A DNA stretch of 64,000 bases from Candidatus Hydrogenedentota bacterium (lineage in GTDB: Bacteria > Hydrogenedentota > Hydrogenedentia > Hydrogenedentales > CAITNO01): assembly GCA_012730045.1 (NCBI GenBank), contig JAAYBR010000062.1, positions 1-64,000 on the forward strand, read 5' to 3'. The notes beneath the pieces were generated by a model. The model was not told the DNA's origin, ran no database searches, and saw only the letters and a program-made list of their open reading frames with translations. How positions within the stretch are numbered: position 1 is the stretch's first letter; the number at the start of each line of letters is the position of its first letter. Below are positions 1 through 64,000 of the stretch, piece after piece. Position numbers and translations under genes: made by a program.

Positions 1-159
1 CGGCGGCCTTGTCTTTGGGTTTCGCGCCGGCCCGGTGTTTGAAAGGAAGACAAGGCCAGCGGGACGCTGGCGGTACGGGGGGCAGAAGACAGGGCCAGCG
101 GGACGCTGGCGGTACGGGGGGCAGAAGACAGGGCCAGCGGGACGCTGGCGGTACGGGGG
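1..159. repeat. REP array upstream of the RAYT gene
   Basis: Positions 1-16 hold an inverted half-element (ending CCTTGTCTT). Three direct copies follow at about 45-80, 82-119 and 121-158, the last two exactly 39 bp apart. Each copy carries the palindrome GCCAGCG-GGA-CGCTGGC, a 7-bp perfect stem with a GGA loop, preceded by GAAGACA and followed by GGTACGG. The 39-bp spacing equals 13 codons, so the frame stays open through the repeats, but this is not coding evidence. RAYT genes are known to sit among the REP hairpins they process, which fits this arrangement. Confidence 0.85.
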
Positions 160-175
160 CGGTCAGGCGGGGGGT

Positions 176-181
176 TATACT
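176..181 (+). promoter_or_regulatory. Putative -10 element for the RAYT gene
   Basis: TATACT lies 16 bases before the chosen ATG at 198. A purine-rich Shine-Dalgarno (GGGAGGG, about 186-192) lies between them. No convincing -35 is visible in the repeat DNA upstream. Confidence 0.4.
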
Positions 182-197
182 ATGCGGGAGGGCGCTT

Positions 198-884
198 ATG
201 GACGACAATCTGGACATCGCGTATCCCAGAGACAGTGAAGACGCCTCGAAACGCGGGCGCAAGAAACTGCCGCATTGGGAGTTGGAAGGGGGCTGTTACG
301 CAGTCACGTTCCGGCTGGGGGACTCGTTGCCACGGGCGGTGCTGGACTCTTTTCTTCAGGAGCGGAACGCCCTCGCCGCAGCCCTGCAGGAGAAGGGGGA
401 ACTGACCCGCGCCGAAGAACTGTCTCTGGCGCGCGTGATGAATGACAAGGTGGAGTCCTGGCTGGACGCGGGGCGCGGGGCCTGTCCCCTCCGGAAGCCG
501 GAGGTCGCCGCCGTGGTGGCGGAGGCGCTACGTTCCTTTCACGGAGAGCGATACCGGCTTGTGGCCTGGTGTGTCATGCCGAACCATGTGCACGCCGTGG
601 TGCAGCCGCTCGGACAGATCACCCTTGAGCGGGTGATGCACTCGTGGAAGTCGTATACCGCACACAGGTGCAACAAGGTCCTCGGGAAGTCCGGCGGTTT
701 TTGGCAGCGGGAGAGTTATGACCGACTGCTGCGAAATGCCGAAGAGTTGGAGCATGCCGTTGAATACGCGCTCACCAATCCGGAGCATGCCGGATTGACG
801 GGGTGGCCGTGGCGGGGGCTGATGAGGGGGCTGGAATTGAGGATGGGGCTGCGGCCTTGGCCGACGCCGCTGCAGCGGTATTGA
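198..884 (+). CDS. REP-associated tyrosine transposase (RAYT, Y1_Tnp family)
   Basis: This 228-residue protein looks like a single-strand DNA transposase of the HUH Y1 class that handles REP hairpins. The HUH-type pair is H130 and H132 in CVMPNHVHAVV, and the likely nucleophile is Y174 in FWQRESYDRLL. The size and the motif order (HxH, then GGFWQRESYDR, then EYALTNPEHAGL) match RAYTs rather than IS200 transposases. The ATG at 198 has a good Shine-Dalgarno. The longer open frame upstream is only the in-frame 39-bp repeat. Hairpin repeats flank it on both sides (three direct copies each side, plus an inverted copy downstream), as expected for a domesticated RAYT with its substrates. Family assignment is firm; activity is inferred. 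Confidence 0.9.
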   Translation: MDDNLDIAYPRDSEDASKRGRKKLPHWELEGGCYAVTFRLGDSLPRAVLDSFLQERNALAAALQEKGELTRAEELSLARVMNDKVESWLDAGRGACPLRKPEVAAVVAEALRSFHGERYRLVAWCVMPNHVHAVVQPLGQITLERVMHSWKSYTAHRCNKVLGKSGGFWQRESYDRLLRNAEELEHAVEYALTNPEHAGLTGWPWRGLMRGLELRMGLRPWPTPLQRY

Positions 885-893
885 TTGGTGCGG

Positions 894-1061
894 AGAAGAC
901 GAGGCCAGCGGGACGCTGGCGGTACGGCAGGGCGAAGACGAGGCCAGCGGGACGCTGGCGGTACGGTAAGGCGGAAGACAGGGCCAGCGGGACGCTGGCG
1001 GTACGGGGGTGGGCAGGCGGGGCTGTTCCGTACCGCCGCCGTCCCGGCGGCCTTGTCTTTG
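894..1061. repeat. REP array downstream of the RAYT gene
   Basis: Three direct copies (about 894-926, 932-965 and 972-1005) repeat the GCCAGCG-GGA-CGCTGGC hairpin with GAAGAC before it and GGTACGG after it. An inverted copy at 1027-1061 has the different but still perfect stem GCCGCCG-TCC-CGGCGGC and ends CCTTGTCTT, the reverse complement of AAGACAAGG. The array mirrors the one upstream of the transposase. Confidence 0.85.
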
Positions 1062-1098
1062 CCTTTCTTTCGGGCTTTCGCCCGTGGGGGCGCGCTGG

Positions 1099-1104
1099 TA
1101 TAAT
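1099..1104 (+). promoter_or_regulatory. Consensus -10 element placing transcription start at the ATG
   Basis: A perfect TATAAT ends at 1104. A start point 7-8 bases downstream falls on the ATG at 1112, so the glycosyltransferase mRNA may be leaderless. No Shine-Dalgarno precedes that ATG, which agrees. Confidence 0.5.
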
Positions 1105-1111
1105 GCCTCCC

Positions 1112-2098
1112 ATGAAACTGATCATCCAGATTCCGTGCTACAACGAGGAGGAGACCCTCGGCGTCACGCTGGACGCGCTGCCGCACAGCCTGCCGGGGGT
1201 GGACACGGTGGAGTGGCTGGTGGTGGATGACGGGTCCACGGACCGGACGGCGGAGGTGGCGCGGGCGCGCGGGGTGGACCATGTCATCCGGTTCCGCACG
1301 AACCGGGGACTGGCGCGGGCGTTCATGGCGGGGCTGGACGCCTGCATCGCCCGGGGGGCGGACATCATTGTCAACACGGACGCGGACAACCAGTACAACG
1401 CGGCGGACATCCCCGCGCTGATCGCGCCGATCCTGCGGAACGAGGCGGAGATTGTGGTGGGGGCGCGGCCGATTGACGAGGTGGCGCACTGGTCGCCGCT
1501 GAAGAAGCTGCTGCAGAAGGCCGGGTCGTGGGTGGTGCGGGTGGCCAGCAAGACCAGCATCCCCGACGCGCCCAGCGGATTCCGCGCCATGAGCCGCGAC
1601 GCGGCGCTGCGGCTGAACGTCTTCGGCGACTACACGTACACGCTGGAGACGATCATCCAGGCGGGCCGGAAGAACATGGCCATCACCTCGGTGCCCGTGC
1701 GGACGAACCCCGACCTGCGCCCGTCCCGGCTGGTCCGCAACATCCCGTCCTATGTCCAGCGCTCGCTGTTCACCATCGTGCGCATCCTGATGACCTACCG
1801 GCCCTTCCGGTTCTTCGCCTTTCCGGGCGTCTTTCTGTTCTTCGTGGGCACCCTGCCCGCCGTCCGGTTCCTCTTTCTCTACTGGCAGGGCCGGGGCTTT
1901 GGAAACATCCAGTCCCTGCTGTTCGGGGTGCTGTTCATGGGCACGGGCGCGGCGCTGGTGGTGGTCGGGCTGCTGGCCGACCTCATCGGGATCAACCGGC
2001 AGCTCATGGAGGAGATCCGGTGGCGGCTGCGCCAGATGCAGTTGAACGAGCGGACCGGCGCGCCGGAGGAGGTTCCGCCGTCCCGGCGCGGTGACTGA
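1112..2098 (+). CDS. Membrane-anchored GT2 family glycosyltransferase (DPM1/GtrB-like)
   Basis: The 328-residue protein opens with a classic GT-A fold: IPCYNEEETLG, then VVDDGSTDRT with D39 and D40 for nucleotide binding, then a metal-binding DxD at D90/D92 in NTDADNQY. The C-terminal third holds two membrane helices (FFAFPGVFLFFVGTLP and LLFGVLFMGTGAALVVVG) followed by a charged tail. This architecture is typical of enzymes that move a sugar from a nucleotide donor to polyprenyl phosphate at the membrane. The donor cannot be read from sequence. The ATG at 1112 is preferred over 1103 because the -10 box overlaps the earlier one. It is followed after 33 bases by the propeller gene and may be co-transcribed with it. 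Confidence 0.88.
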   Translation: MKLIIQIPCYNEEETLGVTLDALPHSLPGVDTVEWLVVDDGSTDRTAEVARARGVDHVIRFRTNRGLARAFMAGLDACIARGADIIVNTDADNQYNAADIPALIAPILRNEAEIVVGARPIDEVAHWSPLKKLLQKAGSWVVRVASKTSIPDAPSGFRAMSRDAALRLNVFGDYTYTLETIIQAGRKNMAITSVPVRTNPDLRPSRLVRNIPSYVQRSLFTIVRILMTYRPFRFFAFPGVFLFFVGTLPAVRFLFLYWQGRGFGNIQSLLFGVLFMGTGAALVVVGLLADLIGINRQLMEEIRWRLRQMQLNERTGAPEEVPPSRRGD

Positions 2099-2131
2099 GT
2101 TGCGGCGGGTGCGCCCGCCGATGGAGGACAC

Positions 2132-3226
2132 ATGGGCTTTTCCTCTTCCTGCCTGGTTGCCGCGCTGCTTCTCGGCGCGGTTTCCGGCGAGATGGCGTTT
2201 CTTTCCGGATCGGACCCCGCGACCCGGCGCGCGGCGGTGCTCGACACGGCGACCGGCGCGGTCGCGCCCGTGGGGCCGGGGGCCAGCGACGGCGCGCCGG
2301 TGTGGGCCCCCGGCGGGGCGCGGCTGGCGTTTTCAACGAAGGGGGAGGAGGGGCTGGAAATCTGGGTGACCGGCCCTGACGGCGGCGACCGGCGCCTTCT
2401 CCGCATGGGGGAGGAGAGCCTTTCCGCGCCCCGGTGGTCCGCCGACGGCGCCAAGATCGCCTGCATCGCCGAGGGCCCCGGAACGGGCGGGCGCGTGGTG
2501 GTGTTTGATGTTGCGTCCGGGGAGTCCGCGTTCTGGGGGGGCGAGGGCGTGCGCGCGGCGCGGCCCGTGTGGCTGCCCTCCACGGATCTGATGCAGGCGC
2601 TGGATCCGGAAAGCCAGTCGGAGACGGCGGAGAAACTGGCCCCCCTGAAGGAGGAGGCCCTGCGCGACGGCGCGCTGCTGGCCGCGGGCATCTTCGGCGA
2701 AAAGCGGATCAGCACCGAGCTGGTGCTGGTCACGCGCACGCAGACCGTGCCCCTGCTTCCCCTGCTGGTGAAGGACTCCGCGCGTTTCGCCGAGTGGTCC
2801 GTGGAGTCCGACCGCAAGGGCCGGCAGCTCGCCTACGAGTCCAACGACGGCGGCGACCGGGAACTCTACGTCCTGGGCCGCCGCGGCATCACCAACGTGA
2901 GCAACCACCGCGCCGCCGACTGGAACCCCGTGTGGTCGGATGACTACCAGTGGCTCGCCTTCGAGTCGTTCCGCGGCGGCCGCCGGGGGGTCTACCGCGT
3001 GCTGGTGGGCACGGGCAACGTGCTGCCCGTGGCCGTGCGGGAGGCCGCCGACTGCTGGGCCCCCGCCTGGTCGCCCGATGACGAGTGGATCGCCTTTGTT
3101 TCCGACGAGGAGGGCGCTCCCCAGATATTCGCCGTCGGGCCGGCGGGCGGCGAGGCCGTGCGTCTCACGGACGGCAAAGAGGGAGCGCTCGCCCCGGCAT
3201 GGCGTCCCAAGCCGGAGAAGGACTGA
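2132..3226 (+). CDS. Exported PD40/TolB-type beta-propeller protein
   Basis: The 364-residue product begins with a plausible signal peptide (MGFSSSCLVAALLLGAVSG). It contains repeated WSPDG-like blades: VWAPGGARLAFS, RWSADGAKIACI, VWSDDYQWLAFES and AWSPDDEWIAFVSDEEG. Such PD40 blades form TolB-like propellers that usually bind proteins or ligands in the periplasm. The protein is shorter than TolB and lacks its N-terminal domain, so it should not be called tolB. GGAGGA sits seven bases before the ATG. The metallophosphoesterase gene starts four bases after its stop, so the two are probably one transcript. Substrate or partner is unknown. Confidence 0.8.
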   Translation: MGFSSSCLVAALLLGAVSGEMAFLSGSDPATRRAAVLDTATGAVAPVGPGASDGAPVWAPGGARLAFSTKGEEGLEIWVTGPDGGDRRLLRMGEESLSAPRWSADGAKIACIAEGPGTGGRVVVFDVASGESAFWGGEGVRAARPVWLPSTDLMQALDPESQSETAEKLAPLKEEALRDGALLAAGIFGEKRISTELVLVTRTQTVPLLPLLVKDSARFAEWSVESDRKGRQLAYESNDGGDRELYVLGRRGITNVSNHRAADWNPVWSDDYQWLAFESFRGGRRGVYRVLVGTGNVLPVAVREAADCWAPAWSPDDEWIAFVSDEEGAPQIFAVGPAGGEAVRLTDGKEGALAPAWRPKPEKD

Positions 3227-3230
3227 CAGG

Positions 3231-4325
3231 ATGACCAAGCAATCCACCATGGCCGTCCGGCATGCGTTCCGCACCGCACTCTGCGCGGGGGTGCTTTGCC
3301 TTCTGATGCTGGGGTCCGCCCCCGCATCCGCGCGCGAGGCCGACGGCACGCTCGGATTGATCCGCCGCCCGAACAACGGCATGCCCGCCCTGGTCACCCC
3401 CGGGGGCTCCTTTGAGGCCGTGCTGCTGGGCGAGGCGGAGCTGCGGCTCGCGCAGGGGGACCGGGAATGGCCCCTTTCCCCGTCGTGGACCGCCCTGCCC
3501 GGAGGCCGACACGCGGCGACCTGCGCGGTGCCCGCAGATGTCCCCCCCGGCCCCTGCGTGCTGCGCGCGGCCGCCGAAGGCGTCACCGACGAGAACGCAC
3601 GCGCCGTGTGGGTTCTCGCCGAGTTCCCGAAGGAATACTACGTTGCGGCGCACCTCAGCGACACGCATATCGGCAAAGAGCGCTACGAGCGGTCCTCCGA
3701 TGACATTAACCGTGACCTCTTCGCCGAGGTGAACCGGAGCGACGCGGCGTTTGTGGCCGTGACCGGCGACCTCACCGAGAACGGGGATCCCGACCAGTTC
3801 CGGCGTTTTCTCGCCGTGCTGGACACGGCGACCCTGCCGTCCTTCGTCTGCGCGGGCAACCACGACCGCGACGCCGACGCCTACGAGCGATTCTTCGACA
3901 CATCCACCTACCTGTTCACTTTTGGGCGGGACGGGTATCTCGTCTACGACACGCGGGAATACCTCGTGGCCGACGACGAGGGCCCGCAGAACGGGCTGCT
4001 GCACCAATTCCGCCGGGCGCTCAAGCCGTCGCGGTGGACCGTGGGGCTCACGCACCGCCACGAGGACGGCATGGGCATGCGGGCCCAGTTGCTGCTCTAT
4101 GTGGACGAACCGCTCGATTTTCTGCTTCAAGGCCACACCCATACGGAGAATGAGCCCGGACAACGGGTTCCCTGGGGCACCACAATGCAGTACATTGTGC
4201 CCGCCGCCATAGACGGACATCTCCGGCTGCTGGATGTCACCGAACAGGGGGTGATCCCCCGCGCCGTGGCGCGTCCCGTGGAGACGGGGGCGCGCAGGGA
4301 CGGCCGGCAGGGACCGCCCCGCTGA
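3231..4325 (+). CDS. Exported calcineurin-like metallophosphoesterase
   Basis: This 364-residue protein has a signal peptide ending near SAPASA, a beta-rich N-terminal region of about 100 residues, and then a complete metallophosphoesterase domain. The dimetal motifs are all present: D144 and H146 in LSDTHIG, D180 in TGDLTENG, N210-H211-D212 in AGNHDRD, and H302/H304 in QGHTHTE. The family hydrolyses phosphomono- or diesters with two metal ions. The signal peptide places it outside the cytoplasm. A run of G and T bases follows the stop, but no clean terminator is visible. The substrate is not predictable. Confidence 0.85.
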   Translation: MTKQSTMAVRHAFRTALCAGVLCLLMLGSAPASAREADGTLGLIRRPNNGMPALVTPGGSFEAVLLGEAELRLAQGDREWPLSPSWTALPGGRHAATCAVPADVPPGPCVLRAAAEGVTDENARAVWVLAEFPKEYYVAAHLSDTHIGKERYERSSDDINRDLFAEVNRSDAAFVAVTGDLTENGDPDQFRRFLAVLDTATLPSFVCAGNHDRDADAYERFFDTSTYLFTFGRDGYLVYDTREYLVADDEGPQNGLLHQFRRALKPSRWTVGLTHRHEDGMGMRAQLLLYVDEPLDFLLQGHTHTENEPGQRVPWGTTMQYIVPAAIDGHLRLLDVTEQGVIPRAVARPVETGARRDGRQGPPR

Positions 4326-4524
4326 GCGTTGAGAAAGGCGTTTTTTGCGATGTGTGCGGTTTTTGCGGTTGGAAATGGGCGCACCGGAAATGGTATAAGA
4401 GACGCGGCGGGCGCGGGTGCGCCCGTTCTTTTCACCCCCACAGTACTCCGCGCCGGGGTTTCCCCGGCGTGAAAAACAAAGAAACCGCGATTTTGCGGGT
4501 TTTCTTGACAGTAAGGCGTACGTC

Positions 4525-6624
4525 ATGTTGGAAGCGTTACTCTATCCGGAAAGCATCGCCGTTATCGGTGCGTCAAAAAGTCCCGGCAAGGTCGGCTATG
4601 CCGTGCTGGACAACCTGATCAAGGCCGGCTTCAAGGGCCCGCTGATTCCGGTGAACCCCACGGCCGACGAAATCTTGGGCTTGCGCTGCCATAAAGATGT
4701 CCGCGACGCGGGCGTCAAGGTGGACCACAGCATCATTGTGGTGCCGAACAAGGCGGTGCTGGCGGCGGTGGAGGCGTCGGTGGCCGCCGGGGCGAGGGCC
4801 GTCACGGTGATCACGGCGGGGTTCAAAGAGGTGGGCGCCGAGGGCGCGGCGATGGAGCGCGAGGTGGCGGAGTACTGCCGCAAGCGCGGCGTGCGGATGC
4901 TCGGGCCGAACTGCCTGGGCCTGCTCAACACGCAGAACCATATGAACGCGTCCTTCGCGGCGCAGTTTCCGAAACCGGGCAGCATCTCGGTGCTGTCGCA
5001 GTCGGGCGCCCTGTGCACGGCGATTCTGGACTGGAGCGAGGGCCGCGGCGTCGGGCTGGCCAAGCTGCTGAGCATCGGGAACAAGGCGGATCTCTGCGAG
5101 ACGGACCTGCTGGAGTGCCTGGCGGACGACGACCAGACGCGGGTGATCGTGGCCTATCTTGAGAGCATCGCCTCCGGGCCGGAGTTCATCAAGGTGGCCG
5201 AGGCGGTCTCCGCGAAGAAGCCGGTTGTGGTGCTCAAGGCGGGCACCACGGCGGCGGGCGGCAAGGCGGCCTCCTCCCACACGGGCAGCCTGGCGGGCGC
5301 GGACATCGCCTACGGCGCGGCGTTCAAGCGCGCGGGCGTGGTGCGCGCGGAGAACTTCGAGGCGCTGTTCGACTACGCGCAGGCCTTCGCGACGCAGCCC
5401 CTTCCCAAGGGCGACCGGATCGTGGTGATCACCAACGCGGGCGGCCCCGGCATCATGGCGGCCGACGCGGTGGAAACCCTCGGCATGAAAATGGAGCCCC
5501 TCACCCCCGAGGTGGCCGAGCATGTGAAGAAGAACCTGGCGGCGGCGGCGAGCGTGGCGAACCCGGTGGACGTGCTGGGCGACGCGCCGCCGGAGAAATA
5601 CGCCATGGCGCTCGAGGCGGTGCTGGCGGACCCGAAGACGGACGGCGTGGTGGTCATCCTGACGCCGCAGGCCATGTCCGATCCGGACGCCACGGCGGAC
5701 GCGATCATCCAGGCGGCGGCGGCGTGCGACAAGCCGGTGCTCGCGTGCTTCATGGGCGGGTCCAACGTGCTCGGCGCGCGCGCGAAGTTTGTGGCGGGCG
5801 GGGTGCCGGACTACACCTCCCCCGAGCGGGCCGTGGCGGCGATGAAGGCCATGGTGGGCTACAGCGCATGGCGGAACCGCCCGCCGCGCATCGTGACGCG
5901 GTTCCCCGTGAACCGGCACCGGGTCGAGCGTGTGCTGGCGCGGCAGGCCCGGTCCAACCGCAAGGAGATGGGCGAGGTCGAGGCGAAGGAAATCCTGAAG
6001 GCCTACGACTTCAACGTGCTTCCCGGCGCGCTGGCGCGCACGGCGGAGGAGGCGGTGGCCATCGCGGAGCGCGCGGGCTACCCCGTGGCGATGAAGATCG
6101 TCTCGCCGGACATCCTGCACAAGTCCGACATGGGCGGCGTGAAGCTGAACCTTTCCAAACCGTCGGAGGTGATGGACGCCTTCGATCTCATGATGCTCCG
6201 CATCAGCCGCCGGGCGCCCGGCGCCCTGCTCCGCGGCGTCTACGTCGAGAAGATGGGGAAGCCCGGCCGCGAGGTCATCCTCGGGATGCACCGCGACCCG
6301 CAGTTCGGCCCCATGCTCATGTTCGGCCTCGGCGGCATCTTCGTCGAGGTGATGAAGGACGTGAGCTTCTATCTGGCCCCGCTGACCAGGTCGGAGGCCA
6401 TGGAGATGCTGAAGCGGACCCGGTCCTACGCGCTGCTGCGCGGCGCGCGGGGCCAGGCGGGCGTGGATCTGGACGTCATCGCGGGCGCGCTCCAGCGCAT
6501 CAGCCAGCTGGTGACGGACTTCCCGCAGATAGAAGAGATGGACATCAACCCGTTCATCGTGGGTGAAGCCGGCACCCTCCCCGTGGTGGCCGACGCGCGC
6601 ATGATCATTTCCGGAGTCGAGTAA
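4525..6624 (+). CDS. Acyl-CoA synthetase, ADP-forming (fused alpha-beta, AcdAB-like)
   Basis: The 699-residue protein has the alpha part first: a CoA-binding Rossmann domain (IAVIGASKSPGKVGY) and a succinyl-CoA-synthetase-like flavodoxin region with H252 in ASSHTGSLAG, probably the phosphorylated histidine. An ATP-grasp beta part follows from about residue 480 (YPVAMKIVSPDILHKSDMGG, then EEMDINPF near the end). Family members interconvert acyl-CoA, ADP and phosphate with free acid, CoA and ATP, so this can yield ATP from acetyl-CoA or branched acyl-CoA. The ATG at 4525 places the conserved LLYPESIAVIGAS at the N-terminus. A weak -10 (TATAAG, 4394-4399) lies upstream. The CoA-transferase gene begins one base after the stop codon. 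Confidence 0.9.
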   Translation: MLEALLYPESIAVIGASKSPGKVGYAVLDNLIKAGFKGPLIPVNPTADEILGLRCHKDVRDAGVKVDHSIIVVPNKAVLAAVEASVAAGARAVTVITAGFKEVGAEGAAMEREVAEYCRKRGVRMLGPNCLGLLNTQNHMNASFAAQFPKPGSISVLSQSGALCTAILDWSEGRGVGLAKLLSIGNKADLCETDLLECLADDDQTRVIVAYLESIASGPEFIKVAEAVSAKKPVVVLKAGTTAAGGKAASSHTGSLAGADIAYGAAFKRAGVVRAENFEALFDYAQAFATQPLPKGDRIVVITNAGGPGIMAADAVETLGMKMEPLTPEVAEHVKKNLAAAASVANPVDVLGDAPPEKYAMALEAVLADPKTDGVVVILTPQAMSDPDATADAIIQAAAACDKPVLACFMGGSNVLGARAKFVAGGVPDYTSPERAVAAMKAMVGYSAWRNRPPRIVTRFPVNRHRVERVLARQARSNRKEMGEVEAKEILKAYDFNVLPGALARTAEEAVAIAERAGYPVAMKIVSPDILHKSDMGGVKLNLSKPSEVMDAFDLMMLRISRRAPGALLRGVYVEKMGKPGREVILGMHRDPQFGPMLMFGLGGIFVEVMKDVSFYLAPLTRSEAMEMLKRTRSYALLRGARGQAGVDLDVIAGALQRISQLVTDFPQIEEMDINPFIVGEAGTLPVVADARMIISGVE

Positions 6625-6625
6625 C

Positions 6626-8506
6626 ATGAGCACCGAGACCAAGAAGCCGAGTTACAACGTGAATTGGCAGCAGGACTACGCGGAGATGGTTGTCACCTCC
6701 GCCGAGGCGGTCCGCAGCATCCAGCCGGGCATGCGCGTCTTTCTGGGCACCGGCTGCGCCACGCCGCTGGAGCTGGTGCGCGCCCTGGTCGCCCGGGCGG
6801 GCGAGCTGGCCGACATCGAGATCGTGCAGCTGCTGACCCGCGGCGACGCCCCCTACGCCACCAGCGATCTGGCGAGCTGCTTCCCCGTGAACAGCTTTTT
6901 CATCTCCGCCAACGTGCGCGGCATCATCCAGCAGGGCATGGGCGACTACACCCCCATCTTCCTGTCGGACATCCCGCGCCTCTTCCGGTCGGGCCGCCTC
7001 CCCCTCGATGTGGCGATGATCCAGGTCACCCCGCCCGACGAGAACGGCCTGTGCAGCCTGGGCGTGTCGGTGGACATCACGCGCAGCGCCGCCGAAAACG
7101 CGCGCATCGTGATCGCGCAGGTCAACCCGCAGATGCCGCGCACCCTGGGCAACGCCAGCGTGCACGTCTATGACCTGGACTACATGGTCCCCGTGGACGC
7201 CCCGATCATCGAGGAGCCCGCACCCGCCTACCGGGAGGGCACCGAGGAGATCGGCGAATTCCTCGCCGGCCTTGTCGAGGACGGGTCCACGGTCCAGCTG
7301 GGCATCGGCCGCGTCCCGCAGGCCGTCGCCAAGTTTCTCCGGGACAAGAAGGAGCTCGGCATCCACACCGAGATGCTCACGGACGCCATCATTGACCTGG
7401 TGGAGTCCGGCGTCATCACGGGCGCGAAAAAGACCCTCGACCGCGGCAAGATCGTCGCCAGTTTCGTCATGGGCTCCCAGCGCCTCTACGACCTGGTGGA
7501 CAACAACCCCGTCTTCTCCTTCAACCCCACCGAGTATGTGAACGACCCGCACGTGATCAGCCGCCAGAACAAGATGGTCGCCATCAATGTGGGCCTCGAG
7601 GTGGACCTCACCGGCCAGGTCTGCGCCGACTCCATCGGGCACCAGTTCTACTCCGGCATCGGCGGCCAGGTGGATTTCAACCGCGGCGCCGCGCGCTCGG
7701 AGAACGGCAAGGCCGTCATCGCCCTGCACTCCACCACGGGCGAGGGCAAGTCCCGCATCGTCTCCACCCTGACCCACGGGGCGGGCGTGGTCACCACCCG
7801 CGGCGACGTCCACTACGTGGTCACGGAGCACGGCGTGGCTTACCTCCACGGCAAGAGCATCCAGGAGCGCGCCCTGGCCCTCATCAGCATCGCGCACCCG
7901 GACTACCGCGAGCAGCTGCTCAAGGACGCCATCGGGATGCGCTATGTGCGCGCCGAGATGCAGGACTACAGCGGAAAGATCACCGTGGGCCCCAAGGAAA
8001 CCCGGACGACCATGCTGCTCGACGACGGCGCGCAGCTCACCATCCGGCCGATCCACCCCACCGACGAGCTCGCTCTCCGCGAGCTGTTCTACGCCCTCTC
8101 CCAGAAGTCCATCTACACCCGCTTCATGAGCCGCATGAAATGGGTCCCCCGCAAGCAGGTCAAGGACTTCGTCTACATTGACCACCGCAACGAGGTCTCC
8201 ATCGTGGCGACCGTCCCGTCTGCGGACGGCGGCGACATCGTGGCCCTTGGCGGCTACTATCTCAACCCGCGCACCAACCGGGCCGAGGTCGCCTTCACGG
8301 TTCACGACGATTACCAGAACCGGCACATTGGCACCTTCCTCTTCAAGCAGCTGGTCACCATTGCCCGCAGAAACGGCATCGCCGGGTTCACCGCCGAGGT
8401 CCTCGACGAGAACAAGGCCATGCAGGCCGTGTTCAACAACTGCGGCCTCAAGACCGAGAGCAAGCTCGTTGAGGGCGTTTTCCACTACACCATGCAGTTT
8501 GACTGA
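6626..8506 (+). CDS. Acyl-CoA hydrolase/CoA-transferase fused to a GNAT acetyltransferase
   Basis: Residues 1 to about 450 match the acetyl-CoA hydrolase/4-hydroxybutyrate CoA-transferase family, with the C-terminal signature VTEHGVAYLHGKSIQERALALI and a preceding GIGGQVDF segment. From about residue 465 (LTIRPIHPTDELALRELF) a GNAT domain begins, with an acetyl-CoA loop at YQNRHIGTFLFKQL and a closing NNCGLKTESKL strand. The first part would move CoA between short acids or hydrolyse acyl-CoA. The second part would acetylate a protein or small molecule. It starts one base after the ADP-forming synthetase, so the pair is surely co-expressed. Other organisms have this fusion too, but the acetylation target is unknown. 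Confidence 0.88.
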   Translation: MSTETKKPSYNVNWQQDYAEMVVTSAEAVRSIQPGMRVFLGTGCATPLELVRALVARAGELADIEIVQLLTRGDAPYATSDLASCFPVNSFFISANVRGIIQQGMGDYTPIFLSDIPRLFRSGRLPLDVAMIQVTPPDENGLCSLGVSVDITRSAAENARIVIAQVNPQMPRTLGNASVHVYDLDYMVPVDAPIIEEPAPAYREGTEEIGEFLAGLVEDGSTVQLGIGRVPQAVAKFLRDKKELGIHTEMLTDAIIDLVESGVITGAKKTLDRGKIVASFVMGSQRLYDLVDNNPVFSFNPTEYVNDPHVISRQNKMVAINVGLEVDLTGQVCADSIGHQFYSGIGGQVDFNRGAARSENGKAVIALHSTTGEGKSRIVSTLTHGAGVVTTRGDVHYVVTEHGVAYLHGKSIQERALALISIAHPDYREQLLKDAIGMRYVRAEMQDYSGKITVGPKETRTTMLLDDGAQLTIRPIHPTDELALRELFYALSQKSIYTRFMSRMKWVPRKQVKDFVYIDHRNEVSIVATVPSADGGDIVALGGYYLNPRTNRAEVAFTVHDDYQNRHIGTFLFKQLVTIARRNGIAGFTAEVLDENKAMQAVFNNCGLKTESKLVEGVFHYTMQFD

Positions 8507-8901
8507 TTGACGCCCCCTGCCGGGAGTCCCATCGCGAAGACCACTAGTCGCATTTTTCGCCTTTTGCGCGGAAAATGCGACAAATTTTCCCTTGACATTC
8601 TTTTCAGCCTTGGTCTATAACAATACAAGATGGCCCGGAGTCCGTCCGCCCGTGATGCGGGGGGATGGACGGTTGGGCTAGTAAAAATGGACGGGATTGG
8701 CCGCCGGAGCCTTCCCCCCGGGCGGATTGCGCCGCCGAAGCGGGGGGTGAGAGGCCGCAACGGGCGCTCCCGTTGGTAGTTTGTTGACAACGGACTGCGG
8801 GGCCTCCGCAACACTGCGGATTCCCCGCGGGACCGGGACAGCGAATGGGCAAGGCGGGGCCGTCGGGCAGCTCCGGCGATTCCGTCAAAGGAGACAGGCG
8901 T
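8507..8901. other. Intergenic region with promoter elements, no gene seen
   Basis: This 395-base gap contains an AT-richer stretch (8570-8630) with the promoter listed separately. A GC-rich inverted repeat follows around 8715-8750 (CCCCCCGG and CGGGGGG arms). A second TTGACA at 8784-8789 has only a weak -10 candidate near 8810. The upstream in-frame ATG at 8845 is a less likely start for the protease than 8902. I see no small gene here. Confidence 0.6.
8592..8621 (+). promoter_or_regulatory. Sigma70-type promoter upstream of the M4 peptidase
   Basis: TTGACA (8592-8597) and TATAAC (8616-8621) are separated by 18 bases within a locally AT-rich segment. The expected start near 8628 gives a leader of about 270 bases before the peptidase ATG. 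Confidence 0.65.
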
Positions 8902-11900
8902 ATGCGCGCACGAACAGCGGCGGGCTGGATGCGGAAGGGGTCGGGGATCGCGGCGGCGGTGATGGCCGTGGCATGCGCCGCGGGGTTCGCCCAGGCGCAG
9001 GCCACCGACCAGGACATTGCCGGGGTGCTCGAATCCATGCGGGCCCCCGCGTCCGCGGAGCTTCCCGTCGTTCACCGCGATGACGCGGGCTACCTCCATT
9101 TTCTGGCCGCCCCGGCGGGTGGGCAGTTTGCCCTGCCCGGCGGCGCCGCAAAAAGCGGCGCGCCGGAGACCGCGGCGCGCGGGTATGTGGACGCGCACAA
9201 GGGCGCCTTCGGTCTTGCCTCGCCCGGCGCGGACCTGCGGGTGAAGAAGACCAAGGACCGCCCCAACGGCGCCGTGGTGCGTTTCTCCCAGACCCATGCG
9301 GGCCTTCCCGTCATCGGGGCCGAGATGGTGGTGCGCCTGTCCGCCGACGGCGGCGTGGCGATGGTGCTGAACGACATCATGACCGACGCGTCCGCGCTGG
9401 ACGCGGACCCGTCGCTGCTGGCCCCCGATCTCACACCAGAGCAGGCGAAAGCGGCCGCGCTGCGCGCCGAATGCGCCCTTTCCCAGACGGAGAAGAACGC
9501 CTACACCGTTGGCGACACGCCCCTGCTGGCGGTGTTTTCCCCGCCGGTGTTCGGCATGAAGGGGGCTCCCGTGCTGGTGTACGAGGTGACCCTGAAGGAC
9601 AAGACGCGGGCGAACGCCTCCGTGGCGGTGAGTGTGGACGCCAAGAGCGGGGAGATGGTTTTTCGCCGGGGGCTCGGCGCCGCGGCGCTCAGCCGCGAGA
9701 TCTACGACGCCCAGGGCAAGCTCGACCCGCTGGCCGACCCCAAGCTTGTGCGCGAGGAGGGCAGCGACCCCACAGGCGACAAGTACGCCGACGCGCTGTA
9801 TGACTACTTCGGCGACGTCTACAACTGGTACAAGGACAGCTTTGGCCGCGACAGCTACGATGACAACGGCGCCATGCTCAAGGGGTATGTCAACTGCCCG
9901 ATGTACAACGCCTACTGGGACTCCTCGGAAGAGATCATGGTGTTCGACAACCGCCTGCTCGCTGACGACGTCGCCGGGCACGAGCTGACCCACGCGGTGA
10001 CGGACGCCGAGGTGAGTTTCACCTATTTCGGCTTCTCGGGCGCCCTGTCCGAGATGTACTCCGACTGGGGCGGCGAGCTGGTGGACCTTTCCAACGGCCG
10101 GGGCGACGACAGCCCCGAGTTCCGCTGGTGGATCGGCGAGGACATGGAGCTGCTGATCCCCGACTCCCGCGGGCGCGACCGCGCCGACCCGGTCACGGAA
10201 TACCCCGGGTTGCGCTACATGAAGGACCCGACGGTTTTCGGCGACCCGGACCGTCTCGGCAGCCCCTACCTGAAGAACCCCTACTCCATGACGGATCTGG
10301 GCGGGGTGCACGCCAACAACGGCATCGGCAACAAGCTGGTCTACCTGCTGACGGACGGCGACACCTTCAACGGCGAGACCGTCACCGGCATGGGTGAGGA
10401 GGTGGTCGGCCAGCTGTTCTACGCGGCATTGGACTCCCTTTCCACATCGGCCGACTACTATGACTTTTATTTCGCCCTTGGGGCCGCCGCCACCGACATA
10501 GGCCTTTCCTTCGATGGCAAACTTAATGTTGCCGCCGCGGCCCGCGCGGTCGAGATCGTTCCGCCGGAGGTGGCCCTGCTGGGGCTGCGCGACTTCCGGG
10601 CGGTGTCCGCAGTGGACGGCGACGGCCAGATTGCCGTCGCCCTCACCTGGACGAACCCCGCGATAGAGGACCTTTCCAACCTCACCGTGCTCCGCAATGT
10701 CGGCCGGTTTGCCCAGCGCCTTGGCGAGGGGACCATCCTGCCCGTGCAGCGGGGCGAGGACAAGTATCTCGACCGCGCGGTGGAGGAGGGCGTGGAGTAT
10801 TACTACACCCTGATCGCCGACGTCACCGAGAGCTTCCCACAGATCGCCTATGCGCGCGTGGTGGCCGGCGCGCCCGCGCCCAGCGTGCTCAGCCAGCCCT
10901 TCGGTTACGACGCGATTCTCGGGCAGTCCGACCCGATGGACCTTTCCTTCTCCCAGCTGACCTTTACCCCCGTGGGGGCGCCCTCCGGGGGCGTCTCGGG
11001 CGACATGCCCGGCATCAGCTACTCGAACTACGAGGGCACCTTCCGCAAGAGTGTGTACGCGCTCCCGGTGGCCCGCGCCGACGCGGACGGCGGGGCCTAC
11101 CGCCTCACCTTCACCGACGACAACGCGGTCTCCTATGTCGGGAGCGAGGTGCCCTTCCCCTTCTTCGGCAAGAAATACACGCAGCTGCATGTCGGCGCGA
11201 ACGGGTACATCTCCTTTGCGGACGTGACGCCCATTCCCGAGCTGAACTTCCCCAGCCTGGCCGCGCATTTCGCCATCCCGCGCATCTCCTTCATGTTCAA
11301 CGATTTCTCGCCCAGCATGGGCGGCGACGCCTGGTTCCGCCAGCTGGCCGACCGCATGGTGCTGACCTTTGAGGACATGCCCTCCTGGCCGTACTCTTTG
11401 CCCACGAACATGGTCGGCCGGACCACGGTCCAGGTGGAGCTGTTCTACAGCGGGCTGATCCGGTTCACCTATCTGGGTGTCGGCGCCGAGGATGCGCTTG
11501 TCGGCCTTTCAGACGGTGCGGGCTTCCCGCGCGACCCGTCCGAGGCCTTCCCCGACGAGGGCCTCCAGCAGGCCTACACCATTCCCGACCTGAGCGCGCT
11601 GCCCTCCGTGCAGACCCGTCTGGCCTTCCTCCCGACGCCTCCGGTGTCCGCCGCCGTCGGCGAGCAGATCACCTTCGACATGTCCGTGTACCGCCCCGCC
11701 GGTCTCGCGGGCGTTCCGGTGCTCTTCGGGGAGTGGAATGGTCCGGGCGCGGTGCCCTTTGCCGACCTTGGCAACGGCACGGGCCGCTTCTCCTGGACAC
11801 CGCAGCCGGACCAGAAGGGACTGTTCACCCTGCGCGCGCGCACGCGGCTGGGCGGCCAGGAGGCCTTCCAGGACGTGAGCATCTATGTGGGCCGCTCCTT

Positions 11901-12675
11901 TGCGCGGCCTTCGGCGACGGATCTGGCCGTGTCCGCCGACACGCCCTTTGAGAACCCGACGCAGAGCCGGGTGGTGCCGCTCGGCCGCGCGCTGACGGCG
12001 TCGTATGTGTACGCGCACCCCGAAAAGGACGCCGACCCGGAGTATTACGCCGAGGGCGGCTCCCTGATCTACTGGTACCGGAACGGCCAGGTGGTCATCT
12101 CGCTGATTGGGCGGGCCGTGGTGCCGTCCACCGCGACCCGTGCCAGCGACCGCTGGTGGTTCGGCGTGGTTCCCGTCACGCGGTCGGGCATTGCGGGCGA
12201 AATGGTCATGTCCCCCGTGGTCACCATCGCCGGGTTCCCCGTCATCACCTCCGTCACGCCGCCTTACGGCCTGACGCTGGGGGGCGACCGGGTCACCCTG
12301 CTGGGCGAGCGCCTGAGCGGCGTCAGCCGGGTCACCTTCGGCGGCGTGGCCGGGTCAAACATCACCGTTATCAGCGACGGCGAGCTTAGGGTGACCACCC
12401 CGCTGCACGCCGCGGGCGTGGTGGACGTGGTGGCGGAGTCCATTGACGGCGTCGGCCTGGCCGCGGGCGCGTTCCGCTTCATCGGCGACGCGACCGGCGT
12501 CCCCGTGACGGACGTGAACAAGGACGGGAAGGTGGACGCGGCGGACGTGCAGCTGGTGACGGCGGACGTCCTGCGCCGGATCACCAAGTCCGTCTGGGTG
12601 ACCGACGTGAACAACGACGGCCTGGTCAACACGCTGGACGTGCAGCTGGTGGTGAACTCCGCGCTCCTCCGGTAG
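8902..12675 (+). CDS. Secreted M4 (thermolysin-like) metallopeptidase with TIG and dockerin domains
   Basis: This is a 1257-residue zinc protease. A signal peptide (to about residue 34, AGFAQAQA) is followed by an FTP/PepSY-type propeptide. The catalytic domain has H360-E361-LT-H364, third ligand E384 in GALSEMYSD, and the transition-state histidine H470 in GGVHANNGIG, with spacing exactly as in thermolysin. After about residue 560 come fibronectin-like and beta-sandwich regions, an IPT/TIG domain (PPYGLTLGGDRVTLLGERL) and a C-terminal dockerin-type pair of calcium loops (DVNKDGKVDAADVQL, DVNNDGLVNTLDVQL). The ATG at 8902 has AAAGGAG about eight bases upstream. It is monocistronic and ends at a strong terminator. 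It should be autoprocessed and act extracellularly or on the surface. Confidence 0.93.
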   Translation: MRARTAAGWMRKGSGIAAAVMAVACAAGFAQAQATDQDIAGVLESMRAPASAELPVVHRDDAGYLHFLAAPAGGQFALPGGAAKSGAPETAARGYVDAHKGAFGLASPGADLRVKKTKDRPNGAVVRFSQTHAGLPVIGAEMVVRLSADGGVAMVLNDIMTDASALDADPSLLAPDLTPEQAKAAALRAECALSQTEKNAYTVGDTPLLAVFSPPVFGMKGAPVLVYEVTLKDKTRANASVAVSVDAKSGEMVFRRGLGAAALSREIYDAQGKLDPLADPKLVREEGSDPTGDKYADALYDYFGDVYNWYKDSFGRDSYDDNGAMLKGYVNCPMYNAYWDSSEEIMVFDNRLLADDVAGHELTHAVTDAEVSFTYFGFSGALSEMYSDWGGELVDLSNGRGDDSPEFRWWIGEDMELLIPDSRGRDRADPVTEYPGLRYMKDPTVFGDPDRLGSPYLKNPYSMTDLGGVHANNGIGNKLVYLLTDGDTFNGETVTGMGEEVVGQLFYAALDSLSTSADYYDFYFALGAAATDIGLSFDGKLNVAAAARAVEIVPPEVALLGLRDFRAVSAVDGDGQIAVALTWTNPAIEDLSNLTVLRNVGRFAQRLGEGTILPVQRGEDKYLDRAVEEGVEYYYTLIADVTESFPQIAYARVVAGAPAPSVLSQPFGYDAILGQSDPMDLSFSQLTFTPVGAPSGGVSGDMPGISYSNYEGTFRKSVYALPVARADADGGAYRLTFTDDNAVSYVGSEVPFPFFGKKYTQLHVGANGYISFADVTPIPELNFPSLAAHFAIPRISFMFNDFSPSMGGDAWFRQLADRMVLTFEDMPSWPYSLPTNMVGRTTVQVELFYSGLIRFTYLGVGAEDALVGLSDGAGFPRDPSEAFPDEGLQQAYTIPDLSALPSVQTRLAFLPTPPVSAAVGEQITFDMSVYRPAGLAGVPVLFGEWNGPGAVPFADLGNGTGRFSWTPQPDQKGLFTLRARTRLGGQEAFQDVSIYVGRSFARPSATDLAVSADTPFENPTQSRVVPLGRALTASYVYAHPEKDADPEYYAEGGSLIYWYRNGQVVISLIGRAVVPSTATRASDRWWFGVVPVTRSGIAGEMVMSPVVTIAGFPVITSVTPPYGLTLGGDRVTLLGERLSGVSRVTFGGVAGSNITVISDGELRVTTPLHAAGVVDVVAESIDGVGLAAGAFRFIGDATGVPVTDVNKDGKVDAADVQLVTADVLRRITKSVWVTDVNNDGLVNTLDVQLVVNSALLR

Positions 12676-12697
12676 GCGCGGCGAGAAGGAAAGTCAC

Positions 12698-12731
12698 GCG
12701 GGCCCGTCCCTTCGGGGGCGGGCCCGCTTTT
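12698..12731. terminator. Strong bidirectional intrinsic terminator
   Basis: A 13-bp GC-rich stem (12698-12710 with 12715-12727) closes on a TTCG tetraloop and is followed by TTTT. It lies between the convergent M4 peptidase and HAD genes and can serve both. Confidence 0.9.
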
Positions 12732-12735
12732 CCTT

Positions 12736-13440
12736 TCAGCGCGGCGGGAAGAGGGCCCGCTCCAGGGTGGCCGCGTCGAGGCCGGTGAAATCGGGGGACT
12801 TGACCAGGGCCTTCTCCGCAAAGGGCAGGCTCACGGGGTTCGCTCCGAGGAGAATGGCAACGAAGGGCATGCCCGCGGCCTCGGCCGCGAGAAACCCCGA
12901 GTAGCTGTCCTCGAAAACCACGCATGACGCGGGCGGAAGCCCCAGGCCCGCGGCGGCGGCGAGGAAGAGGTCGGGGGCGGGCTTTCCGGGCAGGCCCGCG
13001 TCCGGAGTGAGCACAACGGGAAACAGGTCACGCACGCCGAGCTGGTCGAGGACCAGCCGGGCGTTGGGTTCCGGGGCGTTTGAGGCCACGGCGCAGGGAA
13101 TCCCCGCCGCGCGAAGCTGGCCGAGGAAGGCGGGCAGTCCGGGCATGGGCCGCACCTGCGGCCCGTAGAGTTCCCGGTAAATTCCCTCCTTCTCCTCGGC
13201 GATGTCGTTCCCCAGGTCCCCGCGTCCGAAATTGCGGCGCATGTTCTCCATGATGGCCGTGTTGTCCTTGGAGTGGATGTGGCTCCGGTAGTACTCCGCG
13301 TCGAGGGGCAGCCCCCTCCGCACGCCGAGCTCGATCCAGGCGGCCTGGTGGAAGGCGTGGTTGTTTACCATGGTGCCGTCCACATCGAAGATGGCGCCCC
13401 AGACGGGACGCGGGGTTTCTTGGGGGGCTCTTGCGGACAT
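12736..13440 (-). CDS. HAD-superfamily phosphatase (beta-phosphoglucomutase/PGP-like)
   Basis: The 234-residue protein has all four HAD motifs: D19 and D21 in IFDVDGTMV, the serine of CAVASNAPEP (motif II), the lysine of GLPGKPAPDLFL (motif III), and the acidic pair of CVVFEDSYSG (motif IV). A helical cap of the beta-phosphoglucomutase/phosphoglycolate phosphatase type lies after motif I (HSKDNTAIMENM). It is cytosolic and acts on a small sugar phosphate or similar compound, but specificity cannot be set from motifs. It is convergent with the M4 peptidase gene and lies downstream of the McsB-like gene with a 46-base gap, so it may share that transcript. Confidence 0.87.
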   Translation of the reverse strand: MSARAPQETPRPVWGAIFDVDGTMVNNHAFHQAAWIELGVRRGLPLDAEYYRSHIHSKDNTAIMENMRRNFGRGDLGNDIAEEKEGIYRELYGPQVRPMPGLPAFLGQLRAAGIPCAVASNAPEPNARLVLDQLGVRDLFPVVLTPDAGLPGKPAPDLFLAAAAGLGLPPASCVVFEDSYSGFLAAEAAGMPFVAILLGANPVSLPFAEKALVKSPDFTGLDAATLERALFPPR

Positions 13441-13486
13441 GGGAGTCTTTCCGGGTGGGCTGGGTGCGCGCTGCTGGTTTCGGTTT

Positions 13487-14653
13487 TTATTCTGAAAGGA
13501 GTTCCTGGAAATACCGCGCCCGGGCCGCCGCCACAGACAGGGCGGTGCGCCCGGCGCCCCGTGCCAGGCACAGGTGCGCCGCCTGCGTCTCCGCCAGGGC
13601 GCGCGCCATGCGGCCGGGGGCCGCGCCGGGGATCAGTTCCAGGGCGCGCCCTACGCGCAGCGTGGAGAGCAGGGCGAGCCCCTCGCGGAACCCCAGCAGC
13701 CGCGCGCCCCGGGCCAGGGCCAGGGCCCGCGCAACGCGGTCCTCCAGGCGTTCCCGGTCGTGGGCGAGGGTTTGCCGCGCCTGCTCCTCCAGTCCGGCCG
13801 CCTGCCTCGCCGCGTGGCCCACCCGCAGGACCAGTTCCTCCTCCGGAACCCCCAGCGCGTCGGTGTTGTGCAGCACATACAGGTCCCCGGGGGCCGTTGT
13901 TCCGGAGCCGGAACACACGCCGTCCTCCGTGCAGAGAAGGCACTGGGCGTGCAGCGGTTCGATTTCCGCCGCCGTCAGGCAGAACTGGCCGCCCCGCGTC
14001 CTCAGGGCCGCCCCCTGCTCCGGGGGATTGCCCAGGGCGGCGGGCGCCAGGGCCAGGCGGCGCGTGTGCAGCTCGCGGACGAGCCCGCCGAGCCCGTCGC
14101 AGGCGGCGAGCGCGGGAAGGTGGAGCAGCACCCCCGCCCGGAGGCCCGTGCCCGCCATGTCGAGGCGCGAGGTGAGGAACCCCAGCCGGTCATCGCAGGC
14201 GTAGTTGAGGACGGCGGCCAGCGCGTCGTCCGTGCGGCTGACCCGCGCCCACGCGTCCTCCAGGCGGTTGCCCGGGACGGAGGCGCGCAGCAGCAGGTGG
14301 TCCCCGGCGTTGGTGAGCACCGACAGGTCCTGGGAGGGCGAAAGGTGGAGGCCGCGCGCGCGGTCGGGCAGGGCGGCCCAGGCCGCGGTGGCCAGCCAGC
14401 GCTCGGCCAGGGCCTGGGTCTCAAGCGTGTCGGAGGTTTGGGGCGCGGCCGCCAGTCCGGCGAGGGCGCTTTCCACGGCCGCGCGCACCCGCGCGGCCAC
14501 CGCGCACAGCTCCCCCTCGTTGCACCGCGCGGGAAACACGAAATCCGAAAAATTGCGCGCGAGGGTGCAGTGGGAGGCAAGAACCGCCCAGTCTCCGTCC
14601 TGCCCGTCTTCCGCCCAGGGCGGGGGGGTCTGTAAGAGGCTGCTGACGGGCAT
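13487..14653 (-). CDS. McsB-like ATP:guanido phosphotransferase homologue with degenerate active site
   Basis: The 388-residue protein aligns along the McsB/arginine kinase fold: VLASHCTLARNFSDFVFP for the N-terminal SSRxRLARN segment, LSVLTNAGDHLLLR for the NEEDH loop, and FLTSRLDMAGTGLRAGVLLHLPAL for TSCPTNVGTGLRASV. At each catalytic site the residues are changed: the arginines of SSRxRL are lost, NEED has become NAGD, the catalytic cysteine is arginine, and the GEGSE loop is absent. The RDxxRA phosphoarginine pocket near the C-terminus is also missing. It therefore probably binds or scaffolds rather than phosphorylates arginine. The start at 14653 follows the McsA-like stop by four bases. 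The longer frame upstream overlaps that gene. Confidence 0.8.
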   Translation of the reverse strand: MPVSSLLQTPPPWAEDGQDGDWAVLASHCTLARNFSDFVFPARCNEGELCAVAARVRAAVESALAGLAAAPQTSDTLETQALAERWLATAAWAALPDRARGLHLSPSQDLSVLTNAGDHLLLRASVPGNRLEDAWARVSRTDDALAAVLNYACDDRLGFLTSRLDMAGTGLRAGVLLHLPALAACDGLGGLVRELHTRRLALAPAALGNPPEQGAALRTRGGQFCLTAAEIEPLHAQCLLCTEDGVCSGSGTTAPGDLYVLHNTDALGVPEEELVLRVGHAARQAAGLEEQARQTLAHDRERLEDRVARALALARGARLLGFREGLALLSTLRVGRALELIPGAAPGRMARALAETQAAHLCLARGAGRTALSVAAARARYFQELLSE

Positions 14654-14657
14654 TGTG

Positions 14658-15182
14658 CTAGTCGAGCTCCCTTCCGGGGTGTCTGAGGGCCGCGTCAAGC
14701 CGTTTGATTTCATCCCTGATCACGGCGGCCTGCTCGTAGTCCTCCAGGCGGAGCACGCTGCGCAGCAGGGTCCGCTTGTGCTGAAGCTGGGCGTGCAGCT
14801 GCGCGCGCCCGTCATCCACCCGGGGCGTCTTTCCCTGGTGCCGCATGCCCCGGTGCAGCCCCTCCATCACCGCCTCCACCTCCGCGCCGAAATGCCGGTA
14901 GCAGGCCGGACATCCCACGGTGGCCCCCTCCAGCACCCGGGCCAGTGTGTCGCCGCACGAGGGGCACGCGCGGGCCGCACCGCCGCTTCGCGGCGGCGCC
15001 CCCGGACTGCGGGCGGGCGCACGCACGGTCGGCTGGGATTCCCCGAGCGAGAAGGCGGACGAGGCGTCCCGCTGGTAGCTGTCCAGGCACTCCGCGCACA
15101 GGTCTTGATGAACCACCGTGCCGTCCACCACCTCGGCGTACTTCACCGTCGCTGGGTTTCTATGGCATTTCTGGCAAAGCAT
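14658..15182 (-). CDS. McsA-like zinc-finger protein with UVR motif
   Basis: This 174-residue protein has four CxxC pairs (MLCQKC, LCAEC, CPSCG, GCPAC) that would bind two zinc ions. A Pro/Arg-rich linker separates the first two pairs from the last two. A C-terminal UvrB/UvrC motif lies at about 140-170 (LRLEDYEQAAVIRDEIKRL). This is the layout of McsA, the activator of the protein-arginine kinase McsB in Firmicutes stress control. Its gene lies directly upstream of the McsB-like gene with a four-base gap, as in the ctsR operons, but no CtsR or ClpC gene is present. Family identity is good; function with a degenerate partner is open. Confidence 0.87.
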   Translation of the reverse strand: MLCQKCHRNPATVKYAEVVDGTVVHQDLCAECLDSYQRDASSAFSLGESQPTVRAPARSPGAPPRSGGAARACPSCGDTLARVLEGATVGCPACYRHFGAEVEAVMEGLHRGMRHQGKTPRVDDGRAQLHAQLQHKRTLLRSVLRLEDYEQAAVIRDEIKRLDAALRHPGRELD

Positions 15183-15318
15183 GGCGTCAACTCCGCCCTG
15201 AGTATATCACCGCGCGCCCCGGGGGGGCACGGGGGACAATGGATGTGCCGGACACGTGCGGGCCTTTCGTTCGAGGCATGACGGTCCCCCCCGCGACTGC
15301 GGGAACTGCCGCCCGCGA

Positions 15319-15348
15319 TTGACAGCGCGGTGCCGCACGCGCTATTTT
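15319..15348 (+). promoter_or_regulatory. Putative promoter of the small membrane protein gene
   Basis: TTGACA (15319-15324) is followed after 18 bases by TATTTT (15343-15348). The start would be near 15355, about 48 bases before the chosen ATG. Confidence 0.55.
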
Positions 15349-15402
15349 TTGAGGCAGGGCAGTACCAAATCTCGGGTTGAAATCGTCATGGAGGGCTTTG
15401 TG

Positions 15403-15606
15403 ATGCGGGAAAAAGACTTTGTCCTGTCGTTGATGGTTCCGGGGGGCTGGCTGGCGGGCATCTTGGGGCTGGTGGCCGGGGTGATCGGCTTCGTGGTCTA
15501 CACGGTGGCCTCTCCCGTGCTGTTTTTTGTCGCCCTGTTTTATCCCGGCGGGCCGGAGGACCTTTTTAACGCCCTGATCAACGAGGACGGGGGCGGGGAG
15601 GAGTAG
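15403..15606 (+). CDS. Small membrane protein of unknown function
   Basis: The product is 67 residues. It starts MREKDFVLSLMVPGGWL, then has two closely spaced hydrophobic segments (LAGILGLVAGVIGFVVYTV and SPVLFFVALFY), and ends in an acidic tail (INEDGGGEE). I do not recognise a family. GGAGGG lies seven bases before the ATG at 15403. A further in-frame ATG at 15388 overlaps this Shine-Dalgarno and is unlikely to be used. The promoter upstream and the clean hydrophobic pattern support a real gene. It precedes the MFS gene on the same strand by about 80 bases. Confidence 0.6.
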   Translation: MREKDFVLSLMVPGGWLAGILGLVAGVIGFVVYTVASPVLFFVALFYPGGPEDLFNALINEDGGGEE

Positions 15607-15684
15607 TCCGGCGGGGGCGCGCGGGGCCCCCGGCGGCGGATGGGGCGGAGGGAACCCCGCGTCCGGGGTCCCCGGAGGACACCT

Positions 15685-16911
15685 TTGGCCCGGGACACAA
15701 CGACAAGCCTGCACCCCAAGGCGGGGCTGGTGCTTTCGCTGAACGCGCTCTACAACGTGGCCGAGGCCCTGTGCTCGGTCTTCGTGGGCGTCTATTTCTA
15801 CGTCAACAGCCTCGATTTCCGGGTGGTTTGCCTGCACTACGCGACGCTCTATGCGGTGACCCCGGTGGTGTTCCTTCTGGCGGGGTGGTACGCGAAAACC
15901 CGGGACCGGGTGCATGTCTTCCGCATCGGGCTGGTGCTGCACGCGGCGTACTACGGGGCGCTCCTCTGGCTTCAGGAGGACTCGGCGGACCACGCTGTGG
16001 CGCTGGGCGTCCTGCTGGGGGTGACCTGGGGGTTTTTCTGGGCGGGGAACAACACCTTCACCTTCGACTACAGCACCCTCGAGCGCCGGGACTACTTCCT
16101 GGGGATGCTCTCCACGGTGAGCGCCGTGGCGCGGCTGGCGGGTCCGCTGATCGCCGGTCTCATCATCGGCCTGGCACCCCATGCCGAAACGGGTTACCGC
16201 GCCGTGTTCACCCTGGCGTTGTTGCTGTATCTGGCGGCCATCGCGGCAAGCATGCGGATCCCGCACGACGGGGTCCGCCGCCCCTTTCATCCGCGCCCGG
16301 CGTTCTTTCCGCCGTCCGGCGACTGGCGCCTGGTCATGGCCGCCTCGGCGACCCTTGCCGGTTCCTTCCATATCCTCCAGTTCGTGCTTGCCGTGATCCT
16401 GTTCCTGCGCACGGGCAGCGAGATCAGCGTGGGCGGGTTTGCCTCGGCCCAGGGGCTCATCGGGGTGGCGGCGGCCTGGCTGGTGGGGCGCACGGTCACG
16501 GTCCACACCCGGAAGCCCTTCATGCTGGCGGGCACGCTGGTGATGGTTGCGGCGGGCTGCCTGGTCGCCTGGCGGCTGGACCTGGTGACCCTGGTGCTCT
16601 TCGGGTTCCTGCGCAGCGTGTCCGAGCCGCTCTTCGGCATCCCGCACACGGGCATCCGCTTCGACGTCATGTCCCGCACCGCCGCCCCCGGCGACCGCAT
16701 CGAGTACCTGGCCGCGTGGGAGCTTCCCCTGGCGGCGGGCCGCCTGTTCACCATGACCCTCGTGGTGCTCCTGTACACCTTTTTCGGCGAGACGGGGCTT
16801 CGCGCCGCCATCGCCCTGGTCAGCCTGTACCGCGTGGGCACCTATCTCCTTCTCCGCCGGGTGTCCATCGTGGCCCGCCCGGAACTCCTGGAGGAGCGGG
16901 CGCGCGGCTGA
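15685..16911 (+). CDS. MFS transporter
   Basis: The protein has 408 residues with about 12 hydrophobic segments and a basic central loop (RIPHDGVRRPFHPRPAFF), the usual two-bundle MFS layout. The loop after TM2 (GWYAKTRDRVHVF) fits the cytoplasmic MFS signature only loosely. It is an inner-membrane secondary transporter; the substrate is not predictable. I chose a TTG start at 15685 because GGAGG ends six bases before it and it puts a short tail before the first helix. The in-frame ATG at 15640 would add 15 arginine/proline-rich residues and has no good Shine-Dalgarno. Confidence 0.8.
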   Translation: MARDTTTSLHPKAGLVLSLNALYNVAEALCSVFVGVYFYVNSLDFRVVCLHYATLYAVTPVVFLLAGWYAKTRDRVHVFRIGLVLHAAYYGALLWLQEDSADHAVALGVLLGVTWGFFWAGNNTFTFDYSTLERRDYFLGMLSTVSAVARLAGPLIAGLIIGLAPHAETGYRAVFTLALLLYLAAIAASMRIPHDGVRRPFHPRPAFFPPSGDWRLVMAASATLAGSFHILQFVLAVILFLRTGSEISVGGFASAQGLIGVAAAWLVGRTVTVHTRKPFMLAGTLVMVAAGCLVAWRLDLVTLVLFGFLRSVSEPLFGIPHTGIRFDVMSRTAAPGDRIEYLAAWELPLAAGRLFTMTLVVLLYTFFGETGLRAAIALVSLYRVGTYLLLRRVSIVARPELLEERARG

Positions 16912-17024
16912 TCCGCGCCCCGCGCCCGGTCTCGCGCGGGTTGCGCTGGCGTGCCGCGGGGGAATATCATCCCGTCAGGCAGGACCATGTGCGGCGGAAC
17001 CGTTGACTCTTGGAGGGATGTGTC

Positions 17025-19550
17025 ATGGGCAGGCGTCTTTGTTTCACCCTTTCTCTCGCGGCGTTGGTGTTTGGATGCTGTGTTGCGCCGCCCGCGCGGG
17101 CGCAGCTGACCGACAGCGACCTGGAGGCGCTGCGCGCCGAGGGCACCGCGCAGGGCTGGACCTTTGAGATCCGGCGGACCACCGCGTCCACCCTCCCGGA
17201 GGAGGCGCTGTCCGGGCTCCGCCTGCCGCCGCCCGATGATCCCCACTGGAAGAACGCCCCCGCCATGCCCGCGCCTGCGGACAAGGCCGATCCGCCGTCC
17301 TCCTGGGACTGGCGCGCCCTGGGCGGGGTGACTTCCGCCAAGGACCAGGGGTCCTGCGGGAGCTGCTGGGCCTTCTCCACCATGGGCGTGGTCGAGAGCG
17401 CCATCCTCCGCGCCGACGGCGTGGTCGTGGACCTGTCGGAGCAGCACCTGCTGAGCTGCAACACGTCCAACTGGGGCTGTTCCGGCGCGACCTGGGGATA
17501 CTCCTGGCTGATTGACCAGCCGGACACCTGCGGCCGCGTGGGTGCGGTGCTGGAGACAGACTACCCCTACAGCGCCGCGCGGTCAGAGTGCCTGTGCGAC
17601 GCGCCGCGGCAGTACCGCGTCCGGGAATGGGGCTACGTCAACGGGCTGCGCCCCTCGGTGGACGACATCAAGCAGGCGCTCATGCTCCACGGCCCCCTCG
17701 GCATCTCCATCTACACCAACGCGCCCTTCAGCGCCTACGGCGGCGGCGTCTACAACGCCTGCGACCCCGAAGCCACCATGTTCGACATAGACCACGCCAT
17801 CATGATCGTGGGCTGGGACGACGCGCTGGGCGACGGCGGTGCCTGGATCATCAAGAACTCCTGGGGCGGGGACTGGGGGGAGAACGGCTTCGGCTATGTG
17901 GCCTACGGCTGCAACCTGGTCGGCTTCGCCGCCAACTACGTCGTCTATGACGGGCTTGATGCCCGCCTGTCCGTCTCCCCCGCCACGGGCACCCACCTTT
18001 CCGGACCCGCCGGCGGCCCCTACACCCCCGACGCGGCCTCCTACACCGTGACCAACAACGGCGCCGCTGCGGTGAACTGGCAGGTGACCGTCCCCGCGTG
18101 GATCTCCGCGGCGCCCGCGAACGGCGCGCTTTCCCCCGGCGGGTCGGTGCAGGTGACCGTCACCGTCAACCCGGCCGGCGTGCCGGCCACCGGCGGCCTG
18201 TTCACCGGGGACCTCGTCTTCGCCCTGCCGTCCCTGGCGGTGGAGGAGCGGCGGCAGGTGTCCCTGTCCCTGCCCAAAGAGGTGCTCTACAGTTTCCCGC
18301 TGGACACGGACCCCGGATGGGGCGTCACGGGCAGCTGGGCCTTCGGCGCGCCGCTGGGGTTTTCCGGAGGCAACGGCGCGGACCCCGCCGCCGCCTTCAC
18401 GGGCGACAACGTCTACGGCTACAACCTCGCGGGCTACTACGAGAACAGCATGACGGCGCGCTACCTGACCACGGCCGCCCTGGACTTCACGGGCCGTCAG
18501 GACATTGAGCTGCGCTTCATGCGCTGGCTGGGCGTGGAGTCCTCCCGCTACGACCACGCGCAGATTCAGATGAGCGTGGACGGGGGGGCCTGGGTTCCCG
18601 TCTGGGACCATGAGGGTGGAAACCTCGCCGAGTCCGCGTGGACCGAGCGGGTGGTGGCGCTGCCGGCCTCGGCCGCCAACAAGGCCTCCGTGCGCGTGCG
18701 CTGGGTCATGGGGCCCACGGACGGCTCGTACGTCTACGCGGGCTGGAATCTGGACGATATCGAGTTCCGGGGCAACCCGTACACCCCCTCCGGGGATCCG
18801 CAGCCCTGCGACATAGACTCCCTGCCGGCGCTCTTCCAGACCCTTCTCATGATCGGTGACACGGACAACGACCAGATGCTCGCCCAGGCGGAGATCGTGG
18901 TCTATGTCCCCGAGGCCGCCGCGTTCTGGCACATGTTCGACCCGAACGCGGACGGCAAGGTGGACTATGACGAGTTCGTCACCAACGCGCTGATCGCGGA
19001 GGTGCTTCCGGAGCTCGACACCGACGGGGACAACGCGCTCACCCAGCAGGAGATCAGCGCCCTCACGGACATCATCACCCCCGGTCTCTTCGCCCTGGTG
19101 GACGCGGACAACAGCGGCGGCATTGACTGCGGCGACCTGGGCCTCGTGCCCCCCGCGCCCTGCGAGGACTGCGCCGCCCCGTCCCCCGGTGTCTACGAGG
19201 CGGGGCAGGACGCCTGTCTGATGGTCCCCGGCACCTTCACGGAAGACGCCGCGTTCCTCTGGCACAAAGAGGGCATCGGCGAGCTGCTCGAGGGCCGTTG
19301 GACCGGTGTCCACTGCAAGAGTCTGCGAATCCCCAACCTTCAGGTCGAGGACGCCGGCACCTATTATTGCCACTATACCGACGGCGCGGGCAAGGGCATC
19401 CCCGACGTCTACACCATTACCATCCGTGTCGCGGAGGACCTCCCCGCCTCGTCGGCGGCAACGCTTGCCCTGGCGGTCTTGCTGGCGGCGGCGTGTGGGG
19501 CGCGGTGCCTGGGATGGAAGAGGAAATCTCCCCCCGCAGTCGCCGGATAA
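17025..19550 (+). CDS. Exported papain-family (C1A) cysteine protease with BACON-like, EF-hand and Ig-like domains
   Basis: The 841-residue precursor has a signal peptide (to APPARAQ) and a mature papain domain with C114 (QGSCGSCWAFS), H257 (DIDHAIMIVGW) and N278 (KNSWGGDWGENGFGYV). After the protease come a BACON-like beta domain (NNGAAAVNWQVTVPAWIS), a jelly-roll/MAM-like region (WNLDDIEFRG), EF-hand calcium loops (DTDNDQMLAQAE, DPNADGKVDYDEF, DTDGDNALTQQE, DADNSGGIDCGD) and an Ig-like domain (LQVEDAGTYYCHY). The C-terminus is LPASSAATLALAVLLAAACG followed by basic residues, resembling a sorting signal. GGAGGG precedes the ATG at 17025. Extracellular or cell-surface proteolysis is expected. 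The propeptide before the protease domain is short, about 65 residues. Confidence 0.9.
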   Translation: MGRRLCFTLSLAALVFGCCVAPPARAQLTDSDLEALRAEGTAQGWTFEIRRTTASTLPEEALSGLRLPPPDDPHWKNAPAMPAPADKADPPSSWDWRALGGVTSAKDQGSCGSCWAFSTMGVVESAILRADGVVVDLSEQHLLSCNTSNWGCSGATWGYSWLIDQPDTCGRVGAVLETDYPYSAARSECLCDAPRQYRVREWGYVNGLRPSVDDIKQALMLHGPLGISIYTNAPFSAYGGGVYNACDPEATMFDIDHAIMIVGWDDALGDGGAWIIKNSWGGDWGENGFGYVAYGCNLVGFAANYVVYDGLDARLSVSPATGTHLSGPAGGPYTPDAASYTVTNNGAAAVNWQVTVPAWISAAPANGALSPGGSVQVTVTVNPAGVPATGGLFTGDLVFALPSLAVEERRQVSLSLPKEVLYSFPLDTDPGWGVTGSWAFGAPLGFSGGNGADPAAAFTGDNVYGYNLAGYYENSMTARYLTTAALDFTGRQDIELRFMRWLGVESSRYDHAQIQMSVDGGAWVPVWDHEGGNLAESAWTERVVALPASAANKASVRVRWVMGPTDGSYVYAGWNLDDIEFRGNPYTPSGDPQPCDIDSLPALFQTLLMIGDTDNDQMLAQAEIVVYVPEAAAFWHMFDPNADGKVDYDEFVTNALIAEVLPELDTDGDNALTQQEISALTDIITPGLFALVDADNSGGIDCGDLGLVPPAPCEDCAAPSPGVYEAGQDACLMVPGTFTEDAAFLWHKEGIGELLEGRWTGVHCKSLRIPNLQVEDAGTYYCHYTDGAGKGIPDVYTITIRVAEDLPASSAATLALAVLLAAACGARCLGWKRKSPPAVAG

Positions 19551-19791
19551 CAGACGGTCCCCGCGTCCGCACTTGCGCGGAAAGCAGTGCCTCCACGGGT
19601 GGGCTTCTCGGCGTTTCCCCGGGGCGGCAGGGGCCATTCCCGCCGGGCCGTTGCTTGCTTCGCCCGGGCGGGCGCAGAAGCCATCCCTCGCTTGTCACTT
19701 CGCCCGGACGGCGCCCTTCTTGGGCGTGCCCGCCGCAGCGTGGTATACTTCGCACGCCGTTTAATGAGGCGCATTTCGCGGAATTATTCGC
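19551..19791. other. Intergenic region before lipA
   Basis: This 241-base gap between the cysteine protease and lipA contains GC-rich partial inverted repeats around 19615-19670 and the lipA promoter. No gene is seen. Confidence 0.5.
19720..19749 (+). promoter_or_regulatory. Putative lipA promoter
   Basis: TTGGGC (19720-19725) lies 18 bases before TATACT (19744-19749). The predicted start gives a leader of about 35 bases before the lipA ATG. Confidence 0.5.
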
Positions 19792-20673
19792 ATGAACTCC
19801 AGCAAACAGCGGTTTCCGGTGTGGATTCGCCGGGCGTGGCCGTCCGGCCGGGCCCACGAGGAGGTCAGGTCCCTTCTCAGCGACCTCAATCTGCACACCG
19901 TCTGCCAGAGCGCGCACTGCCCCAACCAGGGGGAGTGCTGGGCGCGCCGCACCGCCACGTTCCTGATTCTGGGGAACGTCTGCACGCGCCACTGCGCCTT
20001 CTGCGGGGTCCATTCCGGCGCGCCGCTACCCGTGGACCCGGATGAGCCGGAGAACATCGCGGAGGCGGTGGCCCGGCTGGGCGTCCGACACACAGTCATC
20101 ACCTCGGTCACGCGGGACGACCTGCCGGACGGCGGCGCGGCGCATTTCGCGCGCGTGATCCGCGCGGTCCGCGCCCGGACGCCGGGGGTCACCGTGGAGG
20201 CGCTGACGCCGGATTTCGGGGCGGACCCCGAGGCCCTGGGCCTCGTGGCGGGGGCGGCCCCGGAAATCCACAGCCACAATATCGAGACCGTGCGGCGGCT
20301 GCATCCCGCGCTGCGGGACGCCCGCTACCGCTACGACACCTCCCTCGAAACCCTGCGCGCCGCACGGCGGCTCATGCCGGAGGCGGTGGTGAAGTCCGGG
20401 TTCATGCTGGGCTGCGGCGAGACGGAGGACGAGGCGCTGGAGACGCTTGCCGACCTGCGCGGGGCGGGCTGCGACGCCGTGGCCGTGGGCCAGTACCTGC
20501 GCCCGCGGACGGAGAACGCCCCCGTGGCGGAGTTCGCGCCGCCGGAGCGCTTTGAAAGGCTGCGGGCGGCGGCGCTGGACCTGGGGTTCGCCTTTGCCGT
20601 GGCCGGACCCTTCGTGAGAAGCTCGTACCATTCGGAGGACGCGCTGCGCGCGCGGTCCTGTGGGGAGGACTGA
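19792..20673 (+). CDS. lipA: Lipoyl synthase (radical SAM)
   Basis: The 293-residue protein carries both iron-sulfur sites of lipoyl synthase: C38, C43 and C49 (TVCQSAHCPNQGECW) for the auxiliary cluster that donates sulfur, and C64, C68 and C71 (NVCTRHCAFCG) for the radical SAM cluster. The C-terminal RSSYHSE motif supplies the conserved serine ligand. It inserts two sulfurs into octanoyl chains on lipoyl domains in the cytoplasm. The next gene, three bases after the stop, encodes a free-standing lipoyl domain, a probable substrate. No lipB or lplA is seen in the window. The assignment is secure. Confidence 0.96.
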   Translation: MNSSKQRFPVWIRRAWPSGRAHEEVRSLLSDLNLHTVCQSAHCPNQGECWARRTATFLILGNVCTRHCAFCGVHSGAPLPVDPDEPENIAEAVARLGVRHTVITSVTRDDLPDGGAAHFARVIRAVRARTPGVTVEALTPDFGADPEALGLVAGAAPEIHSHNIETVRRLHPALRDARYRYDTSLETLRAARRLMPEAVVKSGFMLGCGETEDEALETLADLRGAGCDAVAVGQYLRPRTENAPVAEFAPPERFERLRAAALDLGFAFAVAGPFVRSSYHSEDALRARSCGED

Positions 20674-20676
20674 GGC

Positions 20677-20934
20677 ATGCCGAAGACTCTTGAGGTGGCC
20701 CTGCCCAGCCTGGGCGACGACGGGGACGCGGTTTCCGCCGCCGTGGTGTCCATGTGGCTGGTGGGGATCGGCGCCACCCTGCGCGCGGGCGATGACCTGC
20801 TGGAGGTGAACACGGACAAGGCGGCCTTTGTGGTGCCGTGCCCGGCGGACGGGGTGCTGTGCGAGATGCGCGTGCGGCCGGACGACGAGGTCCGGCCCGG
20901 CGACGTGCTGGCCGTGCTGGAAATCGCGGACTGA
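20677..20934 (+). CDS. Stand-alone biotin/lipoyl attachment domain protein
   Basis: This 85-residue protein is a single lipoyl domain and nothing more. It runs from VALPSLGDDGDAVSAAVVSMWLV to the modified lysine K48 in EVNTDKAAFVV, then the second half (DGVLCEMRVRPDDEVRPGDVLAVLEI). The context resembles 2-oxo acid dehydrogenase E2 lipoyl domains (xTDKAxxxV) more than glycine cleavage H protein. No E1, E2 core or E3 gene accompanies it. It lies three bases after lipA, so it is probably lipoylated by its neighbour. Which enzyme it serves is unknown. Confidence 0.88.
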   Translation: MPKTLEVALPSLGDDGDAVSAAVVSMWLVGIGATLRAGDDLLEVNTDKAAFVVPCPADGVLCEMRVRPDDEVRPGDVLAVLEIAD

Positions 20935-20958
20935 AACACAACAGTGAAGGAATCACAC

Positions 20959-22233
20959 ATGCCGATCGGAGTGGGCGTCATCGGGGCGGGCACCGTGGGC
21001 GGCGGGGTCATTGACATTCTGCTGGCGAACACCGGGGTGATCCGGGACAAGACCGGGGCCGAAGTGGCGCTGAAGCATGTTGCGGAACTGCGCCAGGAGC
21101 TGCTGTCCGACTTCGACCTGTCGGGGGTCCAGGTGAGCCCGGACGCGGCGGACCTCATCGCGGACCCGGAGGTCCAGGTGGTCTGCGAGCTGATCGGCGG
21201 TGTCAAGGCCGCGCGCACGCTCATCCTCCAGGCGCTGGAGGCGGGCAAGCATGTGGTCACGGCGAACAAGATGCTGCTGGCCATGCACGGTCGCGAGCTG
21301 GCCGAAGCCGCCGCGCGCAACGGCGTGGAGCTGCGCTACGAGGCGGCCGTCGCGGGGACCATCCCCATTATCAAGGCCCTCCGCGAGGGGCTGGTGGCGA
21401 ACCACATCCACGCGGTCTACGGCATTCTGAACGGCACCTGCAACTACATCCTCAGCCGGATGACCTATGAGGGAAAGGAGTTTGGCGAGGTCCTGAAGCA
21501 GGCCCAGGCGCTGGGCTTCGCCGAGACCCCGCCGGACCTCGACGTGGAGGGCCACGACACGGCCCACAAGTGCCAGATCCTCGCCTCGCTTTGCCACAGC
21601 ACGCATGTCCCCCTGGAGCGCGTCTACGTCGAGGGCATCACCCGGATCACCCACCTCGACGTCGCCTACGCCCGCGAGATGGGCTGCGTCATCAAGCTGC
21701 TCGCCGTGGTCCGCCGCATCGAGGGCGAGATCGAGGCCCGGGTCCACCCCATGCTCGTGCCCGAGACGCACCTGCTGGCCGCCGTGCGCAACGAGTTCAA
21801 CGCGGTCTACGTGGAGAGCGACTGCGCCGACGCGACCCTGTACTACGGGCGCGGCGCGGGCCGGCTCCCCACCGCCAGCGCCGTGGTCTCCGACATCGTG
21901 GACATCGCCGTCCGCGGCGGCGCCGCCGCCCGCGCGCCGTTCCAGTACACCCACGAGATTCCCGTGCGCGACATCGGCCTGCTGGAGGGGCGGTACTATC
22001 TGCGCCTGACCACCCGCGACCACCCCGGCGTGCTGGGAAGGGTCTGCACGGTCCTCGGCACCCACGGGGTGAGCATCGCCTCGTGCATCCAGAAGGACAC
22101 CGCGCCGGGCGAGCCGGTGCATGTCGTCCTGATGACCCATGAAAGCGTTGAGTCGAGTGTGGCGGCCGCGGTCGCCGAAATTGACGGCCTGGAGTTCATC
22201 GAGGCCCCCACGCAGCTTATCCGGGCGCTCTAA
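20959..22233 (+). CDS. hom: Homoserine dehydrogenase with C-terminal ACT domain
   Basis: The 424-residue enzyme reduces aspartate semialdehyde to homoserine for threonine and methionine synthesis. It has an N-terminal NAD(P) fold (VGVIGAGTVGGGVIDIL), the catalytic/dimer region (GILNGTCNYILSRM, then DLDVEGHDTAHKCQILASL), and an ACT regulatory domain from about residue 345 (LRLTTRDHPGVLGRVCTVLG), which usually binds threonine. GAAGGA precedes the ATG at 20959, which is preferred over the GTG at 20944. The gene follows the lipoyl-domain gene by 24 bases and may be transcribed with it, though function does not link them. Confidence 0.95.
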   Translation: MPIGVGVIGAGTVGGGVIDILLANTGVIRDKTGAEVALKHVAELRQELLSDFDLSGVQVSPDAADLIADPEVQVVCELIGGVKAARTLILQALEAGKHVVTANKMLLAMHGRELAEAAARNGVELRYEAAVAGTIPIIKALREGLVANHIHAVYGILNGTCNYILSRMTYEGKEFGEVLKQAQALGFAETPPDLDVEGHDTAHKCQILASLCHSTHVPLERVYVEGITRITHLDVAYAREMGCVIKLLAVVRRIEGEIEARVHPMLVPETHLLAAVRNEFNAVYVESDCADATLYYGRGAGRLPTASAVVSDIVDIAVRGGAAARAPFQYTHEIPVRDIGLLEGRYYLRLTTRDHPGVLGRVCTVLGTHGVSIASCIQKDTAPGEPVHVVLMTHESVESSVAAAVAEIDGLEFIEAPTQLIRAL

Positions 22234-22258
22234 AGGCGCCGGAAACCGAAGTGACGGA

Positions 22259-23080
22259 ATGAAGTTCGTCCTGTACAACATCCGCTACGGCACCGGCACG
22301 GGCATCCGCTACCACCTGCCCGTTCCCTTCTCGGGCTACTTCCGGCCCACGCGGCGGAACCTGTCGCGGATTGTGGAGTTCCTCCGCCGCGAGGCCCCGG
22401 ACATTGTCGGGCTGGTCGAGGTGGACGAGGGGTCCTACCGCTCGCGCAACCTGAACCAGGCGGAGCACATCGCGCGGGAGCTGGGCTACAGCCACGTCTA
22501 CGAGTCCAAGTACGGCCGTCACTCGCTGGTCCGCCAGATGCCCGTGCTGCGCCGCCAGGGCAACGCCTTCATCACCAACCAGGCCATTGAGGCGCAGAAG
22601 TTCCACTTTTTCGAGCACGGCATGAAGCGGCTGGTGATCGAGCTGGAGCTGGAGACCTTCTCCCTGTTCCTGGTCCACCTGTCCCTGGCCTACCGCCACC
22701 GGCAGTACCAGCTCTCGGACCTCCACGGACTCTTCGCCAAGGTCACCAAGCCGATCCTCGTGGCGGGGGACTTCAACGCCTTCTGGGGCGACCGGGAGCT
22801 GCGGCTGTTCATGGCCGCCGCCGGACTGGTCAACCCGAACACCCAGGGCACCCCCACCTTCCCGAGCCTCGCCCCGAAGCGCCAGCTGGACTTTATCCTG
22901 CACAGCCCCGAAATCCAGATTACCGGCTTCCGCGTGCCCGGCATCCACCTGTCGGACCACATGCCTCTTGTCTGCGAGTTCATCCCGCCCGTCCCCGGCA
23001 CCCGCCGCCGGGTGGACCCCGGGGCCGCCCTGCTCCTCCCGCCCAGCCCCGACGGCGGCGGGGAGCATCACGTTGCCTGA
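22259..23080 (+). CDS. Endonuclease/exonuclease/phosphatase (EEP) family hydrolase
   Basis: The 273-residue protein has the EEP fold motifs: YNIRYG near the N-terminus, an acidic GLVEVDEGS, the metal and catalytic GDFNAFWG, then RQLDFILHS and the C-terminal SDHMPLVCEF. The family cleaves phosphodiesters in nucleic acids or phospholipids using magnesium. Here the lack of a signal peptide suggests a cytosolic enzyme. The ATG at 22259 places the first core strand at the N-terminus. It lies 25 bases after hom. The last 20 residues are Pro/Gly-rich and probably disordered. The substrate is not predictable. Confidence 0.83.
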   Translation: MKFVLYNIRYGTGTGIRYHLPVPFSGYFRPTRRNLSRIVEFLRREAPDIVGLVEVDEGSYRSRNLNQAEHIARELGYSHVYESKYGRHSLVRQMPVLRRQGNAFITNQAIEAQKFHFFEHGMKRLVIELELETFSLFLVHLSLAYRHRQYQLSDLHGLFAKVTKPILVAGDFNAFWGDRELRLFMAAAGLVNPNTQGTPTFPSLAPKRQLDFILHSPEIQITGFRVPGIHLSDHMPLVCEFIPPVPGTRRRVDPGAALLLPPSPDGGGEHHVA

Positions 23081-23123
23081 ATGCGCCGCCAGGCGCTGAG
23101 TCCGGAACATGGAGGGTTTCCCG

Positions 23124-24812
23124 ATGCCGTGCGCGTTTCTCCCGGCTTTGTTTGTCCTGCTCGCCGCGTCTGGCCCGGGGGCGGAACCGCCCCCGCGCGG
23201 CGTCCCGACACCCGGCCAGCTCGCCTGGCATGCCATGGAGCAGCAGATGTTCCTGTGTCTCGATCCCTGCACCTGGCAGGGCCGGGAGTATGACGACCAC
23301 TCCACGCCGCTGTCGGAGATCAACCCCGCGGCCCTCGACACGGAGCAGTGGTGCGAGGCGGCCAAATCCTTCGGCGCGAAGCAGATTCTTTTTGTCGCCA
23401 AGCACACCGGCGGCTTCTGCTGGTGGCCCACGCAGACCACGGAGTACTGCGTCCGCAACATCCCCTGGAAAGACGGGAAGGGCGACGTCCTCGGCGAGCT
23501 CGCCGGGAGCTGCCGCCGCCACGGCCTGAAACTGGGTGTCTACATCTACCCCGGCGACGACCAGTGGGGCGCGGGCATCGGCAGCGGCGGAAAAACCGCC
23601 GACCCCGCCAAACAGGCCGAGTACAACGAGGTGCTCCGCCGCCAGTGGACGGAGGTCCTCACGAACTACGGCGAGATATCCGAGCTGTGGTTTGACGGGA
23701 GCTGCGTCGTGGACCTGTCCGATGTTCTCAAAACGCACGCCCCAAACGCGATGGTCTTCCAGGGCCCCCACGCCACCCTGCGCTGGCCGGGAAACGAGGC
23801 GGGGGTCTGCCCCGACCCCGCCTGGCAGTCTGTCCGCAGCGCGGACGCCGACTCCGGCGTGGCCACGGGCACCCTGTCGGACCCCGACGGCGAAACGTGG
23901 CTGCCCATGGAGATGGACACCCCACTGCTGGACCACAAATGGTTCTGGGGGCCGGACACGGATCCCATGCTGAAGTCCGTGGACAAGCTCATGGACATCT
24001 ACTGCCAGTCCGTGGGGCGCGGCGGCGTGCTGCTGCTGAACGCCACGCCGGACACGACGGGTCGGATTCCAGAGTCGCACATGCGGCGCTATCGGGATTT
24101 CGGCAAGGCCATTCAGGCGCTTTACGCGGGAAAGGCCGGGGAGACGGCGGGGATCGGGACCGAACTGGTCCTGCGTCTGGAGAAGCCCGCCGAGATCACC
24201 CATGTGGTGATCCGGGAGAACATTGAAAAGGGGCATGTCGTCCGCGCGTTCACCGTGGAGGGGCTGTCGGACGGCAAATGGCAGCGGCTGGCGGGGGCGC
24301 AGTCGCTCGGCTACAAACGGATCGAGCGGTTCGCGCCCGCAACGGTCGAGGCCCTGCGTCTGCGCGTGACGGAGGCGGCGGACACTCCGGAGATTCTCCA
24401 GTTCGCCGCATACGGGGGCGGGGTCGCTTCTGAGACGCCGGACGCCCCGTCGGAAACCGGGTGGGCCCCCGTTCCGGGATTCGGAGACTTGTCCCCCACG
24501 GACCAGTGGCAGACGGTGGAGGCGGACCTCAGCTTCGTGATCCCCCGGCCCGGGGAATACCGCCTGGAAATCGTCCGCACCTCGGGCGGCGGCAGTCTGG
24601 AGACGGAGGGGGCCACCCTGCTGATCGCCGGGGTGGAGGCCCCCCGGCTGATCACGCCGGGAACCCAACCGAACGCCTGGATCCTCCGGCGCACCGACCA
24701 GGTGACGGATGATGAGAAAGGGAAGACGGCGTTCCGGCTTCGCGTGCGGCGCATCGGCGGCGAATGGACCGGGGAAGTGCGAATCCGCCCGGGGACGGAC
24801 GTCGGCCTCTGA
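23124..24812 (+). CDS. Exported alpha-L-fucosidase (GH29) with C-terminal beta-sandwich
   Basis: The 562-residue precursor begins with a signal peptide (MPCAFLPALFVLLAASGPGAE). The GH29 barrel includes FGAKQILFVAKHTGGFCWWP, the DVLGELAGSCRRHGLKLGVY helix-strand unit, and the nucleophile D191 in SELWFDGSC. A coagulation factor 5/8-type domain follows from about residue 340 (VIRENIEKGHVVRAFTVEGL), then another beta domain. It should remove alpha-L-fucose from glycans outside the cytoplasm. GGAGGG ends seven or eight bases before the ATG at 23124. An in-frame ATG at 23109 overlaps the Shine-Dalgarno. It is the last gene before a terminator. Confidence 0.9.
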   Translation: MPCAFLPALFVLLAASGPGAEPPPRGVPTPGQLAWHAMEQQMFLCLDPCTWQGREYDDHSTPLSEINPAALDTEQWCEAAKSFGAKQILFVAKHTGGFCWWPTQTTEYCVRNIPWKDGKGDVLGELAGSCRRHGLKLGVYIYPGDDQWGAGIGSGGKTADPAKQAEYNEVLRRQWTEVLTNYGEISELWFDGSCVVDLSDVLKTHAPNAMVFQGPHATLRWPGNEAGVCPDPAWQSVRSADADSGVATGTLSDPDGETWLPMEMDTPLLDHKWFWGPDTDPMLKSVDKLMDIYCQSVGRGGVLLLNATPDTTGRIPESHMRRYRDFGKAIQALYAGKAGETAGIGTELVLRLEKPAEITHVVIRENIEKGHVVRAFTVEGLSDGKWQRLAGAQSLGYKRIERFAPATVEALRLRVTEAADTPEILQFAAYGGGVASETPDAPSETGWAPVPGFGDLSPTDQWQTVEADLSFVIPRPGEYRLEIVRTSGGGSLETEGATLLIAGVEAPRLITPGTQPNAWILRRTDQVTDDEKGKTAFRLRVRRIGGEWTGEVRIRPGTDVGL

Positions 24813-24856
24813 AACGTTCGGGCGGGGGACCCGCAAGGCCCCCCGCCCGCGGTTTC
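24811..24856. terminator. Bidirectional terminator-like hairpin
   Basis: A 10-bp GC stem (24819-24828 with 24840-24849) is extended by GAAAC (24811-24815) pairing with GTTTC (24852-24856). It lies between the convergent fucosidase and pseudopilin genes. The U-tract is short, so termination strength is uncertain. Confidence 0.65.
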
Positions 24857-24861
24857 AGGGC

Positions 24862-25800
24862 TCAGTGCTCGTGCTCGTCATGGCCGCCGTGGGTGGCCTC
24901 GTGGATGACGAGTCCGCCGCCGTTCACCGGGAAGGCGTTCCCCGTGTTCGGCTCCGTCTGCATGGGGTTAAACCGCAGAAACTCCACATGGCCGTCCATG
25001 TAGAGCACGTTGCACCCCCCGGGCACATGGTTGAAATGGCCCGCCTCGTGGCCGAGGCTGTCCCACATCACCGCCAGGGTGGACTGCGCCTGGGCCGCCC
25101 CGCCCGGATTGTTGATGTCCGTGATGAGGAAGCGCTCAATGCCCTCGCGCAGGCGGTACACCGTGTCCGGCGTGCCGGGAAGTAGCGGCGCGGGAAGCCG
25201 CCAGTCCTCATGCGCTGCGGCAGGATTCGCCTCCAGCCGGTGGATGAGCCCGTCCGGCTCCTCCAGCAGGGCGACATGGAAGGCCTCGATGGCCTCGGCG
25301 CGGCCGAGGAGCCCCGCGTCCAGCGCCCAGCCGAAGTAGATGTACGGGTGGTCGTAGACCTCGCAGGGCTCCACACGGCCGTTCCCGGCCAGCGGCAGGT
25401 GTCCCTCCCCGCGCGCGTGCTCCCATGCCGTCGAGGGGTTGTTGCCCTCGTCCCACAGATCCTCCGGCGCGCCGGCGAAAGAGGCGCTCGGGCACACCAG
25501 CACGTTGAAGTCCGACAAATACTCCGGGTACACCGCCGTCATGTCGGGAACGGCGGCCATCCCCTCGGTGGGTGTGCCGTCGCAGTTGGTGGATTTTACG
25601 GCGGGGAAGGCCCCCTGCGCCTCCCCGGCGTACATCTTGAAGGTCAGGCCGAGCTGTTTCAGGTTGTTCTGGCACGATGCCCGCCGCGCGGACTCGCGCG
25701 CCCGCGCCAGCGCGGGCAGCAGGATCGCCGCCAATATGCCGATGATCGCGATGACCACCAGCAGTTCGATCAGGGTAAACCCCCGAATGCTTCTTTTCAT
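24862..25800 (-). CDS. DUF1559-like type II pseudopilin, paralogue 1
   Basis: The 312-residue protein starts with a prepilin peptidase site after MKRSIRG, then [20 protein letters not shown], with the +5 glutamate present. The conserved [19 protein letters not shown] follows. The C-terminal part has [17 protein letters not shown] and the family hallmark [19 protein letters not shown]. It ends in an unusual histidine-rich tail ([14 protein letters not shown]) that could bind metal. Such proteins are abundant in Planctomycetes, Lentisphaerae and relatives and probably assemble at a type II secretion-like system. AAAGGAG precedes the ATG. A close paralogue is encoded at 55705-56703 but lacks the His tail. 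Confidence 0.9.
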
Positions 25801-25880
25801 GAATGAAAACTCCTTTGGTATGAACTGAAAAAACGAGAATGACGTTCACGGCCCAGGCAGGGCACCGTCCCCTCCGCCGT

Positions 25881-25965
25881 CACCCCCGCGAAAGCGGGGG
25901 CCCATGCCTTAACCTTGAGGCAAGTCCGTTGACCCGGTATGGATTCCCGCGTTCGCGGGAATGAC
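25881..25965. repeat. Pair of short intergenic palindromes
   Basis: CCCCCGC-GAAA-GCGGGGG (25883-25900) is a perfect 7-bp hairpin with a GNRA loop. TTCCCGCG-TT-CGCGGGAA within 25943-25965 is a perfect 8-bp palindrome flanked by A and TGAC. Both resemble REP-type repeats that occur between genes in many bacteria. Confidence 0.7.
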
Positions 25966-25992
25966 GAAAAAAAAGGACGGCCAGTGCGCCCG

Positions 25993-26316
25993 TCAGACGG
26001 CGCAGGCGGGCGGGGCGCGGGTGGGACGGTGGCGCGGCAGGAGGAAGTCCGGCACCGTCTCGGAAAGGCAGGGGATGACGGGGGCCGCCCACCGCACGCG
26101 CGGAAGGACCAGGGCCGCCGTCACAAGGAAGGTGTTCACCAGCAGGACGAAGAAGGGACAATGCTCCTCGTCGTCGCCGCAGCAGGGGGAATGGTGGTGG
26201 AATGCGTGAACCCAGACCGTCATGCCCCCCCAGCACAGCGCCACGGCCAAACACAGCCCCAGCCGCCAAAGGGGGGAGTGCCCGCTGCCGCGCGTCTGGA
26301 ACATCCACCGGTTCAC
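25993..26316 (-). CDS. Small membrane protein with His/Cys metal-site motif
   Basis: The 107-residue product has two hydrophobic segments (LGLCLAVALCWGGMTVWV and PFFVLLVNTFLVTAALVL) separated by HAFHHHSPCCGDDEEHC, a cluster of histidines, cysteines and acids that could bind a metal ion. I know no exact family, but small planctomycete-like membrane proteins with similar HHH/CC loops exist. A strong promoter upstream excludes the ATG at 26340, which lies inside the -10 box. A GTG at 26316 has AAGGA suitably spaced and is chosen; the ATG at 26304 is the alternative. Confidence 0.65.
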   Translation of the reverse strand: MNRWMFQTRGSGHSPLWRLGLCLAVALCWGGMTVWVHAFHHHSPCCGDDEEHCPFFVLLVNTFLVTAALVLPRVRWAAPVIPCLSETVPDFLLPRHRPTRAPPACAV

Positions 26317-26338
26317 GGTTCTTTTCCTTATTGATAAC

Positions 26339-26367
26339 ATTTTATCATCAAGAGACGCGGTTGTCAA
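26339..26367 (-). promoter_or_regulatory. Near-consensus sigma70 promoter
   Basis: Read on the minus strand, TTGACA (26367-26362) is followed by a 17-base spacer and TAAAAT (26344-26339). The start should fall near 26332, just before an AAGGA and the GTG at 26316. It is one of the best promoters in the window. Confidence 0.8.
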
Positions 26368-26472
26368 GGACAGAAGGGTGCGCGGACCGGGCGAAGCGTT
26401 CCCGCCCGCCCGCTTGGATTTCGGCACTATTCGCCGATTTGGCCGCCCGGGCATTGCCCCCCGTCCCTTTGG

Positions 26473-26478
26473 TATACT
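26473..26478 (+). promoter_or_regulatory. Putative -10 element for adk
   Basis: TATACT lies 73 bases before the adk ATG. No good -35 is seen at 16-18 bases. Confidence 0.4.
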
Positions 26479-26551
26479 GGCGCGGGTGCCGTCCCCCGGG
26501 GACAGCAACCGCCATCCAGAACCAGTCCAACACACCAGGAGGAACCGTTCG

Positions 26552-27193
26552 ATGAGTCTGAGAATCGTGATGCTGGGCGCGCCCGGCGCGGGAAAAGGGA
26601 CGCAGGCCATCCGCCTTGCGGAGAAGCTCGGCAGCCTGCACATCTCCACCGGGGACATTTTCCGGAAGAACCTGCGCGAGGGCACCCCGCTGGGCAAGCA
26701 GGTGCAGGGCTATCTGGACAGCGGCGCGCTGGTGCCGGACTCGCTGACCTGCGACATCGTGGCGGACCGCCTGGCGCAGCCGGACTGCGAAAAGGGCTAC
26801 ATCCTGGACGGGTTCCCCCGCTCCATCCCGCAGGCCGAGATGCTCAAGGCCTTCCTGGAGAAGCGCGGCGAGAAGATTGACGTGGCGATCAACGTGGACG
26901 TGCCGGACGAGGAGATCGTCGCCCGGCTCAGCTCGCGCCGCAGCGACCCGGAGACGGGCGCGGTGTACAACCTTCTGTTCAGCCCGCCGCCGGCCGACAT
27001 CGCCCCGCGGCTGATTCAGCGCGAGGACGACAAGCCGGAGACGGTCCAGTACCGTCTGAAGACCTACCACGAGACGACCGAGCCGATCATCGCGTGGTAC
27101 GGGAAAGAGGGCGTGCTGCGCACGGTCGAGAGCTCCAAGGCGGGCCCGGACGAGGTCTACGCGCGCGTCGTCGCCGTGGTTGAGTCGCTCTGA
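26552..27193 (+). CDS. adk: Adenylate kinase
   Basis: The 213-residue protein converts ATP and AMP to two ADP. It has the P-loop GAPGAGKGTQA, the AMP-binding STGDIFRKNLREGTPLG, DGFPRSIPQAEML, and a LID domain running from RLSSRRSDPETGAVYNLLFS to RLIQREDDKPETV. The LID lacks the four zinc cysteines and is of the Ser/Asp-type seen in Gram-negative bacteria. AGGAGG sits about nine bases before the ATG at 26552. It is a single gene with its own -10 element. The assignment is secure. Confidence 0.96.
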   Translation: MSLRIVMLGAPGAGKGTQAIRLAEKLGSLHISTGDIFRKNLREGTPLGKQVQGYLDSGALVPDSLTCDIVADRLAQPDCEKGYILDGFPRSIPQAEMLKAFLEKRGEKIDVAINVDVPDEEIVARLSSRRSDPETGAVYNLLFSPPPADIAPRLIQREDDKPETVQYRLKTYHETTEPIIAWYGKEGVLRTVESSKAGPDEVYARVVAVVESL

Positions 27194-27298
27194 TCCGCCT
27201 TTTCCGCGCCCCGGACGGTTCCGCCGCCCGGGGCGCGTCTTCTTTCGCGCGGTGCGCGCGGACGGATCGTGCTACACTGGAGGCGGGAGAACCCGGGC

Positions 27299-27745
27299 AT
27301 GGAAACCGAAAAACTGGTCAAGCTGCTCATCGGGCTGGGCGTGGTCCTGGCGGCCCTGCCCTTCGCCCTGAAGCTCATGCCGAAGCCGATGACCTTCGAG
27401 CGCGTGCAGGCGGGCCTCACGAAGGCGGGGCTTCCCGTGGAGTCCTTTGAGATGACCACGCCGTCCAACGAGTCCGCGGCCACGGCGGGTGCGCGGATCG
27501 GCGGCGCGGGCGTGACCATCTACCAGTACGACGACGAGGGCAAGATCGCCCGGTACACGGAGTACCAGAAGACGGACCCGGGCACGGCCATTGTGGCGCA
27601 GTGGAACCTGGCGGAGTCGCTCGGGGCCGCCAAACCCAAACAGACCCCCACGCGGTACGCGCGGCGCGGCATGTTCCTCATCGTGGCGATGGGGGAGGAT
27701 GTGGCGCTGCTGGAACGCATCATCGCCGCGTTCAAGGCGGCCTGA
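27299..27745 (+). CDS. Membrane-anchored protein of unknown function
   Basis: This 148-residue protein has one N-terminal hydrophobic segment (LVKLLIGLGVVLAALPFAL) and a soluble domain with a strand-rich middle (GAGVTIYQYDDEGKIARY) and a closing helix (VALLERIIAAFKAA). I recognise no family. TACACT (27273-27278) and a GGAGG Shine-Dalgarno lie upstream, which supports a real gene. The lactonase-like gene starts 26 bases downstream on the same strand, so they may form an operon. The extracytoplasmic or cytoplasmic side of the soluble part is not clear. Confidence 0.65.
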   Translation: METEKLVKLLIGLGVVLAALPFALKLMPKPMTFERVQAGLTKAGLPVESFEMTTPSNESAATAGARIGGAGVTIYQYDDEGKIARYTEYQKTDPGTAIVAQWNLAESLGAAKPKQTPTRYARRGMFLIVAMGEDVALLERIIAAFKAA

Positions 27746-27771
27746 CCCCCCGAACGAAAGGAAGACACCCC

Positions 27772-28902
27772 ATGACACACCGCGCGGCGATTTTTCTCCT
27801 TCTGTGCGCGCTGGCGGGCGCGGCGGCCGCGGCCCCCTCCGGCGCGTACTGGGTCCACATCGGCACCTCCACCGGAAAAGACGGCGGCGGCATCCACCTG
27901 CTCCGGCTGGACACCGCCGAGGGCACCCTTGCCCTGCACGGGCTGGCCTGCGAGACGCGCAACCCCGGGTTCCAGGCCCTGCACCCGTCCAAGCCCGTGA
28001 TGTACTCCGTGGAGGACGACCAGACGGGCGGCGTGGTGGTGGCCTATGCGCTCGACCCCGCCACCGGCAAACTGACGGAGATCAACCGCCAGTCCACGGT
28101 GGGCGCCGGGCCGTGCCATGTGTCCGTGACGCCGAAGGGCGACCGGGTGCTGGCGGCAAATTACAGCGGCGGCAGCGTGGTCTCGTTTCCGGCGGGGGAG
28201 GACGGCGCGCTGGGCAAGGCCTGCGGCTTCATGCAGCACATGGGGTCCAGCATCAATCCCAAGCGTCAGGAGGGGCCGCATGCGCACTCGATCTTCCCGT
28301 CGCCGGACGGCGTGTTCGCCCTGGTGCCGGACCTCGGGCTGGACAAGGTGATGATCTACCGGATTGACGCCGCCTCGGGGCGGCTGCTGCCGAACGAGCC
28401 GGCCTTCGGGCAGACCGACCCGGGCGCGGGCCCGCGCCACATGAAGTTTTCCCCGGACGGGAAGTTCGCCTACGTGCTCAACGAGCTGGCCAACACCGTG
28501 GCGGTGTTTTCATGGGACGCCAAGGCGGGGCGGCTTGACCCCGTGCAGACGATCAGCACCCTTCCCGAGGGGTATGACAAGGAAAGCACCTCGGCCGAAA
28601 TCCGCATCCACCCCAACGGCAGGCACGTGTACACGTCCAACCGGGGTCATGACAGCATCGCGGTGTTCGATGTGGACGCGGCGACGGGCAGACTCACCGC
28701 GAGGGGCCAGGTGCCGACAAGCGGCAAGACGCCCCGCAACTTCGCGCTGGACCCCACGGGCGCCTTCCTGCTGGCGGCGAACCAGGCGTCAGGCACGGTG
28801 GTGCTGTTCCGGGTGGACCCGGAGACGGGCATGCCCGCCGCCACCTCCGAGGTGGCCGTCGTGCCGGTGGCCGTGTGTGTGACCTTCTCCCCCGCACCGT
28901 GA
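27772..28902 (+). CDS. Exported lactonase-family seven-bladed beta-propeller (Pgl-like)
   Basis: The 376-residue protein has a signal peptide (FLLLCALAGAAAAA) and a 6-phosphogluconolactonase/YbhE-type propeller: GTSTGKDGGGIHLLRLD at the start, the family motifs AGPCHVSVTPKGDRVLAANY, GPHAHSIFPSPDG and GAGPRHMKFSPDGKFAYVLNE, and HPNGRHVYTSNRGHDSIAVF near the end. Cytosolic homologues hydrolyse 6-phosphogluconolactone. This one is exported, so its substrate is probably another lactone or it may have a binding role. AAAGGAAG precedes the ATG. It is convergent with the zinc-ribbon gene 15 bases away; a small palindrome (28900-28920) lies at the junction. Confidence 0.88.
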   Translation: MTHRAAIFLLLCALAGAAAAAPSGAYWVHIGTSTGKDGGGIHLLRLDTAEGTLALHGLACETRNPGFQALHPSKPVMYSVEDDQTGGVVVAYALDPATGKLTEINRQSTVGAGPCHVSVTPKGDRVLAANYSGGSVVSFPAGEDGALGKACGFMQHMGSSINPKRQEGPHAHSIFPSPDGVFALVPDLGLDKVMIYRIDAASGRLLPNEPAFGQTDPGAGPRHMKFSPDGKFAYVLNELANTVAVFSWDAKAGRLDPVQTISTLPEGYDKESTSAEIRIHPNGRHVYTSNRGHDSIAVFDVDAATGRLTARGQVPTSGKTPRNFALDPTGAFLLAANQASGTVVLFRVDPETGMPAATSEVAVVPVAVCVTFSPAP

Positions 28903-28917
28903 CGCGGGGCCGCCGCG

Positions 28918-29163
28918 TCAGCTCAGTTCATCAAGGTCGGAACAGTGCGCGCGCCAGAACGACGCGCCGCAGTCCACGCAGACCCAGTTGGGGTCGTCCA
29001 CATCCATGATGTCCTTGCCGCGGACGGCCTCGCCCCGTTCGAGACGGGCGAAATCCCCCATTTCGGGAACCCCGTAGAGCACGTCGTGGACGCGCCCCCC
29101 GCCGCAGGCGGAACACCGCCGTGGCCTCGCCATGTAGTGCGTCTTGCGCCCCTGCTCAGTCAT
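28918..29163 (-). CDS. Small double-CxxC zinc-ribbon protein
   Basis: The 81-residue protein has CSACGGG near residue 17 and CVDCGASF near residue 63, which can form one zinc ribbon, with an acidic stretch between (GKDIMDVDDPNW). I do not recognise a family. It is the last gene of the SCP2/aminotransferase/transketolase group on the minus strand, 16 bases after SCP2 gene 2, with a G-rich Shine-Dalgarno. Many such ribbons assist nucleic-acid or protein binding, so a role in the pathway itself is not implied. Confidence 0.65.
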   Translation of the reverse strand: MTEQGRKTHYMARPRRCSACGGGRVHDVLYGVPEMGDFARLERGEAVRGKDIMDVDDPNWVCVDCGASFWRAHCSDLDELS

Positions 29164-29179
29164 GGCACCCCCTATCCCG

Positions 29180-29971
29180 TCAAGTTAGCAGTCCGGCGAT
29201 CCTCAGCATGAAATCGCCCACTTTCGCCCCGTATTCCGGCGACCCCTCGCTCACCACGAGCCCGCGGGCCATGGCCTGGAGGGAGTCCACCTCGTTGTTC
29301 AGCACCGGTATCGCGCCCTCGACCCCCGCGAAGCGCATGTGGATGAAGGGCTTGCGCCGCGTGTACACGCCGCGCCCCGCCTTGGTCTTGCCCGCCTTGA
29401 CCCGCAGGTGGCACGCGATGTCCGTGCCGTCCACGGACCACTGGTAGATGCGGTCCGGCTGCTTCGCGGTCCACTTGTTCATCTCGGCGTCGCCCGCCTT
29501 GTTCAATTGGCTGAGGGCCGTCGAGATCATGTACAGGGTCATCTTGACCTTGAGCCGCGCCTTGACGGGGTCCTTTGGCGACGCGGTGGGCATGAGCAGT
29601 TTCAGGCCCAGCATCAGCTTCACCGTGTTGACCACGAGTCCGAAACGCCCGAAGGCGCCCTTCATCAGGGGCCCCAGGGCGGGTACTACGGGCTTGCCCG
29701 CGAAAAACGCGTTCATCTTTGCGACACTGGAGAAGGCGAAGGTCACGTCCGCGTCCGGCACGATCTCCTGGGCCACGGTGAAGGTGCCCCTGTCAAAGCA
29801 CAGGCAGGCGCCCACCCGCCCGGCGGGGTCGTCGGCGACAAACTGGACCCTGCCGACGGTGTCCTGGAAGGCGGCGGCGGTCTTGGGGGCGTCCTCGATC
29901 ATGACCTTGATGACGGGCAGGACGGCGCGGCAGACGATCCTGGCGGTGAGCAGTTCCTCGCTGGTGGCCAT
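29180..29971 (-). CDS. SCP2 sterol-binding domain protein (copy 2)
   Basis: The 263-residue protein carries an SCP2-type lipid-binding domain in its first half: VGACLCFDRGTFTVAQEIVPD, then DVTFAFSSVAKMNAFFAGK, the typical strand-helix ending of the fold. A longer helical and strand-rich second half follows (MISTALSQLNKAGDAEMNKW and a VDSLQAMARGLVV helix). SCP2 domains hold lipids, acyl-CoA or sterols in a hydrophobic tunnel. No signal peptide is present, so it acts inside the cell. It starts three bases after the transketolase C-terminal gene. A related protein is encoded first in the operon. Confidence 0.8.
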   Translation of the reverse strand: MATSEELLTARIVCRAVLPVIKVMIEDAPKTAAAFQDTVGRVQFVADDPAGRVGACLCFDRGTFTVAQEIVPDADVTFAFSSVAKMNAFFAGKPVVPALGPLMKGAFGRFGLVVNTVKLMLGLKLLMPTASPKDPVKARLKVKMTLYMISTALSQLNKAGDAEMNKWTAKQPDRIYQWSVDGTDIACHLRVKAGKTKAGRGVYTRRKPFIHMRFAGVEGAIPVLNNEVDSLQAMARGLVVSEGSPEYGAKVGDFMLRIAGLLT

Positions 29972-29974
29972 CGG

Positions 29975-30994
29975 TTAAACCTCGTCTTCCCAGTCTTCGT
30001 CCTCTTCAAACTCGCGCCCCAGCAGCTCGCGGACCTTGGCGATGATGCCGTCGGTGTCCGTGCCGAAGAGGTTCATCAGATCCTCGGGGTACCCGTGGGG
30101 GGTGAAGGTGTCGGGGATGCCGACCTTGGTGAAGGCGCAGCCCTTGCCGCTGGCGGCGATGACGTCGGCCACTGCGGTGCCCAGTCCGCCGACGACGTTG
30201 TGGTCCTCGACGGTGAGGATGCGCCGCGTCTCGGCGACGGCCCGCAGGACGGCCTCTTCGTCAATGGGCTTGATGGTGTGCATGTTGAGCACGCGCACGC
30301 TCAGGCCGTCGTTCTCCGCGAGCACCCTGGACGCCTCGACGGCGTGGAAGACCGTGGGGCCGCAGGCGATGATGGTGATGTCCGTGCCGGGGCGCATCTC
30401 CACGGCCTTGCCGATCTGGAAGCTCTCGTCCTCGCGGTCGTAGACCGTCGGCTCGAAGCCGCGGCCGATGCGGATGTACACCGGCCCGGCGATGTCGAGG
30501 CACTTCTTGACGGCCTGGGCCGTTTCGAAGCCGTCGGCGGGCACGATCACCGTGAGGTTGGCGAAGGCCCGCACGATGGACAGGTCCTCCGTGGCGTGGT
30601 GGGTCGTGCCCGCGGAGCCGAAGGAGGTGCCGCCGTGGGTGGCGATGACCTTCACGTTGAGGTTCTGGTAGCAGACGTCCGTGCGCAGGAACTCGCAGGC
30701 GCGCATGGACGCGAAGGCGGAGAAGGTGCTGACGAAGGGCGTGAGGCCCATCTTCGCCAGGCCCGCCGCCGCGCCGAACATGTTCTGCTCGGCGATGCCG
30801 AAGTTGAAGAAGCGGTCGGGGAACCGCTCGCCGAAGGCGCCGATCTGCGTGGACTTGGCGAGGTCGGCGGACAGGCCGACGATGTCGGGCCGGGCCGCGC
30901 CCAGGTCCGACAGGACCACGCCGTAGATCTCACGCGCGCTCAGCTTGGTGGCGTCGTAGACGGTCCAGCTTGTGCTGCTTTCCACACCGGCCAT
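29975..30994 (-). CDS. Transketolase, C-terminal subunit
   Basis: The 339-residue protein has the pyrimidine-binding and C-terminal domains of a split transketolase: FFNFGIAEQNMFGAAAGLAKMG with the ThDP-activating glutamate, HATEDLSIVRAFANLTVIVPAD, and the final domain with TVEDHNVVGGLGTAVADVI. It would pair with the N-terminal subunit encoded three bases upstream to move two-carbon ketol units. Split transketolases often serve special pathways rather than the pentose phosphate route. Here the neighbours are an aminotransferase and two SCP2 carriers. The last residues are highly acidic (EFEEDEDWEDEV). The donor and acceptor are unknown. Confidence 0.9.
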   Translation of the reverse strand: MAGVESSTSWTVYDATKLSAREIYGVVLSDLGAARPDIVGLSADLAKSTQIGAFGERFPDRFFNFGIAEQNMFGAAAGLAKMGLTPFVSTFSAFASMRACEFLRTDVCYQNLNVKVIATHGGTSFGSAGTTHHATEDLSIVRAFANLTVIVPADGFETAQAVKKCLDIAGPVYIRIGRGFEPTVYDREDESFQIGKAVEMRPGTDITIIACGPTVFHAVEASRVLAENDGLSVRVLNMHTIKPIDEEAVLRAVAETRRILTVEDHNVVGGLGTAVADVIAASGKGCAFTKVGIPDTFTPHGYPEDLMNLFGTDTDGIIAKVRELLGREFEEDEDWEDEV

Positions 30995-30997
30995 CGC

Positions 30998-31828
30998 TCA
31001 ACCCTCCCCTATGGACTGCTTGGCCTTGGCCACCATCTCGGCGCTGAGTCCGCCGTAGTGCCATTTCGCCTTGGCTTCCATGAAATCCACGCCCTTGCCC
31101 TTGACCGTTTCGCACAGGAGCATCACGGGGCCCTGGTCCCACGCGATGGCGAACTCGACCGCCTCGGCGAGGGCCGCCAGGTCGTGGCCGTCCACGACCC
31201 GGGTCTCCCAGCCGAAGGCCCGCCACTTGTCGGCGAGCGGCTCCAGGGACATGACGTCCTCCGTGTACCCGTCAATCATGTAGTGGTTGCGGTCGAGGAA
31301 GGCGACGAGGTTCGGGGTCTTGTAGTGGGCCGCGGCCATGGCCGCCTCCCAGATGGACCCCTCGTTGCTTTCGCCGTCGCCGATGATGCAGAAGACACGC
31401 GTGTCCTTCTTGAGCACGCGGGCGCCCAGCGCCATGCCGAGGGCCTGGCAGAGCCCGTGGCCCATGGAGCCCGTGGAGGCGTCCACGCCCTTCGCCTTCG
31501 CGCCGTCCAGGTGCATCCCCAGCTTGGACCCCGTCTCGTTGAAGGTCTTGAGGTCCTCCATGGGGAAATAGCCCCTGTTGGCCAGCACGACCGCGTGGCC
31601 GACGCCGCCGTGGCCCTTGCTCAGGACGAAGCGGTCGCGGTCCTCCCAGTCGGGCCGGGCCGGGTCCACGCGCAGGTACTTCCAGTAAAGGAGCACCAGC
31701 ATGTCCACCATGCTGAGGGACCCGCCCACGTGGGCGCCGCCGGACCAGCCGGTGACGTCCACAATGTCCCGGCGGATTTTCGCCGCCGTCCTCTTGAGTT
31801 CGCCCAGTTCCTGTTGACTGAGGGGCAT
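30998..31828 (-). CDS. Transketolase, N-terminal subunit
   Basis: The 276-residue subunit supplies the pyrophosphate half of the ThDP site. GGAHVGGSLSMVDMLVLLYW and DRFVLSKGHGGVGHAVVLA are typical of transketolase, and GDGESNEGSIWEAAMAAAHY is the metal/ThDP motif. It is the partner of the C-terminal subunit gene three bases downstream. AAAGGAG precedes the start. The gene lies 16 bases after the aminotransferase, in one run of minus-strand genes. Together the pair would be about the length of a normal transketolase. Confidence 0.92.
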   Translation of the reverse strand: MPLSQQELGELKRTAAKIRRDIVDVTGWSGGAHVGGSLSMVDMLVLLYWKYLRVDPARPDWEDRDRFVLSKGHGGVGHAVVLANRGYFPMEDLKTFNETGSKLGMHLDGAKAKGVDASTGSMGHGLCQALGMALGARVLKKDTRVFCIIGDGESNEGSIWEAAMAAAHYKTPNLVAFLDRNHYMIDGYTEDVMSLEPLADKWRAFGWETRVVDGHDLAALAEAVEFAIAWDQGPVMLLCETVKGKGVDFMEAKAKWHYGGLSAEMVAKAKQSIGEG

Positions 31829-31844
31829 GCGCCGGACTCCTTTC

Positions 31845-33095
31845 CTAGATGCCGCTCCCGTAGAACGCGCGCACCGCCTTGAACGCCTCGTCGCAGACGG
31901 CGACGGTGTCTTCTATGTCTTTGCGCGTGTGCGCCGTGCTCACGAACCAGTTGTGGTGCGACGTGATGAAGACCCCGCGCCGCGCGCACTCGCCGCACCA
32001 CCGCTGCTGCATCTCCAGCGTCGGGTCGTCGGTGATGCGCGCGTAGAGCATGGACGGCTCGCCGCTGATGCGCAGGTCGAAGCCGTTGCTCCGGGCCGCG
32101 TCCACCATGCCCGCCGCCAGCAGCCCGCCGGTCTCGCTCAGGAGGCGCGGGCCGTTGATCCGCCGCAGCTCCTGCAGGTTGGCCAGCGCGGCCGCCATGG
32201 GCCCCGCGCCGTACCAGTAGCTGCCCGTGTGGAAGACCTTCGACACGTCGCCGCGCAGGGCGTCGCCGCCCACGAGCGCGGAGATGGGGTATCCGTTGCC
32301 GATGGCCTTGCAGAAGCAGATGAGGTCCGGGGTGAACCCGTAGTGCTCGCAGGACCCGCCCATGTGGAGCCGGAACCCCGCCCGCACGTCGTCAATGATG
32401 AAGACGATGCCGTTGGCGCGCAGCAGCGCCTCGACCCGCTCCCAGTAGTGCGGCGCCGGCAGCTCGTTGTCCGTGAAGATGGGGTGGTGGAGGGGCGACG
32501 AGATGAACCCGGCGATCTGGCCGGGGCTGTCCGCCACGACACGCTCCAGGGCCTCCACATCGTTCCACGGGATGCGGATGATGTTGGCCGTGTCCTCCTC
32601 GATCACCCCGTGGTGGCCCGGCCCCTGCATCCACGGCGAGGTGCCGTGGTAGCCGCCCTTGATGGCGACGATCTTCTTGCGGCCCGTGGCGGCCCGCGCC
32701 GTCATCACGGCCAGGTTGGTCACGTCCGCGCCGTTCTTCGCGAAAAAGGCCCAGTCGGCCGCGGGAACCAGCTCTGTCAGATATTCCGCCAGCTCCACCA
32801 TCACGGGCGCGCACACGCTGTTCACGTCGCACTTTTCCATCTGCGCCCGGTACGCCGCGTCCACCACGGGGTTCCGGTACCCCTGGATCATGGGGCCGTA
32901 GGCGCACATGTAGTCAATGAAGCGGTTGCCGTCCACGTCCCAGAAATACGCGCCCTCGGCGCGGTCGGAAAAGAAGGGGTACGCCGACACGGGGACGTAG
33001 GGCGCCGGGCCGAAATGTCCGTAGATGCCGCCGGGAATGACCCGCGACGCCCGCTCCATCCACGCCGCCGTCTTGTCAAACGTGTAGGGATCCAT
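31845..33095 (-). CDS. Class III PLP aminotransferase (glutamate-1-semialdehyde aminomutase-like)
   Basis: The 416-residue enzyme has the class III fold motifs: GNRFIDYMCAYGPMIQGY, AAFFAKNGADV-type binding region (DWAFFAKNGADVTNLAVM), IIDDVRAGFRLHMGG, and the PLP lysine K263 in CFCKAIGNGYPISALVGG. It resembles glutamate-1-semialdehyde 2,1-aminomutase, but hem genes are absent and the context (split transketolase, SCP2 proteins) points to an aminotransferase on a ketose- or aldehyde-like product. GGAGGAAGG precedes the ATG. It follows SCP2 gene 1 by 18 bases. Exact substrate is unknown. Confidence 0.87.
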   Translation of the reverse strand: MDPYTFDKTAAWMERASRVIPGGIYGHFGPAPYVPVSAYPFFSDRAEGAYFWDVDGNRFIDYMCAYGPMIQGYRNPVVDAAYRAQMEKCDVNSVCAPVMVELAEYLTELVPAADWAFFAKNGADVTNLAVMTARAATGRKKIVAIKGGYHGTSPWMQGPGHHGVIEEDTANIIRIPWNDVEALERVVADSPGQIAGFISSPLHHPIFTDNELPAPHYWERVEALLRANGIVFIIDDVRAGFRLHMGGSCEHYGFTPDLICFCKAIGNGYPISALVGGDALRGDVSKVFHTGSYWYGAGPMAAALANLQELRRINGPRLLSETGGLLAAGMVDAARSNGFDLRISGEPSMLYARITDDPTLEMQQRWCGECARRGVFITSHHNWFVSTAHTRKDIEDTVAVCDEAFKAVRAFYGSGI

Positions 33096-33113
33096 CCTGC
33101 CTTCCTCCGGTCG

Positions 33114-33875
33114 TCAGTCGAGAAACCGCGCCACCCGGTCCATGATGAGGGTCGCGCTGTCCACCAGGGGCAGCATCCCCCACACCTCCACGTCGCCCTG
33201 GCCAATGGCCGACATGCCGTCGCGCTTCCCGCCCAGCACTTCATGGGCGGTCTGGACGTCCTTGAAGGTCATCCGCGCCGCGGGCGCTCCGGCGAGGCCG
33301 CGCCCCGCGTGCACCCCGTCCTTCCCGAAGCTCACCCAGGCCGCCGGGCCGTCCGGGAGCACCTGAAGCTGGAGCGTGCCCGCGGGCGCGCCCGCCGCGA
33401 GGCCCGCGCTCACGGGGTCCGTCGCCGCCAGCGCCCGTACCGCAAAGGCCCCCGTGTACAGCGTCAGCGCCGTGTTCGCCGCCAGCAGCGCCGGATCCTC
33501 CAGCGGGTCCGTCTTCGGCTTCAGCACGGCCTCCAGCCGCGCCGTCGCCTTGGGAAACTCGTCCTTAAGAAAGCCCAGGCGCGTGAAGCCCGTCAGGGGG
33601 ATGGGGAGGGCGGTGCCGTCGAACATCCGGTTCAGATGGCGGGGCGTCGCAAAGAGGAGGCGGACGTCGGGGTTCATGTGGCGGCCCAAATCCTGCCGGC
33701 AGCCCGTCGCTGAATACTCCAGCCACGCCTCCGGCCCGAAGGCCACCGTGAACTGCACCGCGATCCGCCACGGCTCGGAAAGCCGCGCCGCCTCCGGGTC
33801 CACGTCCCCCAACACCTCAAGATTCTTGAGGACCGCCCCAAGGTTTAGATGCGCCCGGACCAACTCGCTGCTCAT
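33114..33875 (-). CDS. SCP2 sterol-binding domain protein (copy 1)
   Basis: The 253-residue protein is the first gene of the operon. It shows the same plan as copy 2: AAWVSFGKDGVHAGRGLAGAP, then ARMTFKDVQTAHEVLGGKRDGMSAIGQGDVEVWGML, the SCP2 end strand and helix, here placed at the C-terminal rather than the N-terminal half. The N-terminal 150 residues are strand-rich without a known motif. It has no signal peptide. Two SCP2-type carriers bracketing enzymes suggest that a hydrophobic intermediate is held during the pathway; this is inference. Confidence 0.75.
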   Translation of the reverse strand: MSSELVRAHLNLGAVLKNLEVLGDVDPEAARLSEPWRIAVQFTVAFGPEAWLEYSATGCRQDLGRHMNPDVRLLFATPRHLNRMFDGTALPIPLTGFTRLGFLKDEFPKATARLEAVLKPKTDPLEDPALLAANTALTLYTGAFAVRALAATDPVSAGLAAGAPAGTLQLQVLPDGPAAWVSFGKDGVHAGRGLAGAPAARMTFKDVQTAHEVLGGKRDGMSAIGQGDVEVWGMLPLVDSATLIMDRVARFLD

Positions 33876-33915
33876 AACGACCGTCCCTCATACGCCTGTT
33901 CGCGACCGAAGGTTG

Positions 33916-33944
33916 AAAATAGCAGAAGCCCCGCGAGAATTCAA
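33916..33944 (-). promoter_or_regulatory. Promoter of the SCP2/aminotransferase/transketolase operon
   Basis: Read on the minus strand, TTGAAT (33944-33939), a 17-base spacer and TATTTT (33921-33916) form a good sigma70 promoter. The start near 33909 gives a leader of about 34 bases to the first SCP2 gene. No other comparable promoter is visible between the six genes. Confidence 0.7.
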
Positions 33945-33988
33945 GAAAAACGGGGCGGCGGACAAGAGACGGCTTTCGCGCCAGCCCT

Positions 33989-34085
33989 AGGGCGCGGCAA
34001 GCAGCGCCCCTATCTGGGGGTCGTCCCAGGCGTCTTCTTGCAGGCCCAAGGCACGCGCCCGTAGGGGCGCCGCTTGCCGCGCCCT
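33989..34085. repeat. Inverted-repeat element of the GTAGGGGCGC family
   Basis: The 25-base arms 33989-34013 and 34061-34085 are inverted copies differing at two positions. Each contains GGGGCGC and GCGCCCT hairpin halves. The right arm matches the unit of the 60-bp tandem array near 55 kb. It fills most of the gap between the SCP2 operon promoter and the ABC-F gene and looks like a small non-autonomous mobile repeat. The remaining bases of the gap hold no gene. Confidence 0.75.
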
Positions 34086-34137
34086 CTTTCTCGCGGTTTG
34101 ACCGTCTTTCCCGCTCAGACCTCCGTGCCGCAAACCC

Positions 34138-36096
34138 CTATCCCGCGCCGCCCTTCTCCAGGGCTTCGAGCTCCTGCCAGCGCCGGTAGAGGGTCTCTAT
34201 GCGGGCGCGGGCGGCCTCGAGCTCGGCGAGGACGGGGGCGGTGTCCTCGCGGGGGCCGGCGTAGAAGGCGGGGGCCTGCACGGCGGCTTCGAGGCGGGCG
34301 GCCTTCTCCTCGGCGGCGAGGATTTCCCCCTCCATCCGGGCGAGTTCGCGCTTCTCGTTGTAGTTGAGGCGGCGGGGGCCGGAGGGGGGCGGGGCGGGGG
34401 ACGCCTGCCGCACCGCGCGCTCGCGGACCGCGTCGGCGCGGCGGACCTCGCGGGCCTCGCCCTCGCGGCGCTCGCGGTGGAGGAGGTAGTCGTCGTAGCC
34501 GCCGGTGATCTGGGTGATGCGGCCATCCTCCTCGAAGACGAGGAGGTGGGTGCAGACGCGGTTGAGGAAGTAGCGGTCGTGGCTGACGATGAGGGCGCAG
34601 CCGTCGAAGGCGAGGACGGTCTCCTCGAGCAGGCGCAGGGTGAAGAGGTCGAGGTCGTTGGTGGGCTCGTCGAGGACGAGGAAATTGCCGCCGCGCAGGA
34701 GCCTGCGGACGAGGTCGAGGCGGTTGCGCTCGCCGCCGGAGAGGTTGCCCATGGGCATGTCCACGCTCTCGCGGTCGTAGAGGAACTTTTCGATGTAGGC
34801 GGGGACGAAGAGGCGGTGGTTGCCCACGTCCCAGAACCGCGCGCCGCCCGCCACGAAGTCGAGGATGCTCTGGGCGGGGTCCACGTCCGCGTGGGCCTGG
34901 TCGAGGTAGAGGAAGCGGGTGGCGTCGCCGAGGAGGACCTCGCCGTCGGCGGGCCGCTCCAGCCCCATGAGCACGCGCAGCAGCGTGCTCTTGCCGCAGC
35001 CGTTGGGGCCGATGATCCCGACGCGCATGCCCTTCTGCATGAAGAGGGAGAACTGGCGGAAGAGCGGCGCGCCGCCGTAGCCGTGGGTGGCCTGGCGCAC
35101 CTCGAGGATGTTCTTCCCCAGGCGCTCGGGCTCGGGAATCTCGAAGAGGAACTCGCGGTGGACCGGCGGCGGGCCGTCCTCCACCGTCTCCAGGAGGCGG
35201 CCGATGCGGGCCTTCTGCTTCGTGCTGCGGGCCTGGGCGCCCCGGCGGTACCAGGCCAGCTCGCGCCGGAGGAAGGCCAGGCGGTTGTCCTCCGTGCGGG
35301 CGCGGGTCTCGTCCACGGCGCACTTGTACTCCAGAAAGCGCGAGTAGCCGCCGGGGAAGGTGTATACCTTCCCGAACTCCAGCTCGGCGATGCGCGTGAC
35401 CACGCGGTCGAGGAAGTAGCGGTCGTGCGTCACGAGGACGCAGGTGCCCTCGTAGGACTCCAGGAACGACTCGATCCACGCGATGCTGTCCGTGTCAATG
35501 TGGTTCGTCGGCTCGTCGAGCAGCAGCACGTCGGGGCGCGACGCGATTTTGTGGGCGAGGTCCACCCGGCGCAGCTCGCCGCCGGACAGGCTGGAGAGGG
35601 GGCGGTCCTCCGGCGGCAGCCGCAGGGCCGTGGCCACGCGGCGCGCCTCCTGCTCGGGGGTCCAGCCGCCGCCCACGTCCAGCGCGTGGTGGATCCGGTC
35701 GCACTCCTCCTGCAGCTCGCGGTGCTCCCAGCAGTCGCCCGGTGTCTCCGACAGCCGCCGCACGGCGTCATGATAGGCCGCCAGCAGGTCGTTGGCCTCC
35801 TCCGCGGCGTTGCGCAGGGCGTCGCCCACGGTCCACGAGAGGTCCAGCAGGCAGTCCTGGCGGAGCAGCGCCGCGCGCAGGCCGCGCGCCCGCGTGACCT
35901 CGCCCGCGTCCACGGCCTCCACCCCCGCCATGATCCGCATGAGGGTGGACTTGCCGCAGCCGTTCCGGCCGATGAGCCCGAGGCGGTCGCCCTCGTTCAC
36001 CGTGAGGGAGACGCCCTTGAGGATGAGCTGCGCGCCGTACCATTTCTCGGCGTCAATGACGCCCAGCACGGGTTTCTGCGGGGGGACGGCGCTCAT
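34138..36096 (-). CDS. ABC-F family ATPase (Uup-like)
   Basis: The 652-residue cytosolic protein has two ABC ATPase domains and no membrane segments. Domain 1 has GRNGCGKSTLMRI, LSGGELRRVDLAH and DVLLLDEPTNHID. Domain 2 has GPNGCGKSTLLRVL, LSGGERNRLDLV and FLVLDEPTNDLD. A linker between them carries the charged ABC-F interdomain helices (RRELAWYRRGAQARSTKQKAR). A C-terminal coiled coil follows (NYNEKRELARMEGEILAAEEKAARLEA, shown here only by its helical charge pattern at about residues 570-645), as in Uup. ABC-F proteins act on ribosomes or on replication intermediates. GGAG precedes the start. It is not evidently co-transcribed with other genes. Confidence 0.92.
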   Translation of the reverse strand: MSAVPPQKPVLGVIDAEKWYGAQLILKGVSLTVNEGDRLGLIGRNGCGKSTLMRIMAGVEAVDAGEVTRARGLRAALLRQDCLLDLSWTVGDALRNAAEEANDLLAAYHDAVRRLSETPGDCWEHRELQEECDRIHHALDVGGGWTPEQEARRVATALRLPPEDRPLSSLSGGELRRVDLAHKIASRPDVLLLDEPTNHIDTDSIAWIESFLESYEGTCVLVTHDRYFLDRVVTRIAELEFGKVYTFPGGYSRFLEYKCAVDETRARTEDNRLAFLRRELAWYRRGAQARSTKQKARIGRLLETVEDGPPPVHREFLFEIPEPERLGKNILEVRQATHGYGGAPLFRQFSLFMQKGMRVGIIGPNGCGKSTLLRVLMGLERPADGEVLLGDATRFLYLDQAHADVDPAQSILDFVAGGARFWDVGNHRLFVPAYIEKFLYDRESVDMPMGNLSGGERNRLDLVRRLLRGGNFLVLDEPTNDLDLFTLRLLEETVLAFDGCALIVSHDRYFLNRVCTHLLVFEEDGRITQITGGYDDYLLHRERREGEAREVRRADAVRERAVRQASPAPPPSGPRRLNYNEKRELARMEGEILAAEEKAARLEAAVQAPAFYAGPREDTAPVLAELEAARARIETLYRRWQELEALEKGGAG

Positions 36097-36155
36097 GCCC
36101 GATGCTCCGGTGATTCCGGGCTAAGAGGGTGGGCATGGGGCGCGCGCGCGGTCCG

Positions 36156-36450
36156 GGTCCCCCCTTCAGGGGGGTGATTCGCGGGAGCGAACCGGGGGAT
36201 GTTCCGAGTTCCGGGGCGTTGGCGGGCAAGAGATTGCTTCGCTTCGCTCGCAATGACGCGTGTTTTTCCGGTCATTGCGAGCGAAGCGAAGCAATCTCGT
36301 GCTCGCGAAGACGCGTCCACCCCCCTGAAGGGGGGACCAAGAGGCCCCGGCCCCTTAGCAAACACAGAAACCTTTCGGTTCCAAAGGTGCGCTGAACCGG
36401 GGAACATTCCCGCCCTGCGGTCCTTTGCGCCTCTGCGTCTCTGCGTTAAG
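36156..36450. repeat. Nested inverted repeats between the ABC-F and hydrolase genes
   Basis: A perfect 28-bp inverted repeat (36230-36257 and 36271-36298, arm beginning GAGATTGCTTCGCTTCGCTC) has a 13-base loop. It is enclosed by a second inverted pair (36156-36176 and 36318-36338), each arm being itself a CCCCCCT-TC-AGGGGGG palindrome. Downstream at about 36419-36450 lies CTTTGCGCCTCTGCGTCTCT, a type of repeat common in bacterial spacers. The 385-base gap 36097-36481 is filled by these; I see no gene in it. Confidence 0.8.
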
Positions 36451-36481
36451 GGGGCCCGCCGCTGTCCGTCCCTACGGGGCA

Positions 36482-37456
36482 TCAAAGCCAGCGCTCGAAC
36501 CACTCGTCGGCCACCTCGAGGGTGGTCTCCGTCAGGTCCCGCCCGTCGTAGTTGGTGTAATGGTCCAGGGCGCTCTCCGCGCCGAGCATCTTGTAGATTT
36601 TTCCGGCCGTGGCGACGGCCTTCTGGCAGCTCTTGGGGTTCGCCTGGATCGCGTTCGACAGCGACGTGATGATCTGCACCGCCGTCGGGGCGGCCAGCGA
36701 CAGGATGTGCTCCCAGTCCACGGGGAAGTCGCCGCCCGCCGCGCCGATTTCCACGGCCTTCGGCAGCAGCACCAGCCCCTCGTCCTCCGGCCAGACCCCC
36801 GGCGTCTTGTCCGTGGCGAAGCGGGTGAACCCGCAGCTCGCCACGCACGCCTGCACCCGGCTGTCCAGCCCCGCCAGCAGCAGCGCGTTGAACGCGCCCA
36901 GGCCGTGGCCGATCACGCCGATGCGCGCCGGGTCCACCCGCTTCAGGTCGCCGAACACCGCGACGGCCTGCATGTGGTCCGAGAGCGCCTTGCCCGCCAG
37001 GCTGAGCTTCGGGTTGTCCCTGTGGAACTGCTCCCCGTCATAGGGCTTCCGCTTCGCGCCCGCCCGCTCCCCGGCCGTCGGCATGTCCACCGCCAGCGTG
37101 GCATAGCCCCGCTCCGCGTAATGCTGGGCCAGCGCCAGATGCATGTCGCCCTCCAGCCCCGCCGGCTCGTCCTTGCCATAGGGCGTGTACCCGTGGCAGC
37201 ACAGGATGCCCGGCACCTCCTCCTTGCTCCCCTCCGGCACGAACAGCCAGCCCGTGACCAGCTCATCGTCCGCCGCATAGAAGCCGATCCGGCGCCGCGC
37301 CGCCTTGCCCTTCGACTCGTACTCCTCCAGAATCTTGAACTGCCGGTCCTTCGGCGGCTTCGGAAGATCGCCCAGCAGGTCCGTCACCTGCTTCACGATC
37401 TCCTCCTTCACCCCGGGCCAAGCCGAAAGTTTTATGCTCTTTGACAGGTCTGTCAT
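36482..37456 (-). CDS. Dienelactone hydrolase-like alpha/beta-hydrolase without a nucleophile serine
   Basis: The 324-residue protein has an alpha/beta-hydrolase fold: VPGILCCHGYTPYGKDEP for the oxyanion region, YATLAVDMPTAGERAG, and the elbow at IGVIGHGLGAFNALLLAG. The elbow reads G-H-G-L-G where active enzymes have G-H-S-x-G, so the usual serine is glycine. A C-terminal ESALDHYTNYDGRDL may hold the histidine. It is probably cytosolic. The promoter at 37497-37525 lies upstream of the chosen ATG at 37456, which has a GGAG 12 bases before it. The ATG at 37474 is an alternative. It could be an inactive binder or use another residue. Confidence 0.75.
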   Translation of the reverse strand: MTDLSKSIKLSAWPGVKEEIVKQVTDLLGDLPKPPKDRQFKILEEYESKGKAARRRIGFYAADDELVTGWLFVPEGSKEEVPGILCCHGYTPYGKDEPAGLEGDMHLALAQHYAERGYATLAVDMPTAGERAGAKRKPYDGEQFHRDNPKLSLAGKALSDHMQAVAVFGDLKRVDPARIGVIGHGLGAFNALLLAGLDSRVQACVASCGFTRFATDKTPGVWPEDEGLVLLPKAVEIGAAGGDFPVDWEHILSLAAPTAVQIITSLSNAIQANPKSCQKAVATAGKIYKMLGAESALDHYTNYDGRDLTETTLEVADEWFERWL

Positions 37457-37496
37457 CGTGTGGTTGAACTCCATGTCGTGGGCCGAAGCCGGGTAC

Positions 37497-37525
37497 ATGG
37501 TATGAAACGCACTGGGCCGAATCAA
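37497..37525 (-). promoter_or_regulatory. Putative promoter of the hydrolase-like gene
   Basis: On the minus strand TTGATT (37525-37520) is followed after 17 bases by TACCAT (37502-37497). The start near 37490 excludes the more distal ATG codons of the open frame. Confidence 0.5.
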
Positions 37526-37566
37526 CTTTGTCGCGCCGTTTGGTGAAATGTGCCCGCGCCCGGTAA

Positions 37567-40763
<3,197 letters not shown>

Positions 40764-40766
40764 CCC

Positions 40767-41552
40767 ATGGCTGAGGGCAACGACAACGGCGTGATCATCG
40801 AGGTGCGGGACCTGGTGACCCATTACGGGGACACCCGGGTGCTCGACGGGATCACGTTTGACGTGCGGCGCGGCGAGATCTTCATGATCGTCGGCGCGAG
40901 CGGCTGCGGCAAGACCACGCTGCTCAAGCACCTGTGCGGCCTGCTGCGCCCCACGTCCGGGAGCATCCTCTTCCAGAACCGGGACGTCGCCGCGATGGAC
41001 GAGGACGAGCTGGCGGTCATGCAGCGGTCCATCGGCATCGCGTTCCAGTCGAGCGGCCTGTTCAACTCCATGACCGTCGGCGAGAACGTCGCCATGCCCA
41101 TGGCGGAGTACAACGCCGTGACGCCCGACCTGGTGGACTCGCTGGTGCGGATGAAGCTCAGCCTCGTCGGGCTGTCGGCGGCGCAGAACACCATGCCCAG
41201 CGACCTGTCCGGCGGCATGCGCAAGCGGGCGGGGCTCGCCCGCGCCATGGCCGTGGACCCCGACCTCGTGTACTTTGACGAGCCCTCCGCCGGGCTGGAC
41301 CCGATCATGGCGGCCGGGCTCGACGAGCTGGTGGTCAAGCTGAACCGGCTGCTGGGCATGACCTTCGTCATCGTGACCCACGAGCTGGACTCGATCCGGC
41401 TGGCCGCCCACCGGGTGCTCATGCTGGACCGGGGCCGGATCATCTTTCTCGGGACCGTGGAGGAGGCGGAGAAGAGCGGCGTGGAGCGGGTGCGGCAGTT
41501 CTTCGAGCGGCGGCCCGACGACCACATTACCCAGACCATGCTGGCGGGATAG
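40767..41552 (+). CDS. MlaF-type ABC transporter ATP-binding protein
   Basis: The 261-residue ATPase has GASGCGKTTLLKHLCG (Walker A), the Q-loop FQSSGLFNSMTV, the signature LSGGMRKRAGLARAMAV, and Walker B VYFDEPSAGLDPIM, with the H-loop in VTHELDS. The sequence LSGGMRKR and the GLFNSMTV Q-loop are typical of MlaF rather than general importers. It would power the lipid transporter formed with the upstream permease. The MCE gene follows after 24 bases. Confidence 0.94.
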   Translation: MAEGNDNGVIIEVRDLVTHYGDTRVLDGITFDVRRGEIFMIVGASGCGKTTLLKHLCGLLRPTSGSILFQNRDVAAMDEDELAVMQRSIGIAFQSSGLFNSMTVGENVAMPMAEYNAVTPDLVDSLVRMKLSLVGLSAAQNTMPSDLSGGMRKRAGLARAMAVDPDLVYFDEPSAGLDPIMAAGLDELVVKLNRLLGMTFVIVTHELDSIRLAAHRVLMLDRGRIIFLGTVEEAEKSGVERVRQFFERRPDDHITQTMLAG

Positions 41553-41576
41553 GAACAGCGCAAGGAACAGGACAAA

Positions 41577-42569
41577 GTGGCCACGCGAAAACAGAAAGTG
41601 AAGGTGGGCGTCTTCCTCATCGCCTGCCTGGCCCTCATCGTGGGCGGCGCCATGCTCATCAAGGGCATGTACCACGACCCCGGCGAGGAGTACACCCTCG
41701 AGTTCGACGAGTCGGTCCTCGGCCTCTACGAGGGCGGGATGGTCGAGTACCTAGGCGTGCCCGTGGGCAAGGTGCGGAACATCCGGGTCACCGAGAGTCA
41801 GAAGGCCCTCGTCGAGATCCTCATCAACCCCGAGAAGGTGACGCTGCGCAAGGGCGTGGAGGGCCAGCTCGTCCTGTACAGCATCGCCGCGGGCACCATG
41901 GCCATCAGCCTCAGCGGCGGCGAGTCCGACGGCCCCGTGCTCCCCGGGATGAGCCGCATCCCCACCAAGACCTCGACCATCGAGGCCATCAGCTCGCAGA
42001 TCACCGACATCATGGCCCAGCTTAATGACATTGCGGGAAAGGTCAGCGACCGGCTCGACGCGCTGCCCGAGGAGGACATTCGGGAGGTCGTGGAGCGGGT
42101 CAAGAACCTGCTGAAGAAGGGCGAGGGGGTCATGGACGAGGGCGGGAAACTCGCCACGGAGACCACCGAGACGGTCAAGGCCCTCCGCGAGGACGCCCGC
42201 CGCGTGGTGGACGCCCTGGAGGCGCGCAGCGCCGACCTCCAGAGCCTCGCGAAGGAGATGGAGTCCCTGGTCAGGACGGCGAATGAGAAGATGGGCGCCG
42301 TGGACGTGGCGGACACCCAGGCGCGCGTCCAGAAGGCCCTCGACGCCGTCACCTCCCTCTCGGCCTCGGTCGAGGCCTCCATGGAGCAGCTCGACACCGT
42401 CACCAAGGACGTGCTGCACGAGACGGACAACGTGGAGCACAGCCTGCGCTCCACGATGAAGGAACTGACCGAGGCCTTTGAAAGCCTGCGCCTCCTGATG
42501 GACCAGCTCAAGGCCGACCCGTCCCAGCTGGTGCGCGGCAAGTCCGTTTTCCGGCAGGCCCCGAAATGA
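41577..42569 (+). CDS. MlaD-type MCE domain protein
   Basis: The 330-residue protein begins with a GTG preceded by AAGGAACAGG. A single N-terminal membrane helix (VGVFLIACLALIVGGAMLI) is followed by one MCE domain (ESVLGLYEGGMVEYLGVPVGKVRNI to IAAGTMAISLSGG). A long helical, coiled-coil-like tail with many charged heptads follows from about residue 140 to 325. MCE proteins form periplasmic rings that bind lipids next to the MlaE/F complex. The long tail resembles tube-forming MCE proteins more than short MlaD. The last four bases overlap the lipoprotein gene. Confidence 0.9.
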   Translation: MATRKQKVKVGVFLIACLALIVGGAMLIKGMYHDPGEEYTLEFDESVLGLYEGGMVEYLGVPVGKVRNIRVTESQKALVEILINPEKVTLRKGVEGQLVLYSIAAGTMAISLSGGESDGPVLPGMSRIPTKTSTIEAISSQITDIMAQLNDIAGKVSDRLDALPEEDIREVVERVKNLLKKGEGVMDEGGKLATETTETVKALREDARRVVDALEARSADLQSLAKEMESLVRTANEKMGAVDVADTQARVQKALDAVTSLSASVEASMEQLDTVTKDVLHETDNVEHSLRSTMKELTEAFESLRLLMDQLKADPSQLVRGKSVFRQAPK

Positions 42570-42595
42570 GAGCGCAACCGACAGGACAGGGAACC

Positions 42596-43237
42596 ATGGC
42601 GGAGAGACACATGCTACGGACAATGGCGGTCCTGCTGGCCGCGGCGGCGCTGGGGACTCTCCCGGCCGGGTGCCTCGGCCCCCGCACCCTGATGGAAACC
42701 CGCCAGTTCCTGCTGGCGCCGGCGCCGGGGGAGGCCCCCGCCCTGGCCGATTCCGGGAACACCCTGGGCATCCGCCCCCTGGCCGCGGCCCTGCCCTACG
42801 ACCTGCGCATGGCCGTTCTGGCGGAGGACGGGACCCTGGGCTATCTGCCCCATGACAAATGGGCGGAGCGGCCCGAGACGGCCCTCACGCGCTCGCTCTC
42901 CGACATGCTGCGGGCCACCGCGCGCTATGCGGACGTCGGCGACGCCGCCGAGATGGTGCGCCCCTCCCTGATTCTCACGGGCGAGCTGCGCGCCCTGCGG
43001 CTGAACCGCGCCGTCTCCCCCGCCACCGCCGAGGTGGAGGTCCGCATGGAGCTGCGCGCGTCGCGCGAGCCGAAGGCGGTCTGGACGGGCACCCTGGTGG
43101 AAACGGAGCCCCTCGACGAGGACAGCGGCGCGGGCTTTGCGCGCGCCGCAAACCGCGCCGCCGGGCGCCTCGTGACCCGGGCGGCCGCGGAAATGGCGAA
43201 GGCCACGCCGGACGCGCCCGCGCCCCCGGCGAAGTAG
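42596..43237 (+). CDS. ABC-transport auxiliary lipoprotein (PqiC-like)
   Basis: The 213-residue precursor has a lipoprotein signal peptide (LRTMAVLLAAAALGTLPAGC) with the lipobox cysteine in LPAGC. The mature domain resembles the DUF330/PqiC family found with MCE systems (TRQFLLAP, then LGIRPLAAALPYDLRMAVL and LTRSLSDMLRAT). It is probably anchored in the outer membrane and completes the lipid-transfer path. The ATG at 42566 overlaps mlaD by four bases but gives a longer N-terminus. The ATG at 42596 with AGGGAA upstream, or 42611 with GGAGAG, gives a better signal peptide. Confidence 0.82.
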   Translation: MAERHMLRTMAVLLAAAALGTLPAGCLGPRTLMETRQFLLAPAPGEAPALADSGNTLGIRPLAAALPYDLRMAVLAEDGTLGYLPHDKWAERPETALTRSLSDMLRATARYADVGDAAEMVRPSLILTGELRALRLNRAVSPATAEVEVRMELRASREPKAVWTGTLVETEPLDEDSGAGFARAANRAAGRLVTRAAAEMAKATPDAPAPPAK

Positions 43238-43241
43238 GGCC

Positions 43242-44006
43242 CTACCGGACGCGGCCAATCAGCCGCAGCAGGCCGTCGAGAATCGTGAGCGGATGCGGCG
43301 GGCACCCGGGCACCCAAAGGTCCACCGGCAGCAGCGCGCCGACGCCCCCCGGCACCACCTCGTCGTGCCCGGCATACGCCCCGCCCGACACCGCGCAGGC
43401 CCCCACGGCGATGACCACTTTGGGGTCCGGCACCGCCTCGTAAGTCTTCAGCAGCGCCCCCTCCATGTTGCGGGAGACCGGCCCCGTGACCAGAATGCCG
43501 TCGGCGTGCCGGGGCGACGCGACAAACTGGATGCCGAAGCGGCCCAGGTCAAACACCAGCGTGCCCAGCACATTCGTGTCCGCCTCGCAGGCGTTGCAGC
43601 CCCCGGCGCTCACCTGCCGCAGGCGGAACGAGCGCCCGAAAAGCCGCCGCAGCTCCTCGCCGCGCCGTCCGGCGTCCTGCCGCCAGTCCGCGCCGGCGAC
43701 GGTCAGTCCTTCGCGCCCGTGGGACGCCAGGCGGTGTTCCCGCGTGAACGTCAGCGCCCGGGGCGGGCAGGCCGCGGCGCATTCCCCGCAGAAGAGGCAC
43801 CGTCCCATGTCGAGCGCGGCCTTTCCGGAGGCGGTGGAAACCGCGCCGGTCGGGCAGACGTCGGCGCACGCGCCGCAGCCGGCCGCGCACTTTTCGGGGT
43901 CGAGGGCGGGCAGCCCCCGGTAGCGTTCCGGGAGCTCCGGCACCGTTTCGGGGTAATTCCCCGTCCGGTACCCCTGGCTGAGTCTGGCTCTGAGTGGTCC
44001 GATCAT
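43242..44006 (-). CDS. Ferredoxin domain fused to NuoB/HycG-like subunit
   Basis: The 254-residue protein joins two modules. Residues about 35-95 form a 2x[4Fe-4S] ferredoxin (CAAGCGACADVCP and CLFCGECAAACP), as in HycF/HyfH. The rest is a small-subunit domain of the complex I NuoB type, with GGCNACEAD, VGACAVSGG and PGCPPHPLTILDGL, which bind the proximal [4Fe-4S] cluster. In formate hydrogenlyase these are two proteins (HycF and HycG). It is the last gene of the hydrogenase-like operon. Its start at 44006 follows the large-subunit stop by 16 bases. It would pass electrons to the large subunit. Confidence 0.88.
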   Translation of the reverse strand: MIGPLRARLSQGYRTGNYPETVPELPERYRGLPALDPEKCAAGCGACADVCPTGAVSTASGKAALDMGRCLFCGECAAACPPRALTFTREHRLASHGREGLTVAGADWRQDAGRRGEELRRLFGRSFRLRQVSAGGCNACEADTNVLGTLVFDLGRFGIQFVASPRHADGILVTGPVSRNMEGALLKTYEAVPDPKVVIAVGACAVSGGAYAGHDEVVPGGVGALLPVDLWVPGCPPHPLTILDGLLRLIGRVR

Positions 44007-44022
44007 TGTTCCGAAGCCTCCA

Positions 44023-45555
44023 TCACAGGTCCGCCCCGCAGTACGAGAGGTTGAAACTCTTGTTGCACAGGGGGAAGTCGGAAATCTGCTGCCCGCGCAT
44101 CGCCATGGCCAGCCCGGCCCAGTTGTGGAACGAGGGGTCCACCACCTTGTATGCGGCGAACCGTCCCGCCCCGTCCGTGAGGACGGTGTGGCAGATTTCC
44201 CCGCGCCATCCCTCCACCACGGAGACGGTGAGCGAATCGGCCGCCAGGGGGGCGGCGGCCGCGCTGAGCACCGGGCCCTCCGAAAGGTTCTCCAGCCGCT
44301 CCCGCACAAAGGCCGCGGAATGGACCATCTCGCGCCACCGGACCTGGGCCCGCGCGAAGACGTCCCCGCTGGCCCAGGTGGCCGTGGGGATGCCGGTGAA
44401 CTGGTAGATGCCCGAGGGATATTCAAACCGCGCGTCGCGCCGGATGCCGCAGGCGCGCGCGGGAACGCCGACCAGCCCCAGGGCCGCGCACAGGTCGGGG
44501 GTGATCCGGCCCGTCTCCTCGAAGCGGGCCATGACCGACGCGGTGTTCCATAGGAGGCTCACCGCGTCCCGGGTGTCGCGGAAGACCGCGTCAAGGCGCT
44601 TTAGAATCTCCCTGCGGAGCTCCGGCGTGAGGTCAAAGGCGACCCCGCCCGGCCGCACCCAGCCGCGCCCGAAACGGCTGCCGCAGGCGAGTCCGGTCAT
44701 GTTCAGGTAGTCGCCCCGCAGCCGTCCGCAGAAAGAGGCCGTGGGCAGAAAGCCGACATCCCCCGACAGCGCGCCCAGGTCGCCCGTGTGGTTCGCCAGG
44801 CGCTCCAGTTCCAGGGCGATTCCCCGAAGCTCCAGCGCGCGGAACGGGGCGGCCGTTCCCGTGATCGCCTCGATGCCCTGGCAGTACGCCAGCGCGTGGC
44901 CGACGGTCGTGTCCCCGGCCAGCGTCTCCATGTGGTGGATGGCGCGCCGGCCGGGGCCGCCAATCAGGGCGTCCTCGACGCCGCGGTGCTGGTATCCCAG
45001 CGAAATCTCCAGATGCATCACATTCTCGCCGTGGCACTGAAACCGGAAATGTCCCGGCTCGATGATGCCTGCATGCACCGGCCCCACGGCGACCTCGTGG
45101 ACCTCCTCGCCCTCCACCCGGTAGAAGTCCGTCACGCCGACGACCGGCGGCTCTTCCCCGCCGCGGCCCCAGGCGTCGTGTCCCGGGCGGCGGGAGCGGT
45201 GGAAGCGGAGCGGCTTGAGCCAGGGATGGCCCTCGGGCCGGAGGCCCCACTGCTCCGCGATCTCGCGCTCAAACCAGTGCGCCTGGGCGCATTCCGGCGT
45301 CAGGGCCGGGTAGCCGTCCCCGGAGACATCCGCCGAAAGCACCAGGAAGCCGCCCGTGTCCGCCGCGCCGAGCACCGCATGCAGGCGCACCCTGCCGCCG
45401 CCGGGGGCCGGGGCGCCGAACAGGCTGACGATCCGCCCGCCGTCCGCCGTGTGCATCAGAATCTCCTCGCGGAAATCCTCCACCGGCAGCACGGGCACGC
45501 GGTCCAGGGGGACGCGCTCACAGTTGAACACGGGAAGCGGAGAATCACAGCTCAT
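44023..45555 (-). CDS. NuoCD/HycE-like large subunit lacking [NiFe] cysteines (Ehr-type)
   Basis: The 510-residue protein has an N-terminal NuoC-like domain (HWFEREIAEQWGLRPEGHP), then the large-subunit domain (GPVHAGIIEPGHFRFQ, LGYQHRGVEDAL). Where [NiFe] enzymes have the first metal-binding motif CGxC, this one reads ETLAGDTTVGHALAY. At the C-terminus, the DPCxxC motif is replaced by ISDFPLCNKSFNLSYCGADL. It therefore cannot hold the [NiFe] site and matches the energy-converting hydrogenase-related (Ehr) group. It probably works as an electron or proton coupling module with an unknown donor. It overlaps the upstream membrane subunit by 11 bases. Confidence 0.88.
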   Translation of the reverse strand: MSCDSPLPVFNCERVPLDRVPVLPVEDFREEILMHTADGGRIVSLFGAPAPGGGRVRLHAVLGAADTGGFLVLSADVSGDGYPALTPECAQAHWFEREIAEQWGLRPEGHPWLKPLRFHRSRRPGHDAWGRGGEEPPVVGVTDFYRVEGEEVHEVAVGPVHAGIIEPGHFRFQCHGENVMHLEISLGYQHRGVEDALIGGPGRRAIHHMETLAGDTTVGHALAYCQGIEAITGTAAPFRALELRGIALELERLANHTGDLGALSGDVGFLPTASFCGRLRGDYLNMTGLACGSRFGRGWVRPGGVAFDLTPELRREILKRLDAVFRDTRDAVSLLWNTASVMARFEETGRITPDLCAALGLVGVPARACGIRRDARFEYPSGIYQFTGIPTATWASGDVFARAQVRWREMVHSAAFVRERLENLSEGPVLSAAAAPLAADSLTVSVVEGWRGEICHTVLTDGAGRFAAYKVVDPSFHNWAGLAMAMRGQQISDFPLCNKSFNLSYCGADL

Positions 45556-47035
45556 GGGGGGCTCCCTCCACGATGTGGACAGCGGCCCCGAGCATGTCCG
45601 TCAGCGGGCCGGGCAGCCAGACTCCCAGCAGCAGCAGGGCGCCCACGCACACGGCGACCAGCAGCTTCTCGGTCACGCCCGCGCGCTCGGGCCGGGGAAC
45701 GCCCGCGGGATCGCCCCAGGCCAGGGGAATCGCGTTCCGCAGGATGCCCACGAAGACGGCGGCCGCCCCCGCGAGAAACAGGCCGAGGGTCCAATAGGCG
45801 CCCTGGCCGGCCGCCACCACCAGGAGAATCAGCTCGCTCAGGAACACCGCAAACGGCGCCGCGCCGACCAGCACCAGCAGGCTCACCAGCAGCGCCCCGC
45901 CCCACACGGGGGCCGTCTTCAGCGAGCCCGCCAGACGCCGCATGTCGTGCGTTCCGTGCATCTGGCCGAGGCGGCCGGCGGCGAAGAAGGCCAGCGACTT
46001 GGCGAGGGAGTGGTTGAGCGTGTGCAGCAGGGCGGCGAAGACGCCGAACCCGCCCAGTCCCAGCCCGATGGCGATGATGCCGATGTGCTCGATGCTGCAG
46101 TAGGCCAGGAGCCGCTTCAGGTCGCGCTGGGAGCCGATGAACGCCGCGGCGGTCAGGAGCGAGGCCAGGCCGAAGAACAGCAGCAGCCGGTGGCTCCAGC
46201 CCGTGTTTCCTGTGGCTGTCTCCACCAGGGGCATGTACCGCATGACCGCGTAGAGGGCGGCGTTCAGCATGAAGCCGGAGAACAGGGCGGACACCGGCGC
46301 GGGCGCCTGGCTGTGCGCGTCCGGCAGCCAGCTGTGCATCGGGGCGATGCCCGCCTTCGTGCCGTAGCCCACGAGCAGAAACAGGAAGGCCGCCTTCATC
46401 AGCACCGGGTCCAAACGCGCCGCGTTTTCATTGAGGCAGGTCCAAAGCAGCGCCTGCGACCCCGGATAGTGCAGCCCGCTGGCCGCCGCGCCGGCGAAGA
46501 GGGTGCCCATGAAGGCGAAGGCCACGCCCACGGAGCAGATGATGAGGTATTTCCACATCGCCTCCATGGACTCCGGGGTCCGGTGGGTGCAGATGAGGAA
46601 CGCGGTCACCAGCGTGGTCGCCTCGATGCCCACCCACAGAATGCCGATGTTGTCGGAGAGCAGCACCAGCGCCATGGCCGCCAGCGCCCCGAACCAGAGC
46701 GCGCCGAAGCGCCGCATCCCCGCCGAGTCCGTCCGGTGCTCCGCGGGCTCCCCCCGGAAATAGGCGGGCAGATACAGGGAGCTCAGTGTGAAGACTGCCG
46801 TCATCACCAGCAGGTGGTACGCCGAGAGCGCGTCGAGGTGGAGCCAGCCCCACCCGGCCGACAGCGAACCCTCCGCGCGGACCCCCCGGACAAAGACGAG
46901 GGCCGCGGCGGCCCACAACAGCACCCCCGCGCGGATGACCGCCATGACCCCGCCGCGCGACCGGCAGGCGAGGCACGCCCCGGCCCCCAGCAGGGGCAGG
47001 GCGATCAGAATCCAAAGGAATCCGGCGGCGTTCAT
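45545..47035 (-). CDS. HyfF/NuoN-like antiporter subunit
   Basis: The 496-residue membrane protein has about 14 hydrophobic segments. It contains the proton-channel motifs of the Mrp/NuoLMN family: WVGIEATTLVTAFLI with the helix glutamate, YGTKAGIAPMHSWLPDAH, RDLKRLLAYCSIEHIGIIAIGLG and LNHSLAKSLAFFAAGRLG. These supply key lysines and histidines for ion translocation. In Hyf and Ehr complexes this subunit sits between HyfE and the large subunit, as here. It starts six bases after the HyfE-like gene. Whether it moves protons or sodium is not clear from sequence. Confidence 0.92.
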   Translation of the reverse strand: MNAAGFLWILIALPLLGAGACLACRSRGGVMAVIRAGVLLWAAAALVFVRGVRAEGSLSAGWGWLHLDALSAYHLLVMTAVFTLSSLYLPAYFRGEPAEHRTDSAGMRRFGALWFGALAAMALVLLSDNIGILWVGIEATTLVTAFLICTHRTPESMEAMWKYLIICSVGVAFAFMGTLFAGAAASGLHYPGSQALLWTCLNENAARLDPVLMKAAFLFLLVGYGTKAGIAPMHSWLPDAHSQAPAPVSALFSGFMLNAALYAVMRYMPLVETATGNTGWSHRLLLFFGLASLLTAAAFIGSQRDLKRLLAYCSIEHIGIIAIGLGLGGFGVFAALLHTLNHSLAKSLAFFAAGRLGQMHGTHDMRRLAGSLKTAPVWGGALLVSLLVLVGAAPFAVFLSELILLVVAAGQGAYWTLGLFLAGAAAVFVGILRNAIPLAWGDPAGVPRPERAGVTEKLLVAVCVGALLLLGVWLPGPLTDMLGAAVHIVEGAPHEL

Positions 47036-47041
47036 TCCGTT

Positions 47042-47686
47042 TCAGCCTTTCAGCGTGTCCAGCTGGTCCACGTCCATGTGGTCAAATTCGCGGGTGATGT
47101 GGTGGACCGCCACGCCCATCACAAAGACCGCGGCAAAGGCGTCCAGCAGGACGCCCAGGTCCACCAGCAGCGGCATGTCGCGCAGGACGACCACGCCGAA
47201 GACGTACATGCCGTTTTCCATGACGAGATAGCCGAGAATCTGGCTGACCGCCTTTTTCCGGCTCACAATGATGAAGAGCCCCACAAACACCATGAAGAAG
47301 GACACGGGCACCACCAGCGGCGGAGGATTCCCGGGAAACACCGGGAACCGCGAGCACATCCACACGGAACCGGCCAGGGAGAGGAACCCGACCAGCACGG
47401 AGGCGGCGTGCCCCACGAAGGGCTCCACCTCCCGGCGGACATCGGCCTCCCGGAGGAAGCGGAACAGCACCCGGGGGAAGACGACCCCTTTCAGCGCGAC
47501 GGTCACCGCGCTCAGCAGCAGGGTCGAGACCACCAGCCCGCTCCCGTGCGCGACCAGCGGGAGCGCCCCCAGCACGAAGCCCTGAACCGCGACGGCGCGG
47601 ATGCACGACCGGATCTGACTGAACCCCAGCAGCAGCATGCTGGAGACGATCAGCGCGAGCAGGGCGGTGTCTATGACGATGTTCAC
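47042..47686 (-). CDS. HyfE-like membrane subunit (NuoK-related)
   Basis: The 214-residue protein has about six or seven transmembrane helices with a NuoK-like core (LGYLVMENGMYVFGVVVL, with the conserved glutamate). The C-terminal VAVHHITREFDHMDVDQLDTLKG tail is typical of HyfE proteins in hydrogenase-4-like complexes. It is translated from a start that overlaps the membrane subunit HyfC-like gene end or lies next to it (stop at 47691). It would form part of the proton path. Confidence 0.88.
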   Translation of the reverse strand: MNIVIDTALLALIVSSMLLLGFSQIRSCIRAVAVQGFVLGALPLVAHGSGLVVSTLLLSAVTVALKGVVFPRVLFRFLREADVRREVEPFVGHAASVLVGFLSLAGSVWMCSRFPVFPGNPPPLVVPVSFFMVFVGLFIIVSRKKAVSQILGYLVMENGMYVFGVVVLRDMPLLVDLGVLLDAFAAVFVMGVAVHHITREFDHMDVDQLDTLKG

Positions 47687-47690
47687 GCGG

Positions 47691-48602
47691 TCACCTCAGC
47701 AGCAGGACAAAGGCCAGTCCGGACACCACAACGGCCCCCACGAGAAGCTGGGGAACCCTCAGCAGGCGCACCCGCGCCATGCACGACTCGATGACCCCCA
47801 CCAGCACGGCCAGGCAGAGCATGCCCGCCAGCGCGGCGGCCAGGTCCAGCGCCGCGCTGCCCGTGCGGACGGGCAGGACCACGTTGACCAGCAGCGAGCC
47901 CAGCACCCAGAGCTTGAGCGCCGCGCCGTACAGGATGAAGGCGAAATCCGGGCCGCTGTGGTCCAGCACCATGACCTCGTGGATCATGGTGAGTTCCAGA
48001 TGCGTGTTGGGGTCGTCCACCGGAATCCGGGAGTTCTCGGCGAGCACCACCACGAGGAAGGAGACGCCCACCAGCGCCAGCACGGGCCCCGACGCCGCAT
48101 AGGCGGCGGGGGACAGGGCCGCGAACATGCCGGAGAGCGAGAGCTCCCCCGTGAGCCGCGCGACCACCGCGAGCCCCAGCAGGAGCGCGGGCTCCGCCAG
48201 CGCGGAAAACTGCACCTCGCGGCTGGCCCCCATGCCCTCGAAACTGGACCCGGTGTCCAGCGCCGCCACCACGGTGAAAAAGCGCATCACGCCGAAAAGG
48301 TAGGCCAGGAGAATCAGGTCGCAGGGGAAGGAGATCAGCCCGCGCGCGCCCCCCAGCGGCGCGAGGGCCGCCGCGGTCAGGGCGCAGGCCAGCCCCACCA
48401 CCGGCCCCGCGCGGAACACCCAGGTGGTCGTGCGGCTGTACACCGCGTCCTTGCGCAGCAGCTTCGCCAGGTCGTAATACGCCTGCAACAGCGGCTGTCC
48501 CCGGCGTCCCGCAAAGAACGCCTTCGTCCGGTTGATCACGCCCAGAAGCAGCGGGGCCGCCAGGAGCGCAAGGACAACGTTTGTCAGGGAAAGAAACATC
48601 AT
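47691..48602 (-). CDS. HyfC/NuoH-like membrane anchor subunit
   Basis: The 303-residue protein has eight hydrophobic segments and the NuoH-type signatures: GVINRTKAFFAGRRGQPLLQ for the quinone- or peripheral-arm-facing loop, YYDLAKLLRKDAV, and AENSRIPVDDPNTHLELTMIHE, a HyfC/HycD hallmark with acidic residues for coupling. It anchors the soluble arm to the membrane. The start at 48602 (MMFLSL) follows the HyfB-like stop by five bases with AGGAA nearby; the second ATG at 48599 is equally possible. Confidence 0.92.
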   Translation of the reverse strand: MMFLSLTNVVLALLAAPLLLGVINRTKAFFAGRRGQPLLQAYYDLAKLLRKDAVYSRTTTWVFRAGPVVGLACALTAAALAPLGGARGLISFPCDLILLAYLFGVMRFFTVVAALDTGSSFEGMGASREVQFSALAEPALLLGLAVVARLTGELSLSGMFAALSPAAYAASGPVLALVGVSFLVVVLAENSRIPVDDPNTHLELTMIHEVMVLDHSGPDFAFILYGAALKLWVLGSLLVNVVLPVRTGSAALDLAAALAGMLCLAVLVGVIESCMARVRLLRVPQLLVGAVVVSGLAFVLLLR

Positions 48603-48607
48603 GGTTC

Positions 48608-50599
48608 CTACTCGACGCAGAAGAGAAGAAGGGCCAGCAGCGTGAGGGCAATGTAGAGGACATACAGCTGGACGCGTCCCTGCTGCGCCCAGCGGAACCA
48701 GGCCAGCGCCGCGCCCGTCATCCGGAACAGCGGCGCGTACAGGTTCCGCTGGAACAGGTCGTCCGTCTCCGTCGCAAACGTGGTTCCGGCGGGGAAGATG
48801 CCCTTCGGCGGCACGTGCTCCCGCCGTGTCCGCAGCAGCGGCGCGAAGAGGTCCGTGAGCGGCTGCGCGAACGACGACGCCGTGTACTGCATGCGGGGCG
48901 CGGGGGCCGCGTAGCCGCAGTCCCAGGTCACCGCCTGCCGTGCGCGCGCGCCGAGCAGCCGGAACCGCAGCGCGCTTAGCGCCGCCACCAGCAGCGCGAG
49001 CACCGCGGCCGCGGCGACAATCCAGGTCAGCGGCGTCGCGGCCGCCGCAAGACCGGCCGTCGCCGCCTCCGGGGCGCCTTTCATCACGACCGCCACCGCG
49101 GGCGCCAGAAGGGGCAGCACCGCCGGGGAGAATATCCCGATGGCGCCGCACAGGCACGCGAGCGCGGCCATGGGCCAGCGCATGGCCGGCCCCGCCTCCT
49201 GCGCGGCGGCGGCCTGCTCCGTGCGCGGCTCCCCGAGGAAGACCACCCCGAAGGCCTTGGTGAAGCACGCGGCCGCCAGCCCGCCGATCAGGGCCAGGCC
49301 GGCCAGGCCCGACAGCCCGGCCACCACCACGGCGGCGGACGGCGAAACCACGCCCCGGAAGGCCGACAGGTAGATCAGGAACTCGCTCACAAACCCGTTC
49401 AGCGGCGGCAGGCCGCAGATCGCCACCGCGCCCACCAGAAAGGCCGCGCCGGTTCCCGGCATCCGTTTGAGCAGCCCGCCCAGGCGGTCCAGCTCGCCCG
49501 TGCCCGCGCCGTGCAGCACCGCGCCCGCCCCGAGAAAGAGCAGCCCCTTGAACACCGCATGGTTCACCACATGGAGCAGCGCCCCGGCAAAGCCCAGCGC
49601 CGCCACGGCGGGCAGCCCGTGCGCCAACCCGAGATACCCCAGCCCGAGCCCGATGGCGATGATTCCGATGTTTTCCACGCTGTGGTAGGCGAGCAGCCGC
49701 TTGAGGTCGTGCTGGGCGAGGGCGAACAGCACCCCGAGCACCCCCGAAGTCACCCCCACCGCCAGCAGGCATCCCCCCCACCACGGCGCGGGCGCCCCCA
49801 GGAAGCCCAGCACCCGCATCAGCCCGTAGATGCCCGTCTTAATCATGATTCCCGACATCAGGGCGCTGACGTGGCTCGGCGCCGCCGGGTGCGCCTCGGG
49901 CAGCCAGACGTGGAACGGCATGAACCCCGCCTTGGTGCCGAAGCCGACCAGGGCGAACACAAACAGCACGGTGGCCAGCGGGGCGGGCAGCGCCGCGCCC
50001 GCGCGGGCCAGGGCGTCAAACCCGGCGGAACCGCGCGCGCAGAGAATCGCGAACATCGCCAGCAGGAAGGCGGTGCCCAGATGGGTGGCGACCATGTAGA
50101 GCCAGGCGGCCCGGCGCGCCTGCGCCTTCCCGTGGTCGTGGATCACCAGAAAAAAGGAGCTGAGCGCCATGGTTTCCCACGCGATCAGGAACACCACCGC
50201 GTCCCGGGCGAGCACCACGGCCATCATGCTCGCCACCAGCGTGTTGTAATGAAACCAGGAGGCGCGCCGCGCGCCCTTCCCCAGATAGGCCGCCCCGTAC
50301 ACCGCGCACAGCGCCCCCAGCAGCGTCATGGGAATCAGAAACACGGCCGACAGCGGGTCCAGGCCCAGCTCGAAGCCCCTCCCCGCAGGGGGTGGCCACG
50401 GAATCCGGACGGAAAGGGAAAGCCCGCCCACCAGCGTTCCCACAGCGGGGATCAAACCCAGGATGCAGCCCGCCACGGCCCCGCCGACCCCCAGACGCGC
50501 CGACCACGCCGCCGACCGCCCCGCGAGGGCGGATGCGCCGCCGCTGAGCATCAGGATTACCAGGCCTGCCAGGGTCAACTGCATGGGGTTCAAGTTCAC
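48608..50599 (-). CDS. HyfB/NuoL-like antiporter subunit
   Basis: The 663-residue membrane protein has about 16 hydrophobic segments and Mrp-type motifs: WETMALSSFFLVIHDHGK with the channel glutamate, FGTKAGFMPFHVWLPEAHPAAPS, QHDLKRLLAYHSVENIGIIAIGLG and VNHAVFKGLLFLGAGAVLHG. The C-terminal region (MQYTASSFAQPLTDLFAPLLR) is typical of HyfB/HycC. It begins with GTG at 50599, whose GTGA overlaps the stop of the regulator gene, so it is translationally coupled. The ATG at 50584 is an alternative start. Confidence 0.92.
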   Translation of the reverse strand: MNLNPMQLTLAGLVILMLSGGASALAGRSAAWSARLGVGGAVAGCILGLIPAVGTLVGGLSLSVRIPWPPPAGRGFELGLDPLSAVFLIPMTLLGALCAVYGAAYLGKGARRASWFHYNTLVASMMAVVLARDAVVFLIAWETMALSSFFLVIHDHGKAQARRAAWLYMVATHLGTAFLLAMFAILCARGSAGFDALARAGAALPAPLATVLFVFALVGFGTKAGFMPFHVWLPEAHPAAPSHVSALMSGIMIKTGIYGLMRVLGFLGAPAPWWGGCLLAVGVTSGVLGVLFALAQHDLKRLLAYHSVENIGIIAIGLGLGYLGLAHGLPAVAALGFAGALLHVVNHAVFKGLLFLGAGAVLHGAGTGELDRLGGLLKRMPGTGAAFLVGAVAICGLPPLNGFVSEFLIYLSAFRGVVSPSAAVVVAGLSGLAGLALIGGLAAACFTKAFGVVFLGEPRTEQAAAAQEAGPAMRWPMAALACLCGAIGIFSPAVLPLLAPAVAVVMKGAPEAATAGLAAAATPLTWIVAAAAVLALLVAALSALRFRLLGARARQAVTWDCGYAAPAPRMQYTASSFAQPLTDLFAPLLRTRREHVPPKGIFPAGTTFATETDDLFQRNLYAPLFRMTGAALAWFRWAQQGRVQLYVLYIALTLLALLLFCVE

Positions 50600-51297
50600 T
50601 CCTGCTGCTGTTCGGCGCGCGCCCGCTCGTCGAGCGCGGTGTCCACCCGCCGGGCCTCTGTCAGAATGGCCTCCCGGGTGCCCGGCTCGGAGATGACCGC
50701 CTTGAACCCCGCGTCATGGAGGGCAAAGCCCAGGCGGGAGAGAAGCTGCAAATGCATGCGCACCGTCGGCGTGACCAGGGTGAGCAGCGCGCGCACGGGC
50801 TGCCCGTCCATCGCCCCGAAGGCCACCGGCCGCTCCAGAAAGCACAGCGCCAACAGCGGGCGCACAATGTGCAGAATCAGCGGGCTGCGCGGATGCGGAA
50901 TCGCGATGCCGTCCCCCACCGCGGTGGAGCACACCTCCTCGCGGGAAAGCAGCACGCGGTACAGAAAATCCTGGTCCACCCCCTCGGGCAGGCGCATGCA
51001 CTCCACCACCCCCCGGAGCACCGACGCCTTGTCGTTCCCCTCCACCCGGTAATGGCAGCCCCCCGCCTCGATGGCCTCGGCCAGCGACACTGCCTGTTTG
51101 GACTCCCGCGGCTCGCTGAAAATCTCGTCGGAAACGGGAATCTTGGAGACCGTCACCCACTCCAGCAGCTCGGTCCGGTCCACGCGGTACTGGTCCTGAA
51201 TGCGGTAGGCCGGCAGCGTGCCGGCCTTGATCCACCGGTACACGGTCTTGTCGGAAACATTCAGCAGTTGCGCGACTTCTCGAATCTTGAGTTGCAT
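50596..51297 (-). CDS. HTH (MerR/excisionase-like) and PTS EIIA fusion regulator
   Basis: The 233-residue protein has an N-terminal helix-turn-helix of the excisionase type (REVAQLLNVSDKTVYRWIKAG, YRVDRTELLEWV). A PTS EIIA type-2 (fructose/nitrogen) domain follows from about residue 75, with the phosphorylatable H135 in GDGIAIPHPRSP and downstream LLTLVTPTVRMHLQLLSRL. It would sense the PTS phosphorylation state or act as a PtsN-like regulator that binds DNA. Its gene is the first of the Ehr-like operon and overlaps the HyfB-like start. No other PTS genes are present. A promoter is seen at 51347-51376. Confidence 0.88.
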   Translation of the reverse strand: MQLKIREVAQLLNVSDKTVYRWIKAGTLPAYRIQDQYRVDRTELLEWVTVSKIPVSDEIFSEPRESKQAVSLAEAIEAGGCHYRVEGNDKASVLRGVVECMRLPEGVDQDFLYRVLLSREEVCSTAVGDGIAIPHPRSPLILHIVRPLLALCFLERPVAFGAMDGQPVRALLTLVTPTVRMHLQLLSRLGFALHDAGFKAVISEPGTREAILTEARRVDTALDERARAEQQQE

Positions 51298-51346
51298 TGC
51301 TTCCCTGGCCTGCCCAACCCTGCCCAGGCCGGGACATTTCGGACAT

Positions 51347-51376
51347 AGTATGCGCTTTTCCGGCGCGGGGAGTCAA
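51347..51376 (-). promoter_or_regulatory. Putative promoter of the EIIA-Ehr operon
   Basis: On the minus strand TTGACT (51376-51371) and CATACT (51352-51347) are 18 bases apart. The start near 51340 gives a leader of about 43 bases to the regulator gene. Confidence 0.6.
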
Positions 51377-51401
51377 AAAGGACGGAGTGGACGGGGGAGG
51401 A

Positions 51402-51551
51402 ATGGACAGTATGGACGATATGGACTGGATGGACTGAATGGAAATCCATCGCGTCCATCCAGTCCATCCAGTCCATCCAGTCCATACCGTCCATATCGTC
51501 CATATCGTCCATATCGTCCATACCGCCCATACCGCCCATACCGCCCATACT
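51402..51551. repeat. 9-bp tandem repeats in inverted arrangement
   Basis: Five units of ATGGACNNN type (51402-51446) face eleven units of GTCCATNNN or GCCCATNNN type (51453-51551). The third triplet changes between units (CCA, ACC, ATC), so the core GTCCAT is kept. The two arrays are inverted and could form a long imperfect hairpin. They lie in the divergent spacer between the regulator and the trans-sulfuration gene (51298-51651). I see no gene in the spacer; peptides like repeated YGR are shadows of the period. Confidence 0.9.
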
Positions 51552-51651
51552 CCGCTTTCCGCAAGTGCGGACTGGTCTTTTTGATGTGGAAGGGAGTACT
51601 ATTTTGGGCCTGACGCGCGGGCCCGTAAGGCCCGGGAAAGGTTTTGCAGAA

Positions 51652-52866
51652 ATGTCGAAAAGCAAGCGCGTTCCGGAGTTCGGGAAGGCCGGCCTCTCCA
51701 CCCGCTCCGTGCACGCGGGGGAGGACCGGTTCCGCTACGCCGACTCCATCACCACCCCCATCGTGCAGACGTCCACCTTCGCCTTCAAGGACACGGCGGA
51801 CATCGAGGACTACACCAAGCACGGAAAGGAGCGCTACGAGTACGGGCGCTACGGCGGACCCACGGAGAAGGTGGCCGAAGGGCGCCTCTCCGCGCTCTGC
51901 GGCGCGGAGGACTGCGTTCTCTTCTCCTCCGGCATGAGCGCCATCACGACGACCATCCTCGCGCTGGTGCGCGGCGGCGACCACATCGTCATTACCGACG
52001 ACGCCTACAAGAAGACCCTGGAGTTCTGCAACTCCTACCTCCAGCGCTTCGGCGTGGAGTGCACCGTCGTGCCCTTCGGCGACTACGCCGCCCTCGAGGC
52101 CGCCATCCGCAGAAACACCCGGTTCATCTTCTCCGAGTCGCCGACCAACCCCTATCTCAACATCTTTGACCTGGAGCGCCTGCGGGAAATCGCCCGGCGG
52201 CACGGCGTGCTCACGATCATTGACGCGACCTTCGCCACCCCGCTGAACCAGCGCCCGCTGGAGTTCGGCGTGGACCTGGAGATCCACAGCGCCACCAAGT
52301 ACCTCGCCGGGCACAACGACATCCTCGCCGGGGCCGTGCTGGGCCGGACGGAGCTGGTGGAGGAGATCCGCGCCCTGCACAAGGCCATGGGCGGCGTCAT
52401 TGACCCGCACTGCTGCTACCTGCTCCTGCGCGGACTCAAGACCTTCTCCGTGCGCATGGCCGCGCACAACGCCGCCGGCATGGCTCTCGCCCGCTTCCTG
52501 GAGGGGCACCCGCAGGTCCGGCGCGTGTACTACCCCGGCCTGGAGAGCCACCCGCACCACGCCATCGCCGCCGCCCAGATGACCGGATTCGGCGGCGTGG
52601 TCACCTTTGACATCAAGGGCACGCTGGACATGGCCAAGCGCTTCCTTGACGGGCTGAAGCTGTGCTACATTGCCCCCAGCCTGGGCGGCGTGGAGACCCT
52701 GATCACCCACCCGGCCCTCGTCAGCTACTACAACTACACCCGCAAGGAGCGCTACGCCCTCGGCATCACGGACACGCTCATCCGCGTGGCCGCCGGCATC
52801 GAGGACGCCGCGGACATCATCGCCGACATTGACAACGCCCTGCGCCGGAGCGCCAAAAAGGCCTGA
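51652..52866 (+). CDS. Trans-sulfuration PLP enzyme (cystathionine gamma-synthase/lyase family)
   Basis: The 404-residue enzyme has the Cys/Met metabolism PLP fold: SITTPIVQTSTFAF, RYEYGRYGGPT, FSSGMSAITTTILAL, FSESPTNPYLNIFDL, and the PLP lysine K216 in IHSATKYLAGHNDILAG. The family includes MetB, MetC, MetZ and cystathionine gamma-lyase; local motifs do not separate them. A role in sulfur amino-acid synthesis would fit with the homoserine dehydrogenase far upstream, but they are not linked. The ATG at 51652 follows AAAGG. The repeat-rich spacer before it shows no SAM riboswitch that I can recognise. Confidence 0.9.
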   Translation: MSKSKRVPEFGKAGLSTRSVHAGEDRFRYADSITTPIVQTSTFAFKDTADIEDYTKHGKERYEYGRYGGPTEKVAEGRLSALCGAEDCVLFSSGMSAITTTILALVRGGDHIVITDDAYKKTLEFCNSYLQRFGVECTVVPFGDYAALEAAIRRNTRFIFSESPTNPYLNIFDLERLREIARRHGVLTIIDATFATPLNQRPLEFGVDLEIHSATKYLAGHNDILAGAVLGRTELVEEIRALHKAMGGVIDPHCCYLLLRGLKTFSVRMAAHNAAGMALARFLEGHPQVRRVYYPGLESHPHHAIAAAQMTGFGGVVTFDIKGTLDMAKRFLDGLKLCYIAPSLGGVETLITHPALVSYYNYTRKERYALGITDTLIRVAAGIEDAADIIADIDNALRRSAKKA

Positions 52867-52890
52867 CAAGGCCCACACAGGAGAGAACCC

Positions 52891-54153
52891 ATGAAACATG
52901 CCTGTATCTGCGCAATGACCCTTCTGGCCGCCGCCGCCGCCTCGGCGCAGTGCGCCGACCCCGGCGTCGAGTGCCGCCGCCTGCCCATGGACGAATACCG
53001 CGGCCGCATGCAGGCCGCCTGGATCGGCCAGATGGCCGGCGTCGGCTGGGGCGCCCCCACGGAGTTCAATTTCAACGGCGTCATCGTCCCCGAGGACAAG
53101 ATGCCCGCCTGGACCCCGGACACGGTGAACCAGTTCGGCCAGGACGACATCTACGTGGAGATGACCTTCGTGCGCACCCTGGAGGAGCACGGCTGGGACG
53201 CCACGCCGAAGCAGGCGGGCATTGACTTCGCCAACAGCGGCTACGAGCTGTGGCACGCGAACAAGTTCGGGCGCAAGAACCTGCGCGCCGGCATCGCCCC
53301 GCCCGACTCCGGACACCCGAAGTTCAACAGCCACGCCGACGACATTGACTACCAGATCGAGGCCGACTTCAGCGGCATCCTGGCCCCCGGCATGCCCGGG
53401 CTGGTCCTGGAGCTGGGCGAGAAATTCGGCCGCCTCATGAACTACGGCGACGGCCTCTACGGCGGGGTCTTCATCGGCGGCATGTACAGCGCCGCCTTCT
53501 TCGAGAAGGACATCGCGAAAATCATCGAGGCCGGCCTCGCCTGCATCCCCTCCGGAAGCCAGTACCACGAGTGCATCAGCGACGTGGTGCGCTGGCACGC
53601 CGAGCACCCGGACGACTGGGAGGCCGCCTGGAAGAAGCTGGACGCCAAGTACCAGCGCAACCCGGAGTACCGCAAGGGCTCCTGCGGCACCGAGAACGGC
53701 TTCAACATTGACGCCAAGATGAACGGCGCGTGCATCGTCATGGGCCTGCTCTACGGCGCGGGCGACCCCGACCAGACCATCATCGTCTCCACCCGCTGCG
53801 GCCACGACTCCGACTGCAACCCGTCCAGCGCCGCAGGCGTCCTTTTCACCTCCCTCGGCATGGAGAACACCCCGAAGAAGTTTCACGAGGCCCTCAAGCG
53901 CGATGTCAAGTTCAGCCACACGGCCTACGATTTCGACGGGCTCATGCGGGTCTGTGAAAACCTCGTGCGCCAGGCCGTGGTCCGCGCCGGCGGCTGCGTG
54001 GAGAAGGACGACGCCGGCAACGAGGTTCTCGTGATCCCCGTCAAGGCCCCCGTGCCCGGGCCGCTGGAGCAGTGCTGGGCCCCCGGCCCCGTCGCCGACA
54101 GCAAATACACCCCCGAGGAAATGGCCAAGATCACGGCAAAAGAGGACAAGTAG
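52891..54153 (+). CDS. Exported ADP-ribosylglycohydrolase-family protein
   Basis: The 420-residue precursor has a signal peptide (MKHACICAMTLLAAAAASAQ). The ADP-ribosylglycohydrolase fold is shown by YRGRMQAAWIGQMAGVGWG, the acidic QDDIYVEMTFVRTLEEHG (first metal site), the middle ADDIDYQIEADFSGIL, and the C-terminal TRCGHDSDCNPSSAAGVLF (second metal-site acids, replacing the common GGDTDTN). Cytosolic members remove ADP-ribose from proteins or DNA. An exported one probably acts on another N- or O-glycosidic substrate. It follows the trans-sulfuration gene by 24 bases and may be in its transcript. Confidence 0.85.
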   Translation: MKHACICAMTLLAAAAASAQCADPGVECRRLPMDEYRGRMQAAWIGQMAGVGWGAPTEFNFNGVIVPEDKMPAWTPDTVNQFGQDDIYVEMTFVRTLEEHGWDATPKQAGIDFANSGYELWHANKFGRKNLRAGIAPPDSGHPKFNSHADDIDYQIEADFSGILAPGMPGLVLELGEKFGRLMNYGDGLYGGVFIGGMYSAAFFEKDIAKIIEAGLACIPSGSQYHECISDVVRWHAEHPDDWEAAWKKLDAKYQRNPEYRKGSCGTENGFNIDAKMNGACIVMGLLYGAGDPDQTIIVSTRCGHDSDCNPSSAAGVLFTSLGMENTPKKFHEALKRDVKFSHTAYDFDGLMRVCENLVRQAVVRAGGCVEKDDAGNEVLVIPVKAPVPGPLEQCWAPGPVADSKYTPEEMAKITAKEDK

Positions 54154-54189
54154 CGGCATTTGGCAGGCTGGATGCGGGAAACGCTCGGA

Positions 54190-54269
54190 GAGGTGGCACG
54201 GGCTTCCAGCCCGTGATGCTTGGGCCGCATCCATGACCCAGACCACGGGCTGGAAGCCCGTGCCACCTC
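54190..54269. repeat. REP-like inverted pair of hairpins
   Basis: The 26-base arms 54190-54215 and 54244-54269 are perfect inverted copies separated by 28 bases. Each arm contains the palindrome ACGGGCT-TCC-AGCCCGT (7-bp stem with TCC loop), preceded by GAGGTGGC on the outer side. The architecture is the same as the RAYT-linked repeats but the stem is different. It lies between the convergent ADP-ribosylglycohydrolase and thioesterase genes. Confidence 0.85.
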
Positions 54270-54309
54270 GGTGTTCCCGTGCGGGTCGTCCCCCGGTTCC
54301 CGGGGCTCC

Positions 54310-54825
54310 TCAGCCGTTCGCCGATACGTCCCCGCGCAGGCGCTCGAACACCCGCTCCTCGCCGCCCCGGTAGACCATGCCGTCGTCCACCGCCAGCGTG
54401 TGCTCCGCGTCCAAGGGGATGAACTTCCCCTCCGCGCGGGCGTACACCTCCCCGTCCGGGCCAATGAGCCGCGCCTCGCAGTGCGCCATGCGCCGGTGGG
54501 CCCGCGTGGTCCACGCCTCCACCACCAGCGACGGGTCCGGCGGCGCGGACTTGACATAGCGCACCATCAGCTCCGCCGTCACGCACATCAGCTTCAGCGA
54601 CCGCGCCGCGGCCCAGCCCATGCTCTCGTCCAGCAGCGCCGCCACCACCCCGCCATGCACCACCCCCGGATACCCGCAATGCCGGTCATCCGCGCTCATC
54701 CGGATTTTCACCCGGTCGTCCTCCACATAGAACCGGCCCCGCAGGCCGACCGCGTTCTCCTCGCCGCAGACAAAACAGGTCTTCGAGACGGGCAGGGGCC
54801 GGACGCCGTTGTGCTGATCTTTCAT
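54310..54825 (-). CDS. PaaI-like hotdog thioesterase
   Basis: The 171-residue protein has a hotdog fold: CFVCGEENAVGLRGRF near the N-terminus, HCGYPGVVHGGVVAALLDESMGW with the catalytic helix acid, and LMVRYVKSAPPDPSLVVEAW for the central strands. Family members hydrolyse acyl-CoA thioesters in the cytoplasm. I chose the ATG at 54825 with AAAGGA just upstream. The frame stays open further into the 60-bp repeats, but those encode a 20-residue repeated peptide and are not part of the protein. It is convergent with the exported glycohydrolase gene. Confidence 0.87.
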   Translation of the reverse strand: MKDQHNGVRPLPVSKTCFVCGEENAVGLRGRFYVEDDRVKIRMSADDRHCGYPGVVHGGVVAALLDESMGWAAARSLKLMCVTAELMVRYVKSAPPDPSLVVEAWTTRAHRRMAHCEARLIGPDGEVYARAEGKFIPLDAEHTLAVDDGMVYRGGEERVFERLRGDVSANG

Positions 54826-54945
54826 GAAACATCCTTTCCCGGGACGCCGCCCCCTCCCAAGGGACGGCGGGTATTGTCCCCCGCCCCCCCCGCGCGATGC
54901 AAGCACGGACACGAAAAGAGGGCGCGTACTGCCTGCGCGAAGAGG

Positions 54946-55176
54946 GCGCGGGATAGCCGACCAGTCCCGCCCGTAGGGGCGCCGCTTGCCGCGCCCTCTT
55001 CGCGCGCGCGGGATAGCCGACCAGTCCCGTCCGTAGGGGCGCCGCTTGCCGCGCCCTCTTCGCGCGCGCGGGATAGCCGACCAGTCCCGCCCGTAGGGGT
55101 GCCGCTTGCCGCGCCCTCTTCGCGCGCGCGGGATAGCCGACCAGTCCCGCCCGTAGGGGCGCCGCTTGCCGCGCCC
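54946..55176. repeat. 60-bp tandem repeat array with two hairpins per unit
   Basis: Nearly four copies of an exactly 60-bp unit occur with only single-base changes. Each contains GCGGGA and TCCCGC arms flanking TAGCCGACCAG, and GGGCGC and GCGCCC arms flanking CGCTTGCC. A half unit in inverted sense (GCGCGAAGAGGGCGCG) precedes it. The second hairpin sequence also forms the inverted element at 33989-34085. It is not a CRISPR array: no unique spacers are present. Confidence 0.9.
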
Positions 55177-55704
55177 AGGAGCGGACATGGGGATCATCGC
55201 CTGCCCGGCAACGCGGCGGACGCGGACTGGTGCTCATGCCTGCCAGACCGCCTGAAGGCGGGGTGGTCATGGCAGCAAGACCCGTCTTCCCTGGGAAGAT
55301 CCGGTGCTTTTGGCAGGATCCAGAGCGGTCCCCTGCGGGGAATCCAGATTCTCCGGGGTGGCCCGCCCCCGTGGGCGACCGGCCCAGGTGCGGGGACGCG
55401 CAAAAAACATGAGTCCATGTTGGGGGTAGTTGTTGCCAAGATGCTCTTTCGGCTGTCTGTTTGGCTTTTTTCCTGGCGTGTCTTGTGCTTCGAGATACTG
55501 CCCCAGAAAAATACATTGATTGACGGCACAACGCCTTATGCGCATTATTGAAGGTGGATACTGTCTGCCAGACGGGAAAAACAACTTGAAAAATCGGAGG
55601 ATGTGGGGTATACTCAAAATGACCCAAGGCAATGGGCGCTTTGGGTCCGGCATTAATTGTTGTCAAGGTCGCGAGACCTGAAACCAACCGAAAAGGAATC
55701 TGTC
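55177..55704. other. Non-coding, AT-richer leader region of pseudopilin 2
   Basis: This gap has a hairpin-like inverted repeat (55235-55270, CTGCCA and TGGCAG arms). An AT-richer stretch runs from about 55420 to 55690, unlike the rest of the window. A sigma70 promoter sits at 55586-55614 and TCAAGG/CGAAAAGGAA precedes the ATG. Frames in it are short or shadows; I see no gene I can support. Confidence 0.55.
55586..55614 (+). promoter_or_regulatory. Promoter of pseudopilin 2
   Basis: TTGAAA (55586-55591), a 17-base spacer and TATACT (55609-55614) form a good sigma70 promoter. The leader is about 85 bases. Confidence 0.75.
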
Positions 55705-56703
55705 ATGCGCAAGAAAGGATTCACACTTATTGAGCTGCTTGTCGTGATTGCGATCATCGGTATCCTGGCGGCGATTCTGCTGCCGGCCCTGGCGCGCGCC
55801 CGCGAGTCCGCCCGCCGCGCCTCCTGCCAGAACAACCTCAAGCAATGGGGTCTGGTCTTGAAGATGTACAACAACGAGGCCAAGGGTGCTTTCCCCCCGA
55901 TCCAGGTCATGCCGGGCGTCGGCCAGGATCCGACCAAGCCTGACGTGGCCGCCGGTCCGGCTGTCGCGGCCATTTACCCTGAGTATCTGACGGACCCCAA
56001 CATCACCCTCTGCCCCTCCGACGCGGGGTTGAGCGATCATCAGGCAGACCTGTTCAATGCCGACGGTACGCCCCTTTTTTCCCATGAGCCCGGCATGATT
56101 GACGCGTCCTACGCCTACCTCGGCTGGTGTTTCGACAACGCCAAGCTGACGGCCACAGTCGGACAGTTCACGTATCTTGGGACCCTTCTTCCCCTGCTGG
56201 GCGACGATGCCAACTTGGACGCCAACACGAAGGTTCCGACACAGATCGCCGCCGCGCTTGACGGCATCGTGTATGACAACCTTTCCATCGCGACCGAGGT
56301 CATCGACGATCCGTACGCGCTGGCGCGCATCTTTGACGCGGATGTGGAGCTCCAGAACCCGTGGAACACCTCCGGCAACGGCGGCGGCGGCAAGATTTAT
56401 CGTCTGCGGGAGGGCATTGAGCGCTTTCTGATCACGGACATCAACAATCCCGGCGCGGCCAATATGGCGCAGAGCACGCTGTGGATCATGCTCGACACCC
56501 TGACCACCGGCACGGGCGAGGCGCTCTTCAACCATGTGCCCGGCGGCTGCAACGTGCTGTTCATGGACGGCCATGTGGAGTTCATCCGGTATCAGGGCGT
56601 GCCGGGCTGGGACACGATTGACGTTGCCAGCGCCCAAGTCGGCATGGCCGGTGCCACCGCGCCCGTCCTTCCGTCGGTTGCCGCGTTGGTGGGCGCCTTC
56701 TAA
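55705..56703 (+). CDS. DUF1559-like type II pseudopilin, paralogue 2
   Basis: The 332-residue protein starts MRKKG, the prepilin peptidase site, then [20 protein letters not shown] with the +5 glutamate. [35 protein letters not shown] and [19 protein letters not shown] are shared with paralogue 1 at 24862-25800, so the two are closely related. The middle is different and has [18 protein letters not shown]. The C-terminus has no histidine tail. AAAAGGAA precedes the ATG. It stands alone between a promoter and a strong terminator. Confidence 0.92.
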
Positions 56704-56737
56704 CAGGTATTTCCTGCGGCTTTTCTGCGATAATGTG

Positions 56738-56768
56738 ACCGCCCCCCGGCAACGGGGGGCGGTTCTTT
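56738..56768 (+). terminator. Intrinsic terminator of pseudopilin 2
   Basis: A perfect 11-bp stem (56738-56748 with 56753-56763) closes on a GCAA tetraloop and is followed by TCTTT. It separates pseudopilin 2 from the MFS gene. Confidence 0.9.
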
Positions 56769-56808
56769 GCCAACCAGCCCCCCCTTTCCCCGAAATGACG
56801 GATAATCC

Positions 56809-58029
56809 ATGCGCCTTTCCCCGCCTGTCCGGATGTGTCTCCTGGGGTTCATTTTGGACCTTGCGGTGATGATCGCCATCACCGTGGTGCCGTTCTATGT
56901 CTACCGGCAACTGGGGGGCGACGCGCGGATGTCGGGGTACTTTGGGGCGTTGCAGGCGGTGGTCTACATGGTCACCTGCCTGGTCACGTCGCGGTATGTG
57001 TCCCGCTCGCGGAACGGGCTGAACTGGGTGCGGTTTGGGCTGGTGTGGTTTGCGTGCGTTTTCACGCCCGTGGTGTTCTTCCGCGACACGGCGGTCTGCA
57101 TCACCCTGGGGGTGGTCGCCTGGGCGGGGTTGGCGGTGATCTGGCCGGCCCTGTACTCGTGGTTTGGCGCGGACCCCGACCCGGAACGGCGCCAGAAGCA
57201 TCTGGGCTGGTTTAACCTGTCCTGGAGTTCCGGGTTTGCGGCGGGGCCGCTGGTGGCCGGGCCGCTCTATGAGTACGACTACCGGCTGCCCTTCGCGGTG
57301 CTGGCGGTGTGCTGCGCGGCGGCGCTGGGGCTGGCACTGTCCATGCCCCATGAGCAGGTGCATTTCGGGCGGGGCAGGGAGGAGGAGGCGTCGGAGGAGG
57401 AGACGGGACACCGCCGGGACGCGGTGCGCTTCCTGCACGCGGCGTGGGTGGCGGTGATTCTGGCGAACTGGATGGTGGGCGTGCTGCGCTCCGTGTTTCC
57501 CAAGCGCGTGGAGGACCTGGTGCAGGCGGGCGGACTGGGGCTGTTTGCGGGCGACGGCGCGTCGTGGCCGTTCAGTGCCCCCCCGGCGACGGTGTTCTCG
57601 TGGGTTTCCTTTGCGTGCTCTGCGGGCACGGCGGCGCTGTTCTTCTGGCTCGGCCGCACCAAGGGGTGGCGCTACCGCGCGTCGTGGCTGATTGTGCCGC
57701 AACTGGCGGCGGCGGCGGGATTCATCTGGATGGGCGTGACGCACAGTCTCGCGGCCATGCTGTTCGGGTCGCTGCTGGTGGGGATGAACCTGGGGGTCGC
57801 GTTCTTCGCCGCGGTGTACTACTGCGTGGCCGATCCGGCGCACAAGCACCGCCGTGCGGCGATCAACGAGGCGGCCGTCGGTTTTGGCGGCATGCTGGGC
57901 TCGTTCCTCTTCGGCGCGCTTTCCGGGCGTTACGGGCTGGAGTTCCCCTTTGTGTGGTTTCCGGTCTTCTACGCGCCCGCCTTCGCGCTTCAACTGTGGC
58001 TGCTGCGCCCGCGGCGGAGCATGGCATAG
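56809..58029 (+). CDS. MFS transporter
   Basis: The 406-residue protein has about 12 hydrophobic segments and a hydrophilic central loop of about 30 residues (GRGREEEASEEETGHRRDAV) between the two halves. VTSRYVSRSRNGLNWVR after TM2 is a loose MFS loop signature. It is an inner-membrane secondary transporter. The substrate is not evident, and it is different from the MFS protein at 15685. It follows a terminator, so it probably has its own promoter, though none is clear. Confidence 0.87.
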   Translation: MRLSPPVRMCLLGFILDLAVMIAITVVPFYVYRQLGGDARMSGYFGALQAVVYMVTCLVTSRYVSRSRNGLNWVRFGLVWFACVFTPVVFFRDTAVCITLGVVAWAGLAVIWPALYSWFGADPDPERRQKHLGWFNLSWSSGFAAGPLVAGPLYEYDYRLPFAVLAVCCAAALGLALSMPHEQVHFGRGREEEASEEETGHRRDAVRFLHAAWVAVILANWMVGVLRSVFPKRVEDLVQAGGLGLFAGDGASWPFSAPPATVFSWVSFACSAGTAALFFWLGRTKGWRYRASWLIVPQLAAAAGFIWMGVTHSLAAMLFGSLLVGMNLGVAFFAAVYYCVADPAHKHRRAAINEAAVGFGGMLGSFLFGALSGRYGLEFPFVWFPVFYAPAFALQLWLLRPRRSMA

Positions 58030-58046
58030 GCCGACGGGAGGGGGGG

Positions 58047-58141
58047 CCGTAGCGCCGCCGTCCCGGCGGCCTCGTCTTTGGGTCTTGCGCCGAATGGCGG
58101 CGTGGCGGGAAGACAAGGCAGGCGGGACGCCTGCGCTGCGG
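58047..58141. repeat. Solo bipartite REP element of the RAYT-linked family
   Basis: The left half (58047-58080) has GCCGCCG-TCC-CGGCGGC then CTCGTCTTTG. The right half (58109-58141) has GAAGACAAGG then GCAGGCG-GGA-CGCCTGC. The two face each other around a spacer of about 28 bases beginning GGTCTTGCGCCG. The same bipartite design occurs at window positions 1-80. The right hairpin here has a stem different from the copies near the RAYT gene but still pairs perfectly. Confidence 0.85.
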
Positions 58142-58156
58142 ATTTCGGCACCCTTC

Positions 58157-59071
58157 TCAGCTGCTGAGGAGCTCCCGCAGGGCGGCGGTGATCTCCGGGT
58201 GTTTGAAGGGGTGGCCCGCCCGGGTGAGTTTGGCGGGCAGGCAGCGCTGGCTGGCCAGCAGCAGGGTCGTGCCCATTTCCCCGAAGAGCAGGCGCACGGC
58301 GGCGGCGGGCAGGGGGAGCACGGCGGGCCGCCGCAGCGTTGCCGCCAGGGCCCGTGCGAACTCCCGGTTGGTCACCGGTTCGGGGGCCACGGTGTTCACA
58401 GGTCCGGAGAGGCGGTCTTTCAGGAGGGCCGCCGTCAGCACCCCCACCGCGTCCTCCAGGGTGATCCAGCTCAGCCAGGCCGTCCCGTCCGCGATGGGTC
58501 CGCCCAGTCCCAGGCGGAACGGGGGGAGCAGGCGCGCGAGCATGCCGCCGCCGGGGTCGAGCACGGCGCCGAACCGGGGATGCACCACCCGCACGCCCGC
58601 CTTGGCGGCGGGGGCGGCGGCGGCCTCCCAGTCGCGGCACACGGCGGCGAGAAAGTCCGATCCGGGTGTCTCCCCCTCCTCCAGGGGCAGGTCGCCCCGG
58701 CTGCCGTAGTAGCCGACGGCGGAGGCGGACACGAAGACCGACGGCGGCCGCGCCATTTCGGCCATGCGCGCGGCGAGGAGCCGGGTTCCCGTGATGCGGC
58801 TGTCGCGGATCCGCGCCTTTTCCGCGGCGCTCCATCGGTGTCCGGCGACGGGCCGGCCGGCGAGGTTGACCACGGCGTCCAGGCCCTCCAGGGCCTTCGC
58901 GTCGAGATAACCCTTGCCGGGGTTCCACCAGGCGGCGTCGCCGCCCGGATCGCCGACCTCCTCCGCGCGCCCCGTGCGCAGCATCCTCCGCACGCGGTGC
59001 CCAGAGGCCTCCAGCCGGGCGGCGAGGGCCGCGCCGATCAGTCCCGAGGAGCCGGTGATGGCGATGCGCAT
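58157..59071 (-). CDS. TIGR01777-family SDR-like epimerase
   Basis: The 304-residue protein has a Rossmann motif (RIAITGSSGLIGAALAARL), then ALEGLDAVVNLAGRPVAGHRW, FVSASAVGYYGSRGD and RFGAVLDPGGGMLARLLPPFRLGLGGPIADG, which are signatures of TIGR01777 (YfcH-like). A DUF1731 end follows (FKHPEITAALRELL). Substrates of the family are unknown. AGGAGG lies eight bases before the ATG at 59071. The longer frame upstream runs through 9-bp repeats and is not coding. Confidence 0.9.
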   Translation of the reverse strand: MRIAITGSSGLIGAALAARLEASGHRVRRMLRTGRAEEVGDPGGDAAWWNPGKGYLDAKALEGLDAVVNLAGRPVAGHRWSAAEKARIRDSRITGTRLLAARMAEMARPPSVFVSASAVGYYGSRGDLPLEEGETPGSDFLAAVCRDWEAAAAPAAKAGVRVVHPRFGAVLDPGGGMLARLLPPFRLGLGGPIADGTAWLSWITLEDAVGVLTAALLKDRLSGPVNTVAPEPVTNREFARALAATLRRPAVLPLPAAAVRLLFGEMGTTLLLASQRCLPAKLTRAGHPFKHPEITAALRELLSS

Positions 59072-59114
59072 GGGGTTGGCCTCCTGGGGCACCGTGGTTT
59101 TTGCGGGGACCCTT

Positions 59115-59150
59115 ATGGACGTGATGGACTGCATGGACGATATGGACAAC
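59115..59150. repeat. Second 9-bp ATGGACNNN repeat tract
   Basis: Four consecutive 9-base units begin ATGGAC and end GTG, TGC, GAT and AAC. The core is the same as at 51402-51551. It lies between the TIGR01777 gene and the RtcB gene. Confidence 0.75.
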
Positions 59151-59179
59151 AAGGAGGGGCGGTGGGTACGGGTGCTCTT

Positions 59180-60385
59180 TCAGTCCTCCGGTTTTTCGCC
59201 CGGCGGGGCCATTTTGACCAGGCGCGGGTGGAAGACCGCGACGGTTTCCACGAGGTCCGCCTGGGCCGCCATGACGGCGTGGATGTCCTTGTACACCAGG
59301 GGGACTTCGTCGAGCCCCGCCGAGATCACCGTGACGCCGCGCTCCCGGAGCAGGGGCTCGACGTCGCGCCAGTGGAACCGCTTGACGGCCTGGCTGCGGC
59401 TGACGCTGCGGCCCGCGCCGTGGGCGGCGCTTTCCAGGCTTTCGCGGCATCCCTTTCCCCGCACGACGCAGCAGGGGGACGCCATGGAGCCGGGGATGAT
59501 GCCGAGGGCGCCCCTGCCGGCCGGGGTGGCCCCTTTGCGGTGGACAACGACCCGCTCCCCGCCGTGTGTTTCGAGCCAGGCGAAGTTGTGGTGGTTCTCG
59601 ATGTCCAGCAGCACCTCCGCGCCGAGACGCGCGGCGAGGCTGCGGTGGATCAGCTCGTGGTTGGCCGCGGCATAGGCGCCCATGAGCTGCATGGCGTCCC
59701 AGTATTCGCGGCCCTCCTGCGAGTCCAGGTCCAGCCACGCGAGGCGTTCCGTGTCCTCCGTCAGCCCCCGCCGCAGTTTCTTGGCCAGGGCGCTGTAGTG
59801 GGCGCACACCTGCGCCCCCGTGCCCCGGCTGCCGCTGTGGGACAGCAGGGCCAGCCGTTTTCCTGATTCCAGGCCGTTCAGGGGCGCGTCCAGCTCCAGC
59901 ACGCCGAACTCCACAAAGTGGTTGCCGCTGCCGCTGGTGCCGAGCTGCGCCCAGGCCTTGTCCTTGAGCGCGCGGGTCACGGGCGATGCGGACCAGTCGC
60001 GGTCCATGACGGGGTGCTGCCGCCGCTCCTTGAACGTGGCGCCCACGCCGAAGCGCGTCTCCGCGGCGATGGCCTCCCTCAGGCGCGCCGGGTCGTCCTC
60101 CAGCAGGGAGAGCGGCAGGTCAAAGGCCGTGAGCTTCATGCGGCAGGCGATGTCCACGCCGACGGCGTAGGGAATGACGGCGTTGCGGGCGGCGAGGACG
60201 CCGCCGATGGGCAGTCCGTAGCCCACGTGGGCGTCGGGCATGAGCGCGCCCCGCACGGCCACGGGGAGGCGGCAGGCGGCTTCCATCTGGGCGACGGCGT
60301 TGGGGTCAATGTCCGTCCCCCACTGCCGCCAGGGGGCGGGCTTTCCCTCCGGGGCGGTTCGGTTCTGGCGCTTCTTCCCGCTCAC
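59180..60385 (-). CDS. RtcB-family RNA ligase paralogue
   Basis: The 401-residue protein has RtcB motifs: LMPDAHVGYGLPIGGVLA, GVDIACRMKLTA with the metal cysteine, LGTSGSGNHFVEFG, ENHHNFAW, HRKGATPAGRG, and the guanylated histidine H322 in SAAHGAGRSVSRSQA. RtcB joins RNA 3-prime phosphate or 2,3-cyclic phosphate ends to 5-prime OH ends with GTP and manganese. The GVDIACRM variant belongs to a subgroup unlike E. coli RtcB (GVDIGCGM). No RtcA or archease gene is present. Its ATG overlaps the truA stop by four bases, so it is coupled with a tRNA-modification gene. Confidence 0.9.
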   Translation of the reverse strand: MSGKKRQNRTAPEGKPAPWRQWGTDIDPNAVAQMEAACRLPVAVRGALMPDAHVGYGLPIGGVLAARNAVIPYAVGVDIACRMKLTAFDLPLSLLEDDPARLREAIAAETRFGVGATFKERRQHPVMDRDWSASPVTRALKDKAWAQLGTSGSGNHFVEFGVLELDAPLNGLESGKRLALLSHSGSRGTGAQVCAHYSALAKKLRRGLTEDTERLAWLDLDSQEGREYWDAMQLMGAYAAANHELIHRSLAARLGAEVLLDIENHHNFAWLETHGGERVVVHRKGATPAGRGALGIIPGSMASPCCVVRGKGCRESLESAAHGAGRSVSRSQAVKRFHWRDVEPLLRERGVTVISAGLDEVPLVYKDIHAVMAAQADLVETVAVFHPRLVKMAPPGEKPED

Positions 60386-61173
60386 GGGGCGTCCTCCCCG
60401 GCGGGGTAGTGGACCTCAGCCAGGGCGAGCCCCTGGGGCGGGGCGCAGTGCCCGAGGAAGGGCCCGCCCGCGGCGAGCTGGTCGGCGATGAAGGACACCG
60501 GGAAGCGCCCGCGCGCGATCTCGATGAGCGTGCCGCAGAGGTTGCGCACCATTTTGTAGAGGAACCCGTCGCCGTGAAAGGCGATCCGCATGAGGTTTGG
60601 GCAGTCCGCGGGGCCGCTCCATCCGCCGGGCAGCAGCTCCGCCGAATACAGGGTGCGGACGGTGCTCTTCATCTGGCTGCCCGTGCTCTGGAAGCCCGCG
60701 AAGTCCCGCATGCCGGGAAGCCCGGCGAGGCCCTCCCGGACCTTGTCCAGGTCCACCCGGTAGGGCACATGCCACGCGTAACGGGCGGAGAAGGGGTCGG
60801 GGTCGCGGCTGAAGTCGAAGGCGTATTCGTAGCGTTTGGACTTGGCCGAGAAGCGCGCGTTGAACCCCGGCGGCGCGGGCCCGACGCTTTCGATGCGGAT
60901 GCGCGGGGCGAGCATGCGCGAGACGGCCCGGCGCAGCCGGACCGGCGGCGGCCCCGGCCACACGCAGGAGAAGACCTGCCCGAGGGCGTGCACCCCCGCG
61001 TCGGTGCGGCCCGCGCCCTGGATGGGCACCGGTCGGCACGCAATGGTCCCCAGGGCCTCCTCAATGGCCTGCTGGACCGAGGGGCCGTTGTCCTGGCGCT
61101 GCCAGCCGACAAAGTCCGTGCCGTCGTAGCGGACGACGCATTTCAGGGGTTGCCCATTCTCCAAAGGTTCCAT
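60382..61173 (-). CDS. truA: tRNA pseudouridine synthase A
   Basis: The 263-residue enzyme isomerises uridines 38-40 in tRNA anticodon stems. It has YDGTDFVGWQRQ, the catalytic D58 in QGAGRTDAGVHALGQVFSC, FNARFSAKSKRYEY, the DFAGFQSTGSQMKSTVRTL region and GDGFLYKMVRNLCGTLIEI near the end. The start at 61173 gives the usual length; the open frame extends further upstream only as a shadow of alr. It overlaps rtcB by four bases. It is transcribed away from pgsA with about 70 bases between. Confidence 0.94.
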   Translation of the reverse strand: MEPLENGQPLKCVVRYDGTDFVGWQRQDNGPSVQQAIEEALGTIACRPVPIQGAGRTDAGVHALGQVFSCVWPGPPPVRLRRAVSRMLAPRIRIESVGPAPPGFNARFSAKSKRYEYAFDFSRDPDPFSARYAWHVPYRVDLDKVREGLAGLPGMRDFAGFQSTGSQMKSTVRTLYSAELLPGGWSGPADCPNLMRIAFHGDGFLYKMVRNLCGTLIEIARGRFPVSFIADQLAAGGPFLGHCAPPQGLALAEVHYPAGEDAP

Positions 61174-61233
61174 GGGCCGTATTCTATCGCAGGGCGGGGC
61201 GGCGTTGCCTTCGCGCCCCGGGGCGCTTTCTGC

Positions 61234-61239
61234 TAGAAT
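61234..61239 (+). promoter_or_regulatory. -10 element placing transcription start at the pgsA ATG
   Basis: TAGAAT ends seven bases before the ATG at 61246, so the message may be leaderless. There is no Shine-Dalgarno between them. Confidence 0.45.
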
Positions 61240-61245
61240 ATCCGC

Positions 61246-61845
61246 ATGAACCTTCCCAACCAGCTGACCCTTGCCCGCTGCTTTCTGGCGGCGGTCTTTG
61301 TGGTCCTGATGTCGTTCCCGCACACGGCCACCTATGCCGTGGCCTATGTGGTGTTCACCGTGGCGGCGATCACGGACTATTATGACGGCAAGATCGCGCG
61401 GCGCGACAACCTGATCACGAATTTCGGCAAGCTCATGGACCCCGTGGCCGACAAGATTCTGATGGTCTCGGCGTTTGTGATGCTGATGAACGTGCATGAG
61501 CTGAACGTGCCCGGGTGGACTGTGGTGGCGATTCTGGCGCGGGAGTTTCTGGTGACGGGCGCGCGGTCGCTGGCGGCGGCGGACGGGGTGGTGCTGTCGG
61601 CGAACAACTACGGGAAGGCGAAGACGGTCACGCAGATGGTGTATGTCTTCGTGTTTCTCGCCCTGGCCATCCTGGTTCGTCTTTTCCTGCCGCTGTTCTC
61701 GGAGGCCACGGCGCTCGGTTTGGTGGTGAGCCTGCGGATACTGTCCCATACGGGCATGGTGCTGGTGGCCGTGCTGACGATCTACTCGGGGGTTCAGTTT
61801 GGCTGGGTCAACTGGAAGGCCCTGAAACTCCACGACCTCGCCTAA
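61246..61845 (+). CDS. pgsA: CDP-diacylglycerol--glycerol-3-phosphate 3-phosphatidyltransferase
   Basis: The 199-residue inner-membrane enzyme makes phosphatidylglycerol phosphate. It has the CDP-alcohol phosphotransferase motif DG(x2)AR(x8)G(x3)D(x3)D in YYDGKIARRDNLITNFGKLM followed by DPVADK, within about five or six hydrophobic segments. The N-terminal NLPNQLTLARCFLAAVF is typical of PgsA. The alanine racemase gene follows after 18 bases. Other family members such as phosphatidylserine or cardiolipin enzymes are less likely from the N-terminus and length. Confidence 0.92.
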   Translation: MNLPNQLTLARCFLAAVFVVLMSFPHTATYAVAYVVFTVAAITDYYDGKIARRDNLITNFGKLMDPVADKILMVSAFVMLMNVHELNVPGWTVVAILAREFLVTGARSLAAADGVVLSANNYGKAKTVTQMVYVFVFLALAILVRLFLPLFSEATALGLVVSLRILSHTGMVLVAVLTIYSGVQFGWVNWKALKLHDLA

Positions 61846-61863
61846 CGAAAGGAACGCGCCGCG

Positions 61864-63015
61864 ATGCCGCCGTTCACCGGCCCCTCCCGGGCCCTCATAG
61901 ACCTGGACGCCTACACCCACAACCTGGAGGTGGTGCGCCGTTTCGCCGGGCGGAAGCCCCGGCTGGTTGCCGTGGTCAAGGCGGACGCCTACGGCCACGG
62001 GGCGGTGCCCGTTGCCCGGGCGGCGCTGGCCGCGGGCGCGTTCATGCTGGGCGTGGCCACGGTGGCGGAGGGCGCGCGCCTGCGGGCCGCGGGGATCACC
62101 GCGCCGGTGCTGCTGATGATCAACCCAACCGTGGACGGGCTGGACGAGGTGGTGGAGCACGGGCTCACGCTGGCGGTGTCCGACATGACGGCCGCGTTCC
62201 GCCTGGGCGAGCTGGCCCGGGAGCGGGAACAGGTTGTGCGGGTGCATGTGAAGGTGGACACGGGCATGGGCCGGCAGGGCTTCCTGCCGGACGAGCTCCC
62301 CGCGGCGCTGGACCAGATCTCCCGGATCACGCATGTGGACATTGAGGGCATCTCCACGCATTTCCCGTGCGCGGACATCGTGGACGACCCCGGAACGGTG
62401 TCCCAGATCAAACTGTTCCGCCAGCTGGTGAAGCAGGCGGAGCGGGCCGGTGTGCCCTTCGAGATGGCCCACGCGGCCAACAGCGCCGCCGTGGTGAACT
62501 ATCCCGACAGCCTTTTCGACGCCGTGCGCCCGGGGCTCATGACCTACGGGGTGTGGCCCGCCGAGAAGGCGCCCTTCGGATCGCCGCTGCGCCGCGCGCT
62601 GCGCTGGGAGACCCGCGTGGTGCAGGTGCGCGACCTGCCCCGCGGCGCCACCGTCGGCTATGGGCGCACCCACACCGCCGAGGGCCCGATCCGGACGGCC
62701 GTGCTGCCCGTCGGCTACGCCGATGGCTACCGGACCGCCTTCTCCAACAATGCCGACGTGCTGATCCGGGGCCGCCGCTGCCCCGTGCTGGGCCGCGTGT
62801 CCATGGACCAGGTGGTCGTGGACGTGTCCGCGGTGCCCAACGCGGCCTACGGCGACCCGGCGGTGCTGATCGGCGCGGACGGCGCGGAGGAGATCACGGT
62901 GGAGGAGCTGGCCCGCCGCGCGGGGACCATTCCCTATGACATTCTCACAGGGATCGGCCCGCGGGTGGTCCGGGAGTACCGCGGCGCCGCCGCCGAAGAG
63001 GCGGAACATGGCTGA
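61864..63015 (+). CDS. alr: Alanine racemase
   Basis: The 383-residue PLP enzyme makes D-alanine for peptidoglycan. It has the PLP lysine K39 in VAVVKADAYGHGAVPVA, the barrel motif HVKVDTGMGRQGF, NSAAVVNYPDSLFDAVRPG and the second-base tyrosine in ATVGYGRTHTAEGP, with DQVVVDVSAVPNAAYGD in the C-terminal domain. AAAGGAACG precedes the ATG at 61864. It overlaps the NYN-domain gene by eight bases. Confidence 0.95.
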   Translation: MPPFTGPSRALIDLDAYTHNLEVVRRFAGRKPRLVAVVKADAYGHGAVPVARAALAAGAFMLGVATVAEGARLRAAGITAPVLLMINPTVDGLDEVVEHGLTLAVSDMTAAFRLGELAREREQVVRVHVKVDTGMGRQGFLPDELPAALDQISRITHVDIEGISTHFPCADIVDDPGTVSQIKLFRQLVKQAERAGVPFEMAHAANSAAVVNYPDSLFDAVRPGLMTYGVWPAEKAPFGSPLRRALRWETRVVQVRDLPRGATVGYGRTHTAEGPIRTAVLPVGYADGYRTAFSNNADVLIRGRRCPVLGRVSMDQVVVDVSAVPNAAYGDPAVLIGADGAEEITVEELARRAGTIPYDILTGIGPRVVREYRGAAAEEAEHG

Positions 63016-63562
63016 GCACTACCTGGTGGACGGGTACAACGTGCTGCACTCCTCCTCGGTGCTGCGCCCCCTGGCGCTGCGGGACTTCGAGGCGGCCCGC
63101 GAAAGCCTCATCGAAAAGCTGGTGCGCTTCTGTTCGGCGGCAAACCGCGCCGTCACCGTCGTCTTTGACGGGCGCAACGCGGACGGCACCCGGCGGGCGC
63201 AGGGGGAGACGCGCAGTGTGCCGGGGCTGGTCATCCAGTACGCGCCTTCGCAGTTGTCGGCGGACACGATGATCGAGCGGATCGTCTACACGACGCGCCA
63301 GCGGCTGGACTGCGTGGTGGTGAGCAGCGACCGCGGCCTGCGGGACCTCTGCCGGGGCATGGGCGCGCTGACCATGGACGCGGACAGCTTTATCAGGACG
63401 GTGCGCGAGTTTCAGGGGGGCGTGAAGGAGGAGATCGGCCGGACCGCCCGCGCGGCGTCCAAGCCCGCGCTGCTGGAGGACCGCCTGAGCGGGGACTCGG
63501 TCCGGCTGCTGGAGGAGATGCGCGCGCGCCTGGACCAGAAGAAGCGCGGCCCCTCGTCCTGA
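63008..63562 (+). CDS. NYN-domain (YacP-like) ribonuclease
   Basis: The 184-residue protein has a PIN-like NYN fold: YLVDGYNVLHSSSVL with the first acid, AVTVVFDGRNADG, VIQYAPSQLSADTMIERIVY, and VVVSSDRGLRDLCRGMGA with the last acids. YacP/Rae1 in Bacillus cuts mRNA on the ribosome. The C-terminal 40 residues are helical and charged. The ATG at 63008 overlaps alr by eight bases, so the two are translationally coupled. Confidence 0.88.
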   Translation: MAEHYLVDGYNVLHSSSVLRPLALRDFEAARESLIEKLVRFCSAANRAVTVVFDGRNADGTRRAQGETRSVPGLVIQYAPSQLSADTMIERIVYTTRQRLDCVVVSSDRGLRDLCRGMGALTMDADSFIRTVREFQGGVKEEIGRTARAASKPALLEDRLSGDSVRLLEEMRARLDQKKRGPSS

Positions 63563-63599
63563 GAGGCCGCGCCCAAAGCCGTTCCGCGCGCCGGAGGCG

Positions 63600-64000
63600 T
63601 CACATCGCGTAGAAGCCGCCGTCCACCACCAGCTCCGACCCGTTGCAGAAGGTGGACTCGTCCGAGGCGAGATAGAGCGCCGCGTAGGCGATGTCCGAGG
63701 CCACGCCCAGCCGCTGCATGGGGATGCAGCCCGCGATGGACTTCTTCTTCTCGTCGTTCAGGTAGGGCGCCTGGAGGGGCGTGTCAATCATGCCGGGGTG
63801 GATGATGTTCGTGCGGATGACCTTCGGGCCGAACTGCACCGCCAGCGACTTGGTCAGCGAGATGAGCGCGCCCTTGGCGCAGGTGTAGGAGTCCTGCGCC
63901 AGCTCGAAGCCCGCCAGCGCCGAGATGGACCCCACCAGGATCACCGATCCGCCGCCGTTCTCGATCAGCTTCGGGATGCCGTGCTTCGTCAGGAAGAACG
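63600..64000 (-). CDS. SDR-family oxidoreductase, truncated by the window end
   Basis: Only the C-terminal 133 residues lie in the window. The frame continues without a stop to base 64000. It has GGGSVILVGSISALAG with the catalytic serine, the YxxxK pair in DSYTCAKGALISLTKSLA, the IHPGMIDTPL loop and the C-terminal GSELVVDGGFYAM of classical SDRs. The N-terminal NAD(P)-binding motif is outside. The internal ATG at 63944 is not the start. It is convergent with the NYN gene (37-base gap). Substrate is unknown. Confidence 0.9.
   Translation of the reverse strand, partial: FFLTKHGIPKLIENGGGSVILVGSISALAGFELAQDSYTCAKGALISLTKSLAVQFGPKVIRTNIIHPGMIDTPLQAPYLNDEKKKSIAGCIPMQRLGVASDIAYAALYLASDESTFCNGSELVVDGGFYAM

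What the first reader, a model, noticed from the sequence alone, without database searches (positions are those of the whole stretch)
28918..33944. Operon of two SCP2 carriers, a class III aminotransferase and a split transketolase
Six minus-strand genes with gaps of 3-18 bases share one promoter. Enzymes that add a two-carbon ketol unit and an amino group are bracketed by two lipid-binding SCP2-type proteins. I know no described pathway with this set. One hypothesis is that a hydrophobic aldehyde or lipid-bound sugar is extended and aminated while held by the carriers, for example in an amino-lipid or hopanoid-like head group. That chemistry is inference only.
Basis: partly seen in the sequence, partly recalled or inferred. 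Interest (0 to 1): 0.68.

Follow-up and report, generated by a model that had tools for sequence, protein, structure and literature searches.

The report
Cross-phylum lipid aminotransferase–transketolase gene module
Five neighbouring genes, kept together in many unrelated bacteria, appear to encode an undescribed pathway in which lipid-carrier proteins hand a long-chain amino-alcohol (sphingosine-like) to an aminotransferase and a modified transketolase, which would be a new way of making or breaking such lipids; the chemistry is inferred from sequence, not shown.

Summary
Six minus-strand genes (gaps 3–18 nt) lie at 33875–28918. The first five, tandem-SCP2 A, class III aminotransferase, split transketolase N and C, tandem-SCP2 B, form a module found in the same order in 49 of 58 loci with enough flanking sequence, across Hydrogenedentota, Spirochaetota, Desulfobacterota, Bacteroidota, Bacillota, Actinomycetota, Myxococcota and Nitrospirota. 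The sixth, a Zn-ribbon gene, is genus-specific.

The parts point to one chemistry. Among solved structures the aminotransferase is closest to FumI, which deaminates a sphinganine-like fumonisin backbone, not to GSAM. The transketolase keeps its catalytic residues, but the Asp that binds the acceptor's alpha-hydroxyl is Ala/Gly in 60 of 60 members, whereas that Asp is kept in the ordinary TK/DXS enzymes of the same hosts; laboratory substitutions of it increase activity on aliphatic aldehydes. Each enzyme is paired with its own tandem-SCP2 protein, and in one genome an SCP2 domain is fused to a different TPP enzyme beside the aminotransferase.

Best reading: sphingoid-type 2-amino-1,3-diol ⇌ 1,3-dihydroxy-2-ketone ⇌ fatty aldehyde + C2 unit, more likely run as breakdown than as synthesis. 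Substrate and direction are unproven. The hopanoid idea is not supported, and TK/GSAM housekeeping is very unlikely.

The parts
33114..33875 (-). SCPa: tandem SCP2-like lipid-carrier protein (253 aa), partner of the aminotransferase
   Evidence: Pfam SCP2 in 42/54 family members; AlphaFold2 model pLDDT 92.9 with two successive SCP2-like units; Foldseek hits SCP2/UbiJ/alkylsulfatase SCP2 domains; precedes AT in nearly all loci
31845..33095 (-). AT: class III PLP aminotransferase (416 aa), FumI-like
   Evidence: Aminotran_3 E 1.2e-40; nearest solved structure FumI aminopentol aminotransferase E 2.5e-91 against 1.7e-49 for GSAM; below GSAM curated cut-offs; 28 diagnostic residues shared with FumI and absent from 7 GSAM-like enzymes
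30998..31828 (-). TKn: N-terminal (ThDP-binding) half of split transketolase (276 aa)
   Evidence: Transketolase_N E 1.5e-47; closest solved structure Carboxydothermus split TK 6yak; catalytic His33/73/106/257 invariant in the family
29975..30994 (-). TKc: C-terminal half of split transketolase (339 aa), acceptor-site Asp replaced by Ala128
   Evidence: Transket_pyr E 1.5e-39, Transketolase_C; closest solved structure 6yaj; A128 (human TK D424) A/G in 60/60 module members, D in the ordinary TK and DXS of hosts
29180..29971 (-). SCPb: second, distinct tandem SCP2-like protein (263 aa), partner of the transketolase
   Evidence: Pfam SCP2 in 31/44 family members; model pLDDT 94.1; Foldseek SCP2 hits; travels with TKn-TKc when the module is split in two
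28918..29163 (-). Small CxxC...CxxC zinc-ribbon protein (81 aa); same strand, 16 nt downstream, but NOT part of the conserved module
   Evidence: Found only in the window genome and its same-genus relative among 40 genomes and in no other fetched locus

Best explanation
The five genes encode a carrier-assisted two-step pathway that interconverts a long-chain 2-amino-1,3-diol (sphingoid base or close analogue) and a fatty aldehyde plus a C2 unit. Step 1: SCPa presents the amphiphile to the FumI-like aminotransferase, which moves the C2 amino group to a keto acid (pyruvate, giving alanine, by analogy with FumI) and leaves a 1,3-dihydroxy-2-ketone, an acyloin. Step 2: SCPb presents that acyloin to the split transketolase, which cleaves C2-C3, releases the fatty aldehyde and passes the two-carbon ketol unit to a sugar phosphate. 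I commit to the cleavage (catabolic) direction as more likely; both steps are chemically reversible. Shown here: gene order and conservation, families, tandem-SCP2 folds, conserved catalytic residues, remodelled acceptor pocket, FumI relationship. Inferred: substrate identity, amino acceptor, direction, and that SCPa/SCPb bind the pathway intermediates.
For: (1) AT is nearest to FumI (39-43% identity, 310 bits against 172 for GSAM). The branch separating module+FumI from GSAM-like enzymes has 100/100 support, and 28 diagnostic residues are shared with FumI and absent from 7 GSAM-like enzymes. FumI removes the C2 amino group of hydrolysed fumonisin B1 with pyruvate, giving alanine (PMC2933618). 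(2) TK catalytic His residues are invariant, including the E. coli H100 equivalent that enforces a hydroxylated ketol donor (PMC10787763). The acceptor Asp (human D424, E. coli D469) is Ala/Gly in 60/60 module members and Asp in ordinary TK and DXS of the same hosts; the phosphate Arg318 equivalent is lost in 44/60. D469 substitutions raise activity on propanal and D469Y reverses stereoselectivity (PMC3657141; PMC5573996). (3) SCP2 pairing: in three Spirochaetota genomes the module is split into SCPa-AT and TKn-TKc-SCPb. In L091 the AT is followed by one 779-aa protein, SCP2 + E1alpha + E1beta. (4) Towards cleavage: alanine dehydrogenase near 8 loci and TetR regulators near 20 and 5 loci; no alpha-oxoamine synthase (the family containing serine palmitoyltransferase) in 6 of 14 module genomes including this one.
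Against: No direct evidence of a lipid substrate. No ceramidase, sphingosine kinase, uptake or aldehyde dehydrogenase gene is conserved beside the module. A clear full-length ceramidase-family protein is present in only 2 of 14 module genomes, and within Hydrogenedentota the three full-length ceramidases lie in genomes where no SCPb was found. Stereochemistry (own knowledge): ordinary TK makes 3S ketols, D-erythro-sphinganine is 3R, so the enzyme must have changed selectivity or the natural substrate is threo. FumI acts on a 1-deoxy substrate. FumI sits on a long branch. S345, H416 and R474 equivalents of the phosphate site remain, so one partner is probably still a sugar phosphate.
Confidence: 0.38

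Rival explanations
1. Same chemistry run in the other direction: a serine-palmitoyltransferase-independent synthesis of sphingoid-type bases. The transketolase adds a ketol unit from a ketose phosphate to a fatty aldehyde on SCPb, and the aminotransferase aminates the ketone (alanine as donor) on SCPa.
For: All residue and family evidence is direction-neutral. Six of 14 hosts, including this one, lack any alpha-oxoamine synthase, so could need another route. The module is stable within families (25 of 26 AT-bearing relatives also have SCPb), as expected of a membrane-lipid pathway. Ceramidase is mostly absent.
Against: No fatty-aldehyde-forming reductase or N-acyltransferase recurs beside the module. 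The characterised relative FumI is catabolic. Alanine dehydrogenase and TetR neighbours, and replacement of TK by an E1-type enzyme in L091, fit cleavage at least as well.
Confidence: 0.22
2. The module handles another hydrophobic amino/keto substrate, for example a different aminolipid, an amino-sugar lipid or an isoprenoid-linked compound, with SCP2 carriers and the same two reaction types.
For: SCP2 domains bind many ligands (Foldseek neighbours include UbiJ and alkylsulfatases). Retained phosphate-site residues S345/H416/R474 allow a sugar-derived partner. FumI is a distant, long-branch relative.
Against: Loss of the alpha-hydroxyl-binding Asp argues against a sugar-like acceptor. Hopanoids are not supported. 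Quinones are unlikely for the clostridial bearers (own knowledge).
Confidence: 0.33
3. Housekeeping: an ordinary split transketolase of the pentose phosphate pathway and a GSAM-type aminotransferase, co-transcribed by chance with SCP2 proteins.
For: Catalytic residues are intact. The closest solved TK is an ordinary split TK. The window genome's only other TK-like gene is an unusual one.
Against: Five-gene order conserved across phyla. Acceptor Asp lost in 60/60. Hosts carry other TK and DXS genes with the Asp. AT is far below GSAM cut-offs. 14 of 40 relatives lack the module altogether.
Confidence: 0.04

Closest known systems
FumI, aminopentol (hydrolysed fumonisin B1) aminotransferase, Sphingopyxis sp. 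MTA144 (PDB 6hbs/6hbv; PMC2933618)
   Same: Closest solved relative of the AT; class III fold; 28 shared diagnostic residues; acts on a C2 amine next to a C3 hydroxyl on a long chain
   Different: FumI's fumonisin pathway has no transketolase or SCP2 partner to my knowledge; only about 40% identical; its substrate is a 1-deoxy fungal toxin backbone
Split transketolases (Carboxydothermus hydrogenoformans, PDB 6yaj/6yak)
   Same: Same two-gene split, same catalytic His set, retained S/H/R of the phosphate site
   Different: Module TK lacks the acceptor Asp (Ala/Gly in 60/60), usually lacks the Arg318 equivalent, and sits with SCP2 proteins and an aminotransferase
SPT / sphingosine-1-phosphate lyase sphingolipid pathway (PMC6148460)
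   Same: Would make or break the same C2-C3 bond of a 2-amino-1,3-diol
   Different: Those are two PLP enzymes; here a PLP aminotransferase plus a ThDP transketolase; no alpha-oxoamine synthase at all in 6 of 14 hosts
SCP2-domain proteins UbiJ, SCP-2, alkylsulfatase C-terminal domain
   Same: SCP2 fold; carriage of hydrophobic ligands
   Different: Here two distinct tandem-repeat proteins, each tied to one enzyme; no solved or curated family covers them
Engineered transketolase-transaminase cascades for 2-amino-1,3-diols (own knowledge of biocatalysis)
   Same: Same pair of reaction types and same product class
   Different: Man-made, short-chain, no carriers; I know of no described natural operon

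Membership tests
FumI-like aminotransferases | Closer to FumI than to GSAM and other class III enzymes | tested here: met
   310 against 172 bits in PDB search; 100/100 branch separating module+FumI from GSAM-like, 28 against 7 diagnostic residues
FumI-like aminotransferases | Transaminates a long-chain 2-amine with pyruvate | not testable with these tools
   Needs enzyme assay
Glutamate-1-semialdehyde aminomutase | Curated equivalog/subfamily score | tested here: not met
   hemL 200.8 of 527 bits; PRK00062 215 of 398 bits
Transketolase superfamily (catalysis) | Catalytic His set and ThDP motif (GDG...N) | tested here: met
   H33, H73, H106 invariant in 62, H257 in 61 with one gap; DGE motif invariant
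Canonical pentose-phosphate transketolase | Asp that binds the acceptor C2-hydroxyl (human D424/E. coli D469) | tested here: not met
   A 56, G 4 of 60
SCP2 sterol-carrier family | SCP2 fold/profile | tested here: met
   PF02036 in 42/54 and 31/44 members; Foldseek. The window's own SCPa has no Pfam hit and its SCPb is sub-threshold
SCP2 sterol-carrier family | Binds a lipid ligand | not testable with these tools
   Needs binding assay
SPT-based sphingolipid synthesis | Alpha-oxoamine synthase present | tested here: not met
   No bioF/KBL-type match above background in the window genome
Hopanoid aminotriol synthesis | Squalene-hopene cyclase in the host | tested here: not met
   0 of 14 module genomes over cut-off
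Sphingolipid catabolism | Ceramidase accompanies the pathway | tested here: inconclusive
   Full-length ceramidase-family protein in 2 of 14 module genomes; only weak partial hits in the window genome

The most novel reading that the evidence does not exclude
A third, thiamine-dependent way of making or breaking the C2-C3 bond of sphingoid bases: a natural transketolase-aminotransferase pathway with a dedicated tandem-SCP2 carrier for each enzyme, spread across at least eight mostly anaerobic bacterial phyla, and in some hosts a serine-palmitoyltransferase-independent origin of sphingoid lipids.
Probability: 0.35. Interest if true: 0.92.

Novelty: categorically new. Interest (0 to 1): 0.74.

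Why it matters
A 2018 review states that in all organisms studied sphingolipid metabolism is bookended by two PLP enzymes, SPT and S1P lyase (PMC6148460). A transketolase that works on a carrier-held lipid would add a ThDP-based route, widen what transketolases do in nature, give a role to tandem SCP2 proteins in bacteria, and, if catabolic, give an anaerobic fate for sphingoid bases in sediments, digesters and rumen; if anabolic, it would mean sphingoid lipids in phyla without SPT. It also offers ready-made enzymes for 2-amino-1,3-diol biocatalysis. Even if the substrate differs, a five-gene unit shared by eight phyla with no described function is worth assigning. 'Categorically new' refers to the gene system; its parts belong to known families.

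Tried and rejected
Hopanoid head group: no hopene cyclase over cut-off in 14 hosts. GSAM/housekeeping TK: see rivals. DXS-like use of pyruvate as donor: the H100 equivalent that enforces a hydroxylated donor is invariant, and hosts have DXS genes. Ceramidase co-occurrence as support for catabolism: weak PF04734 hits are everywhere in the phylum, but full-length ones occur in three relatives where no SCPb was found and in 2 of 14 hosts, so no support. Zn-ribbon as a sixth member: genus-specific. Conserved further operon genes: none beyond TetR (20 and 5 loci), VOC/glyoxalase-like (9), alanine dehydrogenase (8) and a two-domain flavin oxidoreductase (7). First AT tree held four wrong paralogue ORFs with very long branches and was rebuilt. 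Literature searches on SCP2/transketolase/aminotransferase and on transketolase with sphinganine found nothing relevant; the library is open-access only.
Full report
WHAT IS THERE. Six minus-strand ORFs run from 33875 to 28918 with gaps of 18, 16, 3, 3 and 16 nt. The host is a Candidatus Hydrogenedentota bacterium: the nearest named locus, 97% identical in the aminotransferase, is a Hydrogenedentota MAG, the same locus that the genome search gives as 'same genus'. Upstream, 262 nt away on the same strand, is an ABC-F ATPase; downstream, on the other strand, a lactonase-type beta-propeller. A promoter scan shows no minus-strand sigma-70-like site, so co-transcription is inferred from the gaps only.

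CONSERVATION. An 80-locus scan of GTDB contigs with the aminotransferase brought back loci from Hydrogenedentota, Spirochaetota, Desulfobacterota, Bacteroidota, Bacillota, Actinomycetota (Thermoleophilia), Myxococcota and Nitrospirota at 51-97% identity. All five genes SCPa-AT-TKn-TKc-SCPb lie in the same order in 56 of 80 loci, and in 48 of the 58 loci that hold enough flanking DNA by the script's count; a 49th, L067, is mis-ordered only because an ORF was read too long. Among 40 relatives the AT orthologue is in 26, SCPb is in 25 of those (the 26th contig ends before it) and in none of the 14 others. Relatives are not independent, so no p-value is given. The sixth gene, a Zn-ribbon protein, is only in the window genome and its same-genus relative. 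Hence the unit is the five genes.

THE CARRIERS. Neither SCP2 protein of the window is a clear Pfam hit by itself, but 42/54 SCPa and 31/44 SCPb family members hit SCP2. Models are confident (pLDDT 92.9 and 94.1) and show two successive SCP2-like units per protein; Foldseek returns SCP2, UbiJ and alkylsulfatase SCP2-like domains. SCPa and SCPb are distinct families. In three Spirochaetota genomes the module is broken into two loci, SCPa-AT and TKn-TKc-SCPb, so each enzyme keeps its own carrier. In L091 the AT is followed directly by a single protein made of SCP2 + E1alpha + E1beta, a fusion of a carrier domain to a different TPP enzyme; L044 has a remnant of such an E1beta beside SCPa-AT.

THE AMINOTRANSFERASE. 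The nearest solved structure is FumI (6hbs, E 2.5e-91), far ahead of GSAM (1.7e-49). It is below all NCBIfam GSAM cut-offs. In a tree of 35 rows the branch separating module+FumI from GSAM-like enzymes has 100/100 support; FumI itself is on a long branch and its exact place is unsure. Twenty-eight positions are at least 90% conserved in 80 module proteins, equal in FumI and absent from all seven GSAM-like enzymes; seven show the opposite pattern. FumI moves the C2 amino group of hydrolysed fumonisin B1, a sphinganine-like amphiphile, to pyruvate, forming the 2-ketone and alanine (PMC2933618). Alanine dehydrogenase lies near eight module loci, in Desulfobacterales and Spirochaetota.

THE TRANSKETOLASE. 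Both halves match the split transketolase of Carboxydothermus best. The catalytic His set is invariant (TKn H33, H73, H106, H257; TKc H132), and S48, H120 and R178 of the phosphate site are invariant in 60 proteins. The Asp that reads the acceptor's alpha-hydroxyl (human D424, E. coli D469) is Ala in 56 and Gly in 4 of 60, and the phosphate Arg (human R318) is replaced in 44 of 60. In the same hosts the other TK and DXS proteins keep the Asp, apart from one unusual split TK-like protein (L143) and the E1-type proteins, which do not align there. The window genome has a DXS, an unusual TK-like protein that keeps the Asp, and a PDH E1 besides the module. Laboratory D469 variants gain activity on propanal, and D469Y reverses the stereochemical outcome (PMC3657141; PMC5573996). 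E. coli H100, kept here as H106, enforces a hydroxylated ketol donor (H100L opens it to pyruvate; PMC10787763). So the predicted substrate pair is a 1,3-dihydroxy-2-ketone and an aldehyde without alpha-hydroxyl; the retained phosphate-site residues suggest that the other partner is still a sugar phosphate.

MECHANISM. Put together, a 2-amino-1,3-diol with a long chain loses its amino group to give a 1,3-dihydroxy-2-ketone, whose C2-C3 bond a transketolase can cleave to a fatty aldehyde and a ketol unit; the reverse makes the amino-diol. Shown: conservation, folds, residues, relationships. Inferred: substrate, amino acceptor, direction, ligand of each carrier. I favour cleavage because the characterised relative is catabolic, alanine dehydrogenase and TetR genes recur nearby, TK can apparently be replaced by an E1-type enzyme (E1-type acetoin dehydrogenases cleave acyloins, own knowledge), and many bearers look like anaerobic necromass degraders (own knowledge of the taxa). 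Against this, ceramidases are mostly missing and 6 of 14 bearers have no alpha-oxoamine synthase, which leaves an SPT-independent synthesis open. Stereochemistry is a real difficulty: ordinary TK gives 3S, D-erythro-sphinganine is 3R; the altered pocket could reverse this, or the natural substrate could be threo (own knowledge).

KNOWN OR NEW. A review states that sphingolipid metabolism is bookended by SPT and S1P lyase in all organisms studied (PMC6148460). I found no paper describing this gene set (open-access library only). The parts are members of known families; the system is not a member of any I know.

VERDICT. A real, widely conserved, undescribed module; a specific and testable chemical hypothesis; substrate and direction unproven.

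Noticed in passing
L091:1798-4134 (+): 779-aa fusion SCP2 + PDH-type E1alpha + E1beta directly downstream of the FumI-like aminotransferase in a Deltaproteobacteria MAG; a carrier domain fused to a TPP enzyme.
   Followed up: partly
L044:11316-12086 (-): C-terminal remnant of an E1beta gene, 54% identical to the L091 fusion, convergent with SCPa-AT in a complete Deltaproteobacteria chromosome.
   Followed up: partly
L124/L131 (genome of L053): Module with an apparent internal deletion: SCPa, AT, then only the C-terminal half of SCPb, no transketolase in between.
   Followed up: partly
L113 (window genome contig C8): TK-like protein of about 629 aa with an unusual acceptor-loop motif (HAGIDDMADNTCHYG); similar ones occur in several relatives. 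Function unclear; no other canonical transketolase was found in this 97% complete genome.
   Followed up: partly
window 28918-29163 (-): Genus-specific 81-aa CxxC...CxxC zinc-ribbon protein, adjacent to SCPb in both genomes that have it.
   Followed up: yes
window 41577-43237 (+): MlaD-type and ABC_trans_aux-type genes (Mla-like lipid transport) about 8 kb upstream of the module; no evidence that they work together.
   Followed up: no
window 44023-47035 (-): Complex-I 49-kDa-like and Mrp/antiporter-like subunits side by side, possibly a group 4 hydrogenase-like or Mrp-type complex.
   Followed up: no
window 29339-31882 (+): 847-aa open frame antisense to the transketolase genes; codon-position GC (0.94/0.45/0.63) fits a shadow frame of high-GC genes, not a gene.
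   Followed up: partly
Hydrogenedentota genomes: Every genome searched has many weak partial matches to the neutral ceramidase N-terminal region in 400-900 aa proteins; true full-length ceramidase-family proteins occur only in three genomes in which no SCPb was found.
   Followed up: partly
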